Shown here: positions 1 through 47,283 of the stretch, one piece after another | Position numbering within the stretch: position 1 is the stretch's first letter | How the letters are laid out: each line of letters begins with the position of its first letter | From: a virus | Strand: one strand, 5' to 3' | DNA: 47,283 bases | Virus record (IMG/VR): IMGVR_UViG_3300043122_000072 | Coordinates: 1 to 47,283 of that record | Program-made: the position numbers and the translations under genes | The notes under the pieces: generated by a model | Seen by the model: the letters and a program-made list of their open reading frames with translations, nothing else | What the model was told of the DNA's origin: nothing | The model's database searches: none

Positions 1-164
1 AGGCGATTGCACGCGATCTGATGTGCGTCGGCATCCAGAAAGCTGAAAGCGCAGGCTACCCGGTTATTGGGCACGTGCACGACGAAATAATCACCGAAGT
101 ACCGCGCGGTTGGGGTGACGTCCACGAGTTCGAGGCTTTGATCTGCGAAAAGCCCGATTGGGCC
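1..164. repeat. Terminal direct repeat, left copy
   Basis: Bases 1-164 match 47120-47283 with one difference (A at 127, C at 47246, which changes Glu to Ala in the polymerase). The repeat lies inside the DNA polymerase reading frame and joining the ends restores one open frame. This fits a circular or circularly permuted genome assembled with an overlap better than a physical T7-like terminal repeat, which would split an essential gene. Confidence 0.95.
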
Positions 165-218
165 AATGCGCTGCCCCTTGTTGCCGAGGGCTGGCGCGGA
201 AAACGGTATCGCAAGTAG
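1..218 (+). CDS. DNA polymerase I (family A), C-terminal fragment
   Basis: This is the end of the polymerase that begins at 45082; the frame is open from base 3 to the TAG at 216-218. It carries motif C (His-Asp-Glu in HVHDE), the metal-binding palm aspartate of family A polymerases, and ends ...KRYRK. When the window ends are joined at the 164-bp overlap, the full protein is about 751 residues, a normal size for a phage family A polymerase with a proofreading domain. The next gene follows after a short intergenic promoter region. Confidence 0.9.
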   Translation, partial: AIARDLMCVGIQKAESAGYPVIGHVHDEIITEVPRGWGDVHEFEALICEKPDWANALPLVAEGWRGKRYRK

Positions 219-228
219 GTTATGACGA

Positions 229-257
229 TTGACAATAGCCTACAAACGACATACACT
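229..257 (+). promoter_or_regulatory. Sigma70-like promoter with conserved AGCCTACAAAC spacer
   Basis: TTGACA (229-234), a 17-nt spacer ATAGCCTACAAACGACA, then TACACT (252-257), 27 bases before the ATG at 284. The spacer is nearly identical (15 of 17) to that of the leftward promoter at 11046-11074 and similar to 35847-35875, so it probably contains an operator for a shared regulator. Confidence 0.75.
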
Positions 258-283
258 GCGCCCATAAAGAGGACAAGCGACAA

Positions 284-596
284 ATGAAAAAACCCAGTAC
301 CTTGACAAAGCACAGCGTTCGCATAGCGGAAGATGTTTTGACCGCTTTTGACCAACTGTGCGGCAGCATGTCGCGCAGCCAGGCTGTGCGCTATCTCGTT
401 AAGCGAAAGCCCGAGAGCTGGATCAAATCTGACGCATTGGTGGCATTCGACGTCACGACTAAACGCAAGATAACATCGATGCACCTCGATCATGCTGCAC
501 ATAAGTGCGCGAAAAAATGGTGCGCCCCGCTGGAACTTTCGCTTGGGGGCCTTATCGAACACGTCATGCGGCGGGCAATAGCCGAGGGGCGCATCT

Positions 597-610
<14 letters not shown>
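284..610 (+). CDS. Small protein, possible ribbon-helix-helix-like N-terminus
   Basis: A 108-residue protein behind a good ribosome-binding site (AAGAGGA) and the promoter at 229-257. Residues about 10-40 (VRIAEDVLTAFDQLCGSMSR, then QAVRYLVKR) read like the strand-helix-helix of a ribbon-helix-helix DNA-binding domain, but no family is recognised with certainty. The rest is basic with three cysteines and no clear motif. As the first gene after the polymerase under its own operator-bearing promoter it could be a regulator; that is inference. Its end overlaps the next start by 14 bases, implying translational coupling. Confidence 0.65.
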
Positions 611-830
<220 letters not shown>

Positions 831-842
831 CAGGAGGCGAGG

Positions 843-1448
843 GTGCTTAACGTATACCCCCGAGACTACTTTGCGTACAACCCGACAACAGGGGATTTGC
901 GCTGGGCGATATCTCCGCTCGGCAGCGTCCACGTAGGCGACCCGGTGGGCCACCTTTCGTCAAAAGGGAAGCTGGAGTGCAGCATAAAGCGCCGTAAAGT
1001 TCCGGTCATTACGGTTGCGTGGTACGCGCACTACGGTAAATGGCGCGAAGACCTTACCGTAGCAGACGGCGATCCGTTTAACCTGAAAATCGCAAACATA
1101 ATGCCGCTACGGCCCGCTCGGCGAAGAAAGCAAAGCCGGTGCAAGCCCGATCATCTTACTTTCAACAATGGGCGCGCTTACCTGGGCGGGCGCGCCGTGC
1201 CAGCGCAACAAGCCTCGGTGCTGCTGCGTTTGGCATCGGCGCGAGTGTATGATTTTGCGACAGACAGCTACGTACGAGCGCCGGTTTCGCGAGACGAAAT
1301 AGAGAGCGTGCTGTGGCCTGGCGCTGATGGCGGCCCTCTGGGCGCCCGCGCGGTGATTGGCACGTTGGTGTGCAGACTAAACCGGGCGTTGACGGCTTTT
1401 CGCATCGTGCCCTACCGGACGGGGCATCTTATCCTAAAAGAGCTTTAG
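843..1448 (+). CDS. HNH-like domain (degenerate) fused to OmpR-type winged helix
   Basis: A 201-residue protein with a GTG start behind GGAGG. The N-terminal half (to about residue 90) follows the order seen in phage HNH homing nucleases: YFAYNPTTGDLRW, GDPVGH, then VAWYAHYGKW and DGDPFNLKIANI. Where HNH enzymes have a DH-NGD core, this one has VADGD, so the catalytic histidine seems lost. The C-terminal half (about 110-201) resembles a winged helix of the Trans_reg_C type: PVSRDEIESVLWPG, a central helix with RLNRAL, and a final hairpin YRTGHLILKEL. The mix suggests a nuclease scaffold turned DNA-binding protein, possibly regulatory; that is inference. A strong terminator follows immediately. 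Confidence 0.7.
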   Translation: MLNVYPRDYFAYNPTTGDLRWAISPLGSVHVGDPVGHLSSKGKLECSIKRRKVPVITVAWYAHYGKWREDLTVADGDPFNLKIANIMPLRPARRRKQSRCKPDHLTFNNGRAYLGGRAVPAQQASVLLRLASARVYDFATDSYVRAPVSRDEIESVLWPGADGGPLGARAVIGTLVCRLNRALTAFRIVPYRTGHLILKEL

Positions 1449-1454
1449 GCATAG

Positions 1455-1493
1455 AAAAACCGCGCGGTACGGGGGAGAACCGCGCGGTTTTTG
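1455..1493 (+). terminator. Rho-independent terminator
   Basis: A perfect stem of up to 14 bp (core ACCGCGCGGT) with a 10-nt loop ends in a T-run, directly after the stop at 1448. The A-run on the 5' side makes it potentially bidirectional. Confidence 0.9.
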
Positions 1494-1569
1494 TCCGACA
1501 ACCCCATTCAGCCTTGGAGAACTGATCCAGCCGAGGAAGCGTTACTGTAGGGCAAAAATAAACCTCCTG

Positions 1570-1660
1570 TCAACATGAACCTACAAAACACACATTCTTG
1601 TTGACTTTGTATATTTTGACGTATAGCGTGAGCAAACGTTAGCAGACAAAACATACAAAA
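1570..1660 (+). promoter_or_regulatory. Promoter/operator region before the broken lipoprotein gene
   Basis: This gap contains AACCTACAAAAC (1578-1589), a relative of the CCTACAAAC motif in other phage promoters; a TTGTTG/TTGACT plus TATAGC promoter candidate (about 1598-1627); and AGCAGACAAAAC (1639-1650) followed by ATACAAAAC, a second motif also seen near 11075, 35920 and 42545. The rest of 1494-1673 shows no gene. Confidence 0.5.
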
Positions 1661-1673
1661 CGGGAGAAAGAAG

Positions 1674-2122
1674 ATGCCTAGTTTCAAAATGACAATGTTC
1701 CTTGTCGTGGTTCTGACCGTAGCCTGCATCCTTGCAGCGCTTGGTGGATGCGATACGACGCAGCGGTATTACGGCGATCAGCCGATCCCGCATATCTGCG
1801 ATGATCTGTCGAGCGTGCGCGACACACCCGTAACCTACATGTCGCGGCAGGAACTATCAGACCTGTCGTTGGAAAAATACGGTGCGCGAGCTGACAACAT
1901 CCTGGGTATGTGGGTTGGCCCACAACACTGCCAGATCAATGCCAGATCAATGCCGGGCCGCAGGGTCACGCTTATATAAATACGGATCAGCCGGAATGGG
2001 GCGAGATTAATACCCTTGACCACGAGCTTTGCCACGAGGCGGTATGCCGGGAAACAGGGAGTTCTACGTGGCACGCTGCGCCGCCACGCAATTTACGGGA
2101 GTTGCTGGGTAATGGCTTTTAA
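1674..2122 (+). pseudogene. Lipoprotein with HExxH metalloprotease-like motif, frameshifted
   Basis: The first frame (1674-1979) encodes a signal peptide with lipobox LGGC (Cys26) and a secreted domain up to VGPQHCQINA. It is then thrown out of frame by an 11-bp tandem duplication at 1930-1951. The continuation in another frame (to the TAA at 2122) carries HELCHEAVC, an HExxH zinc-site pattern. Removing one 11-bp copy gives a single 145-residue lipoprotein with HELCH near the C-terminal third, like small phage zinc-peptidase-like lipoproteins. It is either a true pseudogene, a reversible slippage mutation or an assembly error. The next gene starts inside its 3' end, so the original coupling is visible. 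Confidence 0.75.
1930..1951 (+). repeat. 11-bp tandem duplication causing a frameshift
   Basis: GCCAGATCAAT occurs twice in direct succession (1930-1940 and 1941-1951). Deleting one copy joins the two halves of the lipoprotein gene into one frame. Confidence 0.95.
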
Positions 2123-2270
2123 TCAAGCGGTGTTCGATGTCCTGAATAAAGATGCGCACCGTTGGGGTTTATGGGCTTCACAGCGCAATTCAATCGAGGA
2201 CGCGATTGTCTACGAGCGACACCTCGAACTCCTGCAAGCACTGGTAGACGACCGCCGCGTGCTGCACTGA
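2112..2270 (+). CDS. Small hypothetical protein (52 aa)
   Basis: ATG at 2112 overlaps the stop of the broken lipoprotein gene at 2122, so translation was probably coupled. The product (MAFNQAVFDVLNKDAHRWGL..., ending VDDRRVLH) is mostly helical in appearance with no motif that I recognise. The upstream ATG codons in this frame lie inside the lipoprotein gene and are unlikely starts. It belongs to a chain of small tightly packed genes running to the primase-helicase; function unknown. Confidence 0.55.
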   Translation: MAFNQAVFDVLNKDAHRWGLWASQRNSIEDAIVYERHLELLQALVDDRRVLH

Positions 2271-2292
2271 CAATCTTGGAGAATTGAAATAG

Positions 2293-2745
2293 ATGTCTGT
2301 ATTGAAGATTACAAAGCGTACTCTGCTCGCCGAAGCATTCAATGTTCACATCGAAACCGGCCTGACACCGCGCCAGCTGCTCGGGCAGTGCGAAAAGCTG
2401 CGCGCCGAAGCGGACATCGCCCGGGCACAGGTGGAAGCATGGAATGGAGCGGTGTATGTAGAGAATATGCCGATGCGCGCCATTCCTGACACCGACCAAG
2501 GCGACAAAGTTCCACCCATACCTTATGTGACGCCTAAACGCCTGACTGCCCTTCTCAATGAAAACAAGTGTCTGAAAGGCGAGGGCGGACCGACCGCACA
2601 ATTACTTGACGAAAACAAACGATTTCGTGAGGTACTAACCCGTTTGGTGGAGCGCTGCGCGTCGGGAGATTTTTATTCTGATTACGACGCTGACTGGTCG
2701 CTAGTATGCGCGGCGCGTGCTGCGCTGAAAAGGAGCGAGCAATGA
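2293..2745 (+). CDS. Hypothetical phage protein (150 aa), helical
   Basis: The ATG at 2293 lies 11 bases after GGAG. The protein is predominantly helical, with charged coiled-coil-like stretches (residues about 28-50, CEKLRAEADIARAQVEAWNG, and about 85-115). The C-terminal segment CAARAALKRSEQ resembles the ends of many small phage accessory proteins. No catalytic motif is visible. Its stop overlaps the next start in an ATGA arrangement. Function unknown. Confidence 0.7.
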   Translation: MSVLKITKRTLLAEAFNVHIETGLTPRQLLGQCEKLRAEADIARAQVEAWNGAVYVENMPMRAIPDTDQGDKVPPIPYVTPKRLTALLNENKCLKGEGGPTAQLLDENKRFREVLTRLVERCASGDFYSDYDADWSLVCAARAALKRSEQ

Positions 2746-2837
2746 CAAAACCCCAGCTCTTGCGGTTGGCGCTGCTCATGAAACGGATCAGGCACTATGA
2801 CGCTTCGGTATATGTCAGCTTGAAGGATTTATGGTGA
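2742..2837 (+). CDS. Very small protein (31 aa) ending KDLW
   Basis: ATG overlaps the previous stop (ATGA), RBS AAGGAGCGAGCA lies just upstream, and the frame ends ...VSLKDLW. The end, including the stop and the next start, is exactly shared with the end of the 3151-3315 gene (17 identical bases AAGGATTTATGGTGATG). That points to a recombined gene-junction cassette rather than chance. The product is basic and helical with no known function. It is below common length cut-offs. Confidence 0.5.
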   Translation: MTKPQLLRLALLMKRIRHYDASVYVSLKDLW

Positions 2838-2839
2838 TG
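2823..2839 (+). repeat. Junction cassette KDLW, copy 1 (copy 2 at 3301-3317)
   Basis: AAGGATTTATGGTGATG is identical at 2823-2839 and 3301-3317. In both it encodes the C-terminal KDLW of one gene, serves as the ribosome-binding site and contains the start of the next gene. Confidence 0.9.
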
Positions 2840-3151
2840 CTTGATTTCTCTAATGAACGGCGCCAACTGGCGTCAATGCACGAAAATTTGATGCACCAAA
2901 TAAAACGCGCAGGCTTTGCCCCAGGCGCGCTCGTGCATGACCACGCCCACGAATACATCATAACGCGCGTGGCGGCCAATTATGGACGTTGGGTACACCC
3001 GGATGAACTGCCAGAACCAGAAGTGCTGGTGTACGGCAACCGCGTTCTGGTTAGAGGCGGCATAGGAACGCACGTACACTTCATCGGCTGCGCAGCAAAC
3101 GTGGCTGATTATTGTCGTGCGGCTATTGGCCCCTTGCCGGAGGGGAAGTGA
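2837..3151 (+). CDS. Hypothetical phage protein (104 aa)
   Basis: I prefer the ATG at 2837 (TGATG with the previous stop), nine bases after AAGGA; ATG 2831 lies only three bases from it. The protein contains HDHAHEYIITRVAANYGRWV, then DELPEPEVLVYGNRVLVRGG, beta-rich in the middle, and ends PLPEGK. The histidines are not in an order I can link to a metal enzyme. Its last codons plus the next start (GGAGGGGAAGTGATGG) are exactly repeated at the 3599 junction. Function unknown. Confidence 0.65.
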   Translation: MLDFSNERRQLASMHENLMHQIKRAGFAPGALVHDHAHEYIITRVAANYGRWVHPDELPEPEVLVYGNRVLVRGGIGTHVHFIGCAANVADYCRAAIGPLPEGK

Positions 3152-3154
3152 TGG
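3139..3154 (+). repeat. Junction cassette EGK, copy 1 (copy 2 at 3587-3602)
   Basis: GGAGGGGAAGTGATGG is identical at 3139-3154 and 3587-3602. In both places it encodes EGK and stop, is the ribosome-binding site and starts the next gene. Confidence 0.9.
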
Positions 3155-3315
3155 ACTGGAACGAAACGGTTGAACGCATGTTTGCGCGACCCGTTACCGT
3201 CATAGATGAACGGGACAAAGTAACAATCATGCCAGACGGGCACAACATCGTAACCCCGCGCCGGATGAGCGAAGACAAAGCCACAAAATATTGCGCTTAT
3301 AAGGATTTATGGTGA
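3151..3315 (+). CDS. Small hypothetical protein (54 aa) ending KDLW
   Basis: The ATG at 3151 overlaps the previous stop by one base and has a strong GGAGGGG site. The product (MDWNETVERMFARPVTVIDE... ending AYKDLW) has a short beta-strand-like middle (VTIMPDGHNIV) and no recognisable motif. It starts in one junction cassette (EGK type) and ends in another (KDLW type), so this gene looks like a shuffled insert between two exchange points. Function unknown. Confidence 0.6.
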   Translation: MDWNETVERMFARPVTVIDERDKVTIMPDGHNIVTPRRMSEDKATKYCAYKDLW

Positions 3316-3599
3316 TGGCCTGTTTGATTGAACGCGTGGCGCGGGCTATCTGTGCCGCCAAGTGTAAAGACCCAGACGCTATTTTATGGCAAGACCCGCA
3401 AAACGATCCGGTGAATACGCCCAATTGGACGGCATATGTTGACGCCGCAAAAGCTGCCCTTGAAGCGATGCAGTGCCCAACGCCGGAAATGCTTAACGAG
3501 GCGCATGAGTGCACCGTTGCAGGCTGTGAGCTTGTTGGGCAGGAACAAGCTGGTGAAATTTGGGATGGAATGATCGCCGCCGCACTGGAGGGGAAGTGA
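3315..3599 (+). CDS. Hypothetical phage protein (94 aa), 'RVARAIC' type
   Basis: The start at 3315 (MACLIERVARAIC) overlaps the previous stop. An N-terminal RVARAIC helix, a central WTAYVDAAKAALEAM helix and PTPEM are typical of a small phage protein family seen in many tailed phages with no known role. Five cysteines are present (AICAAKC, MQCP, CTVAGC) but do not form a clear zinc ribbon. It ends LEGK in the second EGK junction cassette. Confidence 0.65.
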   Translation: MACLIERVARAICAAKCKDPDAILWQDPQNDPVNTPNWTAYVDAAKAALEAMQCPTPEMLNEAHECTVAGCELVGQEQAGEIWDGMIAAALEGK

Positions 3600-4039
3600 T
3601 GGCTAAATCGCCCACTGAACGCAACAAGGATTACCGGGATCGGGTCAAGCTGAAAACGGCTCTGCTATCTGACATCGATCGTGCGCGGCGTGAAGACCTG
3701 GCCGAGCAGTTTGAACGCACGACTGGCGACCCCGAGCTTATTGCCACACTGCGTGAATACTTCACGCGGCACCCGATGTGCTTTACGGCGCCCGTGGCTG
3801 TTAACAGGATAGGCCGCCGGATAGATATGGTGTTCCGACCTTTAGGCCGGGATCACGAGCCCGCTGCGGCGCTAATCGCACTTGCCAACAAAGGTTATGA
3901 TTTGAACCTGATCGTGCGCGACAAGTTCTACGACGCCGGAGCGCGGTTTGATTTCGTGCGGGCTGCCACGCTGACGGCGATACGTGCCAAGCGCGAAGAG
4001 CTTATCGCCGCAGGCTTGTGGGGCGATACCCCGCTTTAA
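3599..4039 (+). CDS. Hypothetical phage protein (146 aa)
   Basis: The ATG at 3599 follows GGAGGGG and overlaps the previous stop. The protein begins with a charged helix (SPTERNKDYRDRVKLK), then residues about 50-146 form an alpha/beta region (TAPVAVNRIGRRIDMVFRPL, KFYDAGARFDFVRAATL). No motif identifies a function. It is the last small gene before the primase-helicase, separated by 50 bases without a strong promoter, so it probably shares that transcript. Confidence 0.7.
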   Translation: MAKSPTERNKDYRDRVKLKTALLSDIDRARREDLAEQFERTTGDPELIATLREYFTRHPMCFTAPVAVNRIGRRIDMVFRPLGRDHEPAAALIALANKGYDLNLIVRDKFYDAGARFDFVRAATLTAIRAKREELIAAGLWGDTPL

Positions 4040-4089
4040 GTCCCACAATCACCACCCCTGACAACCCAAGAATAAAAGCGGTGTTAAGC

Positions 4090-6306
4090 ATGGCAACCGA
4101 CGACGCAGTAACCTTCCTTGAACGCTTTGACCCCTCGGGGCTGCACCACCTCGTTTCTATAGACCCGGAAACCCGAGCTGTAACCGGCAAGCTGTTCCAA
4201 CCCGCTAAATGGGCGGATATGGCAGCGTGGGTTGATCGCCAGAACCGAGAGCTTAAGCGCAACGTCTATTTCACGGTCAACGAACCGTGCGACAACGCGC
4301 CAGACACCAAGCTCAAAAAAGAGCACATAAGATACATCCGGGCTGTTTTTGCCGATGTAGACCCGGACAAGTCCGAGCCGCTGGCGGCTGAACGCGCCAG
4401 GTTAAGCGGGCTATTTGACAAGCTTATGGCTGGTTCTATACCGCCAAGCTATACGATTGATAGCGGCGGCGGCATGCAGTTCTTCTGGAAGCTGGAGGGT
4501 CATGGCTACGGGCCCGAGCATTTCAGCTGGGCCGAAGACCAGGGCCGGGGTTTTGCGCACGCCTTATCGGGCGACCCGATCGGCAATATTGATCGCGTGA
4601 TGCGCCTGCCCGGTACAGTAAACTACCCTGACGCCAAAAAACGGGCGGCAGGACGTGTACCGACAGAAGCCGTGCTGCTGGCTAAGACGACACATACCTA
4701 CACCGTGGAAGGCCTTGTATCGGCTGTAAAACCGATGGCGCAAACTGAAAGCGACACGGACAGCGACGAGCGCATTACCGAAGTGCGCAAGAGCCTCGAT
4801 ATGGCATCAATGCACGAACTCTCCCCGGAGCTTAAACAGAAATTCGCCACGGCGGCCACGTACCGGCCTGTGTTGCGTGAACTGTGGGACGGCTCGGAAA
4901 CCGGCCTTATAGGCGATGATACGTCAGGCTCTGGCTATCGCGCTTCGCTTGCCGCACGTTTGTGCGAAGCAGGCGATTTCACGGCGCAGGAATACGGCCA
5001 GCTGCTTCATAACTGGGATTTTGCGGTTCAAGGCGGCGATGCAGACGCCAAACTATCAGCGCGTACCATTGCGCGGGACTGGGTCCGCATCGGCTTACCG
5101 CGCCATCCATCGTCTTATTTCGAGGTTCTACCAGAGCCGGAGATAGACCCGTTCACAGCTTACGCTATGTCAGAAGATGGCCAGAAAGAACGCGCAGAAG
5201 ATACGCGCACAGTGCAGTTCGACTGGATAGACCCCGCCAAATGGGAAGGCCTCGAACCCCCTGCGCGCGAATGGGAAGTCGAAGGCTGGGTGCCTAAAGG
5301 CGAGATAACCCTGATCTATGGTGACGGCGGCATCGGCAAGACATTGCTGGCCCACCAATACGCAACAGCTGCGGCTGCGGGCGGTGACTGGCTGGGGTTG
5401 CCGACAAAACAAGCGCGCGTCATGGCGATGTTCTGCGAGGATAGCGAAGATGAACTGCATCGCAGGCAGCGTGACATTGACCACCTGTTGGGGTATCAAC
5501 CGTCGGATTACAGCGCAAACCTGCGCATAGCGTCTCGCAAATACATGGATAACCTGCTTACGATCTGGAACCAGCACACGGGCGAAATGAAGCGCACGGC
5601 GGTTTGGGCTGCCTTGCGTGACGACGCTGTGCGGTGGGGTGCGACGGTTATCATCGTCGACACGATCGCCGACACTTATTCAGGCTCCGAGATTGACCGG
5701 GCCCAGGTCAACACGTTTGTCAAGTCATGCCTTGGTCGTCTTGCGCAAGAGATAAACGGTTCCATCATTGCCCTTGGCCACCCTTCAATGTCAGGTATGG
5801 CCAGCGGCAACGGTTCGTCAGGGTCTACAGCGTGGAGCAACGCTGCGCGGTCGCGGCTATACCTGCGCTACCCGAAGGGCGTTGAGACAGGCGATACGCG
5901 CGAACTGGCGGGGATGAAGCTGAATTATGGGCCCAAGGGCGCGCTGCTTAAATTAAAGTGGAGCCGTGGCGCGTTTATCGTCACGTCTGGCAACTTGCCG
6001 GGATCGTCCAGCGCGGCGTTCCGATCTATTGACGACATGGTTGACCAGCACTTGCGTGAGGCTCTCGCACGCCTTGAAATACGTCCGTTATCTGACAAGC
6101 CCAAGAATGTTAATTACGCTCCGCGTGTCCTGCGCGAAAGCCACGAGCCGCTTTATGAGTTCAGCATTGAAGAGCTCGAAGCCGGGCTGATCCGTATCGG
6201 CTTTCAGCCGGCCTTGTGGTTCGACAAGTTCAAAAGCAATCTGGCCGCAGCTACCGAAGCGGCTGCGGCCAGTATGTTCGAGGATCAGGATAGCATATTC
6301 GACTAG
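4090..6306 (+). CDS. Primase-helicase (AEP-type primase plus RepA/AAA_25 helicase)
   Basis: A 738-residue replication protein. The start at 4090 (MATDDAVTFLERF) matches where homologous folds begin; the upstream ATG at 4018 lies in the previous gene. The N-terminal part has a primase-polymerase-like D-x-D (ADVDP, residues about 88-92) and IDSGGGMQFFWKL, as in RepB/archaeo-eukaryotic-type phage primases. From about residue 400 there is a RecA-fold helicase: Walker A GDGGIGKT (about 411-418), an acidic FCEDSEDE segment, Walker B VIIVDT (about 520) and a GHP motif. It should unwind DNA and prime synthesis for the polymerase at 45082. The C-terminus ends in an acidic DSIFD tip shared with other replication genes here. 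Confidence 0.85.
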   Translation: MATDDAVTFLERFDPSGLHHLVSIDPETRAVTGKLFQPAKWADMAAWVDRQNRELKRNVYFTVNEPCDNAPDTKLKKEHIRYIRAVFADVDPDKSEPLAAERARLSGLFDKLMAGSIPPSYTIDSGGGMQFFWKLEGHGYGPEHFSWAEDQGRGFAHALSGDPIGNIDRVMRLPGTVNYPDAKKRAAGRVPTEAVLLAKTTHTYTVEGLVSAVKPMAQTESDTDSDERITEVRKSLDMASMHELSPELKQKFATAATYRPVLRELWDGSETGLIGDDTSGSGYRASLAARLCEAGDFTAQEYGQLLHNWDFAVQGGDADAKLSARTIARDWVRIGLPRHPSSYFEVLPEPEIDPFTAYAMSEDGQKERAEDTRTVQFDWIDPAKWEGLEPPAREWEVEGWVPKGEITLIYGDGGIGKTLLAHQYATAAAAGGDWLGLPTKQARVMAMFCEDSEDELHRRQRDIDHLLGYQPSDYSANLRIASRKYMDNLLTIWNQHTGEMKRTAVWAALRDDAVRWGATVIIVDTIADTYSGSEIDRAQVNTFVKSCLGRLAQEINGSIIALGHPSMSGMASGNGSSGSTAWSNAARSRLYLRYPKGVETGDTRELAGMKLNYGPKGALLKLKWSRGAFIVTSGNLPGSSSAAFRSIDDMVDQHLREALARLEIRPLSDKPKNVNYAPRVLRESHEPLYEFSIEELEAGLIRIGFQPALWFDKFKSNLAAATEAAAASMFEDQDSIFD

Positions 6307-6325
6307 AGGCGCGTTAGTTTTACTT

Positions 6326-6496
6326 TCACGACGGGCGCCCTTGTTCAAACGCTCGGTATGCTTTCAAGAGCTGATCGATTGGGTTATCGCCGCCGCGAGT
6401 GTATTGCAGCTCGTGGATGTGGTAGGGTTGCCCGTTAAGAGCGATCAGGACCTGTTTCAAAGCGTCGGCTGGAACGCTGACCATTGGCTTATTCAT
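6326..6496 (-). CDS. Small phage protein (56 aa), ELQ...NPID type
   Basis: The leftward ATG at 6496 is preceded by AAGGAGAACTGA. The product (MNKPMVSVPADALKQVLIAL, then NGQPYHIHELQYTR and NPIDQLLKAY) resembles small phage proteins of the GPPHLIRELQ...NPI pattern, whose role is unknown. It is the last gene of the leftward block and ends 19 bases from the stop of the rightward primase-helicase gene (6306), with no obvious terminator between the convergent genes. Its start lies in the repeated EPDKF junction cassette. Confidence 0.65.
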   Translation of the reverse strand: MNKPMVSVPADALKQVLIALNGQPYHIHELQYTRGGDNPIDQLLKAYRAFEQGRPS

Positions 6497-6499
6497 TTC

Positions 6500-6817
6500 T
6501 CAGTTCTCCTTGTTTTCAGAATTTATCCGGCTCTCATTGCTCCGCTCTATCCACTGGTCGAGGCGGCGGTCATTTTCAAGAAACTGGGCCGCGTCTCTGT
6601 GAGCCCACACCCGGTCACCGTAAGGTATGTCGCCAAACGGGTACTTGCGGGGCAGCTTATCGCGCGTATAAGGCGACGGTCCTTTATAGCACAGCATGAA
6701 GCCCGCGTAGTGGGGTCGACTAGGGGCGTAAGGCGCGCGGGTGAAATCAAATATCCACGCCCGGTACTCATCACACACCGCGGCGGCCTGCTTGCGGGCG
6801 TCAATCAGGTTCTGCAT
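6500..6817 (-). CDS. Hypothetical phage protein (105 aa)
   Basis: Leftward ATG at 6817 with AAGGAG 10 bases upstream. The protein contains AAAVCDEYRAWIFDFTRAPY, an HYAGFMLCYKGP segment, RKYPFGDIPYGDRVW and a C-terminal helix (AHRDAAQFLENDRRLDQWIE). I recognise no family. Its last 11 codons ([10 protein letters not shown]) run through a repeated junction cassette in a different frame from the EPDKF-stop reading seen in the other two copies. This suggests that the gene's original end was replaced by recombination at the cassette. Confidence 0.65.
   Translation of the reverse strand: MQNLIDARKQAAAVCDEYRAWIFDFTRAPYAPSRPHYAGFMLCYKGPSPYTRDKLPRKYPFGDIPYGDRVWAHRDAAQFLENDRRLDQWIERSNESRINSENKEN
6501..6534 (-). 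repeat. Junction cassette EPDKF, copies at 6501-6534, 6821-6854, about 7340-7368
   Basis: Copies 1 and 2 are identical over 34 bases. Copy 3 shares TTTTCAGAATTTATCCGGCT and its flanks (plus-strand reading). On the minus strand the cassette reads a possible C-terminal EPDKF, a TGA stop and an AAGGAG ribosome-binding site, just before three successive gene starts. Confidence 0.9.
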
Positions 6818-6861
6818 TTTCAGTTCTCCTTGTTTTCAGAATTTATCCGGCTCTTTTGGCG

Positions 6862-7332
6862 TCATGCGCAAAGGGCCGCGATGATGGCGCGATATTTTCG
6901 ACCATGCTCACTCTCGCCGTGCCTCTTATCGACGGCAGCGATAAACGCATCCTTGCTACCAGAAAAGCACCCACGATGGACGAACCAACCCGTTTCGCAA
7001 AGATAAAGTTCAAGGGTTCCGCGTTCCGATCCGATATTCGAGATATGGTGGAACGTATTTGAGCTTGTGATAACCCGCCCAGGGGAGAGGATAGCCCCGC
7101 GGAGGTTAGCCCCGGTGAGGTTAGCCCCGGTGAGGTTAGCCCCGTAAAGGTCAGCTCCGTAAAGGTCAGCTCCGTAAAGGTCAGCTCCGTGAAGGTTAGC
7201 CCCGTGAAGGTTAGCCCCGGTGAGGTTAGCCCCGTGAAGGTTAGCTCCGTGAAGGTTAGCTCCGATGAGCGTGTCCGCGTCAAGCGTGTGGATAACCGCC
7301 GTTGTCGAGCGGTGTTTAATTTCAATAGTCAT
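6862..7332 (-). CDS. Pentapeptide-repeat protein
   Basis: A 156-residue protein with start at 7332 behind AAGGAGGG. Residues about 22-82 are a run of A-N/D-L-x-G pentapeptides ([16 protein letters not shown] and so on), expected to fold as a right-handed beta-helix. The C-terminal part ([19 protein letters not shown]..., [15 protein letters not shown]) matches a phage subfamily that follows the repeats with a GS-R...GCF-G domain. Some pentapeptide proteins mimic DNA and bind gyrase (Qnr, MfpA); whether this one does is unknown. The coding DNA is itself a tandem array of near-identical 10- and 15-bp units, prone to copy-number change. Confidence 0.88.
7078..7265 (-). repeat. Tandem 10/15-bp repeats encoding pentapeptides
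   Basis: Units such as GAGGTTAGCCCCG and AAGGTCAGCTCCG (plus strand) repeat about 12 times. Several adjacent units are exact copies at DNA level, which implies recent expansion or gene conversion. Confidence 0.85.
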
Positions 7333-7389
7333 TATAGCCCTCCTTATTTTCAGAATTTATCCGGCTCTTTTGGGGTGTCAGGGATCGGC

Positions 7390-8115
7390 TCAACCTTGCA
7401 GCCGCTCCAATGTTTGGCGTGTGCGCGCCACGCGTTCAGTTGCGCTGGCCTCAACAGCTGCCATTGCGACGCGCGAAGGGTATTCATCCCAGCCTAGAGC
7501 CTCCTGAGCCCACCCAAGCCACAGCTCGAACCGGTCAGGGCCATAAAGCTTTGACGTCCCCCAAAGGCCTTTACGCAACGTGCGGGCTTTATAGCGCGGC
7601 ACTTTATCTGTAGGTCCAAACCCTAAATAGCCGTCGTCTATGGCCGCAACCAAAGCCGTGTTTATTTCAGCCAGGCTATACCCAACCAGCAGCTCCGATT
7701 TACTGCGGAGAATGTGAGGCGCGTAAAGCCGCGCCCGCGCGGCGTTCAGAGATAAGCTGCACGCGACAGGTACAACGCTACTTGCCGCGACCATGAGCGC
7801 ATAACGCGGCGCGGCATATCGTTCGGCGCTCTCACGCGATCGCCGCGCGGCGTCATCGCCCCACTGCACTTTTTGACACTCAAAACACTTGGCTGGTGGC
7901 GCAGCTTTTGATCCGGTTATTTTAAAAGTGTGCAACCGCCCGCACGTCGTGCAACACCCCGAGAATTTATACTCGGTATATTCATGGCCGCTACCAGACG
8001 TTCTGTCTGACATATCTATAAATTTGTAGTCGCGGCCTTGGCACACCAGCGCCATACCTGGTGCTAATTCCACACCAGCAGGCAGCCAAAACGGTATTCT
8101 TACGCGCTTAGCCAT
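7390..8115 (-). CDS. Hypothetical protein with zinc-ribbon (241 aa)
   Basis: The start at 8115 (MAKRVRIPFWLPAG) has RBS GAGGAT; the longer frame to 8175 would run back through the promoter. Two cysteine pairs, CTTC (about residues 54-57) and CFEC (about 78-81), form a plausible zinc ribbon. The C-terminal half contains SLAEINTALVAAIDDGYLGF and a helical end. I recognise no family. An alternative frame just after its stop reads ...TPKEPDKF, the same C-terminal end as the repeated junction cassette, hinting that the true ancestral C-terminus lies there and was lost by a frameshift. Confidence 0.7.
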   Translation of the reverse strand: MAKRVRIPFWLPAGVELAPGMALVCQGRDYKFIDMSDRTSGSGHEYTEYKFSGCCTTCGRLHTFKITGSKAAPPAKCFECQKVQWGDDAARRSRESAERYAAPRYALMVAASSVVPVACSLSLNAARARLYAPHILRSKSELLVGYSLAEINTALVAAIDDGYLGFGPTDKVPRYKARTLRKGLWGTSKLYGPDRFELWLGWAQEALGWDEYPSRVAMAAVEASATERVARTRQTLERLQG

Positions 8116-8133
8116 ATACGTTTTATCCTCGAT

Positions 8134-8194
8134 TTGTCGTGTTTGTAGGCTTTGTACGTTTTGTCCAGAATACACATACGTGCGCTTTTTGCAA
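8134..8194 (-). promoter_or_regulatory. Leftward promoter with GACAAAAC and CCTACAAAC motifs
   Basis: On the minus strand TTGCAA (8189-8194), a 16-nt spacer and TATTCT (8167-8172) form a promoter for the 8115 gene. Between it and the start are GGACAAAACGTACAAAGCC and CCTACAAACACGACAAAT, carrying both motifs that recur at other promoters of this phage. Confidence 0.6.
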
Positions 8195-8430
8195 ATGTAA
8201 TTTTTGCGGCCTTATTTTTTCACCTTTTGCGCAAGCTCACTTTTTGCGTTACGGCCCAATAACATCATGCACTTAGCTCTGCAAAAGCGTTACGTTATGC
8301 GCGCATAGCGCACGTCGCTAATTGCGGCGTTATATATACATACGTTGGGCCCCATATCGGGCCCCAACCGTAACTGTCGGACAGTTTGGTTTCAGCCATT
8401 CCCCGCAGACGGCGGGGGCCTTGGGGGCCC
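8186..8430. other. Non-coding region with TTTTTGC repeats and GC hairpins
   Basis: No credible gene lies between 8195 and 8500. TTTTTGC or TTTTGC occurs at 8186, 8201, 8225 and 8241, with a reversed GCAAAA near 8283. It is followed by an AT-rich stretch (8331-8342) and two strong stems (8344-8368, GTTGGG with bulged CCC; about 8416-8433, GGGGCC/GGCCCC). The layout resembles iterons beside an AT-rich unwinding site, but could equally be operators. Confidence 0.4.
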
Positions 8431-8500
8431 CAGCCTGCTATGGCTTCACCAAACACGGAAAGACAAAGTGTGTGGTGGTGATTGGGTCATGCAGGATACA

Positions 8501-8541
8501 AAAAACCCCGCTACGCCAGTTAAGGCAAGAGCGGGGTTTTA
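8501..8541 (-). terminator. Bidirectional rho-independent terminator
   Basis: AAAACCCCGCT (8502-8512) pairs with AGCGGGGTTTT (8530-8540) around a 17-nt loop. It has T-runs on both strands, so it ends the leftward operon from 11009 and can stop rightward transcripts as well. Confidence 0.85.
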
Positions 8542-8555
8542 GGATTGTAGCCTGA

Positions 8556-8699
8556 TCATGGACTGGGGCCAGATCGCGGGGGAGGCTTGTCTAAGGGTTG
8601 GTCGGGTAGCCAGTACAGGCACGCGTATATGAGGCGGACAATCAGCAAGCTGATGATAGTCAGGAACAACGCGGACGCAGCGATTAGAATAATGAGCAT
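8556..8699 (-). CDS. Small membrane protein (47 aa)
   Basis: The leftward ATG at 8699 opens a frame whose first 30 residues are a single strong hydrophobic segment (MLIILIAASALFLTIISLLI, then VRLIYACLYWL), followed by a short proline-rich basic tail ending GPSP. The ribosome-binding site is weak (ATAGG). It sits between the gene at 8768 and the terminator at 8501, where a last operon gene is expected. Short single-span phage proteins of this kind include superinfection-exclusion and accessory lysis proteins, but nothing here decides which. Confidence 0.5.
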   Translation of the reverse strand: MLIILIAASALFLTIISLLIVRLIYACLYWLPDQPLDKPPPRSGPSP

Positions 8700-8767
8700 G
8701 GCTTGGGCCTATTCGGGGTTATCGGTAGCGGCGACGTATCTTATCAGGCCGCGCGGTCAGGCCCAAG

Positions 8768-9151
8768 TCAAACAGTTTGCAGGACCGTGAAACCGGCCTT
8801 TTCAAGGTTATGCTGCCATGAATAGCCATCATCCAGGCTTAAAGCGCGCTTAAGCTCGTTGCTCCGCTCAGCGCTGTGGTATGAAAGGCGGCCTTCGCCA
8901 TCCTGCATTGGCATTTTATCAGATGCCTTGCGTAAAGCGGCAGAGTGTTTATCATAGCCACAACCGCCGGCCGCTCCGCGTACCATTTCAACGCCAACCC
9001 ATTGCACATAGGTATACAAGCGGCCCATGTCGTTACGCGGGTATTTAAAAGCGATTGTCGCAACCATCTCGTCGTGATCCATGATCGCGTATGCTGAAAC
9101 GTTGGCAAAGGCTTTGCGGTGCTGTTCGTAAATGTCATATTTGGCGGTCAT
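8768..9151 (-). CDS. Hypothetical phage protein (127 aa)
   Basis: The start at 9151 (MTAKYDIYEQHRKAFANVSA) has GGAG nine bases upstream. The region YAIMDHDEMVATIAFKYPRN and YVQWVGVEMVRG, followed by AAGGCGYDKHSAALRKASDK, resembles a conserved small phage protein of unknown role in which a GCGYDK-type motif is kept. A conserved glycine-cysteine turn might indicate an enzyme, but no catalytic set is obvious. It belongs to the leftward operon started at about 11046. Confidence 0.7.
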   Translation of the reverse strand: MTAKYDIYEQHRKAFANVSAYAIMDHDEMVATIAFKYPRNDMGRLYTYVQWVGVEMVRGAAGGCGYDKHSAALRKASDKMPMQDGEGRLSYHSAERSNELKRALSLDDGYSWQHNLEKAGFTVLQTV

Positions 9152-9190
9152 TGTCTGTCTCCAAGCCCTACAAAGGGCCGTCAAGGGGTT

Positions 9191-9289
9191 TTAAGAGCGC
9201 AGGATAGCGTCAAGTAGCGCTAGCGTGGACACAGCGCCCACAAGCGTTAAACCGGCGGCTGTGGCGATTATTTCAAGCAGTGCGCGCAA
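9191..9289 (-). CDS. Tiny membrane protein (32 aa), TTG start
   Basis: Behind AAAGGAG on the minus strand a TTG start at 9289 opens RALLEIIATAAGLTLVGAVS and TLALLDAILRS, a single hydrophobic helix with an acidic residue on each side. It fills the gap between two better-supported genes and overlaps the end of the upstream one by 17 bases. Short length and the TTG start keep confidence low. Confidence 0.4.
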   Translation of the reverse strand: MRALLEIIATAAGLTLVGAVSTLALLDAILRS

Positions 9290-9473
9290 GGCGTGGCTCC
9301 TTTGCGATGTGGCGGCGCCATGCAAGGCGCTCTATTTCGGTGTAACGTGTCGGGCAATGGCCAATGTGTGTTACAAGCCATCCGTGTTTGTCAGTGTAGC
9401 GGCGCTTTGCCCAATCAATGACCTGCAAATAGCGCGACACGCCAGTGTCGTTGTCCCAGTGTTTATGTGTCAT
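9273..9473 (-). CDS. Small hypothetical protein (66 aa), HGWLVTHIGHCPTR
   Basis: ATG at 9473 follows GCAAGGATTAAACCC, a version of the ribosome-binding cassette used repeatedly in this operon. The protein (VSRYLQVIDWAKRRYTDKHG, then WLVTHIGHCPTRYTEIERLA) is basic with His and Cys residues, but no complete zinc motif. Function unknown. Confidence 0.65.
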   Translation of the reverse strand: MTHKHWDNDTGVSRYLQVIDWAKRRYTDKHGWLVTHIGHCPTRYTEIERLAWRRHIAKEPRLARTA

Positions 9474-9477
9474 GGGT

Positions 9478-9678
9478 TTAATCCTTGCGCGATATTGCGG
9501 ATGCGAAGAGGTTATGTCGCCCGTTAAGGATGTTTTCGGGGACCGGTTTCCCGGCTTTGATATATTCGTTTATTTTGTCTGTTTGCGCGTTGTATGCGTC
9601 AATCAAGCTGTTCGAGGGGACGTCACTTGAAAACATCCGGTAACCGTAAGGAATATGTGGCTGTAATGCGGTTGTCAT
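9478..9678 (-). CDS. Small hypothetical protein (66 aa)
   Basis: Leftward frame from ATG 9678, two bases before the stop of the next gene upstream. Contains SLIDAYNAQTDKINEYIKAG and ends FASAISRKD. No family recognised and the ribosome-binding site is weak (GGGGG 10 bases upstream), so it probably depends on coupling with the 9681-9863 gene. Confidence 0.6.
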   Translation of the reverse strand: MTTALQPHIPYGYRMFSSDVPSNSLIDAYNAQTDKINEYIKAGKPVPENILNGRHNLFASAISRKD

Positions 9679-9680
9679 GG

Positions 9681-9863
9681 TTATTCAACCCCCGGACGCC
9701 GCATACAGTCACGTAGCGCTATTAGGTTTTCCAAGGTATCGGGCATTTCAGCCTTGACGGCCAGACACGCAACCATATGCGCCTGTTCGGGTGAAACACC
9801 GCGCGCCAAGGCCGCATCGCGGGCTTCTTTTACGGCAGCTTTAATGCTCTGCGTGGTAGTCAT
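9681..9863 (-). CDS. Small helical hypothetical protein (60 aa)
   Basis: ATG at 9863 has a strong AGGAGG site. The protein is almost wholly helical (IKAAVKEARDAALARGVSPE, QAHMVACLAVKAEMPDTLEN) and ends RRPGVE. No known motif. It lies in the leftward operon between a larger hypothetical gene and another small one; 71 bases of apparently non-coding DNA separate it from the gene ending at 9935. Confidence 0.65.
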   Translation of the reverse strand: MTTTQSIKAAVKEARDAALARGVSPEQAHMVACLAVKAEMPDTLENLIALRDCMRRPGVE

Positions 9864-9934
9864 GGGCTTATCCTCCTATAATCAACGTCAATCGAGGGCG
9901 CGCTTGCGCTTACTAGCGGCGGTTTCGCAAAGCA

Positions 9935-10462
9935 TTACGCACATTCCGGGGCCTGCAGTCCTGCCCGTGTAATCCCGGCCCCAAATGCGTGCATATCGTT
10001 GTTGCACGCCGCATAATCAGGGTGCGCGGCCTCCTCTTTAGTCAAGTACCCCCGTAGCCTGTATTTTCCCCCCTCGCTCATTATCCTTTCGGCGTATGCC
10101 TCCGCTTTGTCGCATATCGCGCGCTCTGCCTCGTAAGTGGTGCGCTTTATGATGGCACGGGCCACGGCCTTGGCGATGCACACGCCATCGCTAAGTGACC
10201 AATGGTATTTAGGCGGTTCGACGCCTTGCGCTTGCCGCAGTGCCGCCTTGTCTGCGCTCTCACGGACGGCGGCGTTTAGCGCGTCCCACTTGCGCAGCGG
10301 TATGTCATTAAGATACTCGTCGGTGGAGGCCATGAGTACGTCCAGTCCTATGCGGTCCTCCACCAATTTAAAAGTTAGCGGAGTGGCAAACTGCAGGTAA
10401 TACGTCCAGAACAGCTTGCCGCTATCGGCCATGTATTCTTTATATGTGATAACCTTTTCCAT
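9935..10462 (-). CDS. Hypothetical phage protein (175 aa)
   Basis: ATG at 10462 follows AAGGAGTAAAGAAT. It is the largest gene in this operon. The N-terminal part (YKEYMADSGKLFWTYYLQFA) is aromatic-rich; the middle holds WSLSDGVCIAKAVARAIIKR and a long helix AERAICDKAEAYAERIMSEG; the end contains HPDYAACNND. No catalytic or binding motif can be named. It overlaps neither neighbour, and five bases separate it from the 43-residue gene upstream. Confidence 0.7.
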   Translation of the reverse strand: MEKVITYKEYMADSGKLFWTYYLQFATPLTFKLVEDRIGLDVLMASTDEYLNDIPLRKWDALNAAVRESADKAALRQAQGVEPPKYHWSLSDGVCIAKAVARAIIKRTTYEAERAICDKAEAYAERIMSEGGKYRLRGYLTKEEAAHPDYAACNNDMHAFGAGITRAGLQAPECA

Positions 10463-10467
10463 ATTCT

Positions 10468-10599
10468 TTACTCCTTATCGGCTTTATACCGTTTAACAGA
10501 CGTGACGGCACTGTCAGGTGCATTAGGCGCCACCACGGCCATAACTTGGCGCTTGGCTTGCTCCGCATCGGTGTATTCAACGTCATAAGTGCTCGACAT
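10468..10599 (-). CDS. Very small protein (43 aa)
   Basis: The ATG at 10599 sits behind GAGAAGGATTAAAATC, an exact copy of the ribosome-binding cassette also found before the 10744 start (16 bases including the start's last two positions differ only in A/G). The frame reads MSSTYDVEYTDAEQAKRQVM, AVVAPNAPDSAVTSVKRYKA, DKE. No function recognised. Position, cassette and tight spacing support a real gene. Confidence 0.6.
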   Translation of the reverse strand: MSSTYDVEYTDAEQAKRQVMAVVAPNAPDSAVTSVKRYKADKE

Positions 10600-10603
10600 G
10601 ATT

Positions 10604-10744
10604 TTAATCCTTCTCGGCTTGGTTGCGTTCCCACCGTTTAGACCATTCCCGCCAAGTCAAAAAATCATCAACAATCGCGTAAATGACGATGGCGGGCAGG
10701 AACCCGACCAAAACGGTAACAGTAATGATACGGGCGATTTCCAC
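10604..10744 (-). CDS. Small membrane protein (46 aa), GTG start
   Basis: GTG at 10744 lies behind CAAGGATTAAAATC. Residues about 6-28 (IITVTVLVGFLPAIVIYAIV) are one transmembrane helix, followed by a charged tail (WREWSKRWERNQAEKD). The same start cassette precedes the 10599 and 11009 genes, which supports this start over the upstream ATG inside the neighbouring gene. Role unknown; membrane exclusion or lysis-timing functions are possible but unproven. Confidence 0.6.
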   Translation of the reverse strand: MEIARIITVTVLVGFLPAIVIYAIVDDFLTWREWSKRWERNQAEKD

Positions 10745-10748
10745 GATT

Positions 10749-11009
10749 TTAATCCTTGTATACGAGGTGCGCATTATGCGACGCGTTGAACCGAAGTACC
10801 GTCCCATGATCCGTTAAGTGATAACGACCCTTGAAATGGGGGTACGGGGCGTTGCTATCATCGGGCTGGGTCAGGAGGCCAAGGGAAGCCAATTTTTCTA
10901 AAACGTTGCGACTACCGGCAATCTCAATGCTGGTATACATCTTGTTATCAAACTTGCTATATTTTGCGCCAGTTAAGACCGACAGCATTGACCGCGTTAC
11001 ATTTTCCAT
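10749..11009 (-). CDS. Small protein, possible winged-helix (86 aa)
   Basis: The ATG at 11009 follows AAGGGTTAAAATC; longer frames upstream run through the promoter. The product (MENVTRSMLSVLTGAKYSKF, SIEIAGSRNVLEKLASLGLL, YHLTDHGTVLRFNA) has a helix-helix-helix then YHLTDHGT, a pattern close to the wing of MarR-like or 'ALTDKG' winged-helix proteins. As the first gene of the leftward operon it could be its regulator. This is a motif impression, not a firm family match. Confidence 0.6.
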   Translation of the reverse strand: MENVTRSMLSVLTGAKYSKFDNKMYTSIEIAGSRNVLEKLASLGLLTQPDDSNAPYPHFKGRYHLTDHGTVLRFNASHNAHLVYKD

Positions 11010-11045
11010 GATTTTAACCCTTGGCTTGTGTGTTTGTGTAAGGCC

Positions 11046-11095
11046 AACGTATGCCGTTTGTAGGCTCTTGTCAACAGACAAAACAGACAAAACGT
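11046..11095 (-). promoter_or_regulatory. Leftward promoter with CCTACAAAC spacer and TTTTGTC repeats
   Basis: On the minus strand TTGACA (11069-11074), spacer AGAGCCTACAAACGGCA and TACGTT (11046-11051) start the leftward operon. Just upstream of the -35 box is GTTTTGTCTGTTTTGTCTG, a doubled copy of the second recurring motif. The spacer matches the 229-257 promoter in 15 of 17 positions. Confidence 0.75.
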
Positions 11096-11214
11096 CATAT
11101 AAAATTTGCATAATACAAGCGTTAGATATATCAATAATGGTATACCCCAAGACGAAATAAAATGCGGCCGCGCTAAAACACTGTAAAATCAATAGCTTAC
11201 GAGGATTGCAATAA

Positions 11215-11664
11215 ATGCCCAAAAGGTCTGGCCGCCTCACACCGCAAGAATTGACCTTTGCTAAGGTCATGTCCGATACGGGCGATAAGCACTATGCAGC
11301 GGACCAAGCGGGATACAGCAACGCCAAAGTACAGGGCTCCCAACTGATCAACAAGCCCGCCATACAGGCTCAGGTCATACAGTATCAGGCCGCGCGCCTG
11401 GTTGAACAAGGTCTGCCCGCTGCCATTGACTGCCTGATTGGGCTCGTCACCAACGACAAGGCCCCCGCTGGCGCGCGCGTACAGGCCGCTAAGATAATCC
11501 TGGACCGGTCATTTGGGGGCGATACGGGCGCTGCCGCCAAAGAATTGCACGAGATGACGCCAGACGAATTGCAGCAAGCCATCGATCGCTTGCGCAAAGA
11601 GGCAGCGGACCGGGCCAAGCCCGTGATCGATGTTGAACCCCAGGAAGGCAACATATTCGAGTAG
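11215..11664 (+). CDS. terS: Terminase small subunit
   Basis: A 149-residue protein with RBS GAGGA before the ATG. It has the terminase-small layout: LTPQELTFAKVM, then a helix-turn-helix-like HYAADQAGYSNAKVQGSQL, a central helical region (RLVEQGLPAAIDCLIGLVTN, AGARVQAAKIILDRSFG) and a charged C-terminus. It binds the packaging site and loads the large subunit, encoded far downstream at 17073. The C-terminus ends EGNIFE, a variant of the I-F tip on the replication proteins, which is unexpected for a packaging protein. Intergenic 11096-11214 contains AT-rich sequence and possible weak rightward promoters. Confidence 0.8.
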   Translation: MPKRSGRLTPQELTFAKVMSDTGDKHYAADQAGYSNAKVQGSQLINKPAIQAQVIQYQAARLVEQGLPAAIDCLIGLVTNDKAPAGARVQAAKIILDRSFGGDTGAAAKELHEMTPDELQQAIDRLRKEAADRAKPVIDVEPQEGNIFE

Positions 11665-11690
11665 CTGCGCTCACGTTGCGCGCAAAAGGC

Positions 11691-11718
11691 TTGACGTAAC
11701 CCCCGGATAGCCTAGTAT
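11691..11718 (+). promoter_or_regulatory. Promoter candidate after terS
   Basis: TTGACG (11691-11696), 16 bases, TAGTAT (11713-11718). It would transcribe the 11720-12060 non-coding region. Confidence 0.5.
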
Positions 11719-11719
11719 T

Positions 11720-12060
11720 TAAGTGTATTAGGCAGGGACTAACGAGCGGGCGGCGCGCTAATGCGAGGCGTTCGCACTGGTGGCAGGCCGTAACGGCCCG
11801 AGCCGACCCCCGGGGTATAGCACGAACCGGTCCGCGAAACGTCAGCCCCACGCCCGGACAAAAATGCGCCCTAAAATCCAAACCGGACGTATTGTCCGAC
11901 AAGGCCCGATAAGGTACGATAAGGCCCGCAACGCCCCGTGATACCTCAACGGTAATCCCCGTTGACCCGAGGAGCGCAGGCTGAGTTCCTCTTGCCGCCC
12001 GGCAGGGGCTAGAGCCAAGCCCGACAAGGCGTACAGACCGATTTCCTCTTGCCGCCCAGC
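11720..12060 (+). other. Non-coding, repeat-rich region downstream of terS
   Basis: No open frame here is convincing on either strand. It holds a 15-bp direct repeat TTCCTCTTGCCGCCC (11986-12000 and 12043-12057), two AAGGCCCG copies and two GATAAGG copies near 11904-11930, and short palindromes such as GGCCGTAACGGCC. A location next to terS fits a packaging (pac/cos) site, or a structured RNA made from the 11691 promoter; neither is shown. Confidence 0.45.
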
Positions 12061-12068
12061 CCCCTCGC

Positions 12069-12097
12069 TTGACAACGCGGTTGCACTAGGATACAAA
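12069..12097 (+). promoter_or_regulatory. Promoter before the tail fibre leader
   Basis: TTGACA (12069-12074), 17 bases, TACAAA (12092-12097). It is followed about 60 bases later by a full terminator, so its main product may be a short RNA. Confidence 0.65.
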
Positions 12098-12103
12098 AAA
12101 GAC

Positions 12104-12194
12104 ACTCAACGCCACGGACGTGCCTAACCCTCCCTGAAAACCCGACCCACTATAGCGCTGACTGGGGCCTAAAAGCCCTGTCAGCGTTCTTTTT
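12104..12194 (+). ncRNA. Candidate small RNA or attenuator (about 90 nt)
   Basis: The promoter at 12069-12097 predicts a start near 12104, and an intrinsic terminator ends at 12194, with no plausible reading frame between. Either a free small RNA is made or the terminator attenuates late transcription into the tail fibre gene. Confidence 0.45.
12156..12194 (+). terminator. Rho-independent terminator
   Basis: CGCTGAC pairs with GTCAGCG, an inner GGGC/GCCC extends the stem after a T-T mismatch, and TTCTTTTT follows. Confidence 0.9.
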
Positions 12195-12212
12195 GTTGCC
12201 CCCCTGACCGAT

Positions 12213-12245
12213 TGTATGTATGTTGGCTGTACCTCCATACATACA
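12213..12245 (+). promoter_or_regulatory. Hairpin directly before the tail fibre start
   Basis: TGTATGTATG and CATACATACA form a perfect 10-bp stem with a 13-nt loop ending 10 bases before the ATG at 12256. No clear ribosome-binding site is present, so the stem could control translation start. Confidence 0.6.
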
Positions 12246-12255
12246 GGCGCGGCAC

Positions 12256-14745
12256 ATGGCAAACCCGACACCCTACTCCCCGAGCTACGGCTTTACGGGC
12301 TTTCAGTCAGAAAACCCCACGGACCCGCTGCCGGGCAATCGCCTGGACACGGAGTTATTTAACGTCGAGCAGACGACTGACGAGCTGATTAACGCACTGG
12401 GCGAGGTACGCCGCAGCGACGGGGCTTTGCAGAACGGGATCGTGACGCCTGAAAGCATGTCTACGTCAGCTTTGGCCCTGACCCAGAGCTGGGTTTTCAA
12501 AGGTGACTGGGCCGAGGACACGGCGTACAGCGTTGGCGATGTTGTATCGCAGGTAGGGGCAACTTACGTCGTCATCGTTAACCACACGTCGTCGAGCGAC
12601 TTTCAGGCAGACCTTGACGCTGGGAAACTGATGTTGTTCGCCAACCCTTCGGGATCGTTGGGCGAGATACTGTTTCAGGCATTTGACGGGGATGGGTCCA
12701 CCACGTCGTTTAACCTCGGCGTTATGCTGACAGACGTCAAGCAGGTGCAGGTTTTCGTAGACCAGACTATTGTTGACCCCGCCGACTTGTCCACTACAAG
12801 CACGAATATCGAGATCGCGACAGCCCCGCCGGTTGGCGAACGCAATGTGCTGGTGTTTGGCACGGACCTGGCGGCGACGACAAACGCTGCGTCTGCGTCA
12901 GCCAGCGCAGCTACAGCGACGACACAAGCCGGGATCGCGACGACACAAGCCGGGATCGCGACGACACAGGCAGATATTGCCACAACGCAAGCCGGTATTG
13001 CGACGACAGCGGCGGCAACGGCGTCTGACGCGGCGGATATTGTTACCGCCAACATCGACGCTATCGAGACAGTCAACGCCAACGCGACGAATATCAACAC
13101 TGTTGCAGGTATCAGCGGCGATGTGACCACGGTTGCGGGCATTGCTGCAAATGTTACGGCTGTGGCGGGGAATGCAACGAACGTCAACACGGTCGCCGGG
13201 TCGATTGACGATGTGAATGCAGTTGGCACGAATATCGTCAAGGTGAGTTCTGTCGCGGACAACATGAGCGACGTTACAGCGGTCGCCGATAATGAAGCGA
13301 ACATTGACACTTTGGCCGGTTTTGCCGATCAATTCGGCGATCTGTCCAGCATTGCAACGGATGCGGCTGCGTCGGCGGATAGTGCGGAAGCCTCGGCAAC
13401 AACTGCCACAACGGCAAAAGACGACGCCGAAGCCGCTGCCTCTGTCGTTGCCACTATCTCCGCTGATTTCGCTCGTGACCCAACGGATCGCGTTGGCGAA
13501 AAGCCAGATGCGGATCATTTCGCGATTGAGGGATATGGTACGCCGTCCGACATGATTGTGTCTCGCGATACGCCCGCGACGACAATTGATAAGCGAGGGA
13601 GGGTTGAGACCGTCGGCAACAACATCCTTCGCCCTGAATACCGGGATGGCGTGTTGCTGGGGTGGCGGGTTGGGGGGCAGCGGACGAACCTTTTGACTGC
13701 GCCGAGTGATCTTACTGATGTCGCATGGATAATTAGAAACGGAACGATTTCTGAAAACGTCACGATAGCACCGGACGGAACGCTTACCGCTGATAAGATA
13801 ACCGAAGACACGTCAACCAACGTACACGGCGTCGAACAGGCGGAAGCATCATCGAGCGGGACTTGGACTTATAGCGCCTTTTTGGCCCCGGCAGAAAGAA
13901 CTTTTGCCATCATTGGTATTACGGACAACACAACGGGTCAAGCTGAGATGACCGTTAATCTCAATACCGGCGAGACTGTACTAAATCCAAGCACCGGGGC
14001 GTGGACGGGTGTAACTGGCAAGGCAGAGAGGGCGAGCGATGGTTTTTGGAGGGCTTATATAACCGCCACACAAGGAGCCGGGACAGCAATCAACGCAAGG
14101 ACCTTAGTTGCCAATGATGCAGGGCTGCGCTCTTATACTGGTGATGGGGTTTCCGGTATTTACGCATGGGGGGCACAATTAGAAAACGCCTCTTTCCCAT
14201 CATCCTATACAGAAGGAACACGCGATACCGACAGCGTAAAAACCCATCTATCAACCGTACCCGGCTTTCCGACGGACGGTTCTGGCTTTTCGATGTACTG
14301 GTTCGGTCATACCGCGCCGGGGATTGGCGGATCGCAGTGGCTGAATACGTTAGATGACGGCACAACGGTGAATTTTGCAACATTATACCGTCGGGCCTCA
14401 GACAACGTTTTGGCTTTGACAAGCTATGTAGGTGGTGCACCGCAAGCGGGGATTATCGGACCCTCTGTACCTGATGAACATCACGTTCATATGGCAGCAA
14501 CAGTGCAATACAATAACACGTCCCTAGTGCTTGCGGTCGAAGATATGAACCTTGGAAATGGATTAGGTAAGTCTATCCTCGTTGGAACTGACACAAATTG
14601 TGCCGTTCCGTCGGGACTGACAACATTGATTGACCAGAACCGATCTGGTTTGGCTAGTCCCGGCGACGGCATTACCGAGCGCTCGGGATTATTTATCAAT
14701 CCAAAATCGGTTGCCGAACTCATGGCATTTTGTGATTTCCCATAA
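12256..14745 (+). CDS. Tail fibre / receptor-binding protein
   Basis: An 829-residue protein; I chose ATG 12256 because it opens the typical fibre N-terminus (YGFTGFQSENPTDPLPGNRL, then LFNVEQTTDELINALGEVRR), which attaches fibres to the virion. Residues about 208-400 are Ala/Thr-rich coiled-coil repeats (ATTQAGI units, then VNTVAG, VTAVAG), forming a trimeric shaft. The remaining C-terminal half holds a beta-sandwich-like carbohydrate-binding region with the YAWGAQLENASFPSSYTEG signature common in phage tip domains. It should recognise the host surface. It is the first structural gene after the leader at 12104-12245 and is followed by two small tail-related genes. Confidence 0.85.
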   Translation: MANPTPYSPSYGFTGFQSENPTDPLPGNRLDTELFNVEQTTDELINALGEVRRSDGALQNGIVTPESMSTSALALTQSWVFKGDWAEDTAYSVGDVVSQVGATYVVIVNHTSSSDFQADLDAGKLMLFANPSGSLGEILFQAFDGDGSTTSFNLGVMLTDVKQVQVFVDQTIVDPADLSTTSTNIEIATAPPVGERNVLVFGTDLAATTNAASASASAATATTQAGIATTQAGIATTQADIATTQAGIATTAAATASDAADIVTANIDAIETVNANATNINTVAGISGDVTTVAGIAANVTAVAGNATNVNTVAGSIDDVNAVGTNIVKVSSVADNMSDVTAVADNEANIDTLAGFADQFGDLSSIATDAAASADSAEASATTATTAKDDAEAAASVVATISADFARDPTDRVGEKPDADHFAIEGYGTPSDMIVSRDTPATTIDKRGRVETVGNNILRPEYRDGVLLGWRVGGQRTNLLTAPSDLTDVAWIIRNGTISENVTIAPDGTLTADKITEDTSTNVHGVEQAEASSSGTWTYSAFLAPAERTFAIIGITDNTTGQAEMTVNLNTGETVLNPSTGAWTGVTGKAERASDGFWRAYITATQGAGTAINARTLVANDAGLRSYTGDGVSGIYAWGAQLENASFPSSYTEGTRDTDSVKTHLSTVPGFPTDGSGFSMYWFGHTAPGIGGSQWLNTLDDGTTVNFATLYRRASDNVLALTSYVGGAPQAGIIGPSVPDEHHVHMAATVQYNNTSLVLAVEDMNLGNGLGKSILVGTDTNCAVPSGLTTLIDQNRSGLASPGDGITERSGLFINPKSVAELMAFCDFP
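12919..13002 (+). repeat. 21-bp tandem repeats in the fibre shaft
   Basis: ACGACACAAGCCGGGATCGC plus G occurs twice exactly (12919-12939, 12940-12960), then two diverged copies follow to 13002. Each codes for a seven-residue TTQAGIA unit. Confidence 0.9.
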
Positions 14746-14757
14746 GGAGGAAAGAAC

Positions 14758-15087
14758 ATGCTTACTTACAAATATTTGCGGGCAGACAGCGAAGCGGCCT
14801 TGATCGCGGCACTGCCGTTTGCGCGTAACGAAACCGAGATCGAAGGCGGTGAATGGCTGACCAAAGGAAAGGGCTGGTCACTGGATGTGATTGGCAAATT
14901 GCCCGACCCGGCGCAACCGGGCGAGTACGAAGCGGAGACCGGGGCGGAAATCACCCCCCAAGGATGGCTGCCGGGCTTTCACGCCAACATGATCGTGAAG
15001 CAGACCTTTGCCGAAACAATTCCCAATGAGATCGTAATCGATAATCCTAATACACCACAACGAAAATGGGCAGGGCAACCGTCATGA
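14758..15087 (+). CDS. Hypothetical tail-associated protein (109 aa)
   Basis: ATG at 14758 follows AAGGAGGAAAGAAC. The protein (YKYLRADSEAALIAALPFAR, WSLDVIGKLPDPAQPG, GWLPGFHANMIVKQTF) belongs to a small phage type often encoded between fibre genes and fibre-tip or chaperone genes. Its role is unknown; a fibre assembly factor is plausible from position only. The stop overlaps the next start (ATGA). Confidence 0.75.
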   Translation: MLTYKYLRADSEAALIAALPFARNETEIEGGEWLTKGKGWSLDVIGKLPDPAQPGEYEAETGAEITPQGWLPGFHANMIVKQTFAETIPNEIVIDNPNTPQRKWAGQPS

Positions 15088-15602
15088 GTATTCAATATCA
15101 TATGAAAATGGCACTTGATGCCGTCAGAAACCGTTTTGCCGAAGTTGTTCCTGCCGGGGGTGTGATAACCGCGATGATTGCAGGTGGCGCAGTCACGCTA
15201 GATAAAGTTGCTATAGAGGTTCTCTCGGTAGCCTACCCGGTCGGTAGTTTGTATCTCAGTGTAAGCGACACAAGCCCTGCGACGACGTTTGGGTTCGGTA
15301 CATGGGTGGCTTTTGCGCAAGGCCAAGCGTTGATCGGTGCGGGAACATTTACCGATAGCAATAGCGAAGCGCGAACGTTTGCTGCCGGGGGTCAGGCGGG
15401 CGAATACAGTCATACCCTTACTGAAGCTGAAATGCCGTCGCACATACATCCCGGAGGTGTGGGCGCCTACGATGGTTCGCAGAATACGGGGGGTAGTGCT
15501 CCGCACGGGGTGACCTCTAGTACCGGGTCTACGGGCGGAGACGGTGCCCATAATAACATTCAGCCGTCGATAGCCGTCTATATCTGGCAACGGACGGCTT
15601 AA
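15084..15602 (+). CDS. Tail collar-like receptor-binding/fibre protein
   Basis: A 172-residue protein. I take the ATG at 15084 in the ATGA overlap; the in-frame ATG at 15066 lies within the previous gene. From residue 55 it shows the phage collar pattern: YPVGSLYLSVSDTSPATTFG, FGTWVAFAQGQALIGAG, GEYSHTLTEAEMPSHIHPGG and the end NNIQPSIAVYIWQRTA. The HTL...MPSHIH histidines are the metal-binding needle-like element of collar domains. It is probably a short fibre or fibre tip working with the 12256 gene product. Confidence 0.85.
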   Translation: MSIQYHMKMALDAVRNRFAEVVPAGGVITAMIAGGAVTLDKVAIEVLSVAYPVGSLYLSVSDTSPATTFGFGTWVAFAQGQALIGAGTFTDSNSEARTFAAGGQAGEYSHTLTEAEMPSHIHPGGVGAYDGSQNTGGSAPHGVTSSTGSTGGDGAHNNIQPSIAVYIWQRTA

Positions 15603-15615
15603 CTGTCGAGGCTTT

Positions 15616-16035
15616 ATGGCTACGGAATTAACCTTAAGCGTAACTGAGGCGGCCAGCGGGCTGGTGGCAACCGGTGTTCTCGTAGCGACAATAGTCACGG
15701 CGATTGTGCGCCGCCTAGCTGCTACAAACGCCAATGTGGACGCGCGCATAGACGCTTTAAGGGAAGCAGATACCAAAGCCAAGGCTGAGATATTCTCCGT
15801 CATCGATCGCCATAAAATCGAACACAGAACAGAATTTAACAAAGTGTGGGACCGGTTCGACGCTCTTGCGGGGACGTCAGCTTCACAACGCGAGTTGCAG
15901 GCTGTGGAGCGCAAAGTCGAAATACAGTACGAGCGCATTGACAGCAAGCTGGATCGCATATTTGAGATCATGCCGCATATTGCAGCGCATGAGGCGCGCA
16001 TTAAGAACCTGGAAAACGTCATGAAAGGCGAGTGA
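15616..16035 (+). CDS. TM plus coiled-coil protein, holin candidate
   Basis: A 139-residue protein with one N-terminal membrane helix (about residues 12-30, AASGLVATGVLVATIVTAIV) followed by RRL and a long charged coiled coil to the end. It lies one base before the endolysin gene and so belongs to the lysis cassette. A single-span N-terminal helix with a cytoplasmic coil could be a pinholin or class III-like holin, or a regulator of lysis timing. No holin family motif is certain. The endolysin carries its own membrane segment, so the division of labour is open. Confidence 0.65.
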   Translation: MATELTLSVTEAASGLVATGVLVATIVTAIVRRLAATNANVDARIDALREADTKAKAEIFSVIDRHKIEHRTEFNKVWDRFDALAGTSASQRELQAVERKVEIQYERIDSKLDRIFEIMPHIAAHEARIKNLENVMKGE

Positions 16036-16036
16036 C

Positions 16037-16726
16037 ATGGACCCCTTCGATAATCCGGACCCCGTAGATAGCCTGGCCCGTACTTTATACGGCGAGGCCA
16101 AGGCGTATAGCGAGCAAGACGCATACGCGATCGCAGATGTTGTCATGAACCGCGTGAACCTGCCGAACTGGCCTTCAACCGTGTCGCGTGTGTGCAAACA
16201 GGATTACCAGTTTTCTTGCTGGAACACCGGAGACCCTAATCGGGAACGCATTGTTAGCGCGGCGCGTGGCGATAATGCATGGTTTGATAAATGCTATGAT
16301 ATCGCCAAAGCTACCGTTGAAGGGGGTCCGTTCGGCGTCACGAAGCGCGCAACGCATTACTGCACCCCGGCAGTTAAGGCCAAGACCTATTGGGCCAAAG
16401 GCAAGACACCGTGTGATATCACTGCCGGGCATTTGTTTTTTAACGACATTGACACGCCGCCGCCGTCTAACGCGACAGAAGCTCTTGACCAGCAGCGGCC
16501 ACTACACAAGACGCGTACAGTTAAAGGTTCGCAGCTGGCTGGCGCCGCTGGCAGCATCGCGGCTGTCACCGGTGTGGCGTCAGAGCTTGCTCCGGCATTA
16601 CCCGTGCTGAATTGGGTGCGGGACAATCTGCCATTCGCGTTGATGGCATTCGGCGTAATTGTTCTGCTGGGCGCAGGGTATGCAGTTTACGCGCGGTGGG
16701 ATGACCGGCAGAAAGGTCGTAACTAG
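16037..16726 (+). CDS. SleB-type cell wall hydrolase with C-terminal membrane anchor (endolysin)
   Basis: A 229-residue protein. Residues about 10-140 match the cell wall hydrolase SleB (Hydrolase_2) pattern: LARTLYGEAKAYS with the likely catalytic Glu20, AIADVVMNRVNLPNWPSTVS, VCKQDYQFSCWN, and ATHYCTP. It cleaves peptidoglycan. Unlike most endolysins it ends with a hydrophobic helix (about residues 197-219, FALMAFGVIVLLGAGYAVYA) followed by RWDDRQKGRN, so it is predicted to be tail-anchored in the inner membrane. The linker is Ala-rich. It is flanked by the TM/coiled-coil gene and the spanins. Confidence 0.85.
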   Translation: MDPFDNPDPVDSLARTLYGEAKAYSEQDAYAIADVVMNRVNLPNWPSTVSRVCKQDYQFSCWNTGDPNRERIVSAARGDNAWFDKCYDIAKATVEGGPFGVTKRATHYCTPAVKAKTYWAKGKTPCDITAGHLFFNDIDTPPPSNATEALDQQRPLHKTRTVKGSQLAGAAGSIAAVTGVASELAPALPVLNWVRDNLPFALMAFGVIVLLGAGYAVYARWDDRQKGRN

Positions 16727-16727
16727 C

Positions 16728-16961
16728 ATGTCTTTTTTGGCGATACTCACGAGCAGACTTGGCGGCTATATAACCGCGGCAATTGCCGTTATCGGGCTGT
16801 TAGCTGGCGTATACCGGGCGGGAAAGAAATCCGCCCGGACAGACAGCGCAGAAACGCAACTGGAAAACGTAAAGGTGCGAAATGAGATTGATCAGAGCAT
16901 CGCTCGCGCTAAGCCTGGCAGCAGCCGTGAGCGCCTGCGCAACGAGTGGTCCCGTGATTAA
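16728..16961 (+). CDS. i-spanin (Rz-like)
   Basis: A 77-residue protein; the ATG at 16728 follows the endolysin stop by one base. An N-terminal membrane helix (YITAAIAVIGLLAGVYRAG) and a charged periplasmic helix (KSARTDSAETQLENVKVRNE) fit an inner-membrane spanin. The o-spanin gene starts inside it in another frame, the classic nested Rz/Rz1 arrangement. It disrupts the outer membrane together with Rz1 after the endolysin acts. Confidence 0.8.
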   Translation: MSFLAILTSRLGGYITAAIAVIGLLAGVYRAGKKSARTDSAETQLENVKVRNEIDQSIARAKPGSSRERLRNEWSRD

Positions 16962-17076
16962 CTCAGGGTGCGAGTGGGCCTTTCCGATTTACACGTCGAA
17001 AGACGATATCCTGACCGACGGGACAGCCGATCAGATACTGGCGCTCGACGAAGCGTGGAAAAAGGTTTGTAAGTGA
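16882..17076 (+). CDS. o-spanin (Rz1-like lipoprotein)
   Basis: A 64-residue lipoprotein: signal peptide MRLIRASLALSLAAAVSAC with lipobox VSAC, then a short mature part (ATSGPVINSGCEWAFPIYTS) with a second cysteine. It starts inside the i-spanin gene in a different frame and overlaps the terminase large subunit start by four bases. It is unusual in having little proline. Confidence 0.8.
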   Translation: MRLIRASLALSLAAAVSACATSGPVINSGCEWAFPIYTSKDDILTDGTADQILALDEAWKKVCK

Positions 17077-18734
17077 CAACAAGGTCCGGCATAAACCCGA
17101 TAACCAAAAAGCGCTACGCATGGGAAGACGCGCAAGCGGCCAAGCACGCCGACGAGACGGCGCTCGCAGACCTGCGCAAACAAATTCAGCTTCTGGAGCG
17201 CCAGAAGGCCATTCAAGAGGCGCGCGAAGACCTGTTGCGCTTCACGCAGTTCACCATGCCGGACGCCGAAGACCCGAACGACGTTAACCGCTCGCGCTAT
17301 GAGGCCGCACGGTTTCACAAAGCGGTGGCCCAGGGGCTGGAAGAAGTTGAGCGTGGCGATGTGCCGCAGCTCATATTCTGCATGCCACCGCGCCACGGCA
17401 AAACGGAACTGGCGACCAAACGGCTGTCCGCGTGGTATAGCGGGCGTCACCCAGAGCATGACATTATCGTTGCCGCTGCTGGCGATGACCTGGCTAAAGA
17501 CTTTGGCGGCGATGTGCGCGCTATCATGGCAACGCCACAATACCGGCAGGTATTCCCGGAACATAAATTGCGCCGGGGCGGCACGGCCAAAGATAATATT
17601 CAGACAACCAAGGGCGGGCGCTTGATATTCGCGGGCCGCGGTGGCCAGATCAACGGGCGCGGTGCGCACTTGCTGCTTATCGATGACTTGTACAAAGACG
17701 CCGAAGAAGCTGCGTCTCAGACCATCCGCGATAAAGCGTGGGAGTGGTTCACCAAGGTCGCGCTTTATCGGCGCATGGGCAAGCGCCTGACCATCATCAC
17801 CATGACGCGCTGGCATAGCGACGACATCATCGGGCGGCTCACAGACCCCGAAAACCCCTGCTATAACGAGCAGGAAGCCCGGGAGTGGAAAATCATTCGG
17901 CTGCCGGGGTTGGCAGAGGACGATGACCCGTTGGGCCGCGCGCCAGGCGAGGCACTGTGGCCGGAAACACGGCGAGACGGCACCAGGTATGATGAAGCGT
18001 ACCACAAGGCCAACCAGCGGCGTGACCCGCTAGGCTTTGCCGCCCTGACGCAGCAGCGCCCTACTGTGGCTGACGGTATCTTGTTCCGGCGTGAAACTGC
18101 ACAGTTCTATCGCACGAGTGAATTGCCGGAAACCCTGCGGTTCTACTGTGCAAGCGACCACGCCGTCGGTGAAAAGCAGCGAAACGACCCGACGGTGCTG
18201 CTAAAAGTTGGCGTGGACCAGCAAGACAACATTTATCTGCTCGACTGCATATGGAAGCGCATACCGACGGACGAAGCGGTAGAGGCGATGCTCACGATGG
18301 GCGGCGGTAACATGGCCCCGCTGATCTGGTGGGCTGAACGCGGCCACATATCGAAATCTATCGGGCCGTTCTTGCGCAAACGCATGCAAGAGACAGGAAC
18401 ATACATAAACGTTGTTGAAGTCACACCGATCGGCGATAAAAGTGCGCGCGCCCAGTCTATCGCGGCCCGGTTCGCCATGGGTAAAGTGCTGATCCCGCGC
18501 GATGCGTGGTGGGCCGAAAAGGCACTCAATGAAATGCTGGCGTTTCCAAACGGAACGCATGATGACTTTGTGGACGCTTTGGCTTATATTGGCCTAGGTC
18601 TACAAAAGCAGGTGCGCGCGGCAGGTCCGGCAAAAGAACCGACGGAGCCTAAATTCGGCACGCTGGCATGGGTTAAATACATGGATAACTGGAAACGGCA
18701 ACAGGCAGCGAGCCAATCTCGCGGAGGGTTTTGA
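17073..18734 (+). CDS. terL: Terminase large subunit
   Basis: A 553-residue protein with a GTG start in a GTGA overlap. The ATPase has Walker A PPRHGKTE (about 105-112), Walker B LLIDD (about 200-204) and the coupling motif TMTRWHSDDI. The nuclease has the RNase H-like acidic residues, including ASDHAVGEKQRNDPT and the C-terminal HDDFVDALAYIGLG (about 496-509). It translocates and cuts DNA at the portal encoded next. It is 5.4 kb from the small subunit, with tail fibre and lysis genes between. Confidence 0.93.
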   Translation: MTTRSGINPITKKRYAWEDAQAAKHADETALADLRKQIQLLERQKAIQEAREDLLRFTQFTMPDAEDPNDVNRSRYEAARFHKAVAQGLEEVERGDVPQLIFCMPPRHGKTELATKRLSAWYSGRHPEHDIIVAAAGDDLAKDFGGDVRAIMATPQYRQVFPEHKLRRGGTAKDNIQTTKGGRLIFAGRGGQINGRGAHLLLIDDLYKDAEEAASQTIRDKAWEWFTKVALYRRMGKRLTIITMTRWHSDDIIGRLTDPENPCYNEQEAREWKIIRLPGLAEDDDPLGRAPGEALWPETRRDGTRYDEAYHKANQRRDPLGFAALTQQRPTVADGILFRRETAQFYRTSELPETLRFYCASDHAVGEKQRNDPTVLLKVGVDQQDNIYLLDCIWKRIPTDEAVEAMLTMGGGNMAPLIWWAERGHISKSIGPFLRKRMQETGTYINVVEVTPIGDKSARAQSIAARFAMGKVLIPRDAWWAEKALNEMLAFPNGTHDDFVDALAYIGLGLQKQVRAAGPAKEPTEPKFGTLAWVKYMDNWKRQQAASQSRGGF

Positions 18735-20896
18735 TGGTTATGGAGACAGACGACAGCCAACTTGGCATGCAGCCGGAAGACACTGGCGGCGAAGTCGTGG
18801 TTGATGAAAAAGTCGAAGCCGCCCGGCGCGCGCGGCTGGTGTCCCGTATCGCCCAGACCATTCGCGGCGATAAGAAATTCCACGAAAAGGCCTTCGATAA
18901 GATGCGCGAGGATATGCAGTTTGCGCGGCGCGGGGCCGACAAAGCGTGGATAGATGACGCCAAGTATACCGCTAACATAACGGGACGGCACGTCCGCCAG
19001 AAGACCAACGCGCTGTACGCCAAAAACCCACAAGTCATGGCGCGCGCGCGGCAGCGCCTCGATTATGAAATGTGGGATGGCTCGCCAACATCGATCCAGG
19101 CAGCAATGGGCGTTATACAGAACGCTACGGCTATGTCTTCTGTATCGGCTGAACCTTTGCCACCCGAAGAGGAAGCCGCGCTCAACGAAGCAAATGCCCT
19201 GCTTGCAGATATCCAGCAAGGGTATGCGCGCGAGCAGATGGTTAAGAAGTTCGGTAAGACAATGGAGATACTGTTCTCCCAGTACATGGACACGCAAAAA
19301 CCCCTTGACTTCAAAATGGCGCTAAAGCGTACCGTGCGCCGCACTTGCACCACAGGCGTCGGGTATTGCGAGGTTAATTTCCAGCGGGAAACAGGCCCGG
19401 CCCCCGTGACCACGGCGCGGCTGACCGACGCCCGGGGGCGGCTGGATCACTTGCGCCGGTTACAGGAAGATACGGTAAGCGAGGATGACAAAGGCGACAT
19501 GCAGGCGGAGATAAGCGAGCTGGAGCTGGCTGTCGCGTCGCTAACGCAAGAGCCGGAGATCGTCTTGCACGAAGGCCTGTCCTTTGATTTTCCCAGCAGC
19601 ACAAAGGTCATACCTGACAGGCTGTGTAAGTCCCTAGTGGGTTTTATCGGGGCGCGCCATATAACCCTCGAATACCCGTACACGGTGGACGAGGTCAAAG
19701 AGGAATTCGGCGTCGATCTGGGGTCAAAGTTCACACCGTACAAATCTGACGAAACAGACGGTGCTGATGCAGACGGTGACGGGGCTGGCGATCTGGAACA
19801 CAGCGACGATGCAGACGCCCGTAAAGGCAGTGGTATGGTCTGCGTGTGGAAACATTACGACAAGCCAAGCGGGCTGGTATATTACCTCGTGGACGGCCAT
19901 GACGATTTTCTGCGCACTCCGGCGGCTCCTGATGTGTTCGTGAGTGATTTCTGGCCGGTTTATGCCTTGACGTTTAACGACGTCGAAAGCGAAGAACATC
20001 TATTTCCGCCTTCGGATGTCACCCTCATACGCGATCAGCAGCAAGAACTTAACCGGTCTCGTCAAGGGCTTCGGGATCATCGGTACGCGGCTCAGCCGCG
20101 CTGGGGTGTTCGAAAAGGCGCGCTTGACGAGGCTAACGACGTACCACGACTGATGAACGCGAAGCCGTTCGATGTGATATCGCTGAATTACAGCGAAGGC
20201 AAACTCGCTGATTTGCTGGAAGCGATACCGGTCCCCGGCGTGGACCCTAACCTTTATGAGACAGGGCCCTTTTTTAGCGACGCCCAGCTAACTGTCGGGG
20301 CCTCGGCATCGCGGCTTGGCGGTACATCCAAATCCACGGCCACCGAGGCTGCTATTGCCGAAGGGTCCGCAACCGAGGATGACGCGAGCGGTATCGATGA
20401 TCTCGATGCCTATTTGTCTGTCATCGCGCGCGCGGCCAGCCAGATACTCGTCCGTGAAATGTCCGCAGAGCAGGTGGCAAAAATGGTTGGCCCGGGGGCT
20501 GTATGGCCGGGCCTGACAGAAGGCTTCGACATTTCGCGTGAAGACCTGATGGACGAGTTGTGGCTGGAGGTCGCAGCTGGCTCCACAGGCAAACCGAACA
20601 AAGCCGTAGAAACCAACAACTGGAAAATTCTGGCCCCGATATTAATGCAGACGCCCGGGGTTTCGCCTAACTGGTTGGCGCGTGAGACGATCCGCCGCAT
20701 GGACGACCGCGCCGACCTTAACGAGGCCCTCATGGAGAACATGCCGGCCATCGTCGCGATGAACAGAAATGCACAGCTTATGGGCCAAGACCCGCAAGCT
20801 GACCCCAACGCCCAGGGCGCAGAAGGTGGGGACAAAACGTCAACCCCGTCAGCGCCCGAAGGCACCGACGCTGCTTTTGGCAGTAACCAAATGTAG
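18734..20896 (+). CDS. Portal protein
   Basis: A 720-residue protein; the ATG at 18734 overlaps the terL stop and follows GGAGGG. Position after terL, length and features such as KWIDDAKYTANITGRHVRQ-like N-terminal (ITGRHVRQKTNALYAKNPQV), an acidic central stretch (DGADADGDGAGDLEHSDDAD), RDQQQELNRSRQGLRDHRYA and a C-terminal polar tail support a large podovirus-type portal (dodecameric DNA gate). The acidic insertion at about residues 345-360 is low complexity. Confidence 0.85.
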   Translation: MVMETDDSQLGMQPEDTGGEVVVDEKVEAARRARLVSRIAQTIRGDKKFHEKAFDKMREDMQFARRGADKAWIDDAKYTANITGRHVRQKTNALYAKNPQVMARARQRLDYEMWDGSPTSIQAAMGVIQNATAMSSVSAEPLPPEEEAALNEANALLADIQQGYAREQMVKKFGKTMEILFSQYMDTQKPLDFKMALKRTVRRTCTTGVGYCEVNFQRETGPAPVTTARLTDARGRLDHLRRLQEDTVSEDDKGDMQAEISELELAVASLTQEPEIVLHEGLSFDFPSSTKVIPDRLCKSLVGFIGARHITLEYPYTVDEVKEEFGVDLGSKFTPYKSDETDGADADGDGAGDLEHSDDADARKGSGMVCVWKHYDKPSGLVYYLVDGHDDFLRTPAAPDVFVSDFWPVYALTFNDVESEEHLFPPSDVTLIRDQQQELNRSRQGLRDHRYAAQPRWGVRKGALDEANDVPRLMNAKPFDVISLNYSEGKLADLLEAIPVPGVDPNLYETGPFFSDAQLTVGASASRLGGTSKSTATEAAIAEGSATEDDASGIDDLDAYLSVIARAASQILVREMSAEQVAKMVGPGAVWPGLTEGFDISREDLMDELWLEVAAGSTGKPNKAVETNNWKILAPILMQTPGVSPNWLARETIRRMDDRADLNEALMENMPAIVAMNRNAQLMGQDPQADPNAQGAEGGDKTSTPSAPEGTDAAFGSNQM

Positions 20897-20897
20897 G

Positions 20898-20922
20898 TTT
20901 TGTCTTCCAACAAAGACAAACA
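20898..20922 (+). promoter_or_regulatory. Hairpin TTTGTCTT/AAGACAAA between portal and scaffold genes
   Basis: TTTGTCTT and AAGACAAA are inverted repeats in the 60-bp gap after the portal stop. The sequence resembles the TTTTGTC motif of the early promoters, so it could be an operator or an mRNA processing stem. Confidence 0.45.
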
Positions 20923-20956
20923 CATGATACAAATAACCGACACCAAAGGAGATACC

Positions 20957-21994
20957 ATGCCCGAAACGGACGCTAATATGGCTGCAACTTCGTCCGAAGC
21001 AGCCGAAGCACTGGACGAAACTGTCGTTGACCAGACCGACGCCGTAGAGGCAGCGGATGGTCAGACCGACAGCGGCGCGAAGTCGTCCGACGCGCAGGAA
21101 GAAGAGGTTGAACGTTCAACGCTCGATGTCATCCGGGACGTGGCGAAAGCCGACGGCGAAGATGGTGACGACGAAGAACCTGAAAAGGCCTCTACCGCCA
21201 AAGAGCCTGAAAAGGCAGCGGAAAGTGAAACTGACACCGGTGAGACGGACGAAGAGAATTTCTCTGATGTTCCGTTCCACGAACACCCGCGGTTTAAGCA
21301 GCTGTTACGCCAGCGCGACGGTTACAAGGCTGAAGCAGGCGAATACAAGAAGATCACGGCCTTCATGGAAGAAAACCAACTGACCGGCCAAGAGGCGGCA
21401 GAAGGTTTTCAGATCATGGCGGCCATGAAATCTGACCCGGCGAAAGCCTGGGAACTGTTGAAACCGCATGTCCAGGCCGTGCTTACGGCTGCGGGCGAGG
21501 TGTTACCTCCTGAGCTGGAACAGCGCGTGCAAGCCGGAGAACTCTCCCGGGAAGCGGCGCTGAATTGGTCCCGCGACCGGGCACGCGTCGGATCATACGA
21601 AGCCCAGCAGGCGCAGCTACAGCAACGGATGCAGCGGGAGGCAGTGGCGCAACGCGCGTCAGCCGTTCGCGACGCCGCCGAGCAGTGGCAGCGCGGACGT
21701 CAGGAACGCGATCCGCGATTTGGCGACAAAGTGGAACTGCTTCAACGCGAAGTCGCGTTTTTGCAGGCGACAGAAGGCCGACCGGACACGCCAGATGGCG
21801 TTCGGGCCCAACTCCAGAAAGCTTACGATGCTGTAAGTTCACGGATGACGGTTCCGGCAGCTCCGGCACAGCCAGCGCCAGTTGCAAAGCGACCCGTCAC
21901 GGGCAGTTCAGTGTCTTCGGCCAACGCTCGGCCCGAACCGCAAAGCACGCTCGATATCATTGAGCAGGTGGAAGCGGCCTCGCGCGCCGGGTAA
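20957..21994 (+). CDS. Scaffolding protein
   Basis: A 345-residue protein with ATG 20957 behind AAAGGAG. The N-terminal third is very acidic (EDGDDEEPEKASTAKEPEKA and similar), the middle carries FHEHPRFKQLLRQRDGYKAE and ITAFMEENQLTGQEAAEGFQ, and the rest is a long Gln/Ala/Arg helix (QAQLQQRMQREAVAQRASAV). The FHEHPRFKQL-type motif and place between portal and capsid genes are typical of podovirus scaffolds, which guide procapsid assembly and leave. Confidence 0.82.
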   Translation: MPETDANMAATSSEAAEALDETVVDQTDAVEAADGQTDSGAKSSDAQEEEVERSTLDVIRDVAKADGEDGDDEEPEKASTAKEPEKAAESETDTGETDEENFSDVPFHEHPRFKQLLRQRDGYKAEAGEYKKITAFMEENQLTGQEAAEGFQIMAAMKSDPAKAWELLKPHVQAVLTAAGEVLPPELEQRVQAGELSREAALNWSRDRARVGSYEAQQAQLQQRMQREAVAQRASAVRDAAEQWQRGRQERDPRFGDKVELLQREVAFLQATEGRPDTPDGVRAQLQKAYDAVSSRMTVPAAPAQPAPVAKRPVTGSSVSSANARPEPQSTLDIIEQVEAASRAG

Positions 21995-22011
21995 TATTCG
22001 GACAGTGAAAA

Positions 22012-23100
22012 ATGGCAGTTACCCCTGACGTCCTTGAGAGCATCAACAACGGTGTTCTCGCGAATTACATCAAAAAAGGCACGGTCTTTAAACAGAACGT
22101 GCAGAACAAACCCATGCTTCGCGCATTTGATGCCGCGCGCGGCAAGTTTGCAGGCGGCAAAAACGTCGTCTCGCTCGGCGTTAAGTCGGGCCAGGGCGGC
22201 GGCTCCCTTACCGGGTATAGCTATGACGACCAGGTCAGCTATTATAACCCGGCCACCAACAAGCGTGTCGAATACGCCTGGAAAGAACATCACATCGGTA
22301 TCACCATCATGCATACCGAACTGAAAGTCGACGGCATCACCATTGTCGAACCGGGCGCAGATCAGTCCGTGGTTCGCATGGAGGGCCGGGAAAAGAACGC
22401 CCTGGTTAATCTTTTCGATGAAAAGATGGATGATCTTGGCGAAGATTATGCCGTCAGCCTTGACAGCCTGATCCACGGTGACGGTACGTCGGACACCAAA
22501 GCCCTGGCGGGTATTGGCGCACTGGTTTTACCAGTTCCGTCAGCTGGCGTCACGGGCGGTTTGTCGCGTGTGGCCAACAGTTGGTGGCAGAACCGCGCTG
22601 CGACTGCGGCAAACGGGTTGGCGGGTGGCCAAGGCGCTATCACGTCGGCAGTGGCTGACGGTGGCGCGCTTCTGGCATTTATGCAGAAAGAATACCGGCA
22701 GTATCTCCGTTATGCGCGGGGTGGCGTTCAGCATAAATGTTTCGCAGGTTCCGATTTCATCTCCGCGATGGAAAAAGAACTGCGGGCCAACGGGCTTTAT
22801 TCGCAGACTGGCTGGCGCGACGGGCCGACCAACGACGGTGGCCAGGCGACTGACGCGGGCGTGCCGTTCAAGAACTGGCTGTTCGTGTACGATCCGACCC
22901 TGGACGAACTCGGCTTGTCTAAACGTGCTTACATTCTCGATATGAAGAGCATCCAGTTGCTCTACATGAACGGCGAACGTATGCATAAGCATCAGCCTGC
23001 TCGCCCGTATGATCGGTACGCGATGTATAACGGCATCACCACCACCGCCGTTATGGCCGCGCAGCAGCTTAACACCTCGGGCATCATCGATATCGCCTGA
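22012..23100 (+). CDS. Major capsid protein
   Basis: A 362-residue protein directly after the scaffold gene. Sequence such as NVVSLGVKSGQGGGSLTGYS, YAWKEHHIGITIMHTELKVD, and the end PYDRYAMYNGITTTAVMAAQ followed by NTSGIIDIA fits an HK97-fold coat protein of podovirus-like phages. A stable hairpin terminator-like structure follows the stop, which could set the high coat protein dose relative to downstream genes. Confidence 0.85.
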   Translation: MAVTPDVLESINNGVLANYIKKGTVFKQNVQNKPMLRAFDAARGKFAGGKNVVSLGVKSGQGGGSLTGYSYDDQVSYYNPATNKRVEYAWKEHHIGITIMHTELKVDGITIVEPGADQSVVRMEGREKNALVNLFDEKMDDLGEDYAVSLDSLIHGDGTSDTKALAGIGALVLPVPSAGVTGGLSRVANSWWQNRAATAANGLAGGQGAITSAVADGGALLAFMQKEYRQYLRYARGGVQHKCFAGSDFISAMEKELRANGLYSQTGWRDGPTNDGGQATDAGVPFKNWLFVYDPTLDELGLSKRAYILDMKSIQLLYMNGERMHKHQPARPYDRYAMYNGITTTAVMAAQQLNTSGIIDIA

Positions 23101-23106
23101 TTGCCA

Positions 23107-23134
23107 GACGGCGGGTTCGCCCGCCGTCGTTTTG
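23107..23134 (+). terminator. TTCG-tetraloop hairpin after the capsid gene
   Basis: GACGGCGGG, loop TTCG, CCCGCCGTC, then GTTTTG. The nine-bp GC stem with a UUCG loop is very stable, but the T-run is short, so it may be a leaky terminator or a 3' end protector. Confidence 0.7.
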
Positions 23135-23159
23135 TAAACTCGCATATATGGAGGTCAAA

Positions 23160-23603
23160 GTGACCAAATATGCAAATATCCAGACGACACTGGCATCGGC
23201 TGTCGCGGACGCGGGTACGTTCACTGTGGGCTATCCGACAGGCTTCGCCCAGGCTGATTTCATCGGCATTAACGCCGCCGCGCAGTCCGTCATGTTCATT
23301 AACCACAACGATAAATACACCGAGGCAGCTGCAGAAATCTCTGTGAGCTTCGGCGCATCTGTTGCGACGGTGACGAACGCTACCGGGGCCACGCTTCCTT
23401 CCGGCTCCATCGTACTTATGGGCCTGGCCTATGACGGGGCTGTTGCTGCGCTCACCGATAACTCCGGCGGGACGGTCGCGGATACTATCGCCGGTATCGG
23501 GGCCACTTATGCCCAGGCCGAAGTCGCCAACGCCGTGGCATCGCTTGCTGCAAAAGTGAATGCCCTGCGCGATCGTCTGGTCGCCAACGGCCTGATCGAA
23601 TAA
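23160..23603 (+). CDS. Head decoration-like or minor head protein (147 aa)
   Basis: I prefer GTG 23160, which lies six bases after GGAGG, over ATG 23148, which is inside that site. The protein is small, Ala/Thr/Val-rich and beta-rich (TTLASAVADAGTFTVGYPTG, ASVATVTNATGATLPSGSIV) and ends with a helix (AVASLAAKVNALRDRLVANG). Place just after the coat gene suggests a capsid decoration or stabilising protein; no family is recognised for certain. Confidence 0.7.
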   Translation: MTKYANIQTTLASAVADAGTFTVGYPTGFAQADFIGINAAAQSVMFINHNDKYTEAAAEISVSFGASVATVTNATGATLPSGSIVLMGLAYDGAVAALTDNSGGTVADTIAGIGATYAQAEVANAVASLAAKVNALRDRLVANGLIE

Positions 23604-23613
23604 ACCACTCGGC

Positions 23614-23633
23614 GGGCGAGCTTCGGCTCGCCC
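23614..23633 (+). terminator. Second TTCG hairpin
   Basis: GGGCGAGC, loop TTCG, GCTCGCCC follows the stop at 23603 by ten bases; no T-run. Probably a transcript-stability or attenuating stem like that at 23107. Confidence 0.6.
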
Positions 23634-23664
23634 TTACCCGCTGACCAACCCCACGAGGAATGAA

Positions 23665-24117
23665 ATGCAGAAAGCAAATGTGATTGTAGCCCTTGGCGGC
23701 GACCGGGGTAACACCGTACCCAAATATGGCGTTACGGCGTCTGAAATTGCCGTTCTTATGGCCATCCACGGCAACGATGCTGTCACCGACATTCAGCCGC
23801 TGGACGATGACGAAACTGTCAACCACCGCGAAGAGCGTAATCGCCTGCTCGGCACCTACAAGGGTCGAAACCCGGAAGGTCACGCTTATGTTGAAGCCCT
23901 GTTCCCGGGCGCTGCCGCGCGGCTGATTGACACGCTCGACGAGCTGAACCTGCCCGATGATTTGTACAAGGCGACAGAACGCATGACGGCTGCGCCAAAA
24001 AAAGCTGCACCGAAAAAAGCTGCACCGAAAAAAGCTGCACTGAAAAAAGCTGACCCTGAGCCCGCCGATACCGCCCCGGCAGACACGTCGGACGAAGAAA
24101 ACAACGTATTGGAGTAA
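23665..24117 (+). CDS. Hypothetical head-tail region protein with KKAAP repeats
   Basis: A 150-residue protein. The N-terminal 110 residues (ANVIVALGGDRGNTVPKYGV, ASEIAVLMAIHGNDAVTDIQ, LDELNLPDDLYKATERM) are conserved in character among phages with similar gene order, with no function known. Then four KKAAP/KKAAL units encoded by 15-bp repeats and an acidic end. It lies between the head protein and the tail tube gene, so a head-tail joining role is possible. Confidence 0.7.
   Translation: MQKANVIVALGGDRGNTVPKYGVTASEIAVLMAIHGNDAVTDIQPLDDDETVNHREERNRLLGTYKGRNPEGHAYVEALFPGAAARLIDTLDELNLPDDLYKATERMTAAPKKAAPKKAAPKKAALKKADPEPADTAPADTSDEENNVLE
23993..24050 (+). repeat. 15-bp tandem repeats encoding Lys-Lys-Ala-Ala-Pro
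   Basis: Near-identical copies of CCGAAAAAAGCTGCA repeat four times; the A6 runs also make the site prone to polymerase slippage. Confidence 0.9.
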
Positions 24118-24123
24118 CGCCTC

Positions 24124-24876
24124 ATGGCGCGTAACGTATCACTATCGGAATTGTTGGTGATGTTGCGCGCCGAGGCGCGGCTCGGCCAGAGTGCGGCCAG
24201 CAACAACCAGATACGCGATACACAAGTCGCATATCTCCGCCGCACGCAGCAGTGGCTGTGGGACAATTACGAATGGCCCCATCTCCGGGTGGAGCGGTTT
24301 ATTGATCTGCAAGCCGGGCAGCGGTTTTACGACCCCGCGGTAACTTTCGACACCACGGGTGTTGTCAAAAACGACCTGACGATTGACCGCGTTGAGCAGA
24401 TAGACCTGCGCTACGGCGACACATGGATACCGTTAACGCCGCGCATCACAGCGAGCCAGTATAACGAGTGGGCCAGCGAGCTTGATCAGCGCTCGTGGCC
24501 TGTCCGCAACTGGGCCGTGTACGAAGGTGAGAAGATAGAAGTATGGCCCATCCCGGATCAGAATGCGCTCATTACTGCCGGTTCTCTGGAAGGGCGCCTT
24601 AAGCTCACCGGCATTCGAAATCTCCGACCTTTGGTAGATGACGATGACCGCTGCGATCTCGACAGCGAGGTTCTGGCCTTGTCCGCCGCCGCCGAGTTCG
24701 TAGCGAATGACAAGCAGGCGCGGTACAAGCTGGACCTCGCCAACAAGCGCCTGGAGAAATTGCAGAACAATCTGGTTAAAACAACAAGCTTTCGGATGTT
24801 TGGCGTTGGCCAGCAGGAAATGTCGCGCCGCCCGCGGCGCATGTCCGCGATTTACATTGCGCCAAGTGGGAGCTGA
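24124..24876 (+). CDS. Tail tubular protein A-like (adaptor)
   Basis: A 250-residue protein with the hallmarks of the podovirus gp11-like adaptor: an N-terminal helix region (LSELLVMLRAEARLGQSAAS), DTQVAYLRRTQQWLWDNYEW with the conserved Trp-rich helix, a central beta part (YDPAVTFDTT, IEVWPIPDQN) and the C-terminal helix DKQARYKLDLANKRLEKLQN. It should form the ring joining portal and nozzle. The nozzle gene follows after two bases. Confidence 0.85.
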   Translation: MARNVSLSELLVMLRAEARLGQSAASNNQIRDTQVAYLRRTQQWLWDNYEWPHLRVERFIDLQAGQRFYDPAVTFDTTGVVKNDLTIDRVEQIDLRYGDTWIPLTPRITASQYNEWASELDQRSWPVRNWAVYEGEKIEVWPIPDQNALITAGSLEGRLKLTGIRNLRPLVDDDDRCDLDSEVLALSAAAEFVANDKQARYKLDLANKRLEKLQNNLVKTTSFRMFGVGQQEMSRRPRRMSAIYIAPSGS

Positions 24877-24878
24877 TC

Positions 24879-27320
24879 GTGGGTAACATCTGGGTACGCG
24901 AATTTACAGGCGGGCTTGATACCCGCCGCATGTACGAGACGACCCCCGGGGGCTCGCTTATCAAAGCTGTGGACTGCCATATAACGCGCGGCGGCGAGGT
25001 CGAGAAGCGCGCCGCGTTCGTGCCGGTGTATACGCTGCCCGAAGGCGCGACTGTCGGTATGGCTGCGGGCGTCAGTTCGCTTTGCACATTCGGGAGCGCG
25101 GCAGCACCCTCGAATATGCCTGTCGGCGTCACCTACCAGCGTTTGCAGCACCCGGTGTCGCCAGATTTGGCCTTGGCGCGTATTTTGTCGAGCGAGCTTT
25201 ACGCGGGCAAACTTTACGTCGTCGCAGAGTTCGAAGATGGCAGCCGGTTCCACTATTACAACGGTGTCCGTGTTGAAGACTGGTACGACGGTCGTGCGCG
25301 CACAGCCTTTGCTATCACAGCGGGCAGCGTCAACCCTGCAGTTTCAGCGACAGCAGCCTTCACCGTCACGGGTGGGACAGCAAGCAGCGGGCTTAATCGC
25401 ATAACATCGATATCAATTGATAGCGTGGCGCTAACGCTCGGGGCGATCAAGCACACCGGTAACAACGAGACGACAGCTTTGGCCGTGGCCACTGCTATTA
25501 ACGCGTTTGTATCCACGCCCAATTACGCCGCATATAACACGGGGCCTGTCGTCACGATCGTGGCCCCGGCCACCGGCACGGCATATAACGGGCTGACGTT
25601 GGCCGTTACGGTCGGCGGAGATATGACAGTCGGAAGTGTCACTGATATGGCGGGTGGCGCTGACGCGTCAGTATCCGAGATATCGGACATAACGGTTGAC
25701 AGCGTGTCGATACTGGGCGGCGCTGTTGTCTGGGCTGACAGCAACGAAGAGACCGCTAACCGTGTCGCTAACGCGATAAACTCAGCCACGACAAGCCCCG
25801 ATTACATCGCGACGTTTACCGGCGCAACAGTCAACGTTATCGCCTCTGACGCAGGAACCACACCCAACGGGTACGCGGTGGAATTGACAACCGCCAACGG
25901 CTTGGCAGTGCTGCCCGCGAGCGGGCTGGAGCTGGCGGGCGGTAAAGACCCCGACCCGGCAGTGGCTGCCGAAGGGTCGTTTGACGTCACCGGCGGCACA
26001 GCGGGCGGCGCTAACATCATCGACAATATAGCGATCAATAACGTATCTATCATATCAAGTGACGTCCCTTGGGCAACATCGCACGCTCAGACTGCGTCAG
26101 ATATTGCAGACGCAATAAACGCAACGGCCAGCGTGCCAAACTACACGGCGGTGGCAGCTGACGTAACCGTTACGGTCACAGCCGCCGCTACAGGCCCCGC
26201 GATCAACGGTAAAGACATCGTGGTCACTGTGGGCGGTAACGTAACGATCGGTAATGCCGTCGCCATGGCGGGCGGGGTGGACGAAGAACCGATGTTAACG
26301 CCGGGTACTTTTGTCAAAACGGTTGGCTCGCGCATGACCGCCGTCGCCGGGTCACTCGGCCACGGGTCAGGGCTATCCCAGCCAACAAAATGGACGACGG
26401 ATACCACAGGCGCTTTTGTGATCGATATGTCGACGCGATCAGCCGGGTCGGAAGAGCTCACGGCCCTCGCGCTGTACCAGAGTTACGTCGCGATGTTCGC
26501 TGAGCGCGTCATTCAGATGTGGGCATTTGATAGTGACCCGAATAACAACGAGATCGTGCAGGTTTTGAACAACACCGGCACGGCATACCCGAAATCGGTG
26601 ACGTCGTTTGGTGATAACGACCTGTTTTACGCCGATGAAAGCGGTGTGCGCAGTTTGCGCGCGCGTGATAGCTCCAACGCTGCGGCCACAACAGATATCG
26701 GCGTCCCGATAGATACTATCGTCACGGAGAAGCTGGCCACCACATACGATAAAAATAAAGTCGTGGGTCTTATCGAACCCCGCGATGGCCGGTTCTGGCT
26801 GTCTGTTGGCGATACTATTTACGTGTTTAGTTTCTTTGCAGGGTCAAAGATAAGCGCCTGGTCTGAATACACGGCTTCGACAAAAGTGGATGGCCAGACA
26901 GCGACGTTTAACGTCGACGAAATGTGCGTTTTTGGCAAGAAAGTGTACCTGCGGAGCGGCGACACCATCTACGCATTTGGCGGACTGTCGCGCGTAGCGG
27001 CTTACGACGAAACCCAGGCAGAGGTGTGGCTGCCGTACCTTGACGCGTCCACACCCACGACGCCGAAAGCTATCAACGGGCTGGATGCGGCCCTCGAAGG
27101 CCAGTGGCAAGCTCGTCTGGCTTATGATCCGGTAGAGCCCGCCAAGAGCGAGCTGGTGGCAACGCTGCACCGGACCACGTATGCCGACGAGCGCATCGGG
27201 GCTTTAGGTCGCAGCACGCACATAAGCCCAAGGTTTATAACGACAGGGTCGGGCTATGCGCGACTTGGGTCGGTTGTCGTAACATATGAGGGGGATGACG
27301 ATGCCGCAGATGCAGGTTAA
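24879..27320 (+). CDS. Tail tubular protein B-like (nozzle) with three inserted repeat domains
   Basis: An 813-residue protein with a GTG start after GGAG. The N-terminus (LDTRRMYETTPGGSLIKAVD, HITRGGEVEKRAAFVP) and C-terminal two-thirds (SLGHGSGLSQPTKWTTDTTG, DDLFYADESGVRSLRARDSS) match podovirus nozzle proteins. Between them, residues about 142-470 form three successive similar domains, each of roughly 95-115 residues: an ITSISIDSVAL-type strand, TALAVATAINAFVSTPNYAA-type helix, VVTIVAPATGTAYNGL-type strand, ending MAGGAD or LAGGKD. These look like lectin- or adhesin-like repeats decorating the nozzle. Confidence 0.85.
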   Translation: MGNIWVREFTGGLDTRRMYETTPGGSLIKAVDCHITRGGEVEKRAAFVPVYTLPEGATVGMAAGVSSLCTFGSAAAPSNMPVGVTYQRLQHPVSPDLALARILSSELYAGKLYVVAEFEDGSRFHYYNGVRVEDWYDGRARTAFAITAGSVNPAVSATAAFTVTGGTASSGLNRITSISIDSVALTLGAIKHTGNNETTALAVATAINAFVSTPNYAAYNTGPVVTIVAPATGTAYNGLTLAVTVGGDMTVGSVTDMAGGADASVSEISDITVDSVSILGGAVVWADSNEETANRVANAINSATTSPDYIATFTGATVNVIASDAGTTPNGYAVELTTANGLAVLPASGLELAGGKDPDPAVAAEGSFDVTGGTAGGANIIDNIAINNVSIISSDVPWATSHAQTASDIADAINATASVPNYTAVAADVTVTVTAAATGPAINGKDIVVTVGGNVTIGNAVAMAGGVDEEPMLTPGTFVKTVGSRMTAVAGSLGHGSGLSQPTKWTTDTTGAFVIDMSTRSAGSEELTALALYQSYVAMFAERVIQMWAFDSDPNNNEIVQVLNNTGTAYPKSVTSFGDNDLFYADESGVRSLRARDSSNAAATTDIGVPIDTIVTEKLATTYDKNKVVGLIEPRDGRFWLSVGDTIYVFSFFAGSKISAWSEYTASTKVDGQTATFNVDEMCVFGKKVYLRSGDTIYAFGGLSRVAAYDETQAEVWLPYLDASTPTTPKAINGLDAALEGQWQARLAYDPVEPAKSELVATLHRTTYADERIGALGRSTHISPRFITTGSGYARLGSVVVTYEGDDDAADAG

Positions 27321-27789
27321 TCGCGCTAATCACTGGGCTATAAAGCATGTCGCGCTGGGTATGCGCGACCGGGACTACACCGAGATTGAGGCCATGACAC
27401 CTGTTACAGGGCGGGCGGAGCTGGCTACGTATCTAGCCGAAGCCTACGGCAACAACCCGGCTGTTCTCGCTGTCGGCTTCGAAGGCGGCCCGCCTGTTGT
27501 CGTTGGAGGCCTTATCGAATGGCGGCCAAATGTGGCGTCACTATTCTTATGCGCGACGGACGATTTCCCGAAGCTGGCGAAGCCGTTAACGCGGTTCATC
27601 CGTGACGATCTGATGTTCAACGCCCAGGCGCGCGGCGTGCACCGGTTCGAAGCTGTGTCGATGGCAGGGTATGACGCTGCCCACAGGTGGTTGGGGCATT
27701 TGGGCCTGACACAGGAAGCGACATGCCGGGGGTATGGGAAACGCGGCGAAAACTATATTCAATTCTCAAAGGTGATCGATGTTCGTTAG
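27301..27789 (+). CDS. Acetyltransferase-like virion protein (T7 gp13-like)
   Basis: A 162-residue protein; ATG 27301 has GAGGGGG seven bases upstream, whereas 27286 would overlap that site. N-terminal HVALGMRDRDYTEIEAMTPV, central VGFEGGPPVVVGGLIEW, and GVHRFEAVSMAGYDAAHRWL, HLGLTQEATCRGYGKRGENY match the GNAT-fold internal virion protein seen after nozzle genes in T7-like phages. Enzymatic acetyl transfer is not assured. Confidence 0.75.
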   Translation: MPQMQVNRANHWAIKHVALGMRDRDYTEIEAMTPVTGRAELATYLAEAYGNNPAVLAVGFEGGPPVVVGGLIEWRPNVASLFLCATDDFPKLAKPLTRFIRDDLMFNAQARGVHRFEAVSMAGYDAAHRWLGHLGLTQEATCRGYGKRGENYIQFSKVIDVR

Positions 27790-28231
27790 GCTGGCGCTTG
27801 AAAAAGACCGCGAGGCTATTCGCGAAAACGCGCGAAACCACGTGCGCGAAGTAGCGCCGCGGCTTATCTGGAGCGATGACCGCGCCGACGAAACATTCAA
27901 TGCATACCTGTCCGGGGCGAACCCGACAGTGTTCGTCATCGAAGATAATCGGGAGATTGTAGGTCATTTGGTGGCTTTGATGATCGACAATGCATACGCC
28001 ACTGGATTTTTTATCGTACTTGATGCAATATACGTAAAGCCCGCTAAGCGCGGAACTCGGGCCGCCGCCAAACTCATGCACGTATTTAACGAATGGGCCG
28101 ACAGACTATGGCCGACAGAAATTGTCTGTCGCATGTCAAACCCCGGCATTTCAGAGCGGACACTGCGGTTCTTGCAGTGCTTTGGTTTTGAACAGTCGGG
28201 GATGTCCCTTCGACGAGAACCAGGAGATTAG
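27779..28231 (+). CDS. GNAT-family acetyltransferase-like protein
   Basis: A 150-residue protein overlapping the previous gene by 11 bases. VRLALEKDREAIRENARNHV, FVIEDNREIVGHLVALMIDN, LDAIYVKPAKRGTRAAAKLM (an acetyl-CoA-binding loop region) and a C-terminal LRFLQCFGFEQSG follow the GNAT fold. Two adjacent GNAT-like genes in the tail/ejection region are typical of this phage type. Whether it modifies host proteins or is structural cannot be told. Confidence 0.75.
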   Translation: MFVRLALEKDREAIRENARNHVREVAPRLIWSDDRADETFNAYLSGANPTVFVIEDNREIVGHLVALMIDNAYATGFFIVLDAIYVKPAKRGTRAAAKLMHVFNEWADRLWPTEIVCRMSNPGISERTLRFLQCFGFEQSGMSLRREPGD

Positions 28232-28233
28232 CC

Positions 28234-28851
28234 ATGGGCGGTGGTGGCGGTGACGGTGGCGCTGCACAAGCGCGCGCAGACGAGCAGGCCCGGCAGGATA
28301 AAATCCGCCAGGGCACCGAGCGCATAGACGATATTTTCAGCCAGTTCGATGACCCGTATTATGATCAACGCAGTCAGGCGTATCTTGGGTATGCGACGCC
28401 TCAGCTGGCTGATCAGTACACGGACGCGCAAAAGCAGTTAGCCTATTCGCTTGACCGCGCAGGCACGACGGACAGTTCTATCCGCGCCTCGCGCGAGGCC
28501 GAATTGCAGAAGCTGTTCGAAACCAATCAGCGCGCGGTCAACGACCAGGCCCTTAGCTATAGCCAGCAAGCGCGTAACAACGTTGAAGCTGCGCGCGGCA
28601 ATCTCATGACAACGCTTAACTCCACAGCGGACGCAGACGCCGCGGCGGCGTCAGCTGTAAATCAGGCGCAGAACCTCACGCAGCCTGATACATACAGCCC
28701 GCTCTCGCAGCTTTTCACGCAGTTCACAAACACGCTGGGTAATCAGGCGCGGCTTGAACAGGCACAGCAGCTGACGGGCGGGCTCGTCAAGCCGACAGTC
28801 AATACCGGGCTTTTCGGGTCCAGCAACAGCGCCGTCAAGGTGACAAAGTAA
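28234..28851 (+). CDS. Small internal virion/ejection protein (205 aa)
   Basis: A 205-residue protein starting MGGGGGDGGAAQARADEQAR. It is Gln/Ala-rich and helical, with DDIFSQFDDPYYDQRSQAYL near residues 31-50, which repeats the order seen in phage ejection proteins, and QLAYSLDRAGTTDSSIRASR. Position in the ejection cluster and composition support an inner-core or ejectosome component. The internal DDIFSQ is not C-terminal and I do not count it among the tail motifs. Confidence 0.7.
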   Translation: MGGGGGDGGAAQARADEQARQDKIRQGTERIDDIFSQFDDPYYDQRSQAYLGYATPQLADQYTDAQKQLAYSLDRAGTTDSSIRASREAELQKLFETNQRAVNDQALSYSQQARNNVEAARGNLMTTLNSTADADAAAASAVNQAQNLTQPDTYSPLSQLFTQFTNTLGNQARLEQAQQLTGGLVKPTVNTGLFGSSNSAVKVTK

Positions 28852-28863
28852 AGGAGCGAAGCG

Positions 28864-29694
28864 ATGTGTAACCCGGCAATGGCGGTCGGCGCGGCCATGA
28901 TGGCGGGCTCGCTTGTCGCGAACAATCAGGCCCAGCATAAGGTGGATAAAGCCCGCGCAGGCGCGCGCGAGGCGGAAAGTATTCGCCAAGGCATGTTTGA
29001 CAATGAAAACACGGCGCTGAACGAACAGTCGCAGGATCGCTACAAGGATTACGAAGGCAAGCAGAACGACACCGCGCAGAGCCTGGCGAGTTTCTACGGC
29101 GATAATAAAAGCCCGTCAGATGCGCCATCGGCCATCCCTGTTAACAGTTCCGGCAACGTCACGATCAATCGCGAGATGGCGAAAAAATCAAGTGAAGCAT
29201 CGGCGTATGGCGACCAGCAGGATTACGCGCTATCGAACCTGCGCTCATTTGGTGATCTGCTCGGCACGATCGGGCGCGGACAGGCACGCGACGCAAGCCA
29301 GATAAGCCAGATTAACGGGTTTAAGCAGGGGTCGGCCAATATTCTGCCTTACGAGCTTGAAGCGGCTAACGGAAAAGGCAACAGCCTGCGCACGCTTGGC
29401 GCTATTCTGCAAGCTGGTGGCGCGGCCATGATGGGCGGTGGAATGGGCGGTCTGGCAGCTGGCGGCGCGGGCGCGACCTCCGGCATGGGCGCTGGTGGCG
29501 TATCGACAATGGGGACCGTGGGTGGAACCTCCGCCGCGGGCCTTGGCAGCCTCGGGGCTGGTGGGTATGGAACCGCCGTCGGCTCCGCAACCGCAGGTAT
29601 GGGCACTGGCGGGCTAGGCGCGCTGTCTCCGTATTTGGCCCGCGGTGCAGCGGCGCTGCCGTCATTCGGCACAACTCAGAAACAGAGGCGCTAA
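28864..29694 (+). CDS. Internal virion protein (T7 gp14-like), Gly/Ala-rich
   Basis: A 276-residue protein. The start MCNPAMAVGAAMMAGSLVAN with a hydrophobic N-terminus followed by a charged helix resembles T7 gp14-type ejection proteins (which begin with Met-Cys and a membrane-active segment). Residues about 175-260 are almost pure Gly/Ala with Met (AAMMGGGMGGLAAGGAGATS), compatible with membrane pore formation in the outer membrane. RBS AAAGGAG is seen. Confidence 0.75.
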   Translation: MCNPAMAVGAAMMAGSLVANNQAQHKVDKARAGAREAESIRQGMFDNENTALNEQSQDRYKDYEGKQNDTAQSLASFYGDNKSPSDAPSAIPVNSSGNVTINREMAKKSSEASAYGDQQDYALSNLRSFGDLLGTIGRGQARDASQISQINGFKQGSANILPYELEAANGKGNSLRTLGAILQAGGAAMMGGGMGGLAAGGAGATSGMGAGGVSTMGTVGGTSAAGLGSLGAGGYGTAVGSATAGMGTGGLGALSPYLARGAAALPSFGTTQKQRR

Positions 29695-29695
29695 G

Positions 29696-31042
29696 ATGGC
29701 AGTTTATAAAAATCCGGTAGCCTATACAAATCGCGACTTGATCGCGAATGCGACCCGGCAAATCGGCCAGATGTTTGCGCCACCCAGCCCGCAAGACGTA
29801 TACGCTTACGCCAAGGCCGGGGGCGAGCAACAGAAAACGCAGCAGCTTGCTGATCTGTACGGCTACGCCAGCAACCCGGAGTTTGATCAGTCGCAGTTCG
29901 ATCGGCTAGGGCAGGCCTCGGGCCAGTGGACGCCAACGCAAGGCTACTATGGCGTTGATGCGCGACAGGGGACGTCGCTTGCCAATAACAAGCTCGATAA
30001 TGAAACATCCCTCGCCAATAACCGCCTTGATAACCAGACTGATCTGGCCAAGTTTTACGACGCGCCTCAGTCAGTCGGCAAGAACGAAACGCTATACACC
30101 ACGCCGAACTATCAGGCCGTCACGGGGATGGCCCCTTCACTGGCGGGCATGTATACCGTCGGAAAGGACGAAACCGCCGTTATGCCGGGCGGCGAAGTGC
30201 GGACGGGCGTTCGAAGCCCGCTGACGGACAGCCAGCTTAAAGCTCAGGTTTTAGCCGGTATGGACCCCTCGCTACAGCAAGCCGCGGCCTTTGGCAGCAC
30301 GCCGGTTGAAAACGTGCGCGGTGCAGATGGCGTGACGACCATAATGTCGCGCCCCGACGCGCTGCAAGCAGGGCCTGGTGCCATATCTTACAACGCCAGC
30401 CTGCAAGGCGGCGCCTCTGATACTGGGCTCGCACCGACAAAAACCAACATCACGGACGCCAACAAACGCGATGCGGAATTGGCCGGGGCCGCCGTTATGC
30501 TTGACAGTTTTGAAAAGCTCCTTACCGAAAACCCAGGCGTCATCGGCGCGGCAGGCAAAGTCCGTGGCATGGCCCAGAACGCTATTCAGACCGTGTCCGA
30601 GTTGGCGCAGGCTTTCGGTGGGCGCAATCCCGAGCTTAACCAGCTCGCAACCGATATCAATCAAGGCATGCAAGGTATCGCGCCTGAGTATTTTGACGAG
30701 AACATACCCAAAGCGCAGAAGATGATGCTCGATCTGGCGTATGTCAACGCGCGCATGGCTAACCCGACCGGCGAAGTCAGCCGCCAGGCGCTCGAACGCT
30801 CGATCGAAAGCCTCGGCGGGGGCTCGATGCTTTCCAATAACGCTTCGGTACTGGCAGCCATCCGCACCATGCGGCAAGGGCTTAACGCACAGGGCGTATC
30901 GATTGACCGACTGCGCAATCCGCAAGCTACCGCGCCCCAGCAAACCGACCCGCAGGCGGGCGCTACCGGCGCGCCGGAAAATGTTGACCCTAATGTGTGG
31001 CAGTATATGACACCAGAGGAGCGCGCGCTGTGGCAGAATTGA
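29696..31042 (+). CDS. Internal virion/ejection protein (448 aa)
   Basis: The start at 29696 (MAVYKNPVAYTNRDLIANAT) follows GAGGCG and the previous stop by one base. Two short repeats, TSLANNKLDNETSLANNRLD, occur near residue 100, and the C-terminal 200 residues are helical (LDSFEKLLTENPGVIGAAGK, ALERSIESLGGGSMLSNNAS), ending in a Pro/Gln-rich tail with DPNVWQYMTPEERALWQN. It is probably an ejected core protein; no lytic domain is visible. Confidence 0.7.
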   Translation: MAVYKNPVAYTNRDLIANATRQIGQMFAPPSPQDVYAYAKAGGEQQKTQQLADLYGYASNPEFDQSQFDRLGQASGQWTPTQGYYGVDARQGTSLANNKLDNETSLANNRLDNQTDLAKFYDAPQSVGKNETLYTTPNYQAVTGMAPSLAGMYTVGKDETAVMPGGEVRTGVRSPLTDSQLKAQVLAGMDPSLQQAAAFGSTPVENVRGADGVTTIMSRPDALQAGPGAISYNASLQGGASDTGLAPTKTNITDANKRDAELAGAAVMLDSFEKLLTENPGVIGAAGKVRGMAQNAIQTVSELAQAFGGRNPELNQLATDINQGMQGIAPEYFDENIPKAQKMMLDLAYVNARMANPTGEVSRQALERSIESLGGGSMLSNNASVLAAIRTMRQGLNAQGVSIDRLRNPQATAPQQTDPQAGATGAPENVDPNVWQYMTPEERALWQN

Positions 31043-33879
31043 CATTAGAGCAACGCAAAGCTATCGCCTTAGCCAGTGCGCGCGCGCGAGCTGCGCAAGC
31101 CAGCGCGGCGGCACCGCAACCTGAAATGTTGGCTCCGGCTCCGGCCAGCGATGTGCCTCAGCCGAACGCGCCAGCGCCTACCGAAGATCAAAGCTTGATT
31201 GATCAAATCATGAACACCGGGGCCGCATATCTGACGCAGGCTGGCGTCGGCGCGCGCAGAGGTGTGTCGGCTCTTGCGGGCGCACCGGCTGATTTAGTTA
31301 ACATTGCGCCGATGCTGGCAAATGTTATACCAGGTGTTGAAGGCGTTGGGCCTATGTCAAATAACCCGGTAGGCGGTTCGCAGTTCTTTGACACCATACT
31401 GTCAAGCCCCCAGCGCCTCGCGCAGCAGGTCGCCGGGCTGCCCATAGGCGATCCTGAGCCGCAAGGCGCAGGCCAGCGATTAACACGGCGTGTCGGGGAA
31501 GAGCTGGGAGCAGCGGCCATTCCTGCCGCAGGAGCATTGGCAAAAGCCGCCCGCGTCGGCGTGGAGGGCGCTCGCGAATTGGGCCCATTGGCGCGCGCTT
31601 TTGTTGAACCTGCCGCCGTCAATCCGCGCAAATTCATGACGCAGGAGGTAGCAGCAGCGGGCTCGGCGGGCGCCGGCGCAGGCGTGGCTCGTGAAATCGC
31701 GCGTCCGGCAGGGTATGAAGATGGTAGCACGGGCAGCAATGTGGCTGATCTTGTCGGCCAGATACTCGGCGCCGCTGTACCATCGTTAGCGGGTGCTGTC
31801 GGTGGTGCGGCCAGCACTACGGCATCCGCCCTGATCGGTAACACCAAGCGCGCTGATAATATCGCCCGCGATGTTGCTACGGAAACAATCGTCAATAACA
31901 TGCGCGACGTCCCCACAACGCGCGACGGAATACCGGACACCTCGGCAATAGCTGATCTGGTAACTCGAAACGCTGTTCCTGATCAATCAGTTGTACCGGG
32001 TCTGCAATACAGCCTATCAGACGTCATTCGTGACCCCGGCGTGCAGGCGTTGGAGTATGGTCGTTCGCAATCGTCATCGCCAAGTGCTGGCCGGTATGTT
32101 CAGCGCCGCGCGGACAACGCCGAGGCTGTTGACCAGGCTATGGGCGAGATTGCCCCGACAGGTAATCCCGGCGCGCTGCGCAGCGATCTTATGAACAAAC
32201 GCGACGCAGCGCTTAACACCGCTTCGCGTGAAACGGATGTTGCGCAGCAAGGCTTTGATAATAGCACGCGCGGGCTACAGCCCTTGCTTACGGCAGATGC
32301 CCGTGGGTCCGAACTGCGATTTGCGCTACAAGACGCGTCGGATACGGCGAAATCAATAGCGTCAGACTTGTGGCGCCCGCTGAATAACGCTAACGCACCG
32401 GTACCAACTCGCGCCGCGCAGGACGCGTTTGATGACATCGACGGGAGCCTGAGCCTTTCGGAATACACATACGGGCGGCCTGGCGCAGCGGATATACCGG
32501 CCAAGCTGGCTGATCAGTCCGATAACGGTATGACAACCATGCGGGAACTGGCAGGACTACGCAGCGCTCTCACGTCAGCCGAAAGGCAGGCCGCAAATGC
32601 CGGCGACCCTAACGCCGCTCGTATCGCGCGCATGTATCGCGATCGGCTTGACACGGTTATGGAGGCTAATATTCCGACGGCGCTCCGCGATCAATACGCA
32701 AAGGCGCGGACCGCAACGCGCGATTACAAAGACAGGTTCACACGTTCTCAGACCGAGGTCGGACGCGCTCTGGCTAAACGTGACGGTAGCTATCGCACGC
32801 CGGACAGCTCGTTGCCTGGGAAGTTTGTGCAGGAAGACGAGGGTAATATCGCCAGTTTCCAGGCGCTCATGCGTGAAACCGGCAACGACGCCCGCACGCG
32901 CGGCGCTGTGCGCGACCAGATGCTTTCCGATATAAGCAAACGTGATCTGATTAATAAGCCGGATCAGCTTGACGCATATCTTGGCCGGTATAAAACCGTG
33001 CTCGACGAGTTCCCTGATCTGCGCAACGAGCTGACAGACGCGGGGACGGCACGGCGTAATTTGGCCGACTATCAGGCCAAAGAGGCAGACCTGCAAAACC
33101 TCGTAGGCCCGAATGGCAAAGGTGCAGTCGCCGAATACCTTAAATTCGGCGGCGACCAAGCAGAACGGGCGTTGAAAGCCGCCACGTCTACGAAAGACCC
33201 AGGTAAGGCGACGGACGACATCCTTAACTTCGTCAATAACAACCCCGATGCTGTAGAAGGCGCGCGCCGCGTCATGTGGGAGCGTCTCGCCAAAGAGGCG
33301 ACGTACAAAGGAAAGGACGCGCAGCTTTCGAGCGGCGGAAACCCGTGGTCAGGCCCGGCATTGGCTAAGTTCATGTCCGATCCCGGTAACGCAGCGGTAT
33401 TGAAACGGTTATACCGCGATGACCCGGAGCAGCTTAAGCGGATCGCCAGCATCGCCGAGATCATGCGTACGGTTGATACGCGGGGTGGCGGCAAGGCCTC
33501 TGCGTCGTCTGGCACAGCCCAGGGCATGATGGCGAACGCCCCCACATATGAAAGCGTTATGTCACGGGTGTACAACGTCGAACGTGGGGTCGTGAGCCCT
33601 GTATTCGCGGCGACAAACCTTATTGGCATATGGGCCCGCAAAGCAGTCGCGGCTCAGCAAAAGCAGGCCGTGAATAACATCATCGACGAAGCTCTTCTCA
33701 ATCCGAAGTTTGCGGCGATGCTGCTAAAAGAGAACAACCCGGCTAACCGGGCTGCTATGCGACGCATGGGCGCTGGGTGGAAGGCGGGCGTGGTCAACAC
33801 TCTGGTTGACATACTGGAGGAAGAAGCCGGGGTCGATAAGGACGCGGGCCTCAAAAAATCGATCATGGGCGAAAAATAA
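31030..33879 (+). CDS. Large internal virion/ejection protein (949 aa)
   Basis: GTG 31030 (MAELTLEQRKAIALASARAR) has GAGGAG nine bases upstream and overlaps the previous stop by 13 bases. Long helical, Ala/Arg-rich; after residue about 80 comes a hydrophobic Gly/Ala region (GVGARRGVSALAGAPADLVN, IAPMLANVIPGV) that could insert in membranes, and a central coiled part (AARIARMYRDRLDTVMEANI). It is the largest virion protein here, in the place of T7 gp15/gp16 or P22 gp16/gp20-like ejection proteins. No transglycosylase or polymerase motif is seen. Confidence 0.75.
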   Translation: MAELTLEQRKAIALASARARAAQASAAAPQPEMLAPAPASDVPQPNAPAPTEDQSLIDQIMNTGAAYLTQAGVGARRGVSALAGAPADLVNIAPMLANVIPGVEGVGPMSNNPVGGSQFFDTILSSPQRLAQQVAGLPIGDPEPQGAGQRLTRRVGEELGAAAIPAAGALAKAARVGVEGARELGPLARAFVEPAAVNPRKFMTQEVAAAGSAGAGAGVAREIARPAGYEDGSTGSNVADLVGQILGAAVPSLAGAVGGAASTTASALIGNTKRADNIARDVATETIVNNMRDVPTTRDGIPDTSAIADLVTRNAVPDQSVVPGLQYSLSDVIRDPGVQALEYGRSQSSSPSAGRYVQRRADNAEAVDQAMGEIAPTGNPGALRSDLMNKRDAALNTASRETDVAQQGFDNSTRGLQPLLTADARGSELRFALQDASDTAKSIASDLWRPLNNANAPVPTRAAQDAFDDIDGSLSLSEYTYGRPGAADIPAKLADQSDNGMTTMRELAGLRSALTSAERQAANAGDPNAARIARMYRDRLDTVMEANIPTALRDQYAKARTATRDYKDRFTRSQTEVGRALAKRDGSYRTPDSSLPGKFVQEDEGNIASFQALMRETGNDARTRGAVRDQMLSDISKRDLINKPDQLDAYLGRYKTVLDEFPDLRNELTDAGTARRNLADYQAKEADLQNLVGPNGKGAVAEYLKFGGDQAERALKAATSTKDPGKATDDILNFVNNNPDAVEGARRVMWERLAKEATYKGKDAQLSSGGNPWSGPALAKFMSDPGNAAVLKRLYRDDPEQLKRIASIAEIMRTVDTRGGGKASASSGTAQGMMANAPTYESVMSRVYNVERGVVSPVFAATNLIGIWARKAVAAQQKQAVNNIIDEALLNPKFAAMLLKENNPANRAAMRRMGAGWKAGVVNTLVDILEEEAGVDKDAGLKKSIMGEK

Positions 33880-33896
33880 CGCCGAACGAGTGCGTA

Positions 33897-34064
33897 TCAG
33901 TCCTCCATAACCGTTTGGGTTTCCGTGTCCACGATCTGATACCAGTCGAAGCCGTTTGGTATCAGCTTACGTGCCTCGTCCACGGTATCGGCGCCGCCGT
34001 TGAAATCGTTCCACCCACCTCCTGGGTAATACGTGTCGCCGGAAAAAGCGAGATAGCGTTTCAT
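33897..34064 (-). CDS. Small phage protein (55 aa), YLAFSGDTYYPGGGWNDF type
   Basis: The start at 34064 (MKRYLAFSGDTYYPGGGWND) follows GGAGAACTATC. YLAFSGDTYYPGGGWNDF followed by a D-T-V-D-E-A helix and FDWYQIVDTETQ is a recurring small phage protein of unknown function. It is the last gene of the integrase operon and overlaps the preceding gene by four bases. Confidence 0.7.
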   Translation of the reverse strand: MKRYLAFSGDTYYPGGGWNDFNGGADTVDEARKLIPNGFDWYQIVDTETQTVMED

Positions 34065-34477
34065 GATAGTTCTCCGATTTGCGCCAGCGCGTGCTCTGTG
34101 GCGGCTAAGCATTGCTTAGCATGTTTTAATCTAAGCTCCGCAAATCCGACATGCCTACGTTTCCGGGCGGCCAAGTCCGCAAGCGCCAGCTCCTTAGTAG
34201 GAACGGCTTGCTGGCGCACCGCCGACCCTAGTACGAAAAACTCGCGCCCAAATCCCGCTCTTAACTTCACCCCTTTGGGTGTAACTTTGGTCACTACGTA
34301 GGGTGTAAGCTCTATGGCTAAGTGCAACCACCCCGCGCAGAACTCATCGAACGGGTCATAGTAGGCGTAACGCTTATCGTCAGCGCGCCACCAAATGTCC
34401 TCGGCGCTCACGTCCCCCGGGACGCTGCGCGTGTTTAGCCGAAAACCGCCGCCTGCGAAGTAAAAACCGTCTTTCAT
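34061..34477 (-). CDS. Hypothetical phage protein (138 aa)
   Basis: ATG at 34477 starts within the repeated ELELTK junction. The protein (FYFAGGGFRLNTRSVPGDVS, EDIWWRADDKRYAYYDPFDE) is aromatic-rich at the N-terminus and has a basic helical end (ADLAARKRRHVGFAELRLKH). No family recognised. Confidence 0.65.
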   Translation of the reverse strand: MKDGFYFAGGGFRLNTRSVPGDVSAEDIWWRADDKRYAYYDPFDEFCAGWLHLAIELTPYVVTKVTPKGVKLRAGFGREFFVLGSAVRQQAVPTKELALADLAARKRRHVGFAELRLKHAKQCLAATEHALAQIGELS

Positions 34478-34494
34478 TTCGTTAACTCCAGTTC
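34474..34494 (-). repeat. Junction cassette ELELTK, copies at 34474-34494 and 34776-34796
   Basis: Twenty-one identical bases in both places encode the C-terminal ELELTK of the upstream gene, supply GGAG and start the next gene with an ATGA overlap (minus strand). Confidence 0.95.
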
Positions 34495-34779
34495 TTCCAG
34501 ACGCACGCGGATGGCGTGCAGCACCATACGTTGCTCTAGGCTAAACCCGGCGGCATCTATAGCCGTCCCTAGGTCTATTTCGGCAGCCTCTTGGGCGCAC
34601 TCAGTTGCTATTCTAACTTCACGTTCTCTATCCAAAGTGATGCGCGCCGCACGGGCTGAGCACCTGGTCATATGGGCGCCGAGGTTCTGCCTGTCAGTTT
34701 TTGTCCCGGACCAAGGTATGCGCGTCCCGCAATCCGCGCAGGTTTTATAGCCATTCGGCCAAATGTCAGCGCTTGTCAT
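34474..34779 (-). CDS. Small zinc-finger protein (101 aa)
   Basis: I prefer the start at 34779 (MTSADIWPNGYKTCADCGTR), which lies behind GGAG in the coupling cassette; the longer frame to 34842 lies within the integrase gene. CADC at residues 14-17 with HMTRC about 20 residues later makes a C2HC-like finger. The C-terminal half is helical and ends LEELELTK, the same end as the integrase. Being coupled to the integrase, it might be an excisionase-type or accessory factor; that is inference from place only. Confidence 0.6.
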   Translation of the reverse strand: MTSADIWPNGYKTCADCGTRIPWSGTKTDRQNLGAHMTRCSARAARITLDREREVRIATECAQEAAEIDLGTAIDAAGFSLEQRMVLHAIRVRLEELELTK

Positions 34780-35825
34780 TTCGTTAACTCCAGTTCGCTG
34801 TTTGAGATCATGTTCACGCCCGGTATCATATCTTCCGGGCAATGCTTGGCGTACACTTTTTCCACCATGAGCAGCGAGTTACCAAGAACCTTGGCGACAA
34901 GCCATAGTGGCACACCTCTGCGGGCCATTTGGGTAGCTGCGGTGTGCCGTAAAACGTGCGGCGTCACACGCGGCACACCGGCCCGTTGTGCCAGCCAGAC
35001 AACCGCGTGATAGGCGCCGCTGTCATCGTCAAGCACGTAGTTACTGACGCGCTCCGCAAATGCGCGCTCCAGCACAGGCAACAGCGTGTCTGATATTGGC
35101 ACGACGGCGCGACGTTTCTTGGTTACAGCGCGCCCGGGTACGTTAAGGTCAATGACGCGTGTTTCAAAATCCACCCGGCCCCACGTCAACTCTTGCACCG
35201 CTGAGGCGCGTCCGGCTGTCTCCAGCGCAAGCCATAAGAAGCGCTCGACGCGAGACAAACGCCCACCCGGGCGGTTCTTGGCGGCTTCGGAAAACAACTG
35301 TTGTAGTTCTTCTGTCCGCAGCCACCGGTCACGAGGGGCGCTGTCTTTCGGCAAATCAAACATTGGAAGCAAAGCAGGGTCGAGCAGTTTTCTCTTGCGA
35401 TCTGCGCACCACGACAGGCAAGCGCGCATTGCGACAAGCTCGCGCCGTATGGTGCCGTCTTTTGACGGTCGGCCTATCTGACCGACACGCCGCCGTGACA
35501 CGTATGTCTCTACCGCCGCATCGTTGATGGCCGAGACATACCTGTCACCAAAATACGGCCTAAGGTTTTTCCAGCTCATTTCCGCAGTCCGCGCCGATAC
35601 GCTATTGATAAGTACGTGGCGTTCGTAATAAGCAGACCAGCACTGGGAGACTGTACGATCCACCGCGACAGCGACGGATTGCTCTGCCAGCAACCATTGG
35701 GCGAGAAACGCTTTAGCGCCGATCATGTCACTCGCGCCTGTGCTGACGCGCTTACTACGGCGGCCATCCGTCCAGTGGATGTAGTAGCGTCCGTTGCTGG
35801 CTTTTTTGAGCGTAGGTGCTGACAT
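34776..35825 (-). CDS. int: Tyrosine recombinase / phage integrase
   Basis: A 349-residue protein with a compact N-terminal DNA-binding part (LKKASNGRYYIHWTDGRRSK), a core-binding domain (TVSQCWSAYYERHVLINSVS) and the catalytic domain: Arg in ETAGRASAVQELTWG (about residue 206), Lys/Arg in AVTKKRRAVVPIS, HVLRHTAATQMAR (about 291-303), and the nucleophile Tyr in MVEKVYAKHCPEDM (about 325). It inserts the phage into the host chromosome, so the phage is temperate. It is followed by two coupled small genes, and its promoter (35847-35875) carries the phage-wide operator. Confidence 0.93.
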   Translation of the reverse strand: MSAPTLKKASNGRYYIHWTDGRRSKRVSTGASDMIGAKAFLAQWLLAEQSVAVAVDRTVSQCWSAYYERHVLINSVSARTAEMSWKNLRPYFGDRYVSAINDAAVETYVSRRRVGQIGRPSKDGTIRRELVAMRACLSWCADRKRKLLDPALLPMFDLPKDSAPRDRWLRTEELQQLFSEAAKNRPGGRLSRVERFLWLALETAGRASAVQELTWGRVDFETRVIDLNVPGRAVTKKRRAVVPISDTLLPVLERAFAERVSNYVLDDDSGAYHAVVWLAQRAGVPRVTPHVLRHTAATQMARRGVPLWLVAKVLGNSLLMVEKVYAKHCPEDMIPGVNMISNSELELTK

Positions 35826-35846
35826 TTTGAAAACTCCCGTTTTGGA

Positions 35847-35875
35847 GGTGTATGCCAGATGTAGGCTGATGTTAT
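35847..35875 (-). promoter_or_regulatory. Integrase promoter with AGCCTACA spacer
   Basis: On the minus strand ATAACA, spacer TCAGCCTACATCTGGCA, TACACC; same spacer length and core as the promoters at 229-257 and 11046-11074, with a weaker -35 box, so the gene may need release or activation. Confidence 0.65.
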
Positions 35876-35887
35876 ACTGAAGTCAAG

Positions 35888-35937
35888 ACATTTTGTACGA
35901 AATTGTGGTTGACTAAACCAGACAAAATGTATACCTA
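35888..35937 (+). promoter_or_regulatory. Rightward early promoter with inverted ACAAAATGT operators
   Basis: TTGACT (35909-35914), 17 bases, TACCTA (35932-35937). ACATTTTGT at 35889-35897 and ACAAAATGT at 35922-35930 are exact inverted copies flanking the -35 box. Together with the integrase promoter this 158-bp divergent region is the likely lysis-lysogeny switch. Confidence 0.65.
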
Positions 35938-35983
35938 TATGCCTATTACACCGTTTGACGCTAACCGCTGTGAGGTGCAGCCT

Positions 35984-36205
35984 ATGAAATTCAATGTGAC
36001 ACGGTTTCTTAGGGACAAGTTTAACAACCCCGCGGGCCTAGTGGCGTACTTGGCAGCTTACGGAACTGTCGTTCCGGCGCAGAACGCTGAAAAGTGGTTC
36101 TACCGACAATCTGTACCGTCTGCGTGGTTGCCGATAATCCTCGCACATGTTGAACTTGAAGAGGGAGCGCCGGTAAGTCTTTCCCCTTATATGGAGGCTT
36201 GTTAA
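35984..36205 (+). CDS. Cro-like small HTH regulator
   Basis: A 73-residue protein; ATG 35984 has GAGGTG six bases upstream. FLRDKFNNPAGLVAYLAAYG, VPAQNAEKWFYRQSVPSAWL and HVELEEGAPVSLSPYM follow the short phage helix-turn-helix pattern in which VPxxWLPxxLxxxELEEGxPVSL closes the domain. As first gene of the rightward operon, divergent from the integrase, it is the best candidate to bind the operators in the divergent region. No larger CI/LexA-like repressor is found in the window. Confidence 0.72.
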   Translation: MKFNVTRFLRDKFNNPAGLVAYLAAYGTVVPAQNAEKWFYRQSVPSAWLPIILAHVELEEGAPVSLSPYMEAC

Positions 36206-36208
36206 GCT

Positions 36209-36706
36209 ATGCGTATTCTAGGCGTTGACCCCGGCGCGAAAGGCGCTATCGCGTTACTTGTGGGCGGCGTATTGGTTGAAGTGCACGATATGCCCGCGCT
36301 AAAAATACACCGCGGCAAATCTGACAAGGACGAAGTAGACGGGTATGAACTGGGGTTATTGCTCCGGGAGCTGCGCCCCGACATCGCGTTCGTCGAACAA
36401 GTGGGTGGCATGGAAGGCCAGGCGGCGGGGGCGGCGTTTAATTTCGGACGCGCCGCAGGGGCTGTCGAATACGCGCTAAAGGCGCTTGGCGTGAGGGTTG
36501 ATATGGTTTCGCCTGTCCGCTGGAAACGCGAGCTTCGCGTGACGAAAGGCAAGGACGGGAGCCTGGCAGACGCAAAACGGTTGTGGCCGCATATGGCCGC
36601 CTCGTTCCGATTTAAGAAAGACAACGACCGGGCCGAAGCCGCACTAATAGCGGAATGGGGCCGTAAATTCAAACTTGGAGAACAAACAGATGATATTTTT
36701 GAGTGA
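36209..36706 (+). CDS. RuvC-like Holliday junction resolvase
   Basis: A 165-residue protein with the RNase H-fold pattern of RuvC: MRILGVDPGAKGAIALL (Asp7), IAFVEQVGGMEGQ (Glu), SPVRWKRELRVTKGKD with basic substrate-binding residues, and KDNDRAEAALIAEWGRK with the last acidic residues. It resolves branched DNA made in replication and recombination before packaging. The C-terminus ends GEQTDDIFE, one of the I-F tails. It overlaps the next gene by 17 bases. Confidence 0.88.
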   Translation: MRILGVDPGAKGAIALLVGGVLVEVHDMPALKIHRGKSDKDEVDGYELGLLLRELRPDIAFVEQVGGMEGQAAGAAFNFGRAAGAVEYALKALGVRVDMVSPVRWKRELRVTKGKDGSLADAKRLWPHMAASFRFKKDNDRAEAALIAEWGRKFKLGEQTDDIFE

Positions 36707-37244
36707 CATCCGACTTAGCGAAATGGCGCGGGCAGTTATCGAGGGTAAATCGATGGTCCCGATGGGCTTGGATGAATGCCGGGTGTGCGATTACCTAGCC
36801 ATGCTCACGCGTGTCAAAACCGGTGTTGACTACGTCAACTTACAGCGGGAGAAAAGATTAAGCGCAGACGAAAACGCGGCGGTAATACGGGCCATTATTG
36901 CAGTAGCGCAAGGCAAAGCGGCGGGGGCTAATGCCGACGCCGACGCCGACGCCGAGCCCAACCCTGATGAAACTGTGATGACAGCCGCCAGCACGCTTGA
37001 TACTGCCTCAAGCCTTGTGGGCGGCAACCGCGCTGCGTCACACGGCGACATGACGGCCAACCACCAGAATATCGCGTCGCTGTGGGAAGCGTACCTCAAT
37101 GTCAAGATCACGCCGCACGATGTGGCACTGATGATGTGCTTGCTGAAAATCGCCCGTACAAAATCAGGTAAGACGAACCCTGACGATTATGTCGACTTGG
37201 CGGGTTACGCAGGTATTGCCGCGCAGATAAAGGGAGAAAGCTGA
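36690..37244 (+). CDS. DUF6378-like phage protein
   Basis: A 184-residue protein. ATG 36690 has GGAG nine bases upstream. After a helical N-terminal part and an Ala-Asp repeat (ANADADADAEPN, residues about 87-98), the C-terminal domain HGDMTANHQNIASLWEAYLN, VKITPHDVALMMCLLKIART, NPDDYVDLAGYAGIAAQIKG matches the DUF6378-type phage domain. The conserved H-D, N-H and D-D-Y-x-D residues could bind a metal or nucleotide, reminiscent of MazG-like helical folds, but the function is unknown. Confidence 0.8.
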   Translation: MIFLSDIRLSEMARAVIEGKSMVPMGLDECRVCDYLAMLTRVKTGVDYVNLQREKRLSADENAAVIRAIIAVAQGKAAGANADADADAEPNPDETVMTAASTLDTASSLVGGNRAASHGDMTANHQNIASLWEAYLNVKITPHDVALMMCLLKIARTKSGKTNPDDYVDLAGYAGIAAQIKGES

Positions 37245-37699
37245 TGTTCACGGGGGTTACTGGAGCCACTGAACTATTAGCGCGTATACTGCGCTGCCAG
37301 GAGCAAACTGCGAAAACGCGCGCGGCTGAATACGCTGAACCCGCCAAGCCTCTCGTTTGGCCGGAAGGTATTAACCCTTATAAGGGCGCGGTGGCGCATG
37401 TGATAGATGATCTGATGACCAACGGCGGGCAAGGCGCTATTGAAGTTATCGCTAACGGCGATAAGACCCACCCTTTTTACCCGGCGATACAATACCTGGT
37501 GGCTTTGCACGGCGCGCAAGGCGGAGCCAGTATTCAGGCTTGCCGCATGTTACCTGAGCGTTTCGATAAACTTGCATCTGTCGCGGTCCCGCACGATCTG
37601 CCCGCTGTTGTTGCGGCTGTACTACGCAATGTGTACGAAGCTGGGCGCCGTTACACGGGGCCGACGCGCGGCATAACACCTCTTATCGAAAAACCGTGA
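37244..37699 (+). CDS. Hypothetical protein (151 aa)
   Basis: The start overlaps the previous stop by one base (TGATG) and has AGGGAGAAAGC. The N-terminal ATELLARILRCQEQTAKTRA is helical. The remainder (YKGAVAHVIDDLMTNGGQGA, YPAIQYLVALHGAQGGASIQ, AVVAAVLRNVYEAGRRYTG) is Ala/Val-rich without a known motif. It ends the first early operon, just upstream of a new promoter. Confidence 0.65.
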   Translation: MFTGVTGATELLARILRCQEQTAKTRAAEYAEPAKPLVWPEGINPYKGAVAHVIDDLMTNGGQGAIEVIANGDKTHPFYPAIQYLVALHGAQGGASIQACRMLPERFDKLASVAVPHDLPAVVAAVLRNVYEAGRRYTGPTRGITPLIEKP

Positions 37700-37707
37700 A
37701 ATAACGC

Positions 37708-37750
37708 TTGACCGGCTGTATGTTTTAACGGTATACAATGACCTACAAAC
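37708..37750 (+). promoter_or_regulatory. Promoter with ACCTACAAAC at the transcription start
   Basis: TTGACC (37708-37713), 18 bases, TATACA (37732-37737), then ACCTACAAAC (37741-37750) overlapping the predicted start. Here the shared motif lies downstream of the -10 box rather than between the boxes. Confidence 0.65.
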
Positions 37751-37799
37751 GGCGACGGAAACTTACCAAGTTTGTCAAACCCCCAGAAAAGGATATATC

Positions 37800-38030
37800 A
37801 TGTCCGAGAACGTACCCAGCGCCAGCGACGAGCGTATCGTAAATAACGTTATGCGCCATACCTATCGCGTGCTCAGCGACGACGAAAAGGTCTTGATGCA
37901 AGCCATCAAGACCAAAGGTGCTGAAATGCATGACCTGCTGGATAAAGCTGGTTCCAGCCGCAAATTGGCCCTCGCGAAAACCAAAACAGAAGAGGCCGTT
38001 ATGTGGGGTGTAAAACACGTAACTGCATAA
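37800..38030 (+). CDS. Acb2/Tad1-domain-like protein (anti-CBASS/Thoeris cyclic nucleotide sponge candidate)
   Basis: A 76-residue two-helix protein: VMRHTYRVLSDDEKVLMQAI, KTKGAEMHDLLDKAGSSRKL, ALAKTKTEEAVMWGVKHVTA. The pattern YR-LSDDEK...M..IK.KG..., SR.L.LAKTK.EEAVMW.VKH.T is that of small phage proteins annotated with the Acb2/Tad1 hairpin domain. Characterised Acb2 forms hexamers that bind and sequester cyclic di- and trinucleotides and so block CBASS defence; Tad1 sequesters signals of Thoeris. Activity here is inferred from sequence pattern alone. It has its own promoter with the phage-wide operator. Confidence 0.72.
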   Translation: MSENVPSASDERIVNNVMRHTYRVLSDDEKVLMQAIKTKGAEMHDLLDKAGSSRKLALAKTKTEEAVMWGVKHVTA

Positions 38031-38042
38031 TCCGACAACCTG

Positions 38043-38215
38043 GGCTGCGCGCCGAACTCTAACAAGGGCTCACTGATCCGCGCGCAGCCTTAACCCACCC
38101 CAGCGGCGAGAACATCAGATTGTGACCTGTGGTTTGCGGACCACAAGAGCCTGCCCGTGAGGATGGCTTATGGTGTTCTCCCCGGTGCGGTAGGCCAAAG
38201 CCGATGTAGCGCACC
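38043..38215 (+). other. Non-coding region with three stable hairpins before the tRNA
   Basis: No gene in 38031-38222. Stems: 38043-38052 with 38080-38089 (GGCTGCGCGC/GCGCGCAGCC, 27-nt loop); 38128-38133 with 38140-38145 (TGTGGT/ACCACA); 38184-38189 with 38210-38215 (GGTGCG/CGCACC, inner GGC-CAAA-GCC). They could be part of a structured RNA read from the 37708 promoter or processing signals for the tRNA. Confidence 0.45.
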
Positions 38216-38222
38216 AACTTTA

Positions 38223-38299
38223 GGCCTCGTAGTTCAATTGGTTAGAACTGGCTGTTCATAACAGTCGTGTTGGCGGTTCAAGTCCGCCCGAGGCTACCA
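38223..38299 (+). tRNA. tRNA-Met (CAT) or tRNA-Ile2 (CAT)
   Basis: A full 77-nt cloverleaf: acceptor GGCCTCG with CGAGGCT (one G-U pair), D-arm GTTC/GAAC with GG in the loop, anticodon stem GGCTG/CAGTC with loop TTCATAA, T-arm GGCGG/CCGCC with TTCAAGT, and encoded ACCA end. The CAT anticodon reads AUG, or AUA if the host lysidine synthase modifies it. The gene is encoded on the early transcript, between the Acb2-like gene and the helicase. Confidence 0.93.
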
Positions 38300-38307
38300 C
38301 TGCGATA

Positions 38308-38339
38308 TTGAACCTGTTTAACCTGTGAGCCTGTATAAT
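38308..38339 (+). promoter_or_regulatory. TTGAACCTG element with AACCTG repeats before helicase
   Basis: TTGAAC (38308-38313), 20 bases, TATAAT (38334-38339), with AACCTG at 38311 and 38320 and AGCCTG at 38328. A very similar block with the same 20-base spacing stands before the 41897 gene. Confidence 0.5.
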
Positions 38340-38340
38340 C

Positions 38341-39663
38341 GTGGTAAAACCATTCCCTCACCAGATCGTCGGTGCCAAGTTTCTCGCTGAGCGTAAAACC
38401 GCGCTCTTGGCTGACGAACAGCGCGTCGGTAAAACCGGCGCGGCGATACGCGCCTGTGATTACGCAATGGCGCAAACAATTCTTATCATTACAACGGCGT
38501 CAGGTCGGGGCAATTGGGCGCGCGAAATGCGCGAATGGGGTTTCCCGCGCGACATACAGGTTATCTTCAAAGGTACGGATAAAGTGCGCGCCGACGCAGA
38601 CGTCGTGATTGTCGGCTGGGGCGGTATCGCGCGCAAAGCGCTGCAGGACCAGCTGACAGCGCGCAAGTGGGACGTGCTGATCCCGGATGAAGGCCATTAC
38701 GCAAAGAACCCTGCGGCAAAGCGCACCCTGGCCCTGTACGGCCCGAACGGTATCGCCAGCGCCGCCGCCAGCGTATGGCCTTTGACGGGTACGCCAATGC
38801 CCAATGCGCCTATCGACCTGTTCCCGATGCTCAAAGCCCTGACCCCCGAACGCCTTGTCGCCAAAAACGAATGGCCGGATGTTTCGACATTCGACGCTTT
38901 TCAGAAGCGGTATTGTACCGGGTACATGCAAGGATCGCGCTGGCAGCGCAGGTTTATCATAACCGGTGGGCGTAATCTCGAAGAGCTAAAAGCGCGGCTT
39001 AAAGGTTTCTGGCTACGTCGTACCCAGCAAGACGTGGGCATTGGCAGGCCTATATTCAGCGTTTACAGCCTGACGGTTGATAATCTTGGCGGCGCGCGCA
39101 AGCTAATCGCTGAAATGGGCGAAGACGCCGAAGACATTCTCGCAGCCGCGGAGTACGGCGAAACAAAAAGCCTCGATATGCATCTGGGCCCGTTGCGCCG
39201 GATCACCGGGACGATAAAAGCCCACGCCGTTATACAGGCCGTCAAGGACGAATTTGAGTGCGGGCTGGACAAGATTGTTCTGATGGCCTGGCACTCCGAT
39301 GTCATTGACACGCTGCGCGACGGGCTGGACGAGTTTGGCGTCGCCAGCCTTGATGGCCGCACGCCATCCGCCAAGCGCGATGCAGAAGTTCAGAAGTTTC
39401 AAACAGGATCGGCCCGCGTGTTCGTGGGCCAGATACAAGCCGCGGGCGAAGCGATCGATTTGTCGTCAGCGGCTATGTTGTGGTTCGTCGAGCCGTCGTT
39501 TGTGCCGAAAGACATGAGCCAAGCAGCCCTACGAATTACAAACCACACGCAGACCCGCCAGGCGCATGTCCGGGTTTGTGCCTTGGGTGGAAGTATAGAC
39601 GAAGCGCTTATGAAGATTTTGACCCGCAAGGTTGAAACCATCCGAACCGTAATGGAGAACTAG
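38341..39663 (+). CDS. SNF2-type DEAD/DEAH helicase
   Basis: A 440-residue superfamily 2 helicase with a GTG start (no clear ribosome-binding site). Motifs in order: Q-like PFPHQIVGAKFLAERKTALL, Walker A DEQRVGKTG (Lys31), Walker B DEGH (about 116-119), motif III LTGTPMPN, then the second RecA domain with MAWHSDVIDTLRDGLDEFGV, LDGRTPSAKRDAEVQKFQTG, VFVGQIQAAGEAIDLSSAAM and motif VI SQAALRITNHTQTRQ. It uses ATP to move on duplex DNA. Placed with the nuclease and ssDNA-binding genes, it probably acts in replication or recombination. Confidence 0.87.
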   Translation: MVKPFPHQIVGAKFLAERKTALLADEQRVGKTGAAIRACDYAMAQTILIITTASGRGNWAREMREWGFPRDIQVIFKGTDKVRADADVVIVGWGGIARKALQDQLTARKWDVLIPDEGHYAKNPAAKRTLALYGPNGIASAAASVWPLTGTPMPNAPIDLFPMLKALTPERLVAKNEWPDVSTFDAFQKRYCTGYMQGSRWQRRFIITGGRNLEELKARLKGFWLRRTQQDVGIGRPIFSVYSLTVDNLGGARKLIAEMGEDAEDILAAAEYGETKSLDMHLGPLRRITGTIKAHAVIQAVKDEFECGLDKIVLMAWHSDVIDTLRDGLDEFGVASLDGRTPSAKRDAEVQKFQTGSARVFVGQIQAAGEAIDLSSAAMLWFVEPSFVPKDMSQAALRITNHTQTRQAHVRVCALGGSIDEALMKILTRKVETIRTVMEN

Positions 39664-40569
39664 ATGACTGTTGATATTCATTTTGAAGGGCCTGTTGACG
39701 AAGTCATGCGCGAGATGCGCAAGGTGCTTCAGGGTAGCGAAGAGTGGCAGCACGTACAGTCGCCCCGGCTCAATCTGCTGGACGACGCTTCGGAACGTAC
39801 TGACGCACAAAAGTACGCCGTCGATCATACGCCTGAACCGGCCACAAGTACGGTATCTGACACCAAAACTGTCGACACCAACGTGCCCACCGACGCGGAC
39901 GGTTTCCCGTGGGATGAACGTATCCACGTCAGCACCAAAACACAGAAGAAAGGCGACGGGTGCTGGAAGCGTATTCCGGGCGTCGACCCAAAACTGGTCG
40001 CCGAAGTCGAAGCGGAACTCCGCCAGCATTTCCCCAAACCCGAAGCCGGGTCAGCCCCGGAAGAAGCTGACGCCGCTGACGAACCGACGGATGACGCAGA
40101 AACCCAGGCAGCTGATGCGGCAGATGAAGCCGCTGAAAATGCGCACGAAGGTCTTACCCTGGACGACGTGCGCAACGCCATGCAGCGGTACATCAAAGTC
40201 CACGGCATGGCCGCCGCCACTTCGGGTATCGGGGCGATCTTGAAGCCCGTTACCGGCGTGTCAAAAATTGTCGATATCCCGGCAGATAAAATTGCCGAGG
40301 CTATCGCCGCTATCGACGCGGCAATTAACGCCACGGACGAGACTGCACCGACAGCGACAAAGGCCGACCTTATGACGGCGTTGAAAGCTTACGGTGCCGA
40401 GTTCGGTAGCAGTGAGCTAAATGCTGACGGGCGTAAAATCCTCAGTGGTACTTTTGGCGAACACGTAACCAAGTTCAAAGAAGTACCGAAAGATGACAGC
40501 GCGCGCATTGCCGCAACCATTGAAGTTGTCAATGGCTGCGTGGCCCTTGGCGCACGGTTCGGGGTGTAA
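39664..40569 (+). CDS. Phage replication-region protein with WDERIHVSTKT motif
   Basis: A 301-residue protein. After an acidic start, residues about 75-105 (DADGFPWDERIHVSTKTQKK, GDGCWKRIPGVDPKLVAEVE) carry a motif common in phage genes beside DUF2800/DUF2815 genes. A long acidic Ala linker follows (about 120-165). The C-terminal half is two similar helical domains: TLDDVRNAMQRYIKVHGMAA with VDIPADKIAEAIAAID, and TKADLMTALKAYGAEFGSSE with VPKDDSARIAATIEVVNG. Possibly a recombination mediator or replisome adaptor; not established. Confidence 0.72.
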   Translation: MTVDIHFEGPVDEVMREMRKVLQGSEEWQHVQSPRLNLLDDASERTDAQKYAVDHTPEPATSTVSDTKTVDTNVPTDADGFPWDERIHVSTKTQKKGDGCWKRIPGVDPKLVAEVEAELRQHFPKPEAGSAPEEADAADEPTDDAETQAADAADEAAENAHEGLTLDDVRNAMQRYIKVHGMAAATSGIGAILKPVTGVSKIVDIPADKIAEAIAAIDAAINATDETAPTATKADLMTALKAYGAEFGSSELNADGRKILSGTFGEHVTKFKEVPKDDSARIAATIEVVNGCVALGARFGV

Positions 40570-40570
40570 C

Positions 40571-41860
40571 ATGACCGCTGATCATGCGTCGCGATCTCAC
40601 GCCCGATGGTCCGCCTCGGCAACCGCCCGTAATTGGGCTTGCCCCGGCGCACTGGCGATCATCGAAAACCTTAACTTGCCGGATGTTGAAGGCGAAGCGG
40701 CAGCTTGGGGTACAGCCTGTCACGAAGTGTCAGAAGCGTGCCTGCGAGAATACCGCGACGCCATCGAGTTCGTTGACCGTGTCATCAAGACCAAAAGCCA
40801 CTCGATCACGGTTGATGAAGAGATTGCCGAGACGGCCCAAGTCTACATCGATTACGTCATGGGCCGTATCGCTGAGCACAACGAAGGTGTGGACGACCCG
40901 TCACAACACGCCCAGCTGTTCATCGAACGCAATTTCAAGCTCGACGCCATCAACCCGCCTTACGAAGCTGGTGGAACCGGCGACGCGATCATCTATTTTC
41001 CACGCTGGAAACTGCTTGAAATCGTGGATTTGAAGGGTGGGCGCGGCGTTGTCGTCGAAGCCACGAATAATAAGCAGGCCCGGACTTACGCCCTGGGCGC
41101 AATGCTTGAATTTCAGGGCCTTGATGTCGAACAAGTGCAGTCCACCATCGTGCAACCCCGCGCCCCGCACAAGGACGGGCGCATTCGCAGCGAAGTTCTC
41201 CACGTAACCGACCTGCTCGACTGGACGTCGGATTTGCTGGAACGAATGCATTTGTCGCGCGCAGCGACAGACGCATTTCACGCCTGCAAAGGCAACTCGG
41301 TTAAGCTTGACGAATGGTCCGAGCAGCACCTTACACCCGGCGACCACTGCACCAGTACGTTTTGCGACGCGCGCGGAGCGTGCCCAAAGCTGAAAGTCGA
41401 CGCTTTTCGCAAAGCTGGTGTCTTTTTTGACGACCTTGACCAACCTACACTAAAGAATACGCCAGACATGCTTTCTGTCGAAGAGCTATCTAAAGTGCTT
41501 GACGCGGCGGATATGATCGAAGGTTTCATCAAGGCTGCCCGGGGCTTGGCGCATACCTTGGCAGAAGGCGGGACGGACATACCGAACTACGTTCTCGTAG
41601 AGCGTGTCGGGCGGCGCAAGTTCAAGCTGCCAGACGTCGAGTTAACAGCCGAGCTGTTGAAACTTGACGGGCCGGTTAATGAAATATACGCCGAGCCGAA
41701 ACTAAAGCCCATGGGCGCGCTCGAAAAGCTGTTCGGTAAGGGTAAACTTGACGCCTTTATTGAAAAACCCGTCACGGGCACAAATCTCGTCCGTGCCGAC
41801 AAGACCACGCGGGAGCCAATGAAACCCGCTGCTGAGCGGATGTTCGACATCCTCGATTGA
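40571..41860 (+). CDS. DUF2800 nuclease (PD-(D/E)XK, RecB/Cas4-like)
   Basis: A 429-residue protein; ATG 40571 one base after the previous stop. WGTACHEVSEACLREYRDA (His), GGTGDAIIYFPRWKLLEIVD and LKGGRGVVVEATNNKQARTY give the D...D-x-K core and following Q-Y of the RecB-like nuclease superfamily as in DUF2800. A C-terminal cysteine group (CTSTFCDARGACP) could bind an iron-sulfur cluster or zinc, as in AddB/Cas4. It should act as a DNA exonuclease with the ssDNA-binding protein encoded next. The C-terminus (MFDILD) only weakly resembles the I-F tail. Confidence 0.85.
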   Translation: MTADHASRSHARWSASATARNWACPGALAIIENLNLPDVEGEAAAWGTACHEVSEACLREYRDAIEFVDRVIKTKSHSITVDEEIAETAQVYIDYVMGRIAEHNEGVDDPSQHAQLFIERNFKLDAINPPYEAGGTGDAIIYFPRWKLLEIVDLKGGRGVVVEATNNKQARTYALGAMLEFQGLDVEQVQSTIVQPRAPHKDGRIRSEVLHVTDLLDWTSDLLERMHLSRAATDAFHACKGNSVKLDEWSEQHLTPGDHCTSTFCDARGACPKLKVDAFRKAGVFFDDLDQPTLKNTPDMLSVEELSKVLDAADMIEGFIKAARGLAHTLAEGGTDIPNYVLVERVGRRKFKLPDVELTAELLKLDGPVNEIYAEPKLKPMGALEKLFGKGKLDAFIEKPVTGTNLVRADKTTREPMKPAAERMFDILD

Positions 41861-41888
41861 ACCTGTAACCTCATTAACCTGATAGGAT
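41857..41888 (+). promoter_or_regulatory. TTGAACCTG element before ssDNA-binding gene
   Basis: TTGAAC (41857-41862), 20 bases, TAGGAT (41883-41888), with AACCT repeats at 41860, 41867 and 41876. The predicted start is at or next to the ATG at 41897, and no ribosome-binding site is seen, so a leaderless mRNA is possible. Confidence 0.5.
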
Positions 41889-41896
41889 AGTTAACC

Positions 41897-42541
41897 ATGA
41901 ACTACGCACGCACCAAACAAGGCCGCATCGTCAGCGACGGTTTCCCCGCGCCGGAGTGCATTGTCGCCTTCGCCAAGCATTTGTGGGAACCACAGACCCA
42001 CGACGATGGCAAACAGAACTACAACTGCACGCTGCTCTGGGCCAAGGCGATTGATCTCTCAGCATTGCGCAAAATCTGCGTTGACGCATGCGTCAAGGAT
42101 TGGGGTGAAAAAGCCGTTGAACAAATCAAAGATGGCACGATTAAAAACCCGTTTCTCGACGGCGATGGGCGCCAGGCGGTCAACAAAAAGACGGATGAAC
42201 GCCACCCGGGCTTCGCGGGTACGTGGTTCCTTCGGGTATCGTCTGGTGTAGACCACCAGCCGAAGATCGTCGATCGCAACGTCCGCCCCGTCATTGATCG
42301 GGATCGCCTGCCGTCCGGCTCGCGTATTATCCCGTTTATCAATGCCTATACGTGGGAAAGCAAGCAGGGCAAAGGCGTGTCTTTCGGTATCTCCGGTGTC
42401 CAGATTGTCAAAACCGCCGAAGGCGACGAAATTCTTGGCGGTGGTGGCGGCCCGGCTGCTGATCAGATGTTTGAAAAGATTGAAGCCTCTGACGAAGACA
42501 AAAACGACGCAGTAACTTCTGCTGACGAATTATTTGGCTAA
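41897..42541 (+). CDS. DUF2815 single-stranded DNA-binding protein
   Basis: A 214-residue protein: FPAPECIVAFAKHLWEPQTH, NPFLDGDGRQAVNKKTDERH, PGFAGTWFLRVSSGVDHQPK, RIIPFINAYTWESKQGKGVS, FGISGVQIVKTAEGDEILGG match DUF2815, an OB-fold ssDNA-binding family paired with DUF2800 nucleases. The C-terminus is acidic (EASDEDKNDAVTSADELFG), as in SSB and T7 gp2.5, where the acidic aromatic tail recruits partners. Its tip, E-L-F-G, is a version of the I-F tail of other replication proteins here. Confidence 0.87.
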   Translation: MNYARTKQGRIVSDGFPAPECIVAFAKHLWEPQTHDDGKQNYNCTLLWAKAIDLSALRKICVDACVKDWGEKAVEQIKDGTIKNPFLDGDGRQAVNKKTDERHPGFAGTWFLRVSSGVDHQPKIVDRNVRPVIDRDRLPSGSRIIPFINAYTWESKQGKGVSFGISGVQIVKTAEGDEILGGGGGPAADQMFEKIEASDEDKNDAVTSADELFG

Positions 42542-42564
42542 GTTTGTCTGTTTTGTCGAAATAC

Positions 42565-42588
42565 AGTGTAGGGCCTAGGCCCTACACT
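42565..42588. promoter_or_regulatory. Perfect 24-bp palindrome before the GapR-like gene
   Basis: AGTGTAGGGCCT is followed at once by its reverse complement. It is preceded by GTTTGTCTGTTTTGTC (42542-42557), the recurring TTTTGTC motif, and sits 21 bases before the ATG at 42610. A dyad operator fits better than a terminator, as no T-run follows. Confidence 0.7.
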
Positions 42589-42609
42589 TCATTCACGGAG
42601 AACTGAACC

Positions 42610-42867
42610 ATGCCTGAGATCGGACACAACAGCCAGCCCGGCGGGATCGCGGCTGATCAGCTCACCTCGTATATCAAGCGTATCGAGCGCCTTGAAGAAG
42701 AAAAGGCCAACATTCAAGCCGATATCAAAGAAGTTTACGGCGAGGCCAAAGCGCTTGGGTACGACGTTAAAACCATGCGCCAGGTCATTAAGCGCCGCAA
42801 AATCGAAAAAGACAAACGCGACGAACAGGATGCCCTGCTCCACGTATACGAGAGCATCTTTGACTGA
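42610..42867 (+). CDS. GapR-like (DUF2312) nucleoid protein
   Basis: An 85-residue protein with GGAG before the ATG. AADQLTSYIKRIERLEEEKA, NIQADIKEVYGEAKALGYDV, KTMRQVIKRRKIEKDKRDEQ, DALLHVYESIFD follows GapR/UPF0335. In Caulobacter GapR is a tetramer that clamps over-twisted DNA ahead of forks and helps type II topoisomerases. A phage copy may manage supercoils or compete with the host protein. Families with this sequence are typical of alphaproteobacteria, the main host clue. It ends in SIFD, a form of the I-F tail that host GapR does not, to my knowledge, show. Confidence 0.88.
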   Translation: MPEIGHNSQPGGIAADQLTSYIKRIERLEEEKANIQADIKEVYGEAKALGYDVKTMRQVIKRRKIEKDKRDEQDALLHVYESIFD

Positions 42868-43096
42868 CGTCGGGAGCCTGCTGGAAGAGGCGGTACAGAC
42901 TGGCCGCCTCGACGGCATCACGATCTACCCGTCGCAGAACTGGGGCTGGCAGGTTTCAATCAAACAAAAAGGCAGCGAAGGCTACGTGTGCAACATGGGC
43001 CCGGACCTCGTCACGCTGCTGGCGGAAAGCCTTGCGTCTTTTAATCGGGGGCGTGCAAGCAAAACCCCCGCAGAGGAAGAGGATATTTTCGGATGA
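42860..43096 (+). CDS. Small protein (78 aa) with EEDIFG tail
   Basis: No ATG fits; the conserved-looking part begins at TTG 42860 (TDVGSLLEEAVQTGRLDGIT), which overlaps the GapR-like stop and has GAGAG upstream. The longer frame from 42692 is only a shadow of that gene. IYPSQNWGWQVSIKQKGSEG and MGPDLVTLLAESLASFNRG give a small beta-alpha protein, followed by a short linker and the acidic EEEDIFG tip shared with replication proteins. Function unknown. Confidence 0.65.
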   Translation: MTDVGSLLEEAVQTGRLDGITIYPSQNWGWQVSIKQKGSEGYVCNMGPDLVTLLAESLASFNRGRASKTPAEEEDIFG

Positions 43097-43530
43097 GATC
43101 GCGAGATAGTAAAGGCCGGTTTCTCCCGAATTACCTCGTAGACACGTTCGATCCGCGCGGCTGGCCGGAGCCTTTACCCTACAACCAGCTATGTATCGAT
43201 TACCGCGCGGGCATCAACTGCATTCTCGATTACAACGATTATATATGGGCGGTTCATTGGTGTTGGCAGTCAGTGCCGAACAGCCGGAAAAATAAGTTAT
43301 ACGTGGTTCGGTCCACTAGCGTGAACGGGCGTAAGCGCTCGCTATATCTCCACAAGATAATACTGGAGCGCGCGGGACAAGAACCACCCAGCGCCAAGCA
43401 TATTATAGGCGATCACATTAACGGCGACAGCCTTGATAACCGCCGCTGCAATCTGCGCTGGGCCACGCCATCCGAGAACGCCAGAAATAGAAACGGGAGC
43501 TGGTATCGTCAATTCCAGCTTGAACTGTAG
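43093..43530 (+). CDS. HNH homing-type endonuclease
   Basis: A 145-residue protein in an ATGA overlap. CIDYRAGINCILDYNDYIWA, LYVVRSTSVNGRKRSLYLHK, then HIIGDHINGDSLDNRRCNLR and WATPSENARNRNG show the HNH_3-type core (DH-NGD-N-R) with downstream DNA-binding segment. It can cut DNA and may act as a selfish homing nuclease. It sits right beside the methyltransferase gene, whose overlapping frame carries another HNH module. Confidence 0.87.
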   Translation: MRSRDSKGRFLPNYLVDTFDPRGWPEPLPYNQLCIDYRAGINCILDYNDYIWAVHWCWQSVPNSRKNKLYVVRSTSVNGRKRSLYLHKIILERAGQEPPSAKHIIGDHINGDSLDNRRCNLRWATPSENARNRNGSWYRQFQLEL

Positions 43531-43540
43531 GTTTTGACGC

Positions 43541-45085
43541 ATGACAGCCTTATACAACGAAATTGACCCTTACGCCGCGCAGTGGCTTCGCAATCTTATT
43601 GCCGCCGGCCATATCGCGCCGGGCGATGTCACAGAAAAGGATATTCGCGATGTCAGACCAAGCGACCTCGAAGGGTACACCCAAGTCCACTTCTTCGCCG
43701 GTATCGGCGTCTGGAGCCATGCGCTCAGACTTGCCGGATGGCCCGACGACCGGCCCGTCTGGACGGGCTCCTGCCCGTGCCAACCTTTCAGCGCGGCAGG
43801 CCGAAGAGGCGGGGTTGCTGACGAGCGGCACCTATGGCCCCACTGGTTCCACCTCATTGGCCAGTGCCAACCTGCAAGCGTCTTTGGCGAGCAAGTTGCA
43901 AGCAAAGACGGCCTTGGGTGGCTCGACATTGTACAAGCTGACATGGAAGGAGCGGGTTACGCCTTTGGGGCGGCAGATTTGTGCGTTGCGGGCTTCGGTG
44001 GTCCGCACATCCGGCAGCGACTGTTCTTTGGCGCGAGCCGGGTGGAACACGCCAGCGACGACGGATCACAAGGGCGGGCGTATCAGGGACGGCAAGCTAT
44101 CGACGGACCGGCTGGATGTGACGGCGCAATTAGCGGGGTGGCCGACCCCGACCAGCAACAATTCGACAGGGCCCGGTGTATCGGGACGGGAAGGCGGGAT
44201 GAACCTTCAAACTGCGGTGCAGTTGAGCGGATGGAACACGCCGGCAGCGAGCGACGGGAACGGAGGGAAACGACCGCACCCCGACACCAGCATGACGGGG
44301 AAACATCCGTCCGGTCGAAAAGTCAATATGGGTCTGGCCAGTCAAGCGCATATCGGGTTTCTCAAGACGCAGCCTATCCGACTGACGGCTTCTGGCGAGA
44401 TGCTGACTGGCTCGGATGCCGCGATGGGAAGTTCCGGCCAGTTAGACCCGGCTCATTCCCGCTGGTTAACGGGGCTGCCCCAAGAATGGGATGTATGTGC
44501 GCCTGCTGTGGCATGGAAACTCGGCGGCAAGGCGTTGACGTGCTTACACTGCGGGAGGGACTACTCGGGCACGAAAGACGCATCGCGGAAGAAATTCTGC
44601 GACAAGGAGTGCTATCGGTTGTACCGCCTTACGCAGCCACTGACGAACAAAAGTACGGGGCACTATCGGGCGCGGGCGGCAACGCTAGCGACGACGTGTT
44701 CGATGTGCGGCACGAAGAAAAACCTTCACGTACATCACATAGATCGCAACGTGCTGAACGACGCGGCGGAAAATTTGCAGGTTCTGTGCGCGGAATGCCA
44801 CCGAGCGGAGCATGCGACGCCACCCCCAACGTCGAGCTGCGCGGTATGCGGTACGGAATTTACGGCGAAGTCACACAGGAACCGGAACAAGATTTGTTCT
44901 GCCCGTTGTGCCAGCGAGTGGGGGCGCATTTCTGCGAGGAAGAGATGGCAGGCGACAGGGCCGGACGCTTGCGCGCCTACGGCAACGCGATCAGCCCGTG
45001 GCCCGCGAAAGCCTTCATCGAAAGCTTCGACGACGCCTGCCGAGGACATTTTCAGCTAGACGCCGAAGAGGACATTTTCTCATGA
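43541..45085 (+). CDS. DNA cytosine-5 methyltransferase, interrupted by in-frame insert
   Basis: A 514-residue protein. Motif I FFAGIGVWSHALRLAGW (about 51-67), motif IV PCQPFSAAGRRGG (Cys80), motif VI FGEQVASKDG (Glu117), motif VIII PHIRQRLFFGAS, target-recognition part with GFWRDADWLGCRDGKFRPVR, and motif X RLRAYGNAISPWPAKAFI (about 476-493) mark a C5 methyltransferase, probably protecting phage DNA from host restriction. Between ...NGAAPRMG and RLRAYGN, which are contiguous in relatives as I remember them, lies a 158-residue Arg/Gly-rich stretch that is the shadow of an HNH module in the overlapping frame. It ends AEEDIFS. Confidence 0.88.
   Translation: MTALYNEIDPYAAQWLRNLIAAGHIAPGDVTEKDIRDVRPSDLEGYTQVHFFAGIGVWSHALRLAGWPDDRPVWTGSCPCQPFSAAGRRGGVADERHLWPHWFHLIGQCQPASVFGEQVASKDGLGWLDIVQADMEGAGYAFGAADLCVAGFGGPHIRQRLFFGASRVEHASDDGSQGRAYQGRQAIDGPAGCDGAISGVADPDQQQFDRARCIGTGRRDEPSNCGAVERMEHAGSERRERRETTAPRHQHDGETSVRSKSQYGSGQSSAYRVSQDAAYPTDGFWRDADWLGCRDGKFRPVRPGSFPLVNGAAPRMGCMCACCGMETRRQGVDVLTLREGLLGHERRIAEEILRQGVLSVVPPYAATDEQKYGALSGAGGNASDDVFDVRHEEKPSRTSHRSQRAERRGGKFAGSVRGMPPSGACDATPNVELRGMRYGIYGEVTQEPEQDLFCPLCQRVGAHFCEEEMAGDRAGRLRAYGNAISPWPAKAFIESFDDACRGHFQLDAEEDIFS
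43650..45059 (+). CDS. Overprinted protein in +1 frame of the methyltransferase, with HNH module
   Basis: A 469-residue frame inside the methyltransferase gene, with ATG 43650 nine bases after AAAAGG. SDLPDGPTTGPSGRAPARAN, TSGTYGPTGSTSLASANLQA, LYKLTWKERVTPLGRQICAL, repeated GWPTPT/GWNTPAASDGN units and LDPAHSRWLTGLPQEWDVCA recur, to my knowledge, in phage proteins overlapping methyltransferases. In addition residues 286-443 form a zinc-finger and HNH module (CLHCGRDYSG, CSMCGTKKNLHVHHIDRNVL, LCAECHRAEH, CAVCGTEFTA). It ends TTPAEDIFS, the same tail as the other frame but from a separate copy of the coding DNA. Confidence 0.65.
   Translation: MSDQATSKGTPKSTSSPVSASGAMRSDLPDGPTTGPSGRAPARANLSARQAEEAGLLTSGTYGPTGSTSLASANLQASLASKLQAKTALGGSTLYKLTWKERVTPLGRQICALRASVVRTSGSDCSLARAGWNTPATTDHKGGRIRDGKLSTDRLDVTAQLAGWPTPTSNNSTGPGVSGREGGMNLQTAVQLSGWNTPAASDGNGGKRPHPDTSMTGKHPSGRKVNMGLASQAHIGFLKTQPIRLTASGEMLTGSDAAMGSSGQLDPAHSRWLTGLPQEWDVCAPAVAWKLGGKALTCLHCGRDYSGTKDASRKKFCDKECYRLYRLTQPLTNKSTGHYRARAATLATTCSMCGTKKNLHVHHIDRNVLNDAAENLQVLCAECHRAEHATPPPTSSCAVCGTEFTAKSHRNRNKICSARCASEWGRISARKRWQATGPDACAPTATRSARGPRKPSSKASTTPAEDIFS
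44505..44978 (+). mobile_element. HNH-coding insert (474 bp) in both overlapping frames
   Basis: The insert is flanked by similar sequence (TGTGCGCCT before, TGCGCGCCT after), both coding for Cys-Ala-Pro in the second frame. It is a multiple of three, leaves both frames open and consists almost wholly of the HNH/zinc-finger module. It is too short for a group I intron with its own nuclease gene and lacks intein ends. Confidence 0.6.
45032..45079 (+). repeat. Duplicated tail-coding sequence, one copy per frame
   Basis: GAGGACATTTTC occurs at 45042-45053 and 45068-45079, each preceded by GACGCC and a few bases. The 26-bp offset places the first copy in the overprinted frame and the second in the methyltransferase frame; both read Glu-Asp-Ile-Phe before a stop. 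Confidence 0.9.
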
Positions 45086-47283
45086 CAACGCTCAGCATTG
45101 ACTTCGAGACGCGCAGCGACGTTGATTTGCGCCAGCACGGGGCGTACCGGTATTTCGCCTCGCCCCACGCCGACGTGCTGATGGCGTCGTACAGCTTTGA
45201 TCGCGGTAAAACCGTTAAACGCTGGCGTCGCGAAGACCCGTGCCCAGAAGACATCCGCGCGCATATCGAGGCTGGCGAAGCGGTCATATCAGCGCACAAC
45301 GCCGCATTCGAGCGGTTGGCTTTTTGGTCCGTGCTGGTGCCACGTTACGGCTGGCCCAAACCGAAGCTGGAGCAGTTCACATGCACGGCTGTGGCCGCAG
45401 CGGCTCAACAACTGCCCCGCGCACTTGAAAAGCTCGGCGAAGCTCTGGCGCTGCCGGTCCAGAAAGACAAGGAAGGTACGCGCCTGATCCGCAAATTCTC
45501 GATCCCGCGCAAACCGAAGAAAGGTGAAAGCCCGCTCGCACTCCTGTGGAATGAACCGGAAGATCACCCGGAAGATTTCGAAAAGTTCCACAATTACTGC
45601 GACGATGATGTTCGCACGGAATGCGCAGCTAAAGCCCGCCTCGTACCGCAATCCGTCGAAGAAACCCTCAATTATCATATTTCTGAGCGTATCAACGACC
45701 GGGGCCTGCGTACCGATCGTACCTCGGTGCGCGCAGCTATCCGGCTGGCTGAAAAAGCCAAGAAACTGATTAACCGGGAAATGCGCCTTGTCACAGGTGG
45801 GTATGTGGGGGCCGCCAGCGAGGTTGGCAAGCTAAAAGAGTGGATTGAAAGTCAGGGCGTTGCCGTCCCTACCCTGGGCAAAGACATCCTCGAAGAGCTT
45901 CTGGAGCGCGAAGACCTGCCCGACAACGTGCGCAAGGCTGTGGCTCTGCGGCAGGAGTTTGCCAAGACATCGGTGGCGAAGCTAAAAGCGTTCATGAAGC
46001 GCGTCAGCGCAGATGGCCGTATCCGCGGGGCTTTCCTGTTTCACGCAGCTGGCACTGGGCGGTTTAGCTCTGTGGGCGCGCAGCTACATAACCTGCCGCG
46101 ACCCCGCAAGGCGTTCGGTAAGGCCGGTATCAACATGCAAGTCCTGTTCCAGTTCATCCGAATGGAAGACCCGGAACTGCTAAAAGCGATGTACGGCGAC
46201 GAGCTTGGCCGAACGCTGCACTTGATATCGGACGCCATCCGGGGGTTTATCTGGGCGGCGCCCGGAAAGGAACTTCTGGTCGCCGACTATAGCGGCATTG
46301 AAGGCGCTGTTGCCGCGTGGGTTTGCGACGAGGCGTGGAAGTTGCAGGCGATGTTCGATATTATCAACGACCCCAACTTACCCGACCTGTATCGCCGCGC
46401 AGCTGCGGGTATTTTTAACACGACGACGGATATTTTGACGAAAGACGATGGCCGACGCCAGGTAGGTAAGGTGTCCGAGCTGTCAATGCAGTACCAGGGC
46501 GGCGTCGGCGCCTTCCGTTCGATGGCGAAAAACTACAGCCTGAAACTTGATGAAGTGTACACCCCCGTATGGGCTGCGGCCAGTGAGGCTGACCGGGAAG
46601 GGGCTGAAAAACGCCACGAGGAATGCAAGGCGCGCGGCGAGGCGTTGGCCCTTGAAATGTCACGCGAAGCGTGGCTCGCGGCTGAGCTGGTAAAGGTCGG
46701 CTGGCGCCGGTCCCATCCGGCTATCTCTGAGAGCTGGAAGCTTCTTGAAAGCGCTGTATGGGACGCAGTTACATCCGCTAATCAATTACAGACCGCCGGC
46801 GCAACGTACGAAGAGGTACGACTTAGCGCCGCATACGCTGAAAATAGTGGCTGCCGCAGGCCCGGAACAGTCGTGCAATGCCTTAAAGTGAAATACGTGG
46901 TCCGCAAAAGTTTCCTGTGGTGCCTGCTTCCGTCAGGGCGCTGCCTTGCTTATGGCAAGCCTGAGATACGCGACATCGAAGTGCCGTGGTCAGATAAGAC
47001 CCAGCCCGCGCGATTGCGCGAGAAGAAAGCAACTGTCACCGCATTGAGTGTTAACAGTGTGACGAAACGCTGGGAGCGCTCCGCCTTGTATGGCGGGCTG
47101 TTACTTGAAAACATCGTGCAGGCGATTGCACGCGATCTGATGTGCGTCGGCATCCAGAAAGCTGAAAGCGCAGGCTACCCGGTTATTGGGCACGTGCACG
47201 ACGAAATAATCACCGAAGTACCGCGCGGTTGGGGTGACGTCCACGCGTTCGAGGCTTTGATCTGCGAAAAGCCCGATTGGGCC
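45082..47283 (+). CDS. DNA polymerase I (family A), continues across the window end
   Basis: Starts in an ATGA overlap with the methyltransferase and stays open to the window end; the circular join adds 17 codons (bases 165-218). The exonuclease domain shows DFETRS (Asp7, Glu9), SAHNAAFE (about 71-78) and YCDDD (about 172). The polymerase domain has motif A LLVADYSGIEG (about 398-408), motif B RRQVGKVSELSMQYQGG (about 457-473) and motif C HVHDE (about 704-708). It is the replicative polymerase of the phage. Unlike several neighbours it has no I-F tail, so it could be the partner that reads such tails. Confidence 0.93.
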   Translation, partial: MTTLSIDFETRSDVDLRQHGAYRYFASPHADVLMASYSFDRGKTVKRWRREDPCPEDIRAHIEAGEAVISAHNAAFERLAFWSVLVPRYGWPKPKLEQFTCTAVAAAAQQLPRALEKLGEALALPVQKDKEGTRLIRKFSIPRKPKKGESPLALLWNEPEDHPEDFEKFHNYCDDDVRTECAAKARLVPQSVEETLNYHISERINDRGLRTDRTSVRAAIRLAEKAKKLINREMRLVTGGYVGAASEVGKLKEWIESQGVAVPTLGKDILEELLEREDLPDNVRKAVALRQEFAKTSVAKLKAFMKRVSADGRIRGAFLFHAAGTGRFSSVGAQLHNLPRPRKAFGKAGINMQVLFQFIRMEDPELLKAMYGDELGRTLHLISDAIRGFIWAAPGKELLVADYSGIEGAVAAWVCDEAWKLQAMFDIINDPNLPDLYRRAAAGIFNTTTDILTKDDGRRQVGKVSELSMQYQGGVGAFRSMAKNYSLKLDEVYTPVWAAASEADREGAEKRHEECKARGEALALEMSREAWLAAELVKVGWRRSHPAISESWKLLESAVWDAVTSANQLQTAGATYEEVRLSAAYAENSGCRRPGTVVQCLKVKYVVRKSFLWCLLPSGRCLAYGKPEIRDIEVPWSDKTQPARLREKKATVTALSVNSVTKRWERSALYGGLLLENIVQAIARDLMCVGIQKAESAGYPVIGHVHDEIITEVPRGWGDVHAFEALICEKPDWA
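47120..47283. repeat. Terminal direct repeat, right copy
   Basis: Same 164 bases as 1-164 apart from position 47246 (C instead of A). Confidence 0.95.

Follow-up and report, generated by a model that had tools for sequence, protein, structure and literature searches.

One stretch of a viral genome encodes two long proteins in different reading frames, and we propose that together they form a two-polypeptide C5-cytosine DNA methyltransferase, a reading based on sequence comparison to which we give a probability of roughly 0.83. The window, that is, the whole stretch of DNA analysed, is the complete IMG/VR virus record IMGVR_UViG_3300043122_000072 (47,283 nt). In the proposed enzyme, the frame-1 chain, alpha, would contribute the SAM-binding and catalytic domain and the motif X helix, connected by a mostly poorly conserved linker that would stay open so that motif X can be reached. 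The frame-2 chain, beta, would be translated from an ATG of its own within alpha and supply the target-recognition domain (TRD) and motif IX. We infer that the two chains associate into one enzyme with a target site of its own, which would methylate phage DNA, probably as protection against host restriction.

The arrangement occurs across hundreds of phages whose hosts belong to several bacterial phyla, so that phage genes usually annotated as a single ‘DNA methyltransferase’ are likely to represent a split enzyme made from almost fully overlapping genes, with the recognition domain placed in the nested one. Target specificity, the engineering of split methyltransferases and the annotation of such phages thereby become directly testable, and a long overlap with clear selection in each frame offers a case for studying how overlapping genes evolve. 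In the present virus, the second half has also absorbed an HNH DNA-cutting gene, which is probably mobile.

The first-pass annotation, made from the letters of the window, described two long overlapping genes at this locus, and the comparison with relatives bears this out. Frame 2 is a real second gene, in the +1 register relative to frame 1, with 469 codons that start with the ATG at 43650 and lead to a stop at 45059 (Table 1), and its open stretch begins 5′ of that ATG. Synonymous shuffling of the window's frame-1 codons left frame 2 open in 0 of 1,000 replicates, which had on average 7.2 frame-2 stops; the corresponding mean over all loci was 3.3, in a region that had been picked by its open frame. 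A nested +1 frame in the same register is found in 80 of 80 viral relatives and 79 of 80 loci from bacterial genomes. Many frame-2 stops in relatives, which would have spoken against a second gene, were not seen: between frame-1 motifs I and X there are five in 70 relatives, all of them in three loci with HNH inserts. At the other end of the gene, frame 2 of Klebsiella phage YX3973 (L101) is without a stop and runs into a downstream gene annotated as endonuclease VII.

Table 1 Features of the overlapping genes and of tail-bearing open reading frames, in window coordinates
Feature	Position	Strand	Basis
Frame 1 (alpha), 514 aa: catalytic chain of a C5-cytosine methyltransferase, motif order II-III-I, IV-VIII, with X near the C-terminus	43541..45085	+	PF00145, phrog_363, HhaI-like large domain
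Shine-Dalgarno-like AAAAGGA (43635-43641) and beta ATG (43650)	43635..43652	+	Conserved in relatives
Frame 2 (beta), 469 aa: GWxTP-repeat TRD followed by motif IX, the HNH fused in frame and the original C-terminus	43650..45059	+	phrog_1008, substitutions, C-half profile
Alpha motif I, FFAGIG	43691..43708	+	Translation, alignment
Alpha motif IV, PCQPFS (catalytic Cys)	43775..43792	+	Translation, alignment to M.HhaI
TRD region: selection on frame 2 over its whole length; frame 1 neutral, then weakly constrained	44036..44441	+	Substitutions among relatives
Beta motif IX, LDPAHSRWLTGLPQEWD	44442..44492	+	HHalign to single-chain methyltransferases, 93.7%
HNH endonuclease cassette of 158 codons, fused in frame to beta	44493..44966	+	PF01844, recurrent site, frame-2 selection
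Alpha motif X, YGNAI	44978..44992	+	Alignment conservation; frame-1 selection resumes
Beta C-terminal tail EDIFS and stop	45042..45059	+	Sequence
Alpha C-terminal tail EDIFS and stop	45068..45085	+	Sequence
Tail-bearing ORFs in the window	4018-6306, 11215-11664, 36209-36706, 41897-42541, 42692-43096, 42610-42867, 597-830		

Frame 1 matches PF00145 (6.4e-10) and the phrog_363 profile (5e-73), and alpha carries the C5 catalytic-domain motifs I, IV, VI, VIII and X on a HhaI-like large domain. The earlier statement that the methyltransferase frame has all catalytic motifs has to be revised, as motif IX is absent from frame 1 and found in frame 2, and a motif II/III-like block (YNEID) precedes motif I (FFAGIG) within positions 43541-43710. 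The chain is therefore permuted relative to the usual C5 order I-II-III-IV, with HhaI residues 36-48 aligning upstream of motif I. The structural model of alpha has high confidence for most of the first ~170 residues and in the motif X helix, and falls below a pLDDT of 50 over residues 173-288, 305-342 and 356-481 (residue 420 excepted). Its best structural matches are M.HhaI entries (VIA Z 13.9), with 162 of 327 residues matched, or about half of HhaI; the first aligned residue of HhaI is 34, as would be expected if a motif II/III block lies ahead of motif I. In one relative, EBPR siphovirus 2 (gp44, L084), an intein splits methyltransferase motif IV (SCPC/CQPF), and stops inside the intein break the N-terminal part of frame 2, which is open again past it.

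Frame 2 matches the phrog_1008 profile (3.8e-35) and contains GWxTP repeats and the element LxPxHSRWLxGLPxEW. Actinophages, for example Mycobacterium phage ShiLan, have the GWxTP and motif IX elements in one frame with the catalytic half. A profile built from the C-terminal halves of nine single-chain enzymes matches 71 frame-2 proteins and not a single frame-1 protein, and HHalign pairs frame 2 with this single-chain half at 93.7% (E 1.9e-7, the E value being that of one comparison). At the level of profiles, the second half of frame 2 resembles the TRD/motif IX half that single-chain relatives carry in frame, and it is in beta that the motif IX and TRD of a C5 methyltransferase are found. 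Of 69 scored loci of the Paenibacillus-phage type, 55 have motif IX in the +1 frame, one has it in frame 1 and none in the +2 frame; in the other 13 the motif was not recognised. PF00145 does not match beta, a Pfam run on 53 beta members returned no methylase match, and the beta profile found nothing in the PDB up to E 1; an AlphaFold model of beta alone reached a mean pLDDT of 51.6. The assignment of the TRD thus rests on profile similarity to single-chain enzymes and on motif IX, and the poor model of lone beta would fit a chain that folds together with its partner. The start of beta recurs at a fixed place, with the frame-2 ATG at codon -42 relative to motif IV in 74 loci and AGGA, GGAG or GAGG upstream of it in 63 of 85.

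To follow selection frame by frame, we sorted the single substitutions that distinguish related loci by whether they are synonymous or non-synonymous in each frame, considering isolated substitutions only. We used 50 pairs of relatives with no locus entering more than twice; the pairs partly share ancestry, and transitions were given an assumed weight of 2. From the start of the gene to motif IV, selection acts on frame 1 only (frame-2 NS/NN of 0.35-0.37, compared to 0.62 in flanking control genes), and from motif IV to motif VIII it acts on both frames (frame-2 NS/NN 4.6-4.8, frame-1 SN/NN 16-25). Just past motif VIII, in the first half of the TRD, frame-2 NS/NN rises to 9.2 and frame 1 is neutral (SN/NN 0.85), and in the second half the values are 8.4 and 2.63, a weaker constraint on frame 1; the neutrality of frame 1 is therefore limited to part of the TRD stretch. 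Both frames are constrained along motif IX (frame-2 NS/NN 4.3, frame-1 SN/NN 2.2), and at motif X selection is mainly on frame 1 (SN/NN 17.8). The same switch of frames appears in two sets of pairs that use each locus once, and the substitution pattern of the window against 80 relatives agrees. Binned by ten codons, changes that create a frame-2 stop number 27 before about codon -41 from motif IV, and after that there is one, near the 3′ end; the +1 frame of the flanking control genes has 29.

This is the substitution analysis that had been proposed as a check, and it reveals amino-acid selection in both frames that shifts along the gene. Protein-level selection acts on both frames and the start of frame 2 is conserved. 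The substitution pattern, the conserved ATG and Shine-Dalgarno sequence and the paired tails described below support the proposal of the first-pass annotation that proteins are made from both frames.

A single chain made by programmed frameshifting, with ribosomes leaving frame 1 for frame 2 after motif VIII and returning before motif X, would account for selection that moves between the frames at just these two motifs, and for the presence of the same parts in one frame in actinophages. It would leave unexplained that frame 2 has a conserved ATG and Shine-Dalgarno sequence of its own and avoids stops from that ATG onward, that it is selected between motifs IV and VIII, where shifted ribosomes would translate frame 1 only, and that the second TRD half and the motif IX stretch still show constraint on frame 1 beside that on frame 2. 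Its own start and its selection upstream of the switch favour a separate polypeptide, and we consider frameshifting very unlikely. The frame is also most improbably an untranslated by-product of G+C content and frame-1 constraint. Shuffled sequences of a few relatives do stay open often by chance (up to 0.68), but past motif VIII the changes that are synonymous in frame 2 dominate and those synonymous in frame 1 are depleted, the start is conserved, and the nested frame is present also in Paenibacillus and Lactobacillus phages.

If beta is a protein, it could still be an accessory with another role, such as a regulator, to an alpha that is a complete methyltransferase by itself. The catalytic-domain motifs of alpha, the lack of a clear fold in lone beta, the weak constraint that frame 1 shows over the second TRD half, and the large subunit of M.EcoHK31I, which is described with a TRD (PMC3404938), all speak for this. 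We nevertheless judge it unlikely, as alpha is missing motif IX, its residues 173-288 are modelled with low confidence, frame 1 is neutral right after motif VIII, and it is beta that matches the TRD/motif IX half of single-chain methyltransferases. The split enzyme that we prefer has counterpoints of its own: the description of M.EcoHK31I puts the TRD in the large subunit, the opposite placement (PMC3404938), some weak constraint on frame 1 persists in the second TRD half and near motif IX, and the alpha intein of EBPR siphovirus 2 breaks the N-terminal part of frame 2.

Compared by description, M.EcoHK31I appears to be the nearest precedent, and the locus would be a variant of the two-polypeptide C5 methyltransferase. 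M.EcoHK31I itself is a two-polypeptide C5 methyltransferase (YGGCCR) whose small gene is nested in another frame. Its large chain holds motifs I-VIII and X and a predicted TRD and its small chain motif IX, whereas in M.AquI the break falls within the variable region and the small chain carries motif IX as well as motif X (PMC3404938). As far as the description of M.EcoHK31I goes, the present locus shares with it a large chain with I-VIII and X but without IX, and a small chain with IX. It differs in that the TRD, predicted on the large subunit there, is placed on the nested chain here by selection and profile similarity, and in having the II-III block before motif I and an HNH module fused to beta. 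With M.AquI it shares being a natural two-chain C5 methyltransferase, if our reading holds, and it departs from M.AquI in having motif X in the large chain (frame 1, and selected there) and genes that overlap almost fully.

Both profiles correspond to known phage ‘DNA methyltransferase’ families (phrog_363 and phrog_1008; ‘Mte8-like’ in Escherichia phage K1ind2), and some phage records annotate both nested genes; an HNH fusion is outside the usual form of these families. In the literature that we searched, there was no statement that the products of phrog_363 and phrog_1008 make one split enzyme, and nothing on such an arrangement in connection with nested methyltransferases of phages.

The HNH cassette of beta is located between motif IX and motif X, with frame 1 open across it, and matches PF01844 in frame 2 (6.3e-6; 26.7 bits against a family cut-off of 21.4). 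Inserts occur at the same site in six other loci (L001, L010, L085, L267, L270 and L275), and the inserts at this site comprise at least two HNH types, as judged by eye. L001, L010, L085, L267 and L270 have a stop between frame 2 and the HNH ORF; in the window and in L275, the HNH is fused in frame to frame 2. Within the insert, frame 2 is selected and frame 1 is neutral: between the window and L001, 17 changes are silent in frame 2 alone against 5.3 expected, and one in frame 1 alone against 6.1 expected, out of 24 clean changes in this one pair. The module is a recurrent insertion, probably of a mobile endonuclease, and had no place in the ancestral second gene. The HNH module that had been read in frame 2 from the sequence is upheld by the Pfam match.

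A PF01844 module and recurrent insertion at one conserved site of a host gene are features shared with HNH homing-type endonucleases, from which the cassette differs in that frame 1 is open through it and the HNH is fused to beta with no separate ORF. Among other candidate elements, an intron around the HNH, whether group I or of another structured kind, gave no Rfam match up to E 1, and inspection by eye showed no intein ends in the window that would suggest a frame-1 intein spanning the HNH. A functional fusion, in which the TRD that guides methylation would also guide the HNH nuclease, strikes us as a long shot, kept in consideration by the second in-frame fusion at the same site in L275, where the HNH is apparently different. 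If true, one two-frame locus would yield a methyltransferase and a nuclease with a common recognition domain.

Other HNH genes were encountered along the way. A separate, second HNH endonuclease gene lies directly 5′ of the methyltransferase, at window positions 43093-43530. HNH matches in L088 and L090 fall within other genes and none within methyltransferases: at 2740-3211 of L088, an HNH ORF lies out of frame inside a DNA polymerase III alpha-like ORF, and at 2271-3183 of L090 another lies out of frame inside an intein-bearing terminase-like ORF (both host ORFs named by eye).

The two chains share their C-terminal tail. As first reported for a 12-base tail-coding sequence, GAGGACATTTTC is present at 45042 and 45068, 26 bases apart, and places EDIFS ahead of each stop; a near copy, GAGGATATTTTC, is found at 43079, and the gene upstream ends in EEEDIFG. 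With a pattern drawn up after the tails had been seen, (D/E/N/S)(I/L)F(D/E/G/S), 6 of 67 window ORFs carry the tail compared to 0.19 expected, and the list grows longer once frame 2 and shorter ORFs are included. The carriers include a primase/helicase, a terminase-small-subunit-like protein, a RuvC-like resolvase and a single-stranded DNA-binding protein (SSB). EDIFS is a C-terminal tag shared within this phage, mainly by DNA-processing proteins. The tag hints at a possible docking function for such proteins, and our guess is that it docks to a replication protein.

The repeat had been regarded as the strongest sign that both frames are translated; it is present, but as one instance of a phage-wide tail. 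The overlap without the tails, named in the first-pass annotation as evidence against its proposal, is literally what 148 of the 152 scored loci have; the remaining four carry the tail on both frames, and no locus has it on one alone. In L016, L052 and L275, three loci that may share ancestry, the paired tails are encoded by different nucleotides, and the pairing there is thus unlike a recent DNA duplication.

Follow-up and report, generated by a model that had tools for sequence, protein, structure and literature searches.

An out-of-frame HNH endonuclease module in a doubly coding viral C5 methyltransferase gene, with evidence of selection for an open host frame

We analysed the whole 47,283-base stretch of an IMG/VR virus record (hereafter the window), in which a small C5 cytosine methyltransferase (MTase) gene carries a 474-bp insert that encodes an HNH nuclease in a second reading frame. 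We consider it likely, with a probability of roughly 0.8, that this insert is a homing-type HNH module that is copied through the cutting of empty alleles and that the MTase is translated straight through it. Comparison of sequences shows two open frames, an empty site, selection on both the HNH and the host frames and a patchy distribution; the cutting, the homing, the MTase activity and the route by which the HNH protein is translated are inferred. The features of the window on which the argument draws are as follows.

43093-43530, + strand: free-standing HNH_3 gene directly upstream of the MTase, a neighbour outside the insert (PF13392, 1.2e-8)
43541-45085, + strand: interrupted C5 cytosine MTase gene, 514 aa including the insert (PF00145, 6.4e-10; phrog_363, 5e-73)
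43653-45059, + strand: overprinted +1 frame, phrog_1008-like (phrog_1008, 3.8e-35), with a conserved ATG at 43653 and no stop through the HNH insert
44489-44504, + strand: left target copy, GGATGTATGTGCGCCT, 12/16 identical to the right copy, in register, and matching the empty-site consensus
44505-44978, + strand: inserted module, 474 bp, absent from empty relatives; equivalent ends range from 44489-44962 to 44505-44978
44535-45059, + strand: HNH reading frame with no ATG in frame; candidate starts are TTG 44535, GTG 44508 or a fusion with the overprint
44541-44612, + strand: first zinc-finger-like Cys pairs, CLHC...CDKEC, the cysteines being invariant in nine homologues
44697-44816, + strand: HNH nuclease core, VHHIDRNVLND...NLQVLCAECHRAEH, in the +1 frame (PF01844, 1.2e-6), with its catalytic positions intact
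44838-44909, + strand: second zinc-finger-like Cys pairs, CAVC...CSARC, from the Cys pattern and the alignment
44963-44978, + strand: right target copy, GGACGCTTGCGCGCCT, which enters motif X (RLRAYGNAI)

The hallmarks of C5 MTases, namely the catalytic and cofactor motifs, the PC dipeptide and motif X, are all present in the window gene, whose product is by these motifs a putative C5 cytosine MTase. The motifs FAGIG, SCPCQPFS, GEQV, HIRQR and YGNAI are kept across 43 aligned MTase relatives, six other occupied ones among them, and the catalytic motifs and motif X are intact in the occupied alleles. The relatives further indicate that the host gene was already doubly coding before the insert arrived. 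No stop interrupts the overprinted +1 frame in 73 of 78 MTase relatives, compared, for an open frame, with an expectation of 6% under synonymous shuffling of the MTase codons, and the +2 frame is open in none of the 78. Substitutions between close relative pairs number 1017, 440 and 892 at MTase codon positions 1, 2 and 3, respectively, which is not the pattern of a single-frame gene. The overprint ATG is kept in 58 of 70 relatives (only 41% of the Asp codons of these genes are GAT), and a GGAG/AAGGA-like sequence lies upstream of it. In the window the open +1 frame spans 43563-45059 (498 aa). PHROGs has one family for each frame, phrog_363 and phrog_1008, both labelled 'DNA methyltransferase'; one of the two labels was probably carried over from the other frame. 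A literature search on the overprinted MTase frame returned nothing pertinent.

The original prediction placed an HNH insert at 44505-44978, interrupting the MTase between its target-recognition region and motif X, and the reading frames, the PF01844 match and the empty relatives all agree with this placement. The 474 bp correspond to 158 codons, across which the MTase frame and the +1 frame are both open and the third frame has several stops. When the insert is deleted in silico both frames are rejoined as had been foreseen, giving EWDVCAP|TATRSARG and, equivalently, NGAAPRMG|RLRAYGNAI. Uninterrupted relatives, expected to be continuous at this point, are so: about 70 have the empty site PL..GA..RVG|RLRAYGNAI with a fixed 5-aa spacing, and every insert-free MTase relative that we retrieved is contiguous there, so that the clear empty site on which the prediction hinged is found in all of them. 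A few of these relatives, two IMG/VR loci and three Klebsiella phages (L085, L086, L087, L064 and L072; Klebsiella phages and prophage-like contigs), carry a 16-aa insertion, RVEPGVARVASSNRV, at the same site, so this spot tolerates extra residues; the insertion is perhaps what an excised module left behind. Where the overprint match of Klebsiella phages apparently entered an HNH, a full reading showed no HNH, only the 16-aa insertion. We also dropped the idea that the insertion site is the most conserved DNA of the gene, as it is well conserved but ranks 56 of 586 windows. At L020:5127-5220, about 1.5 kb 3' of an intact MTase, the motif X / overprint C-terminus occurs a second time.

Alignment with uninterrupted MTases, which had been proposed as a way to fix the boundaries, located the site; the ends themselves float by up to 16 bp because the flanks form an imperfect 16-bp repeat (GGATGTATGTGCGCCT/GGACGCTTGCGCGCCT). 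This repeat corresponds to the matching Cys-Ala-Pro flanks noted originally. In an unrestricted flank search of the window it was not significant (P = 0.69), so the precise insertion mechanism is not readable from the flanks, and the repeat matters because its position coincides exactly with the empty site. At the peptide level none of 500 shuffles matched the target as well as the left flank does, and the left copy lies at the position of the original site and has since drifted. A flank copy at the peptide level was also found in L189, L208, L209 and L216 and, more weakly, in L002, while a DNA flank repeat was looked for in L011 and not seen there.

The insert had been described as almost only HNH and zinc fingers, a description that the PF01844 match with Cys pairs on both sides bears out. 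The positions V-H-H-D-N-N-N-L-C-C-H are invariant in the alignment of the HNH core. Identity between the inserts of the window and L002 is 0.67, 0.70 and 0.41 at HNH codon positions 1, 2 and 3, which points to the HNH as the protein that selection keeps; the MTase-frame peptide of the insert looks like filler needing only openness. The HNH frame of the window has no stop inside the insert. Given that it has neither an ATG, nor a preceding stop, nor a good ribosome site, the nuclease is probably made either from a TTG or GTG codon, for which the aligned ATG starts of relatives are the guide, or as an addition to the C-terminus of the overprinted protein. We examined 23 other HNH genes nested in MTases, of which 19 have an in-frame stop no more than 4 codons 5' of an ATG, and Shine-Dalgarno-like matches of MTase-nested HNH genes average 4.1 nt compared with 2.8 nt in shuffles. 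The claim that the module closes neither frame stands for the window but fails in eight of the nine other occupied family members examined, where an overprint stop lies 0-2 codons before the HNH start. As this stop ends the overprinted ORF in overprinted hosts, termination-reinitiation would be possible there.

Evidence for read-through comes from the host frame itself. In our openness test the HNH protein and its codon usage were held fixed, synonymous codons were shuffled and the chance of an open host frame was determined. This chance was P = 0.0022 for the window insert alone, P = 0.00075 for the window HNH ORF with its tail, and, for the eight other cases in the first round of tests, from 0.0017 down to less than 5e-5. 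For HNH relatives in MTase genes the host frame was open in 23 of 23 regions, with 0 stops versus 158 expected, whereas for HNH relatives elsewhere it was open in 1 of 57, with 537 stops versus 563 expected. In intein hosts it was open in 12 of 15. Part of the 23-region set was recognised by its open frame, so an independent count matters: in a set picked solely by MTase sequence upstream, 22 of 24 were open, all 22 with the HNH in +1. In the two exceptions (L193 and L131) the upstream MTase match is in a different frame, which closes before the HNH end. Although these counts are over related sequences and hence are not independent trials, the contrast between MTase-hosted regions and those elsewhere appears too large for accident, and the lack of stops in the former, set against their near-expected number elsewhere, indicates selection for reading through the host frame. 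To our knowledge, selection for an open host frame has had no statistical support before this.

These counts also bear on whether the MTase is simply dead, with an HNH pasted into it and an open frame that is an accident of G+C-rich sequence. The window insert does have a G+C content of 60%, and P for the window alone is only 0.002. However, the same openness is seen in hosts of 31-35% G+C, for instance a staphylococcal phage (L090) and L095, it holds in all 23 MTase-hosted regions, and the catalytic motifs and motif X are kept. We disfavour such an accident and rate it the least probable of the explanations weighed here.

A host frame selected to stay open argues for read-through translation rather than hidden splicing, and our searches for splicing elements were negative. 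Rfam at gathering level returned only a tRNA across the whole window, in which a tRNA gene lies at 38223-38296, and gave no match around the insert up to E 5. No intron was found in six relatives (Rfam, lenient threshold), the conserved RNA core of a group I or II intron was not found, and RNA folding was no better than that of shuffles (z 0.5). In the MTase frame Pfam detected no Hint/intein domain, and only PF00145 matched. The Rfam, fold and Hint searches are thus in line with the earlier statement that the insert has no intron or intein core. The segment could in principle be an unrecognised self-splicing intron or a bypassed element like that of T4 gene 60, with the MTase made without it; a flank repeat and an HNH cargo are typical of mobile introns, and motif X is conserved 3' of the segment. 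Neither an intron nor a bypass needs an open host frame, yet the frame is open in every MTase-hosted region without a single one of the 158 stops expected. Given this, together with the negative intron searches at a lenient threshold in the window and six relatives and the unremarkable fold, we consider removal of the segment very unlikely.

Besides the window, occupied members of the same MTase family were found in L002 and L011 and, through a scan with nine HNH proteins, in L186, L189, L208, L209, L215, L216, L217 and L240. L002 has at the same site an HNH about 60% identical to that of the window, and L011 has a different HNH module there. The scan also found modules in different C5 MTases. 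In the AT-rich Staphylococcus phage CUB-EPI_14, gp45 contains an HNH with a GGAGGAG ribosome site and an ATG within a C5 MTase, and the site is empty in its relative IME-SA4. Pfam confirmed a C5 MTase in 10 of the 10 hosts submitted, and a profile scan of genome contigs with the HNH alignment revealed none clearly inside an MTase. On a tree of the MTase core, built with the insert left out, the occupied alleles imply eight changes, counted without a direction of gain or loss, of which at least five are forced by supported branches. A single clade of occupied MTases was rejected (p-AU 2.9e-8), as was a sister relationship of the window and L002 (p-AU 0.017) despite the roughly 60% identity of their inserts. 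This scatter fits what homing predicts. The occupied MTases are on long branches, which may reflect sampling or relaxed selection. As the closest HNH relative of the window is only about 60% identical, no recent transfer has been caught in the act. The empty sites, the other modules at the site, the conserved overprint and the scattered alleles are all consistent with the original picture of a mobile module, putatively a homing one, in a doubly coding target.

It is also conceivable that the HNH and the MTase are a nested restriction-modification or defence pair rather than a homing element and its host. About 22 distinct cases sit in C5 MTases, and the HNH profile weakly resembles 5-methylcytosine-specific McrA-type nucleases (6ghc, E 0.075), although this PDB match is too weak to count. 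The presence of the HNH is, however, patchy among otherwise intact MTases. In addition, HNH proteins of this family also lie out of frame within terminase and DNA polymerase inteins, a setting in which a partnership with methylation would be pointless. We regard such a pair as highly improbable.

The intein cases include nine loci (L098, L101, L102, L125, L200, L219, L229, L238 and L253) with HNH ORFs out of frame inside inteins of the terminase large subunit and DNA polymerase A. In these the host frame with its Intein_splicing/Hint domains stays open and the endonuclease is in +1, so that the splicing and nuclease functions are split between two frames. At L188:533-5257 an HNH ORF was observed in +1 within an open DNA polymerase III alpha subunit frame. 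Pfam found no intein domain there, so the locus may be a further example without splicing, in a gene of the essential type; taken singly, its openness falls short of significance (P 0.06). L138 (Mycobacterium phage DotProduct gp64) has a LAGLIDADG frame (YVAGLIDGEG) in +1 inside a DNA methylase whose frame is open, which is the same trick with another endonuclease family. Within the window's own MTase family, L089 (EBPR siphovirus 2 gp44) is interrupted at the catalytic PC|Q site by what looks like an ordinary intein (CFPAGALVLT...VVHN|CQP). A broader generalisation is possible, although we hold it tentatively and would stop short of calling it probable: that these are dual-coding homing modules in C5 MTases and inteins alike, with the HNH almost always in +1 and the host frame selected as stop-free filler, and that the window would thereby obtain two proteins, an MTase with filler and an overprint-HNH fusion, from 1.5 kb. 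If this is true, C5 MTases hold the module without splicing, and in inteins splicing and nuclease use separate frames.

Several known systems share part of this arrangement. Among T4-like free-standing homing endonucleases, including the mobA / gene 60 bypass cassette, an endonuclease gene likewise splits a conserved phage gene without abolishing synthesis of its product, but there the host is split or bypassed, whereas the host frame of the window is open and would be read through. Inteins and group I introns with homing endonucleases also place a mobile endonuclease inside a conserved gene; in the window, by contrast, no splicing apparatus was detected at the protein or RNA level. The homing endonuclease insertions of fungal mitochondrial rps3 resemble the window in having an endonuclease in a gene and a duplicated piece of the host 3' part, which in rps3 restores the host end. 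Their endonucleases are LAGLIDADG proteins in frame with or downstream of the host, unlike the out-of-frame HNH described here.

The idea itself has already been published. A 2025 paper (PMC11855218) reported HNH domains inserted out of frame into mycobacteriophage methylases under the name 'ShiLan domain', an arrangement first noted in PMC9957025. The insertion in Pacc40 gp60 is another out-of-frame HNH insertion in a phage DNA methylase (PMC11855218; PMC9957025), and Applejack has a related out-of-frame methylase insertion (PMC12613952). Like the window insert, the ShiLan domain has an HNH with flanking zinc fingers in the other frame of a phage methylase, a stop-free host frame, no intron or intein core, empty homologues, a scattered distribution and an insert 5' end that resembles the sequence after the site. 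In ShiLan, too, an HNH gene lies directly upstream of the interrupted methylase, as does the HNH_3 gene at 43093-43530 in the window. However, the ShiLan gp65 record is a DPPY-type methylase with the HNH in +2, whereas in the window a C5 MTase carries the HNH in +1. Within the ShiLan insert the HNH frame ends at a stop of its own, whereas that of the window runs on into the second frame of a host that is, unlike ShiLan, itself doubly coding. Similarity between the two HNH proteins is weak (hhalign probability 37%, 38 columns) and suggests that they are at best distantly alike. What the window adds is thus a C5 host, the +1 frame, another HNH lineage and a doubly coding host.

We propose that a mobile HNH module invaded the MTase gene just where motif X begins, with its nuclease read in the +1 frame of the host. 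The module could persist in a gene that offers no route for its removal because the other frame is kept free of stops. The ribosome would then read the MTase, about 158 extra residues and motif X as a single 514-aa chain, with the extra residues falling where length variation seems to be tolerated. In co-infection, the conserved 'RLRAYGN' DNA of empty alleles is the presumed target of the endonuclease, and repair of the resulting break would copy the module into the cut allele. In relatives the HNH has an ATG of its own, often behind a Shine-Dalgarno-like sequence.

Nuclease insertions of the mycobacteriophage type are thus a wider phenomenon that takes in the C5 MTases of many viral contigs, a staphylococcal phage and inteins, and a host frame under selection for openness offers a test that earlier work did not have. 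Several members have a Shine-Dalgarno-led ATG, so leaderless initiation, as suggested for the mycobacteriophages, need not be assumed in general. An MTase with an annotated length of 500-600 aa may conceal a second gene, and the entry of a third coding unit into a two-frame gene gives a rare example from nature of how far coding density can go.
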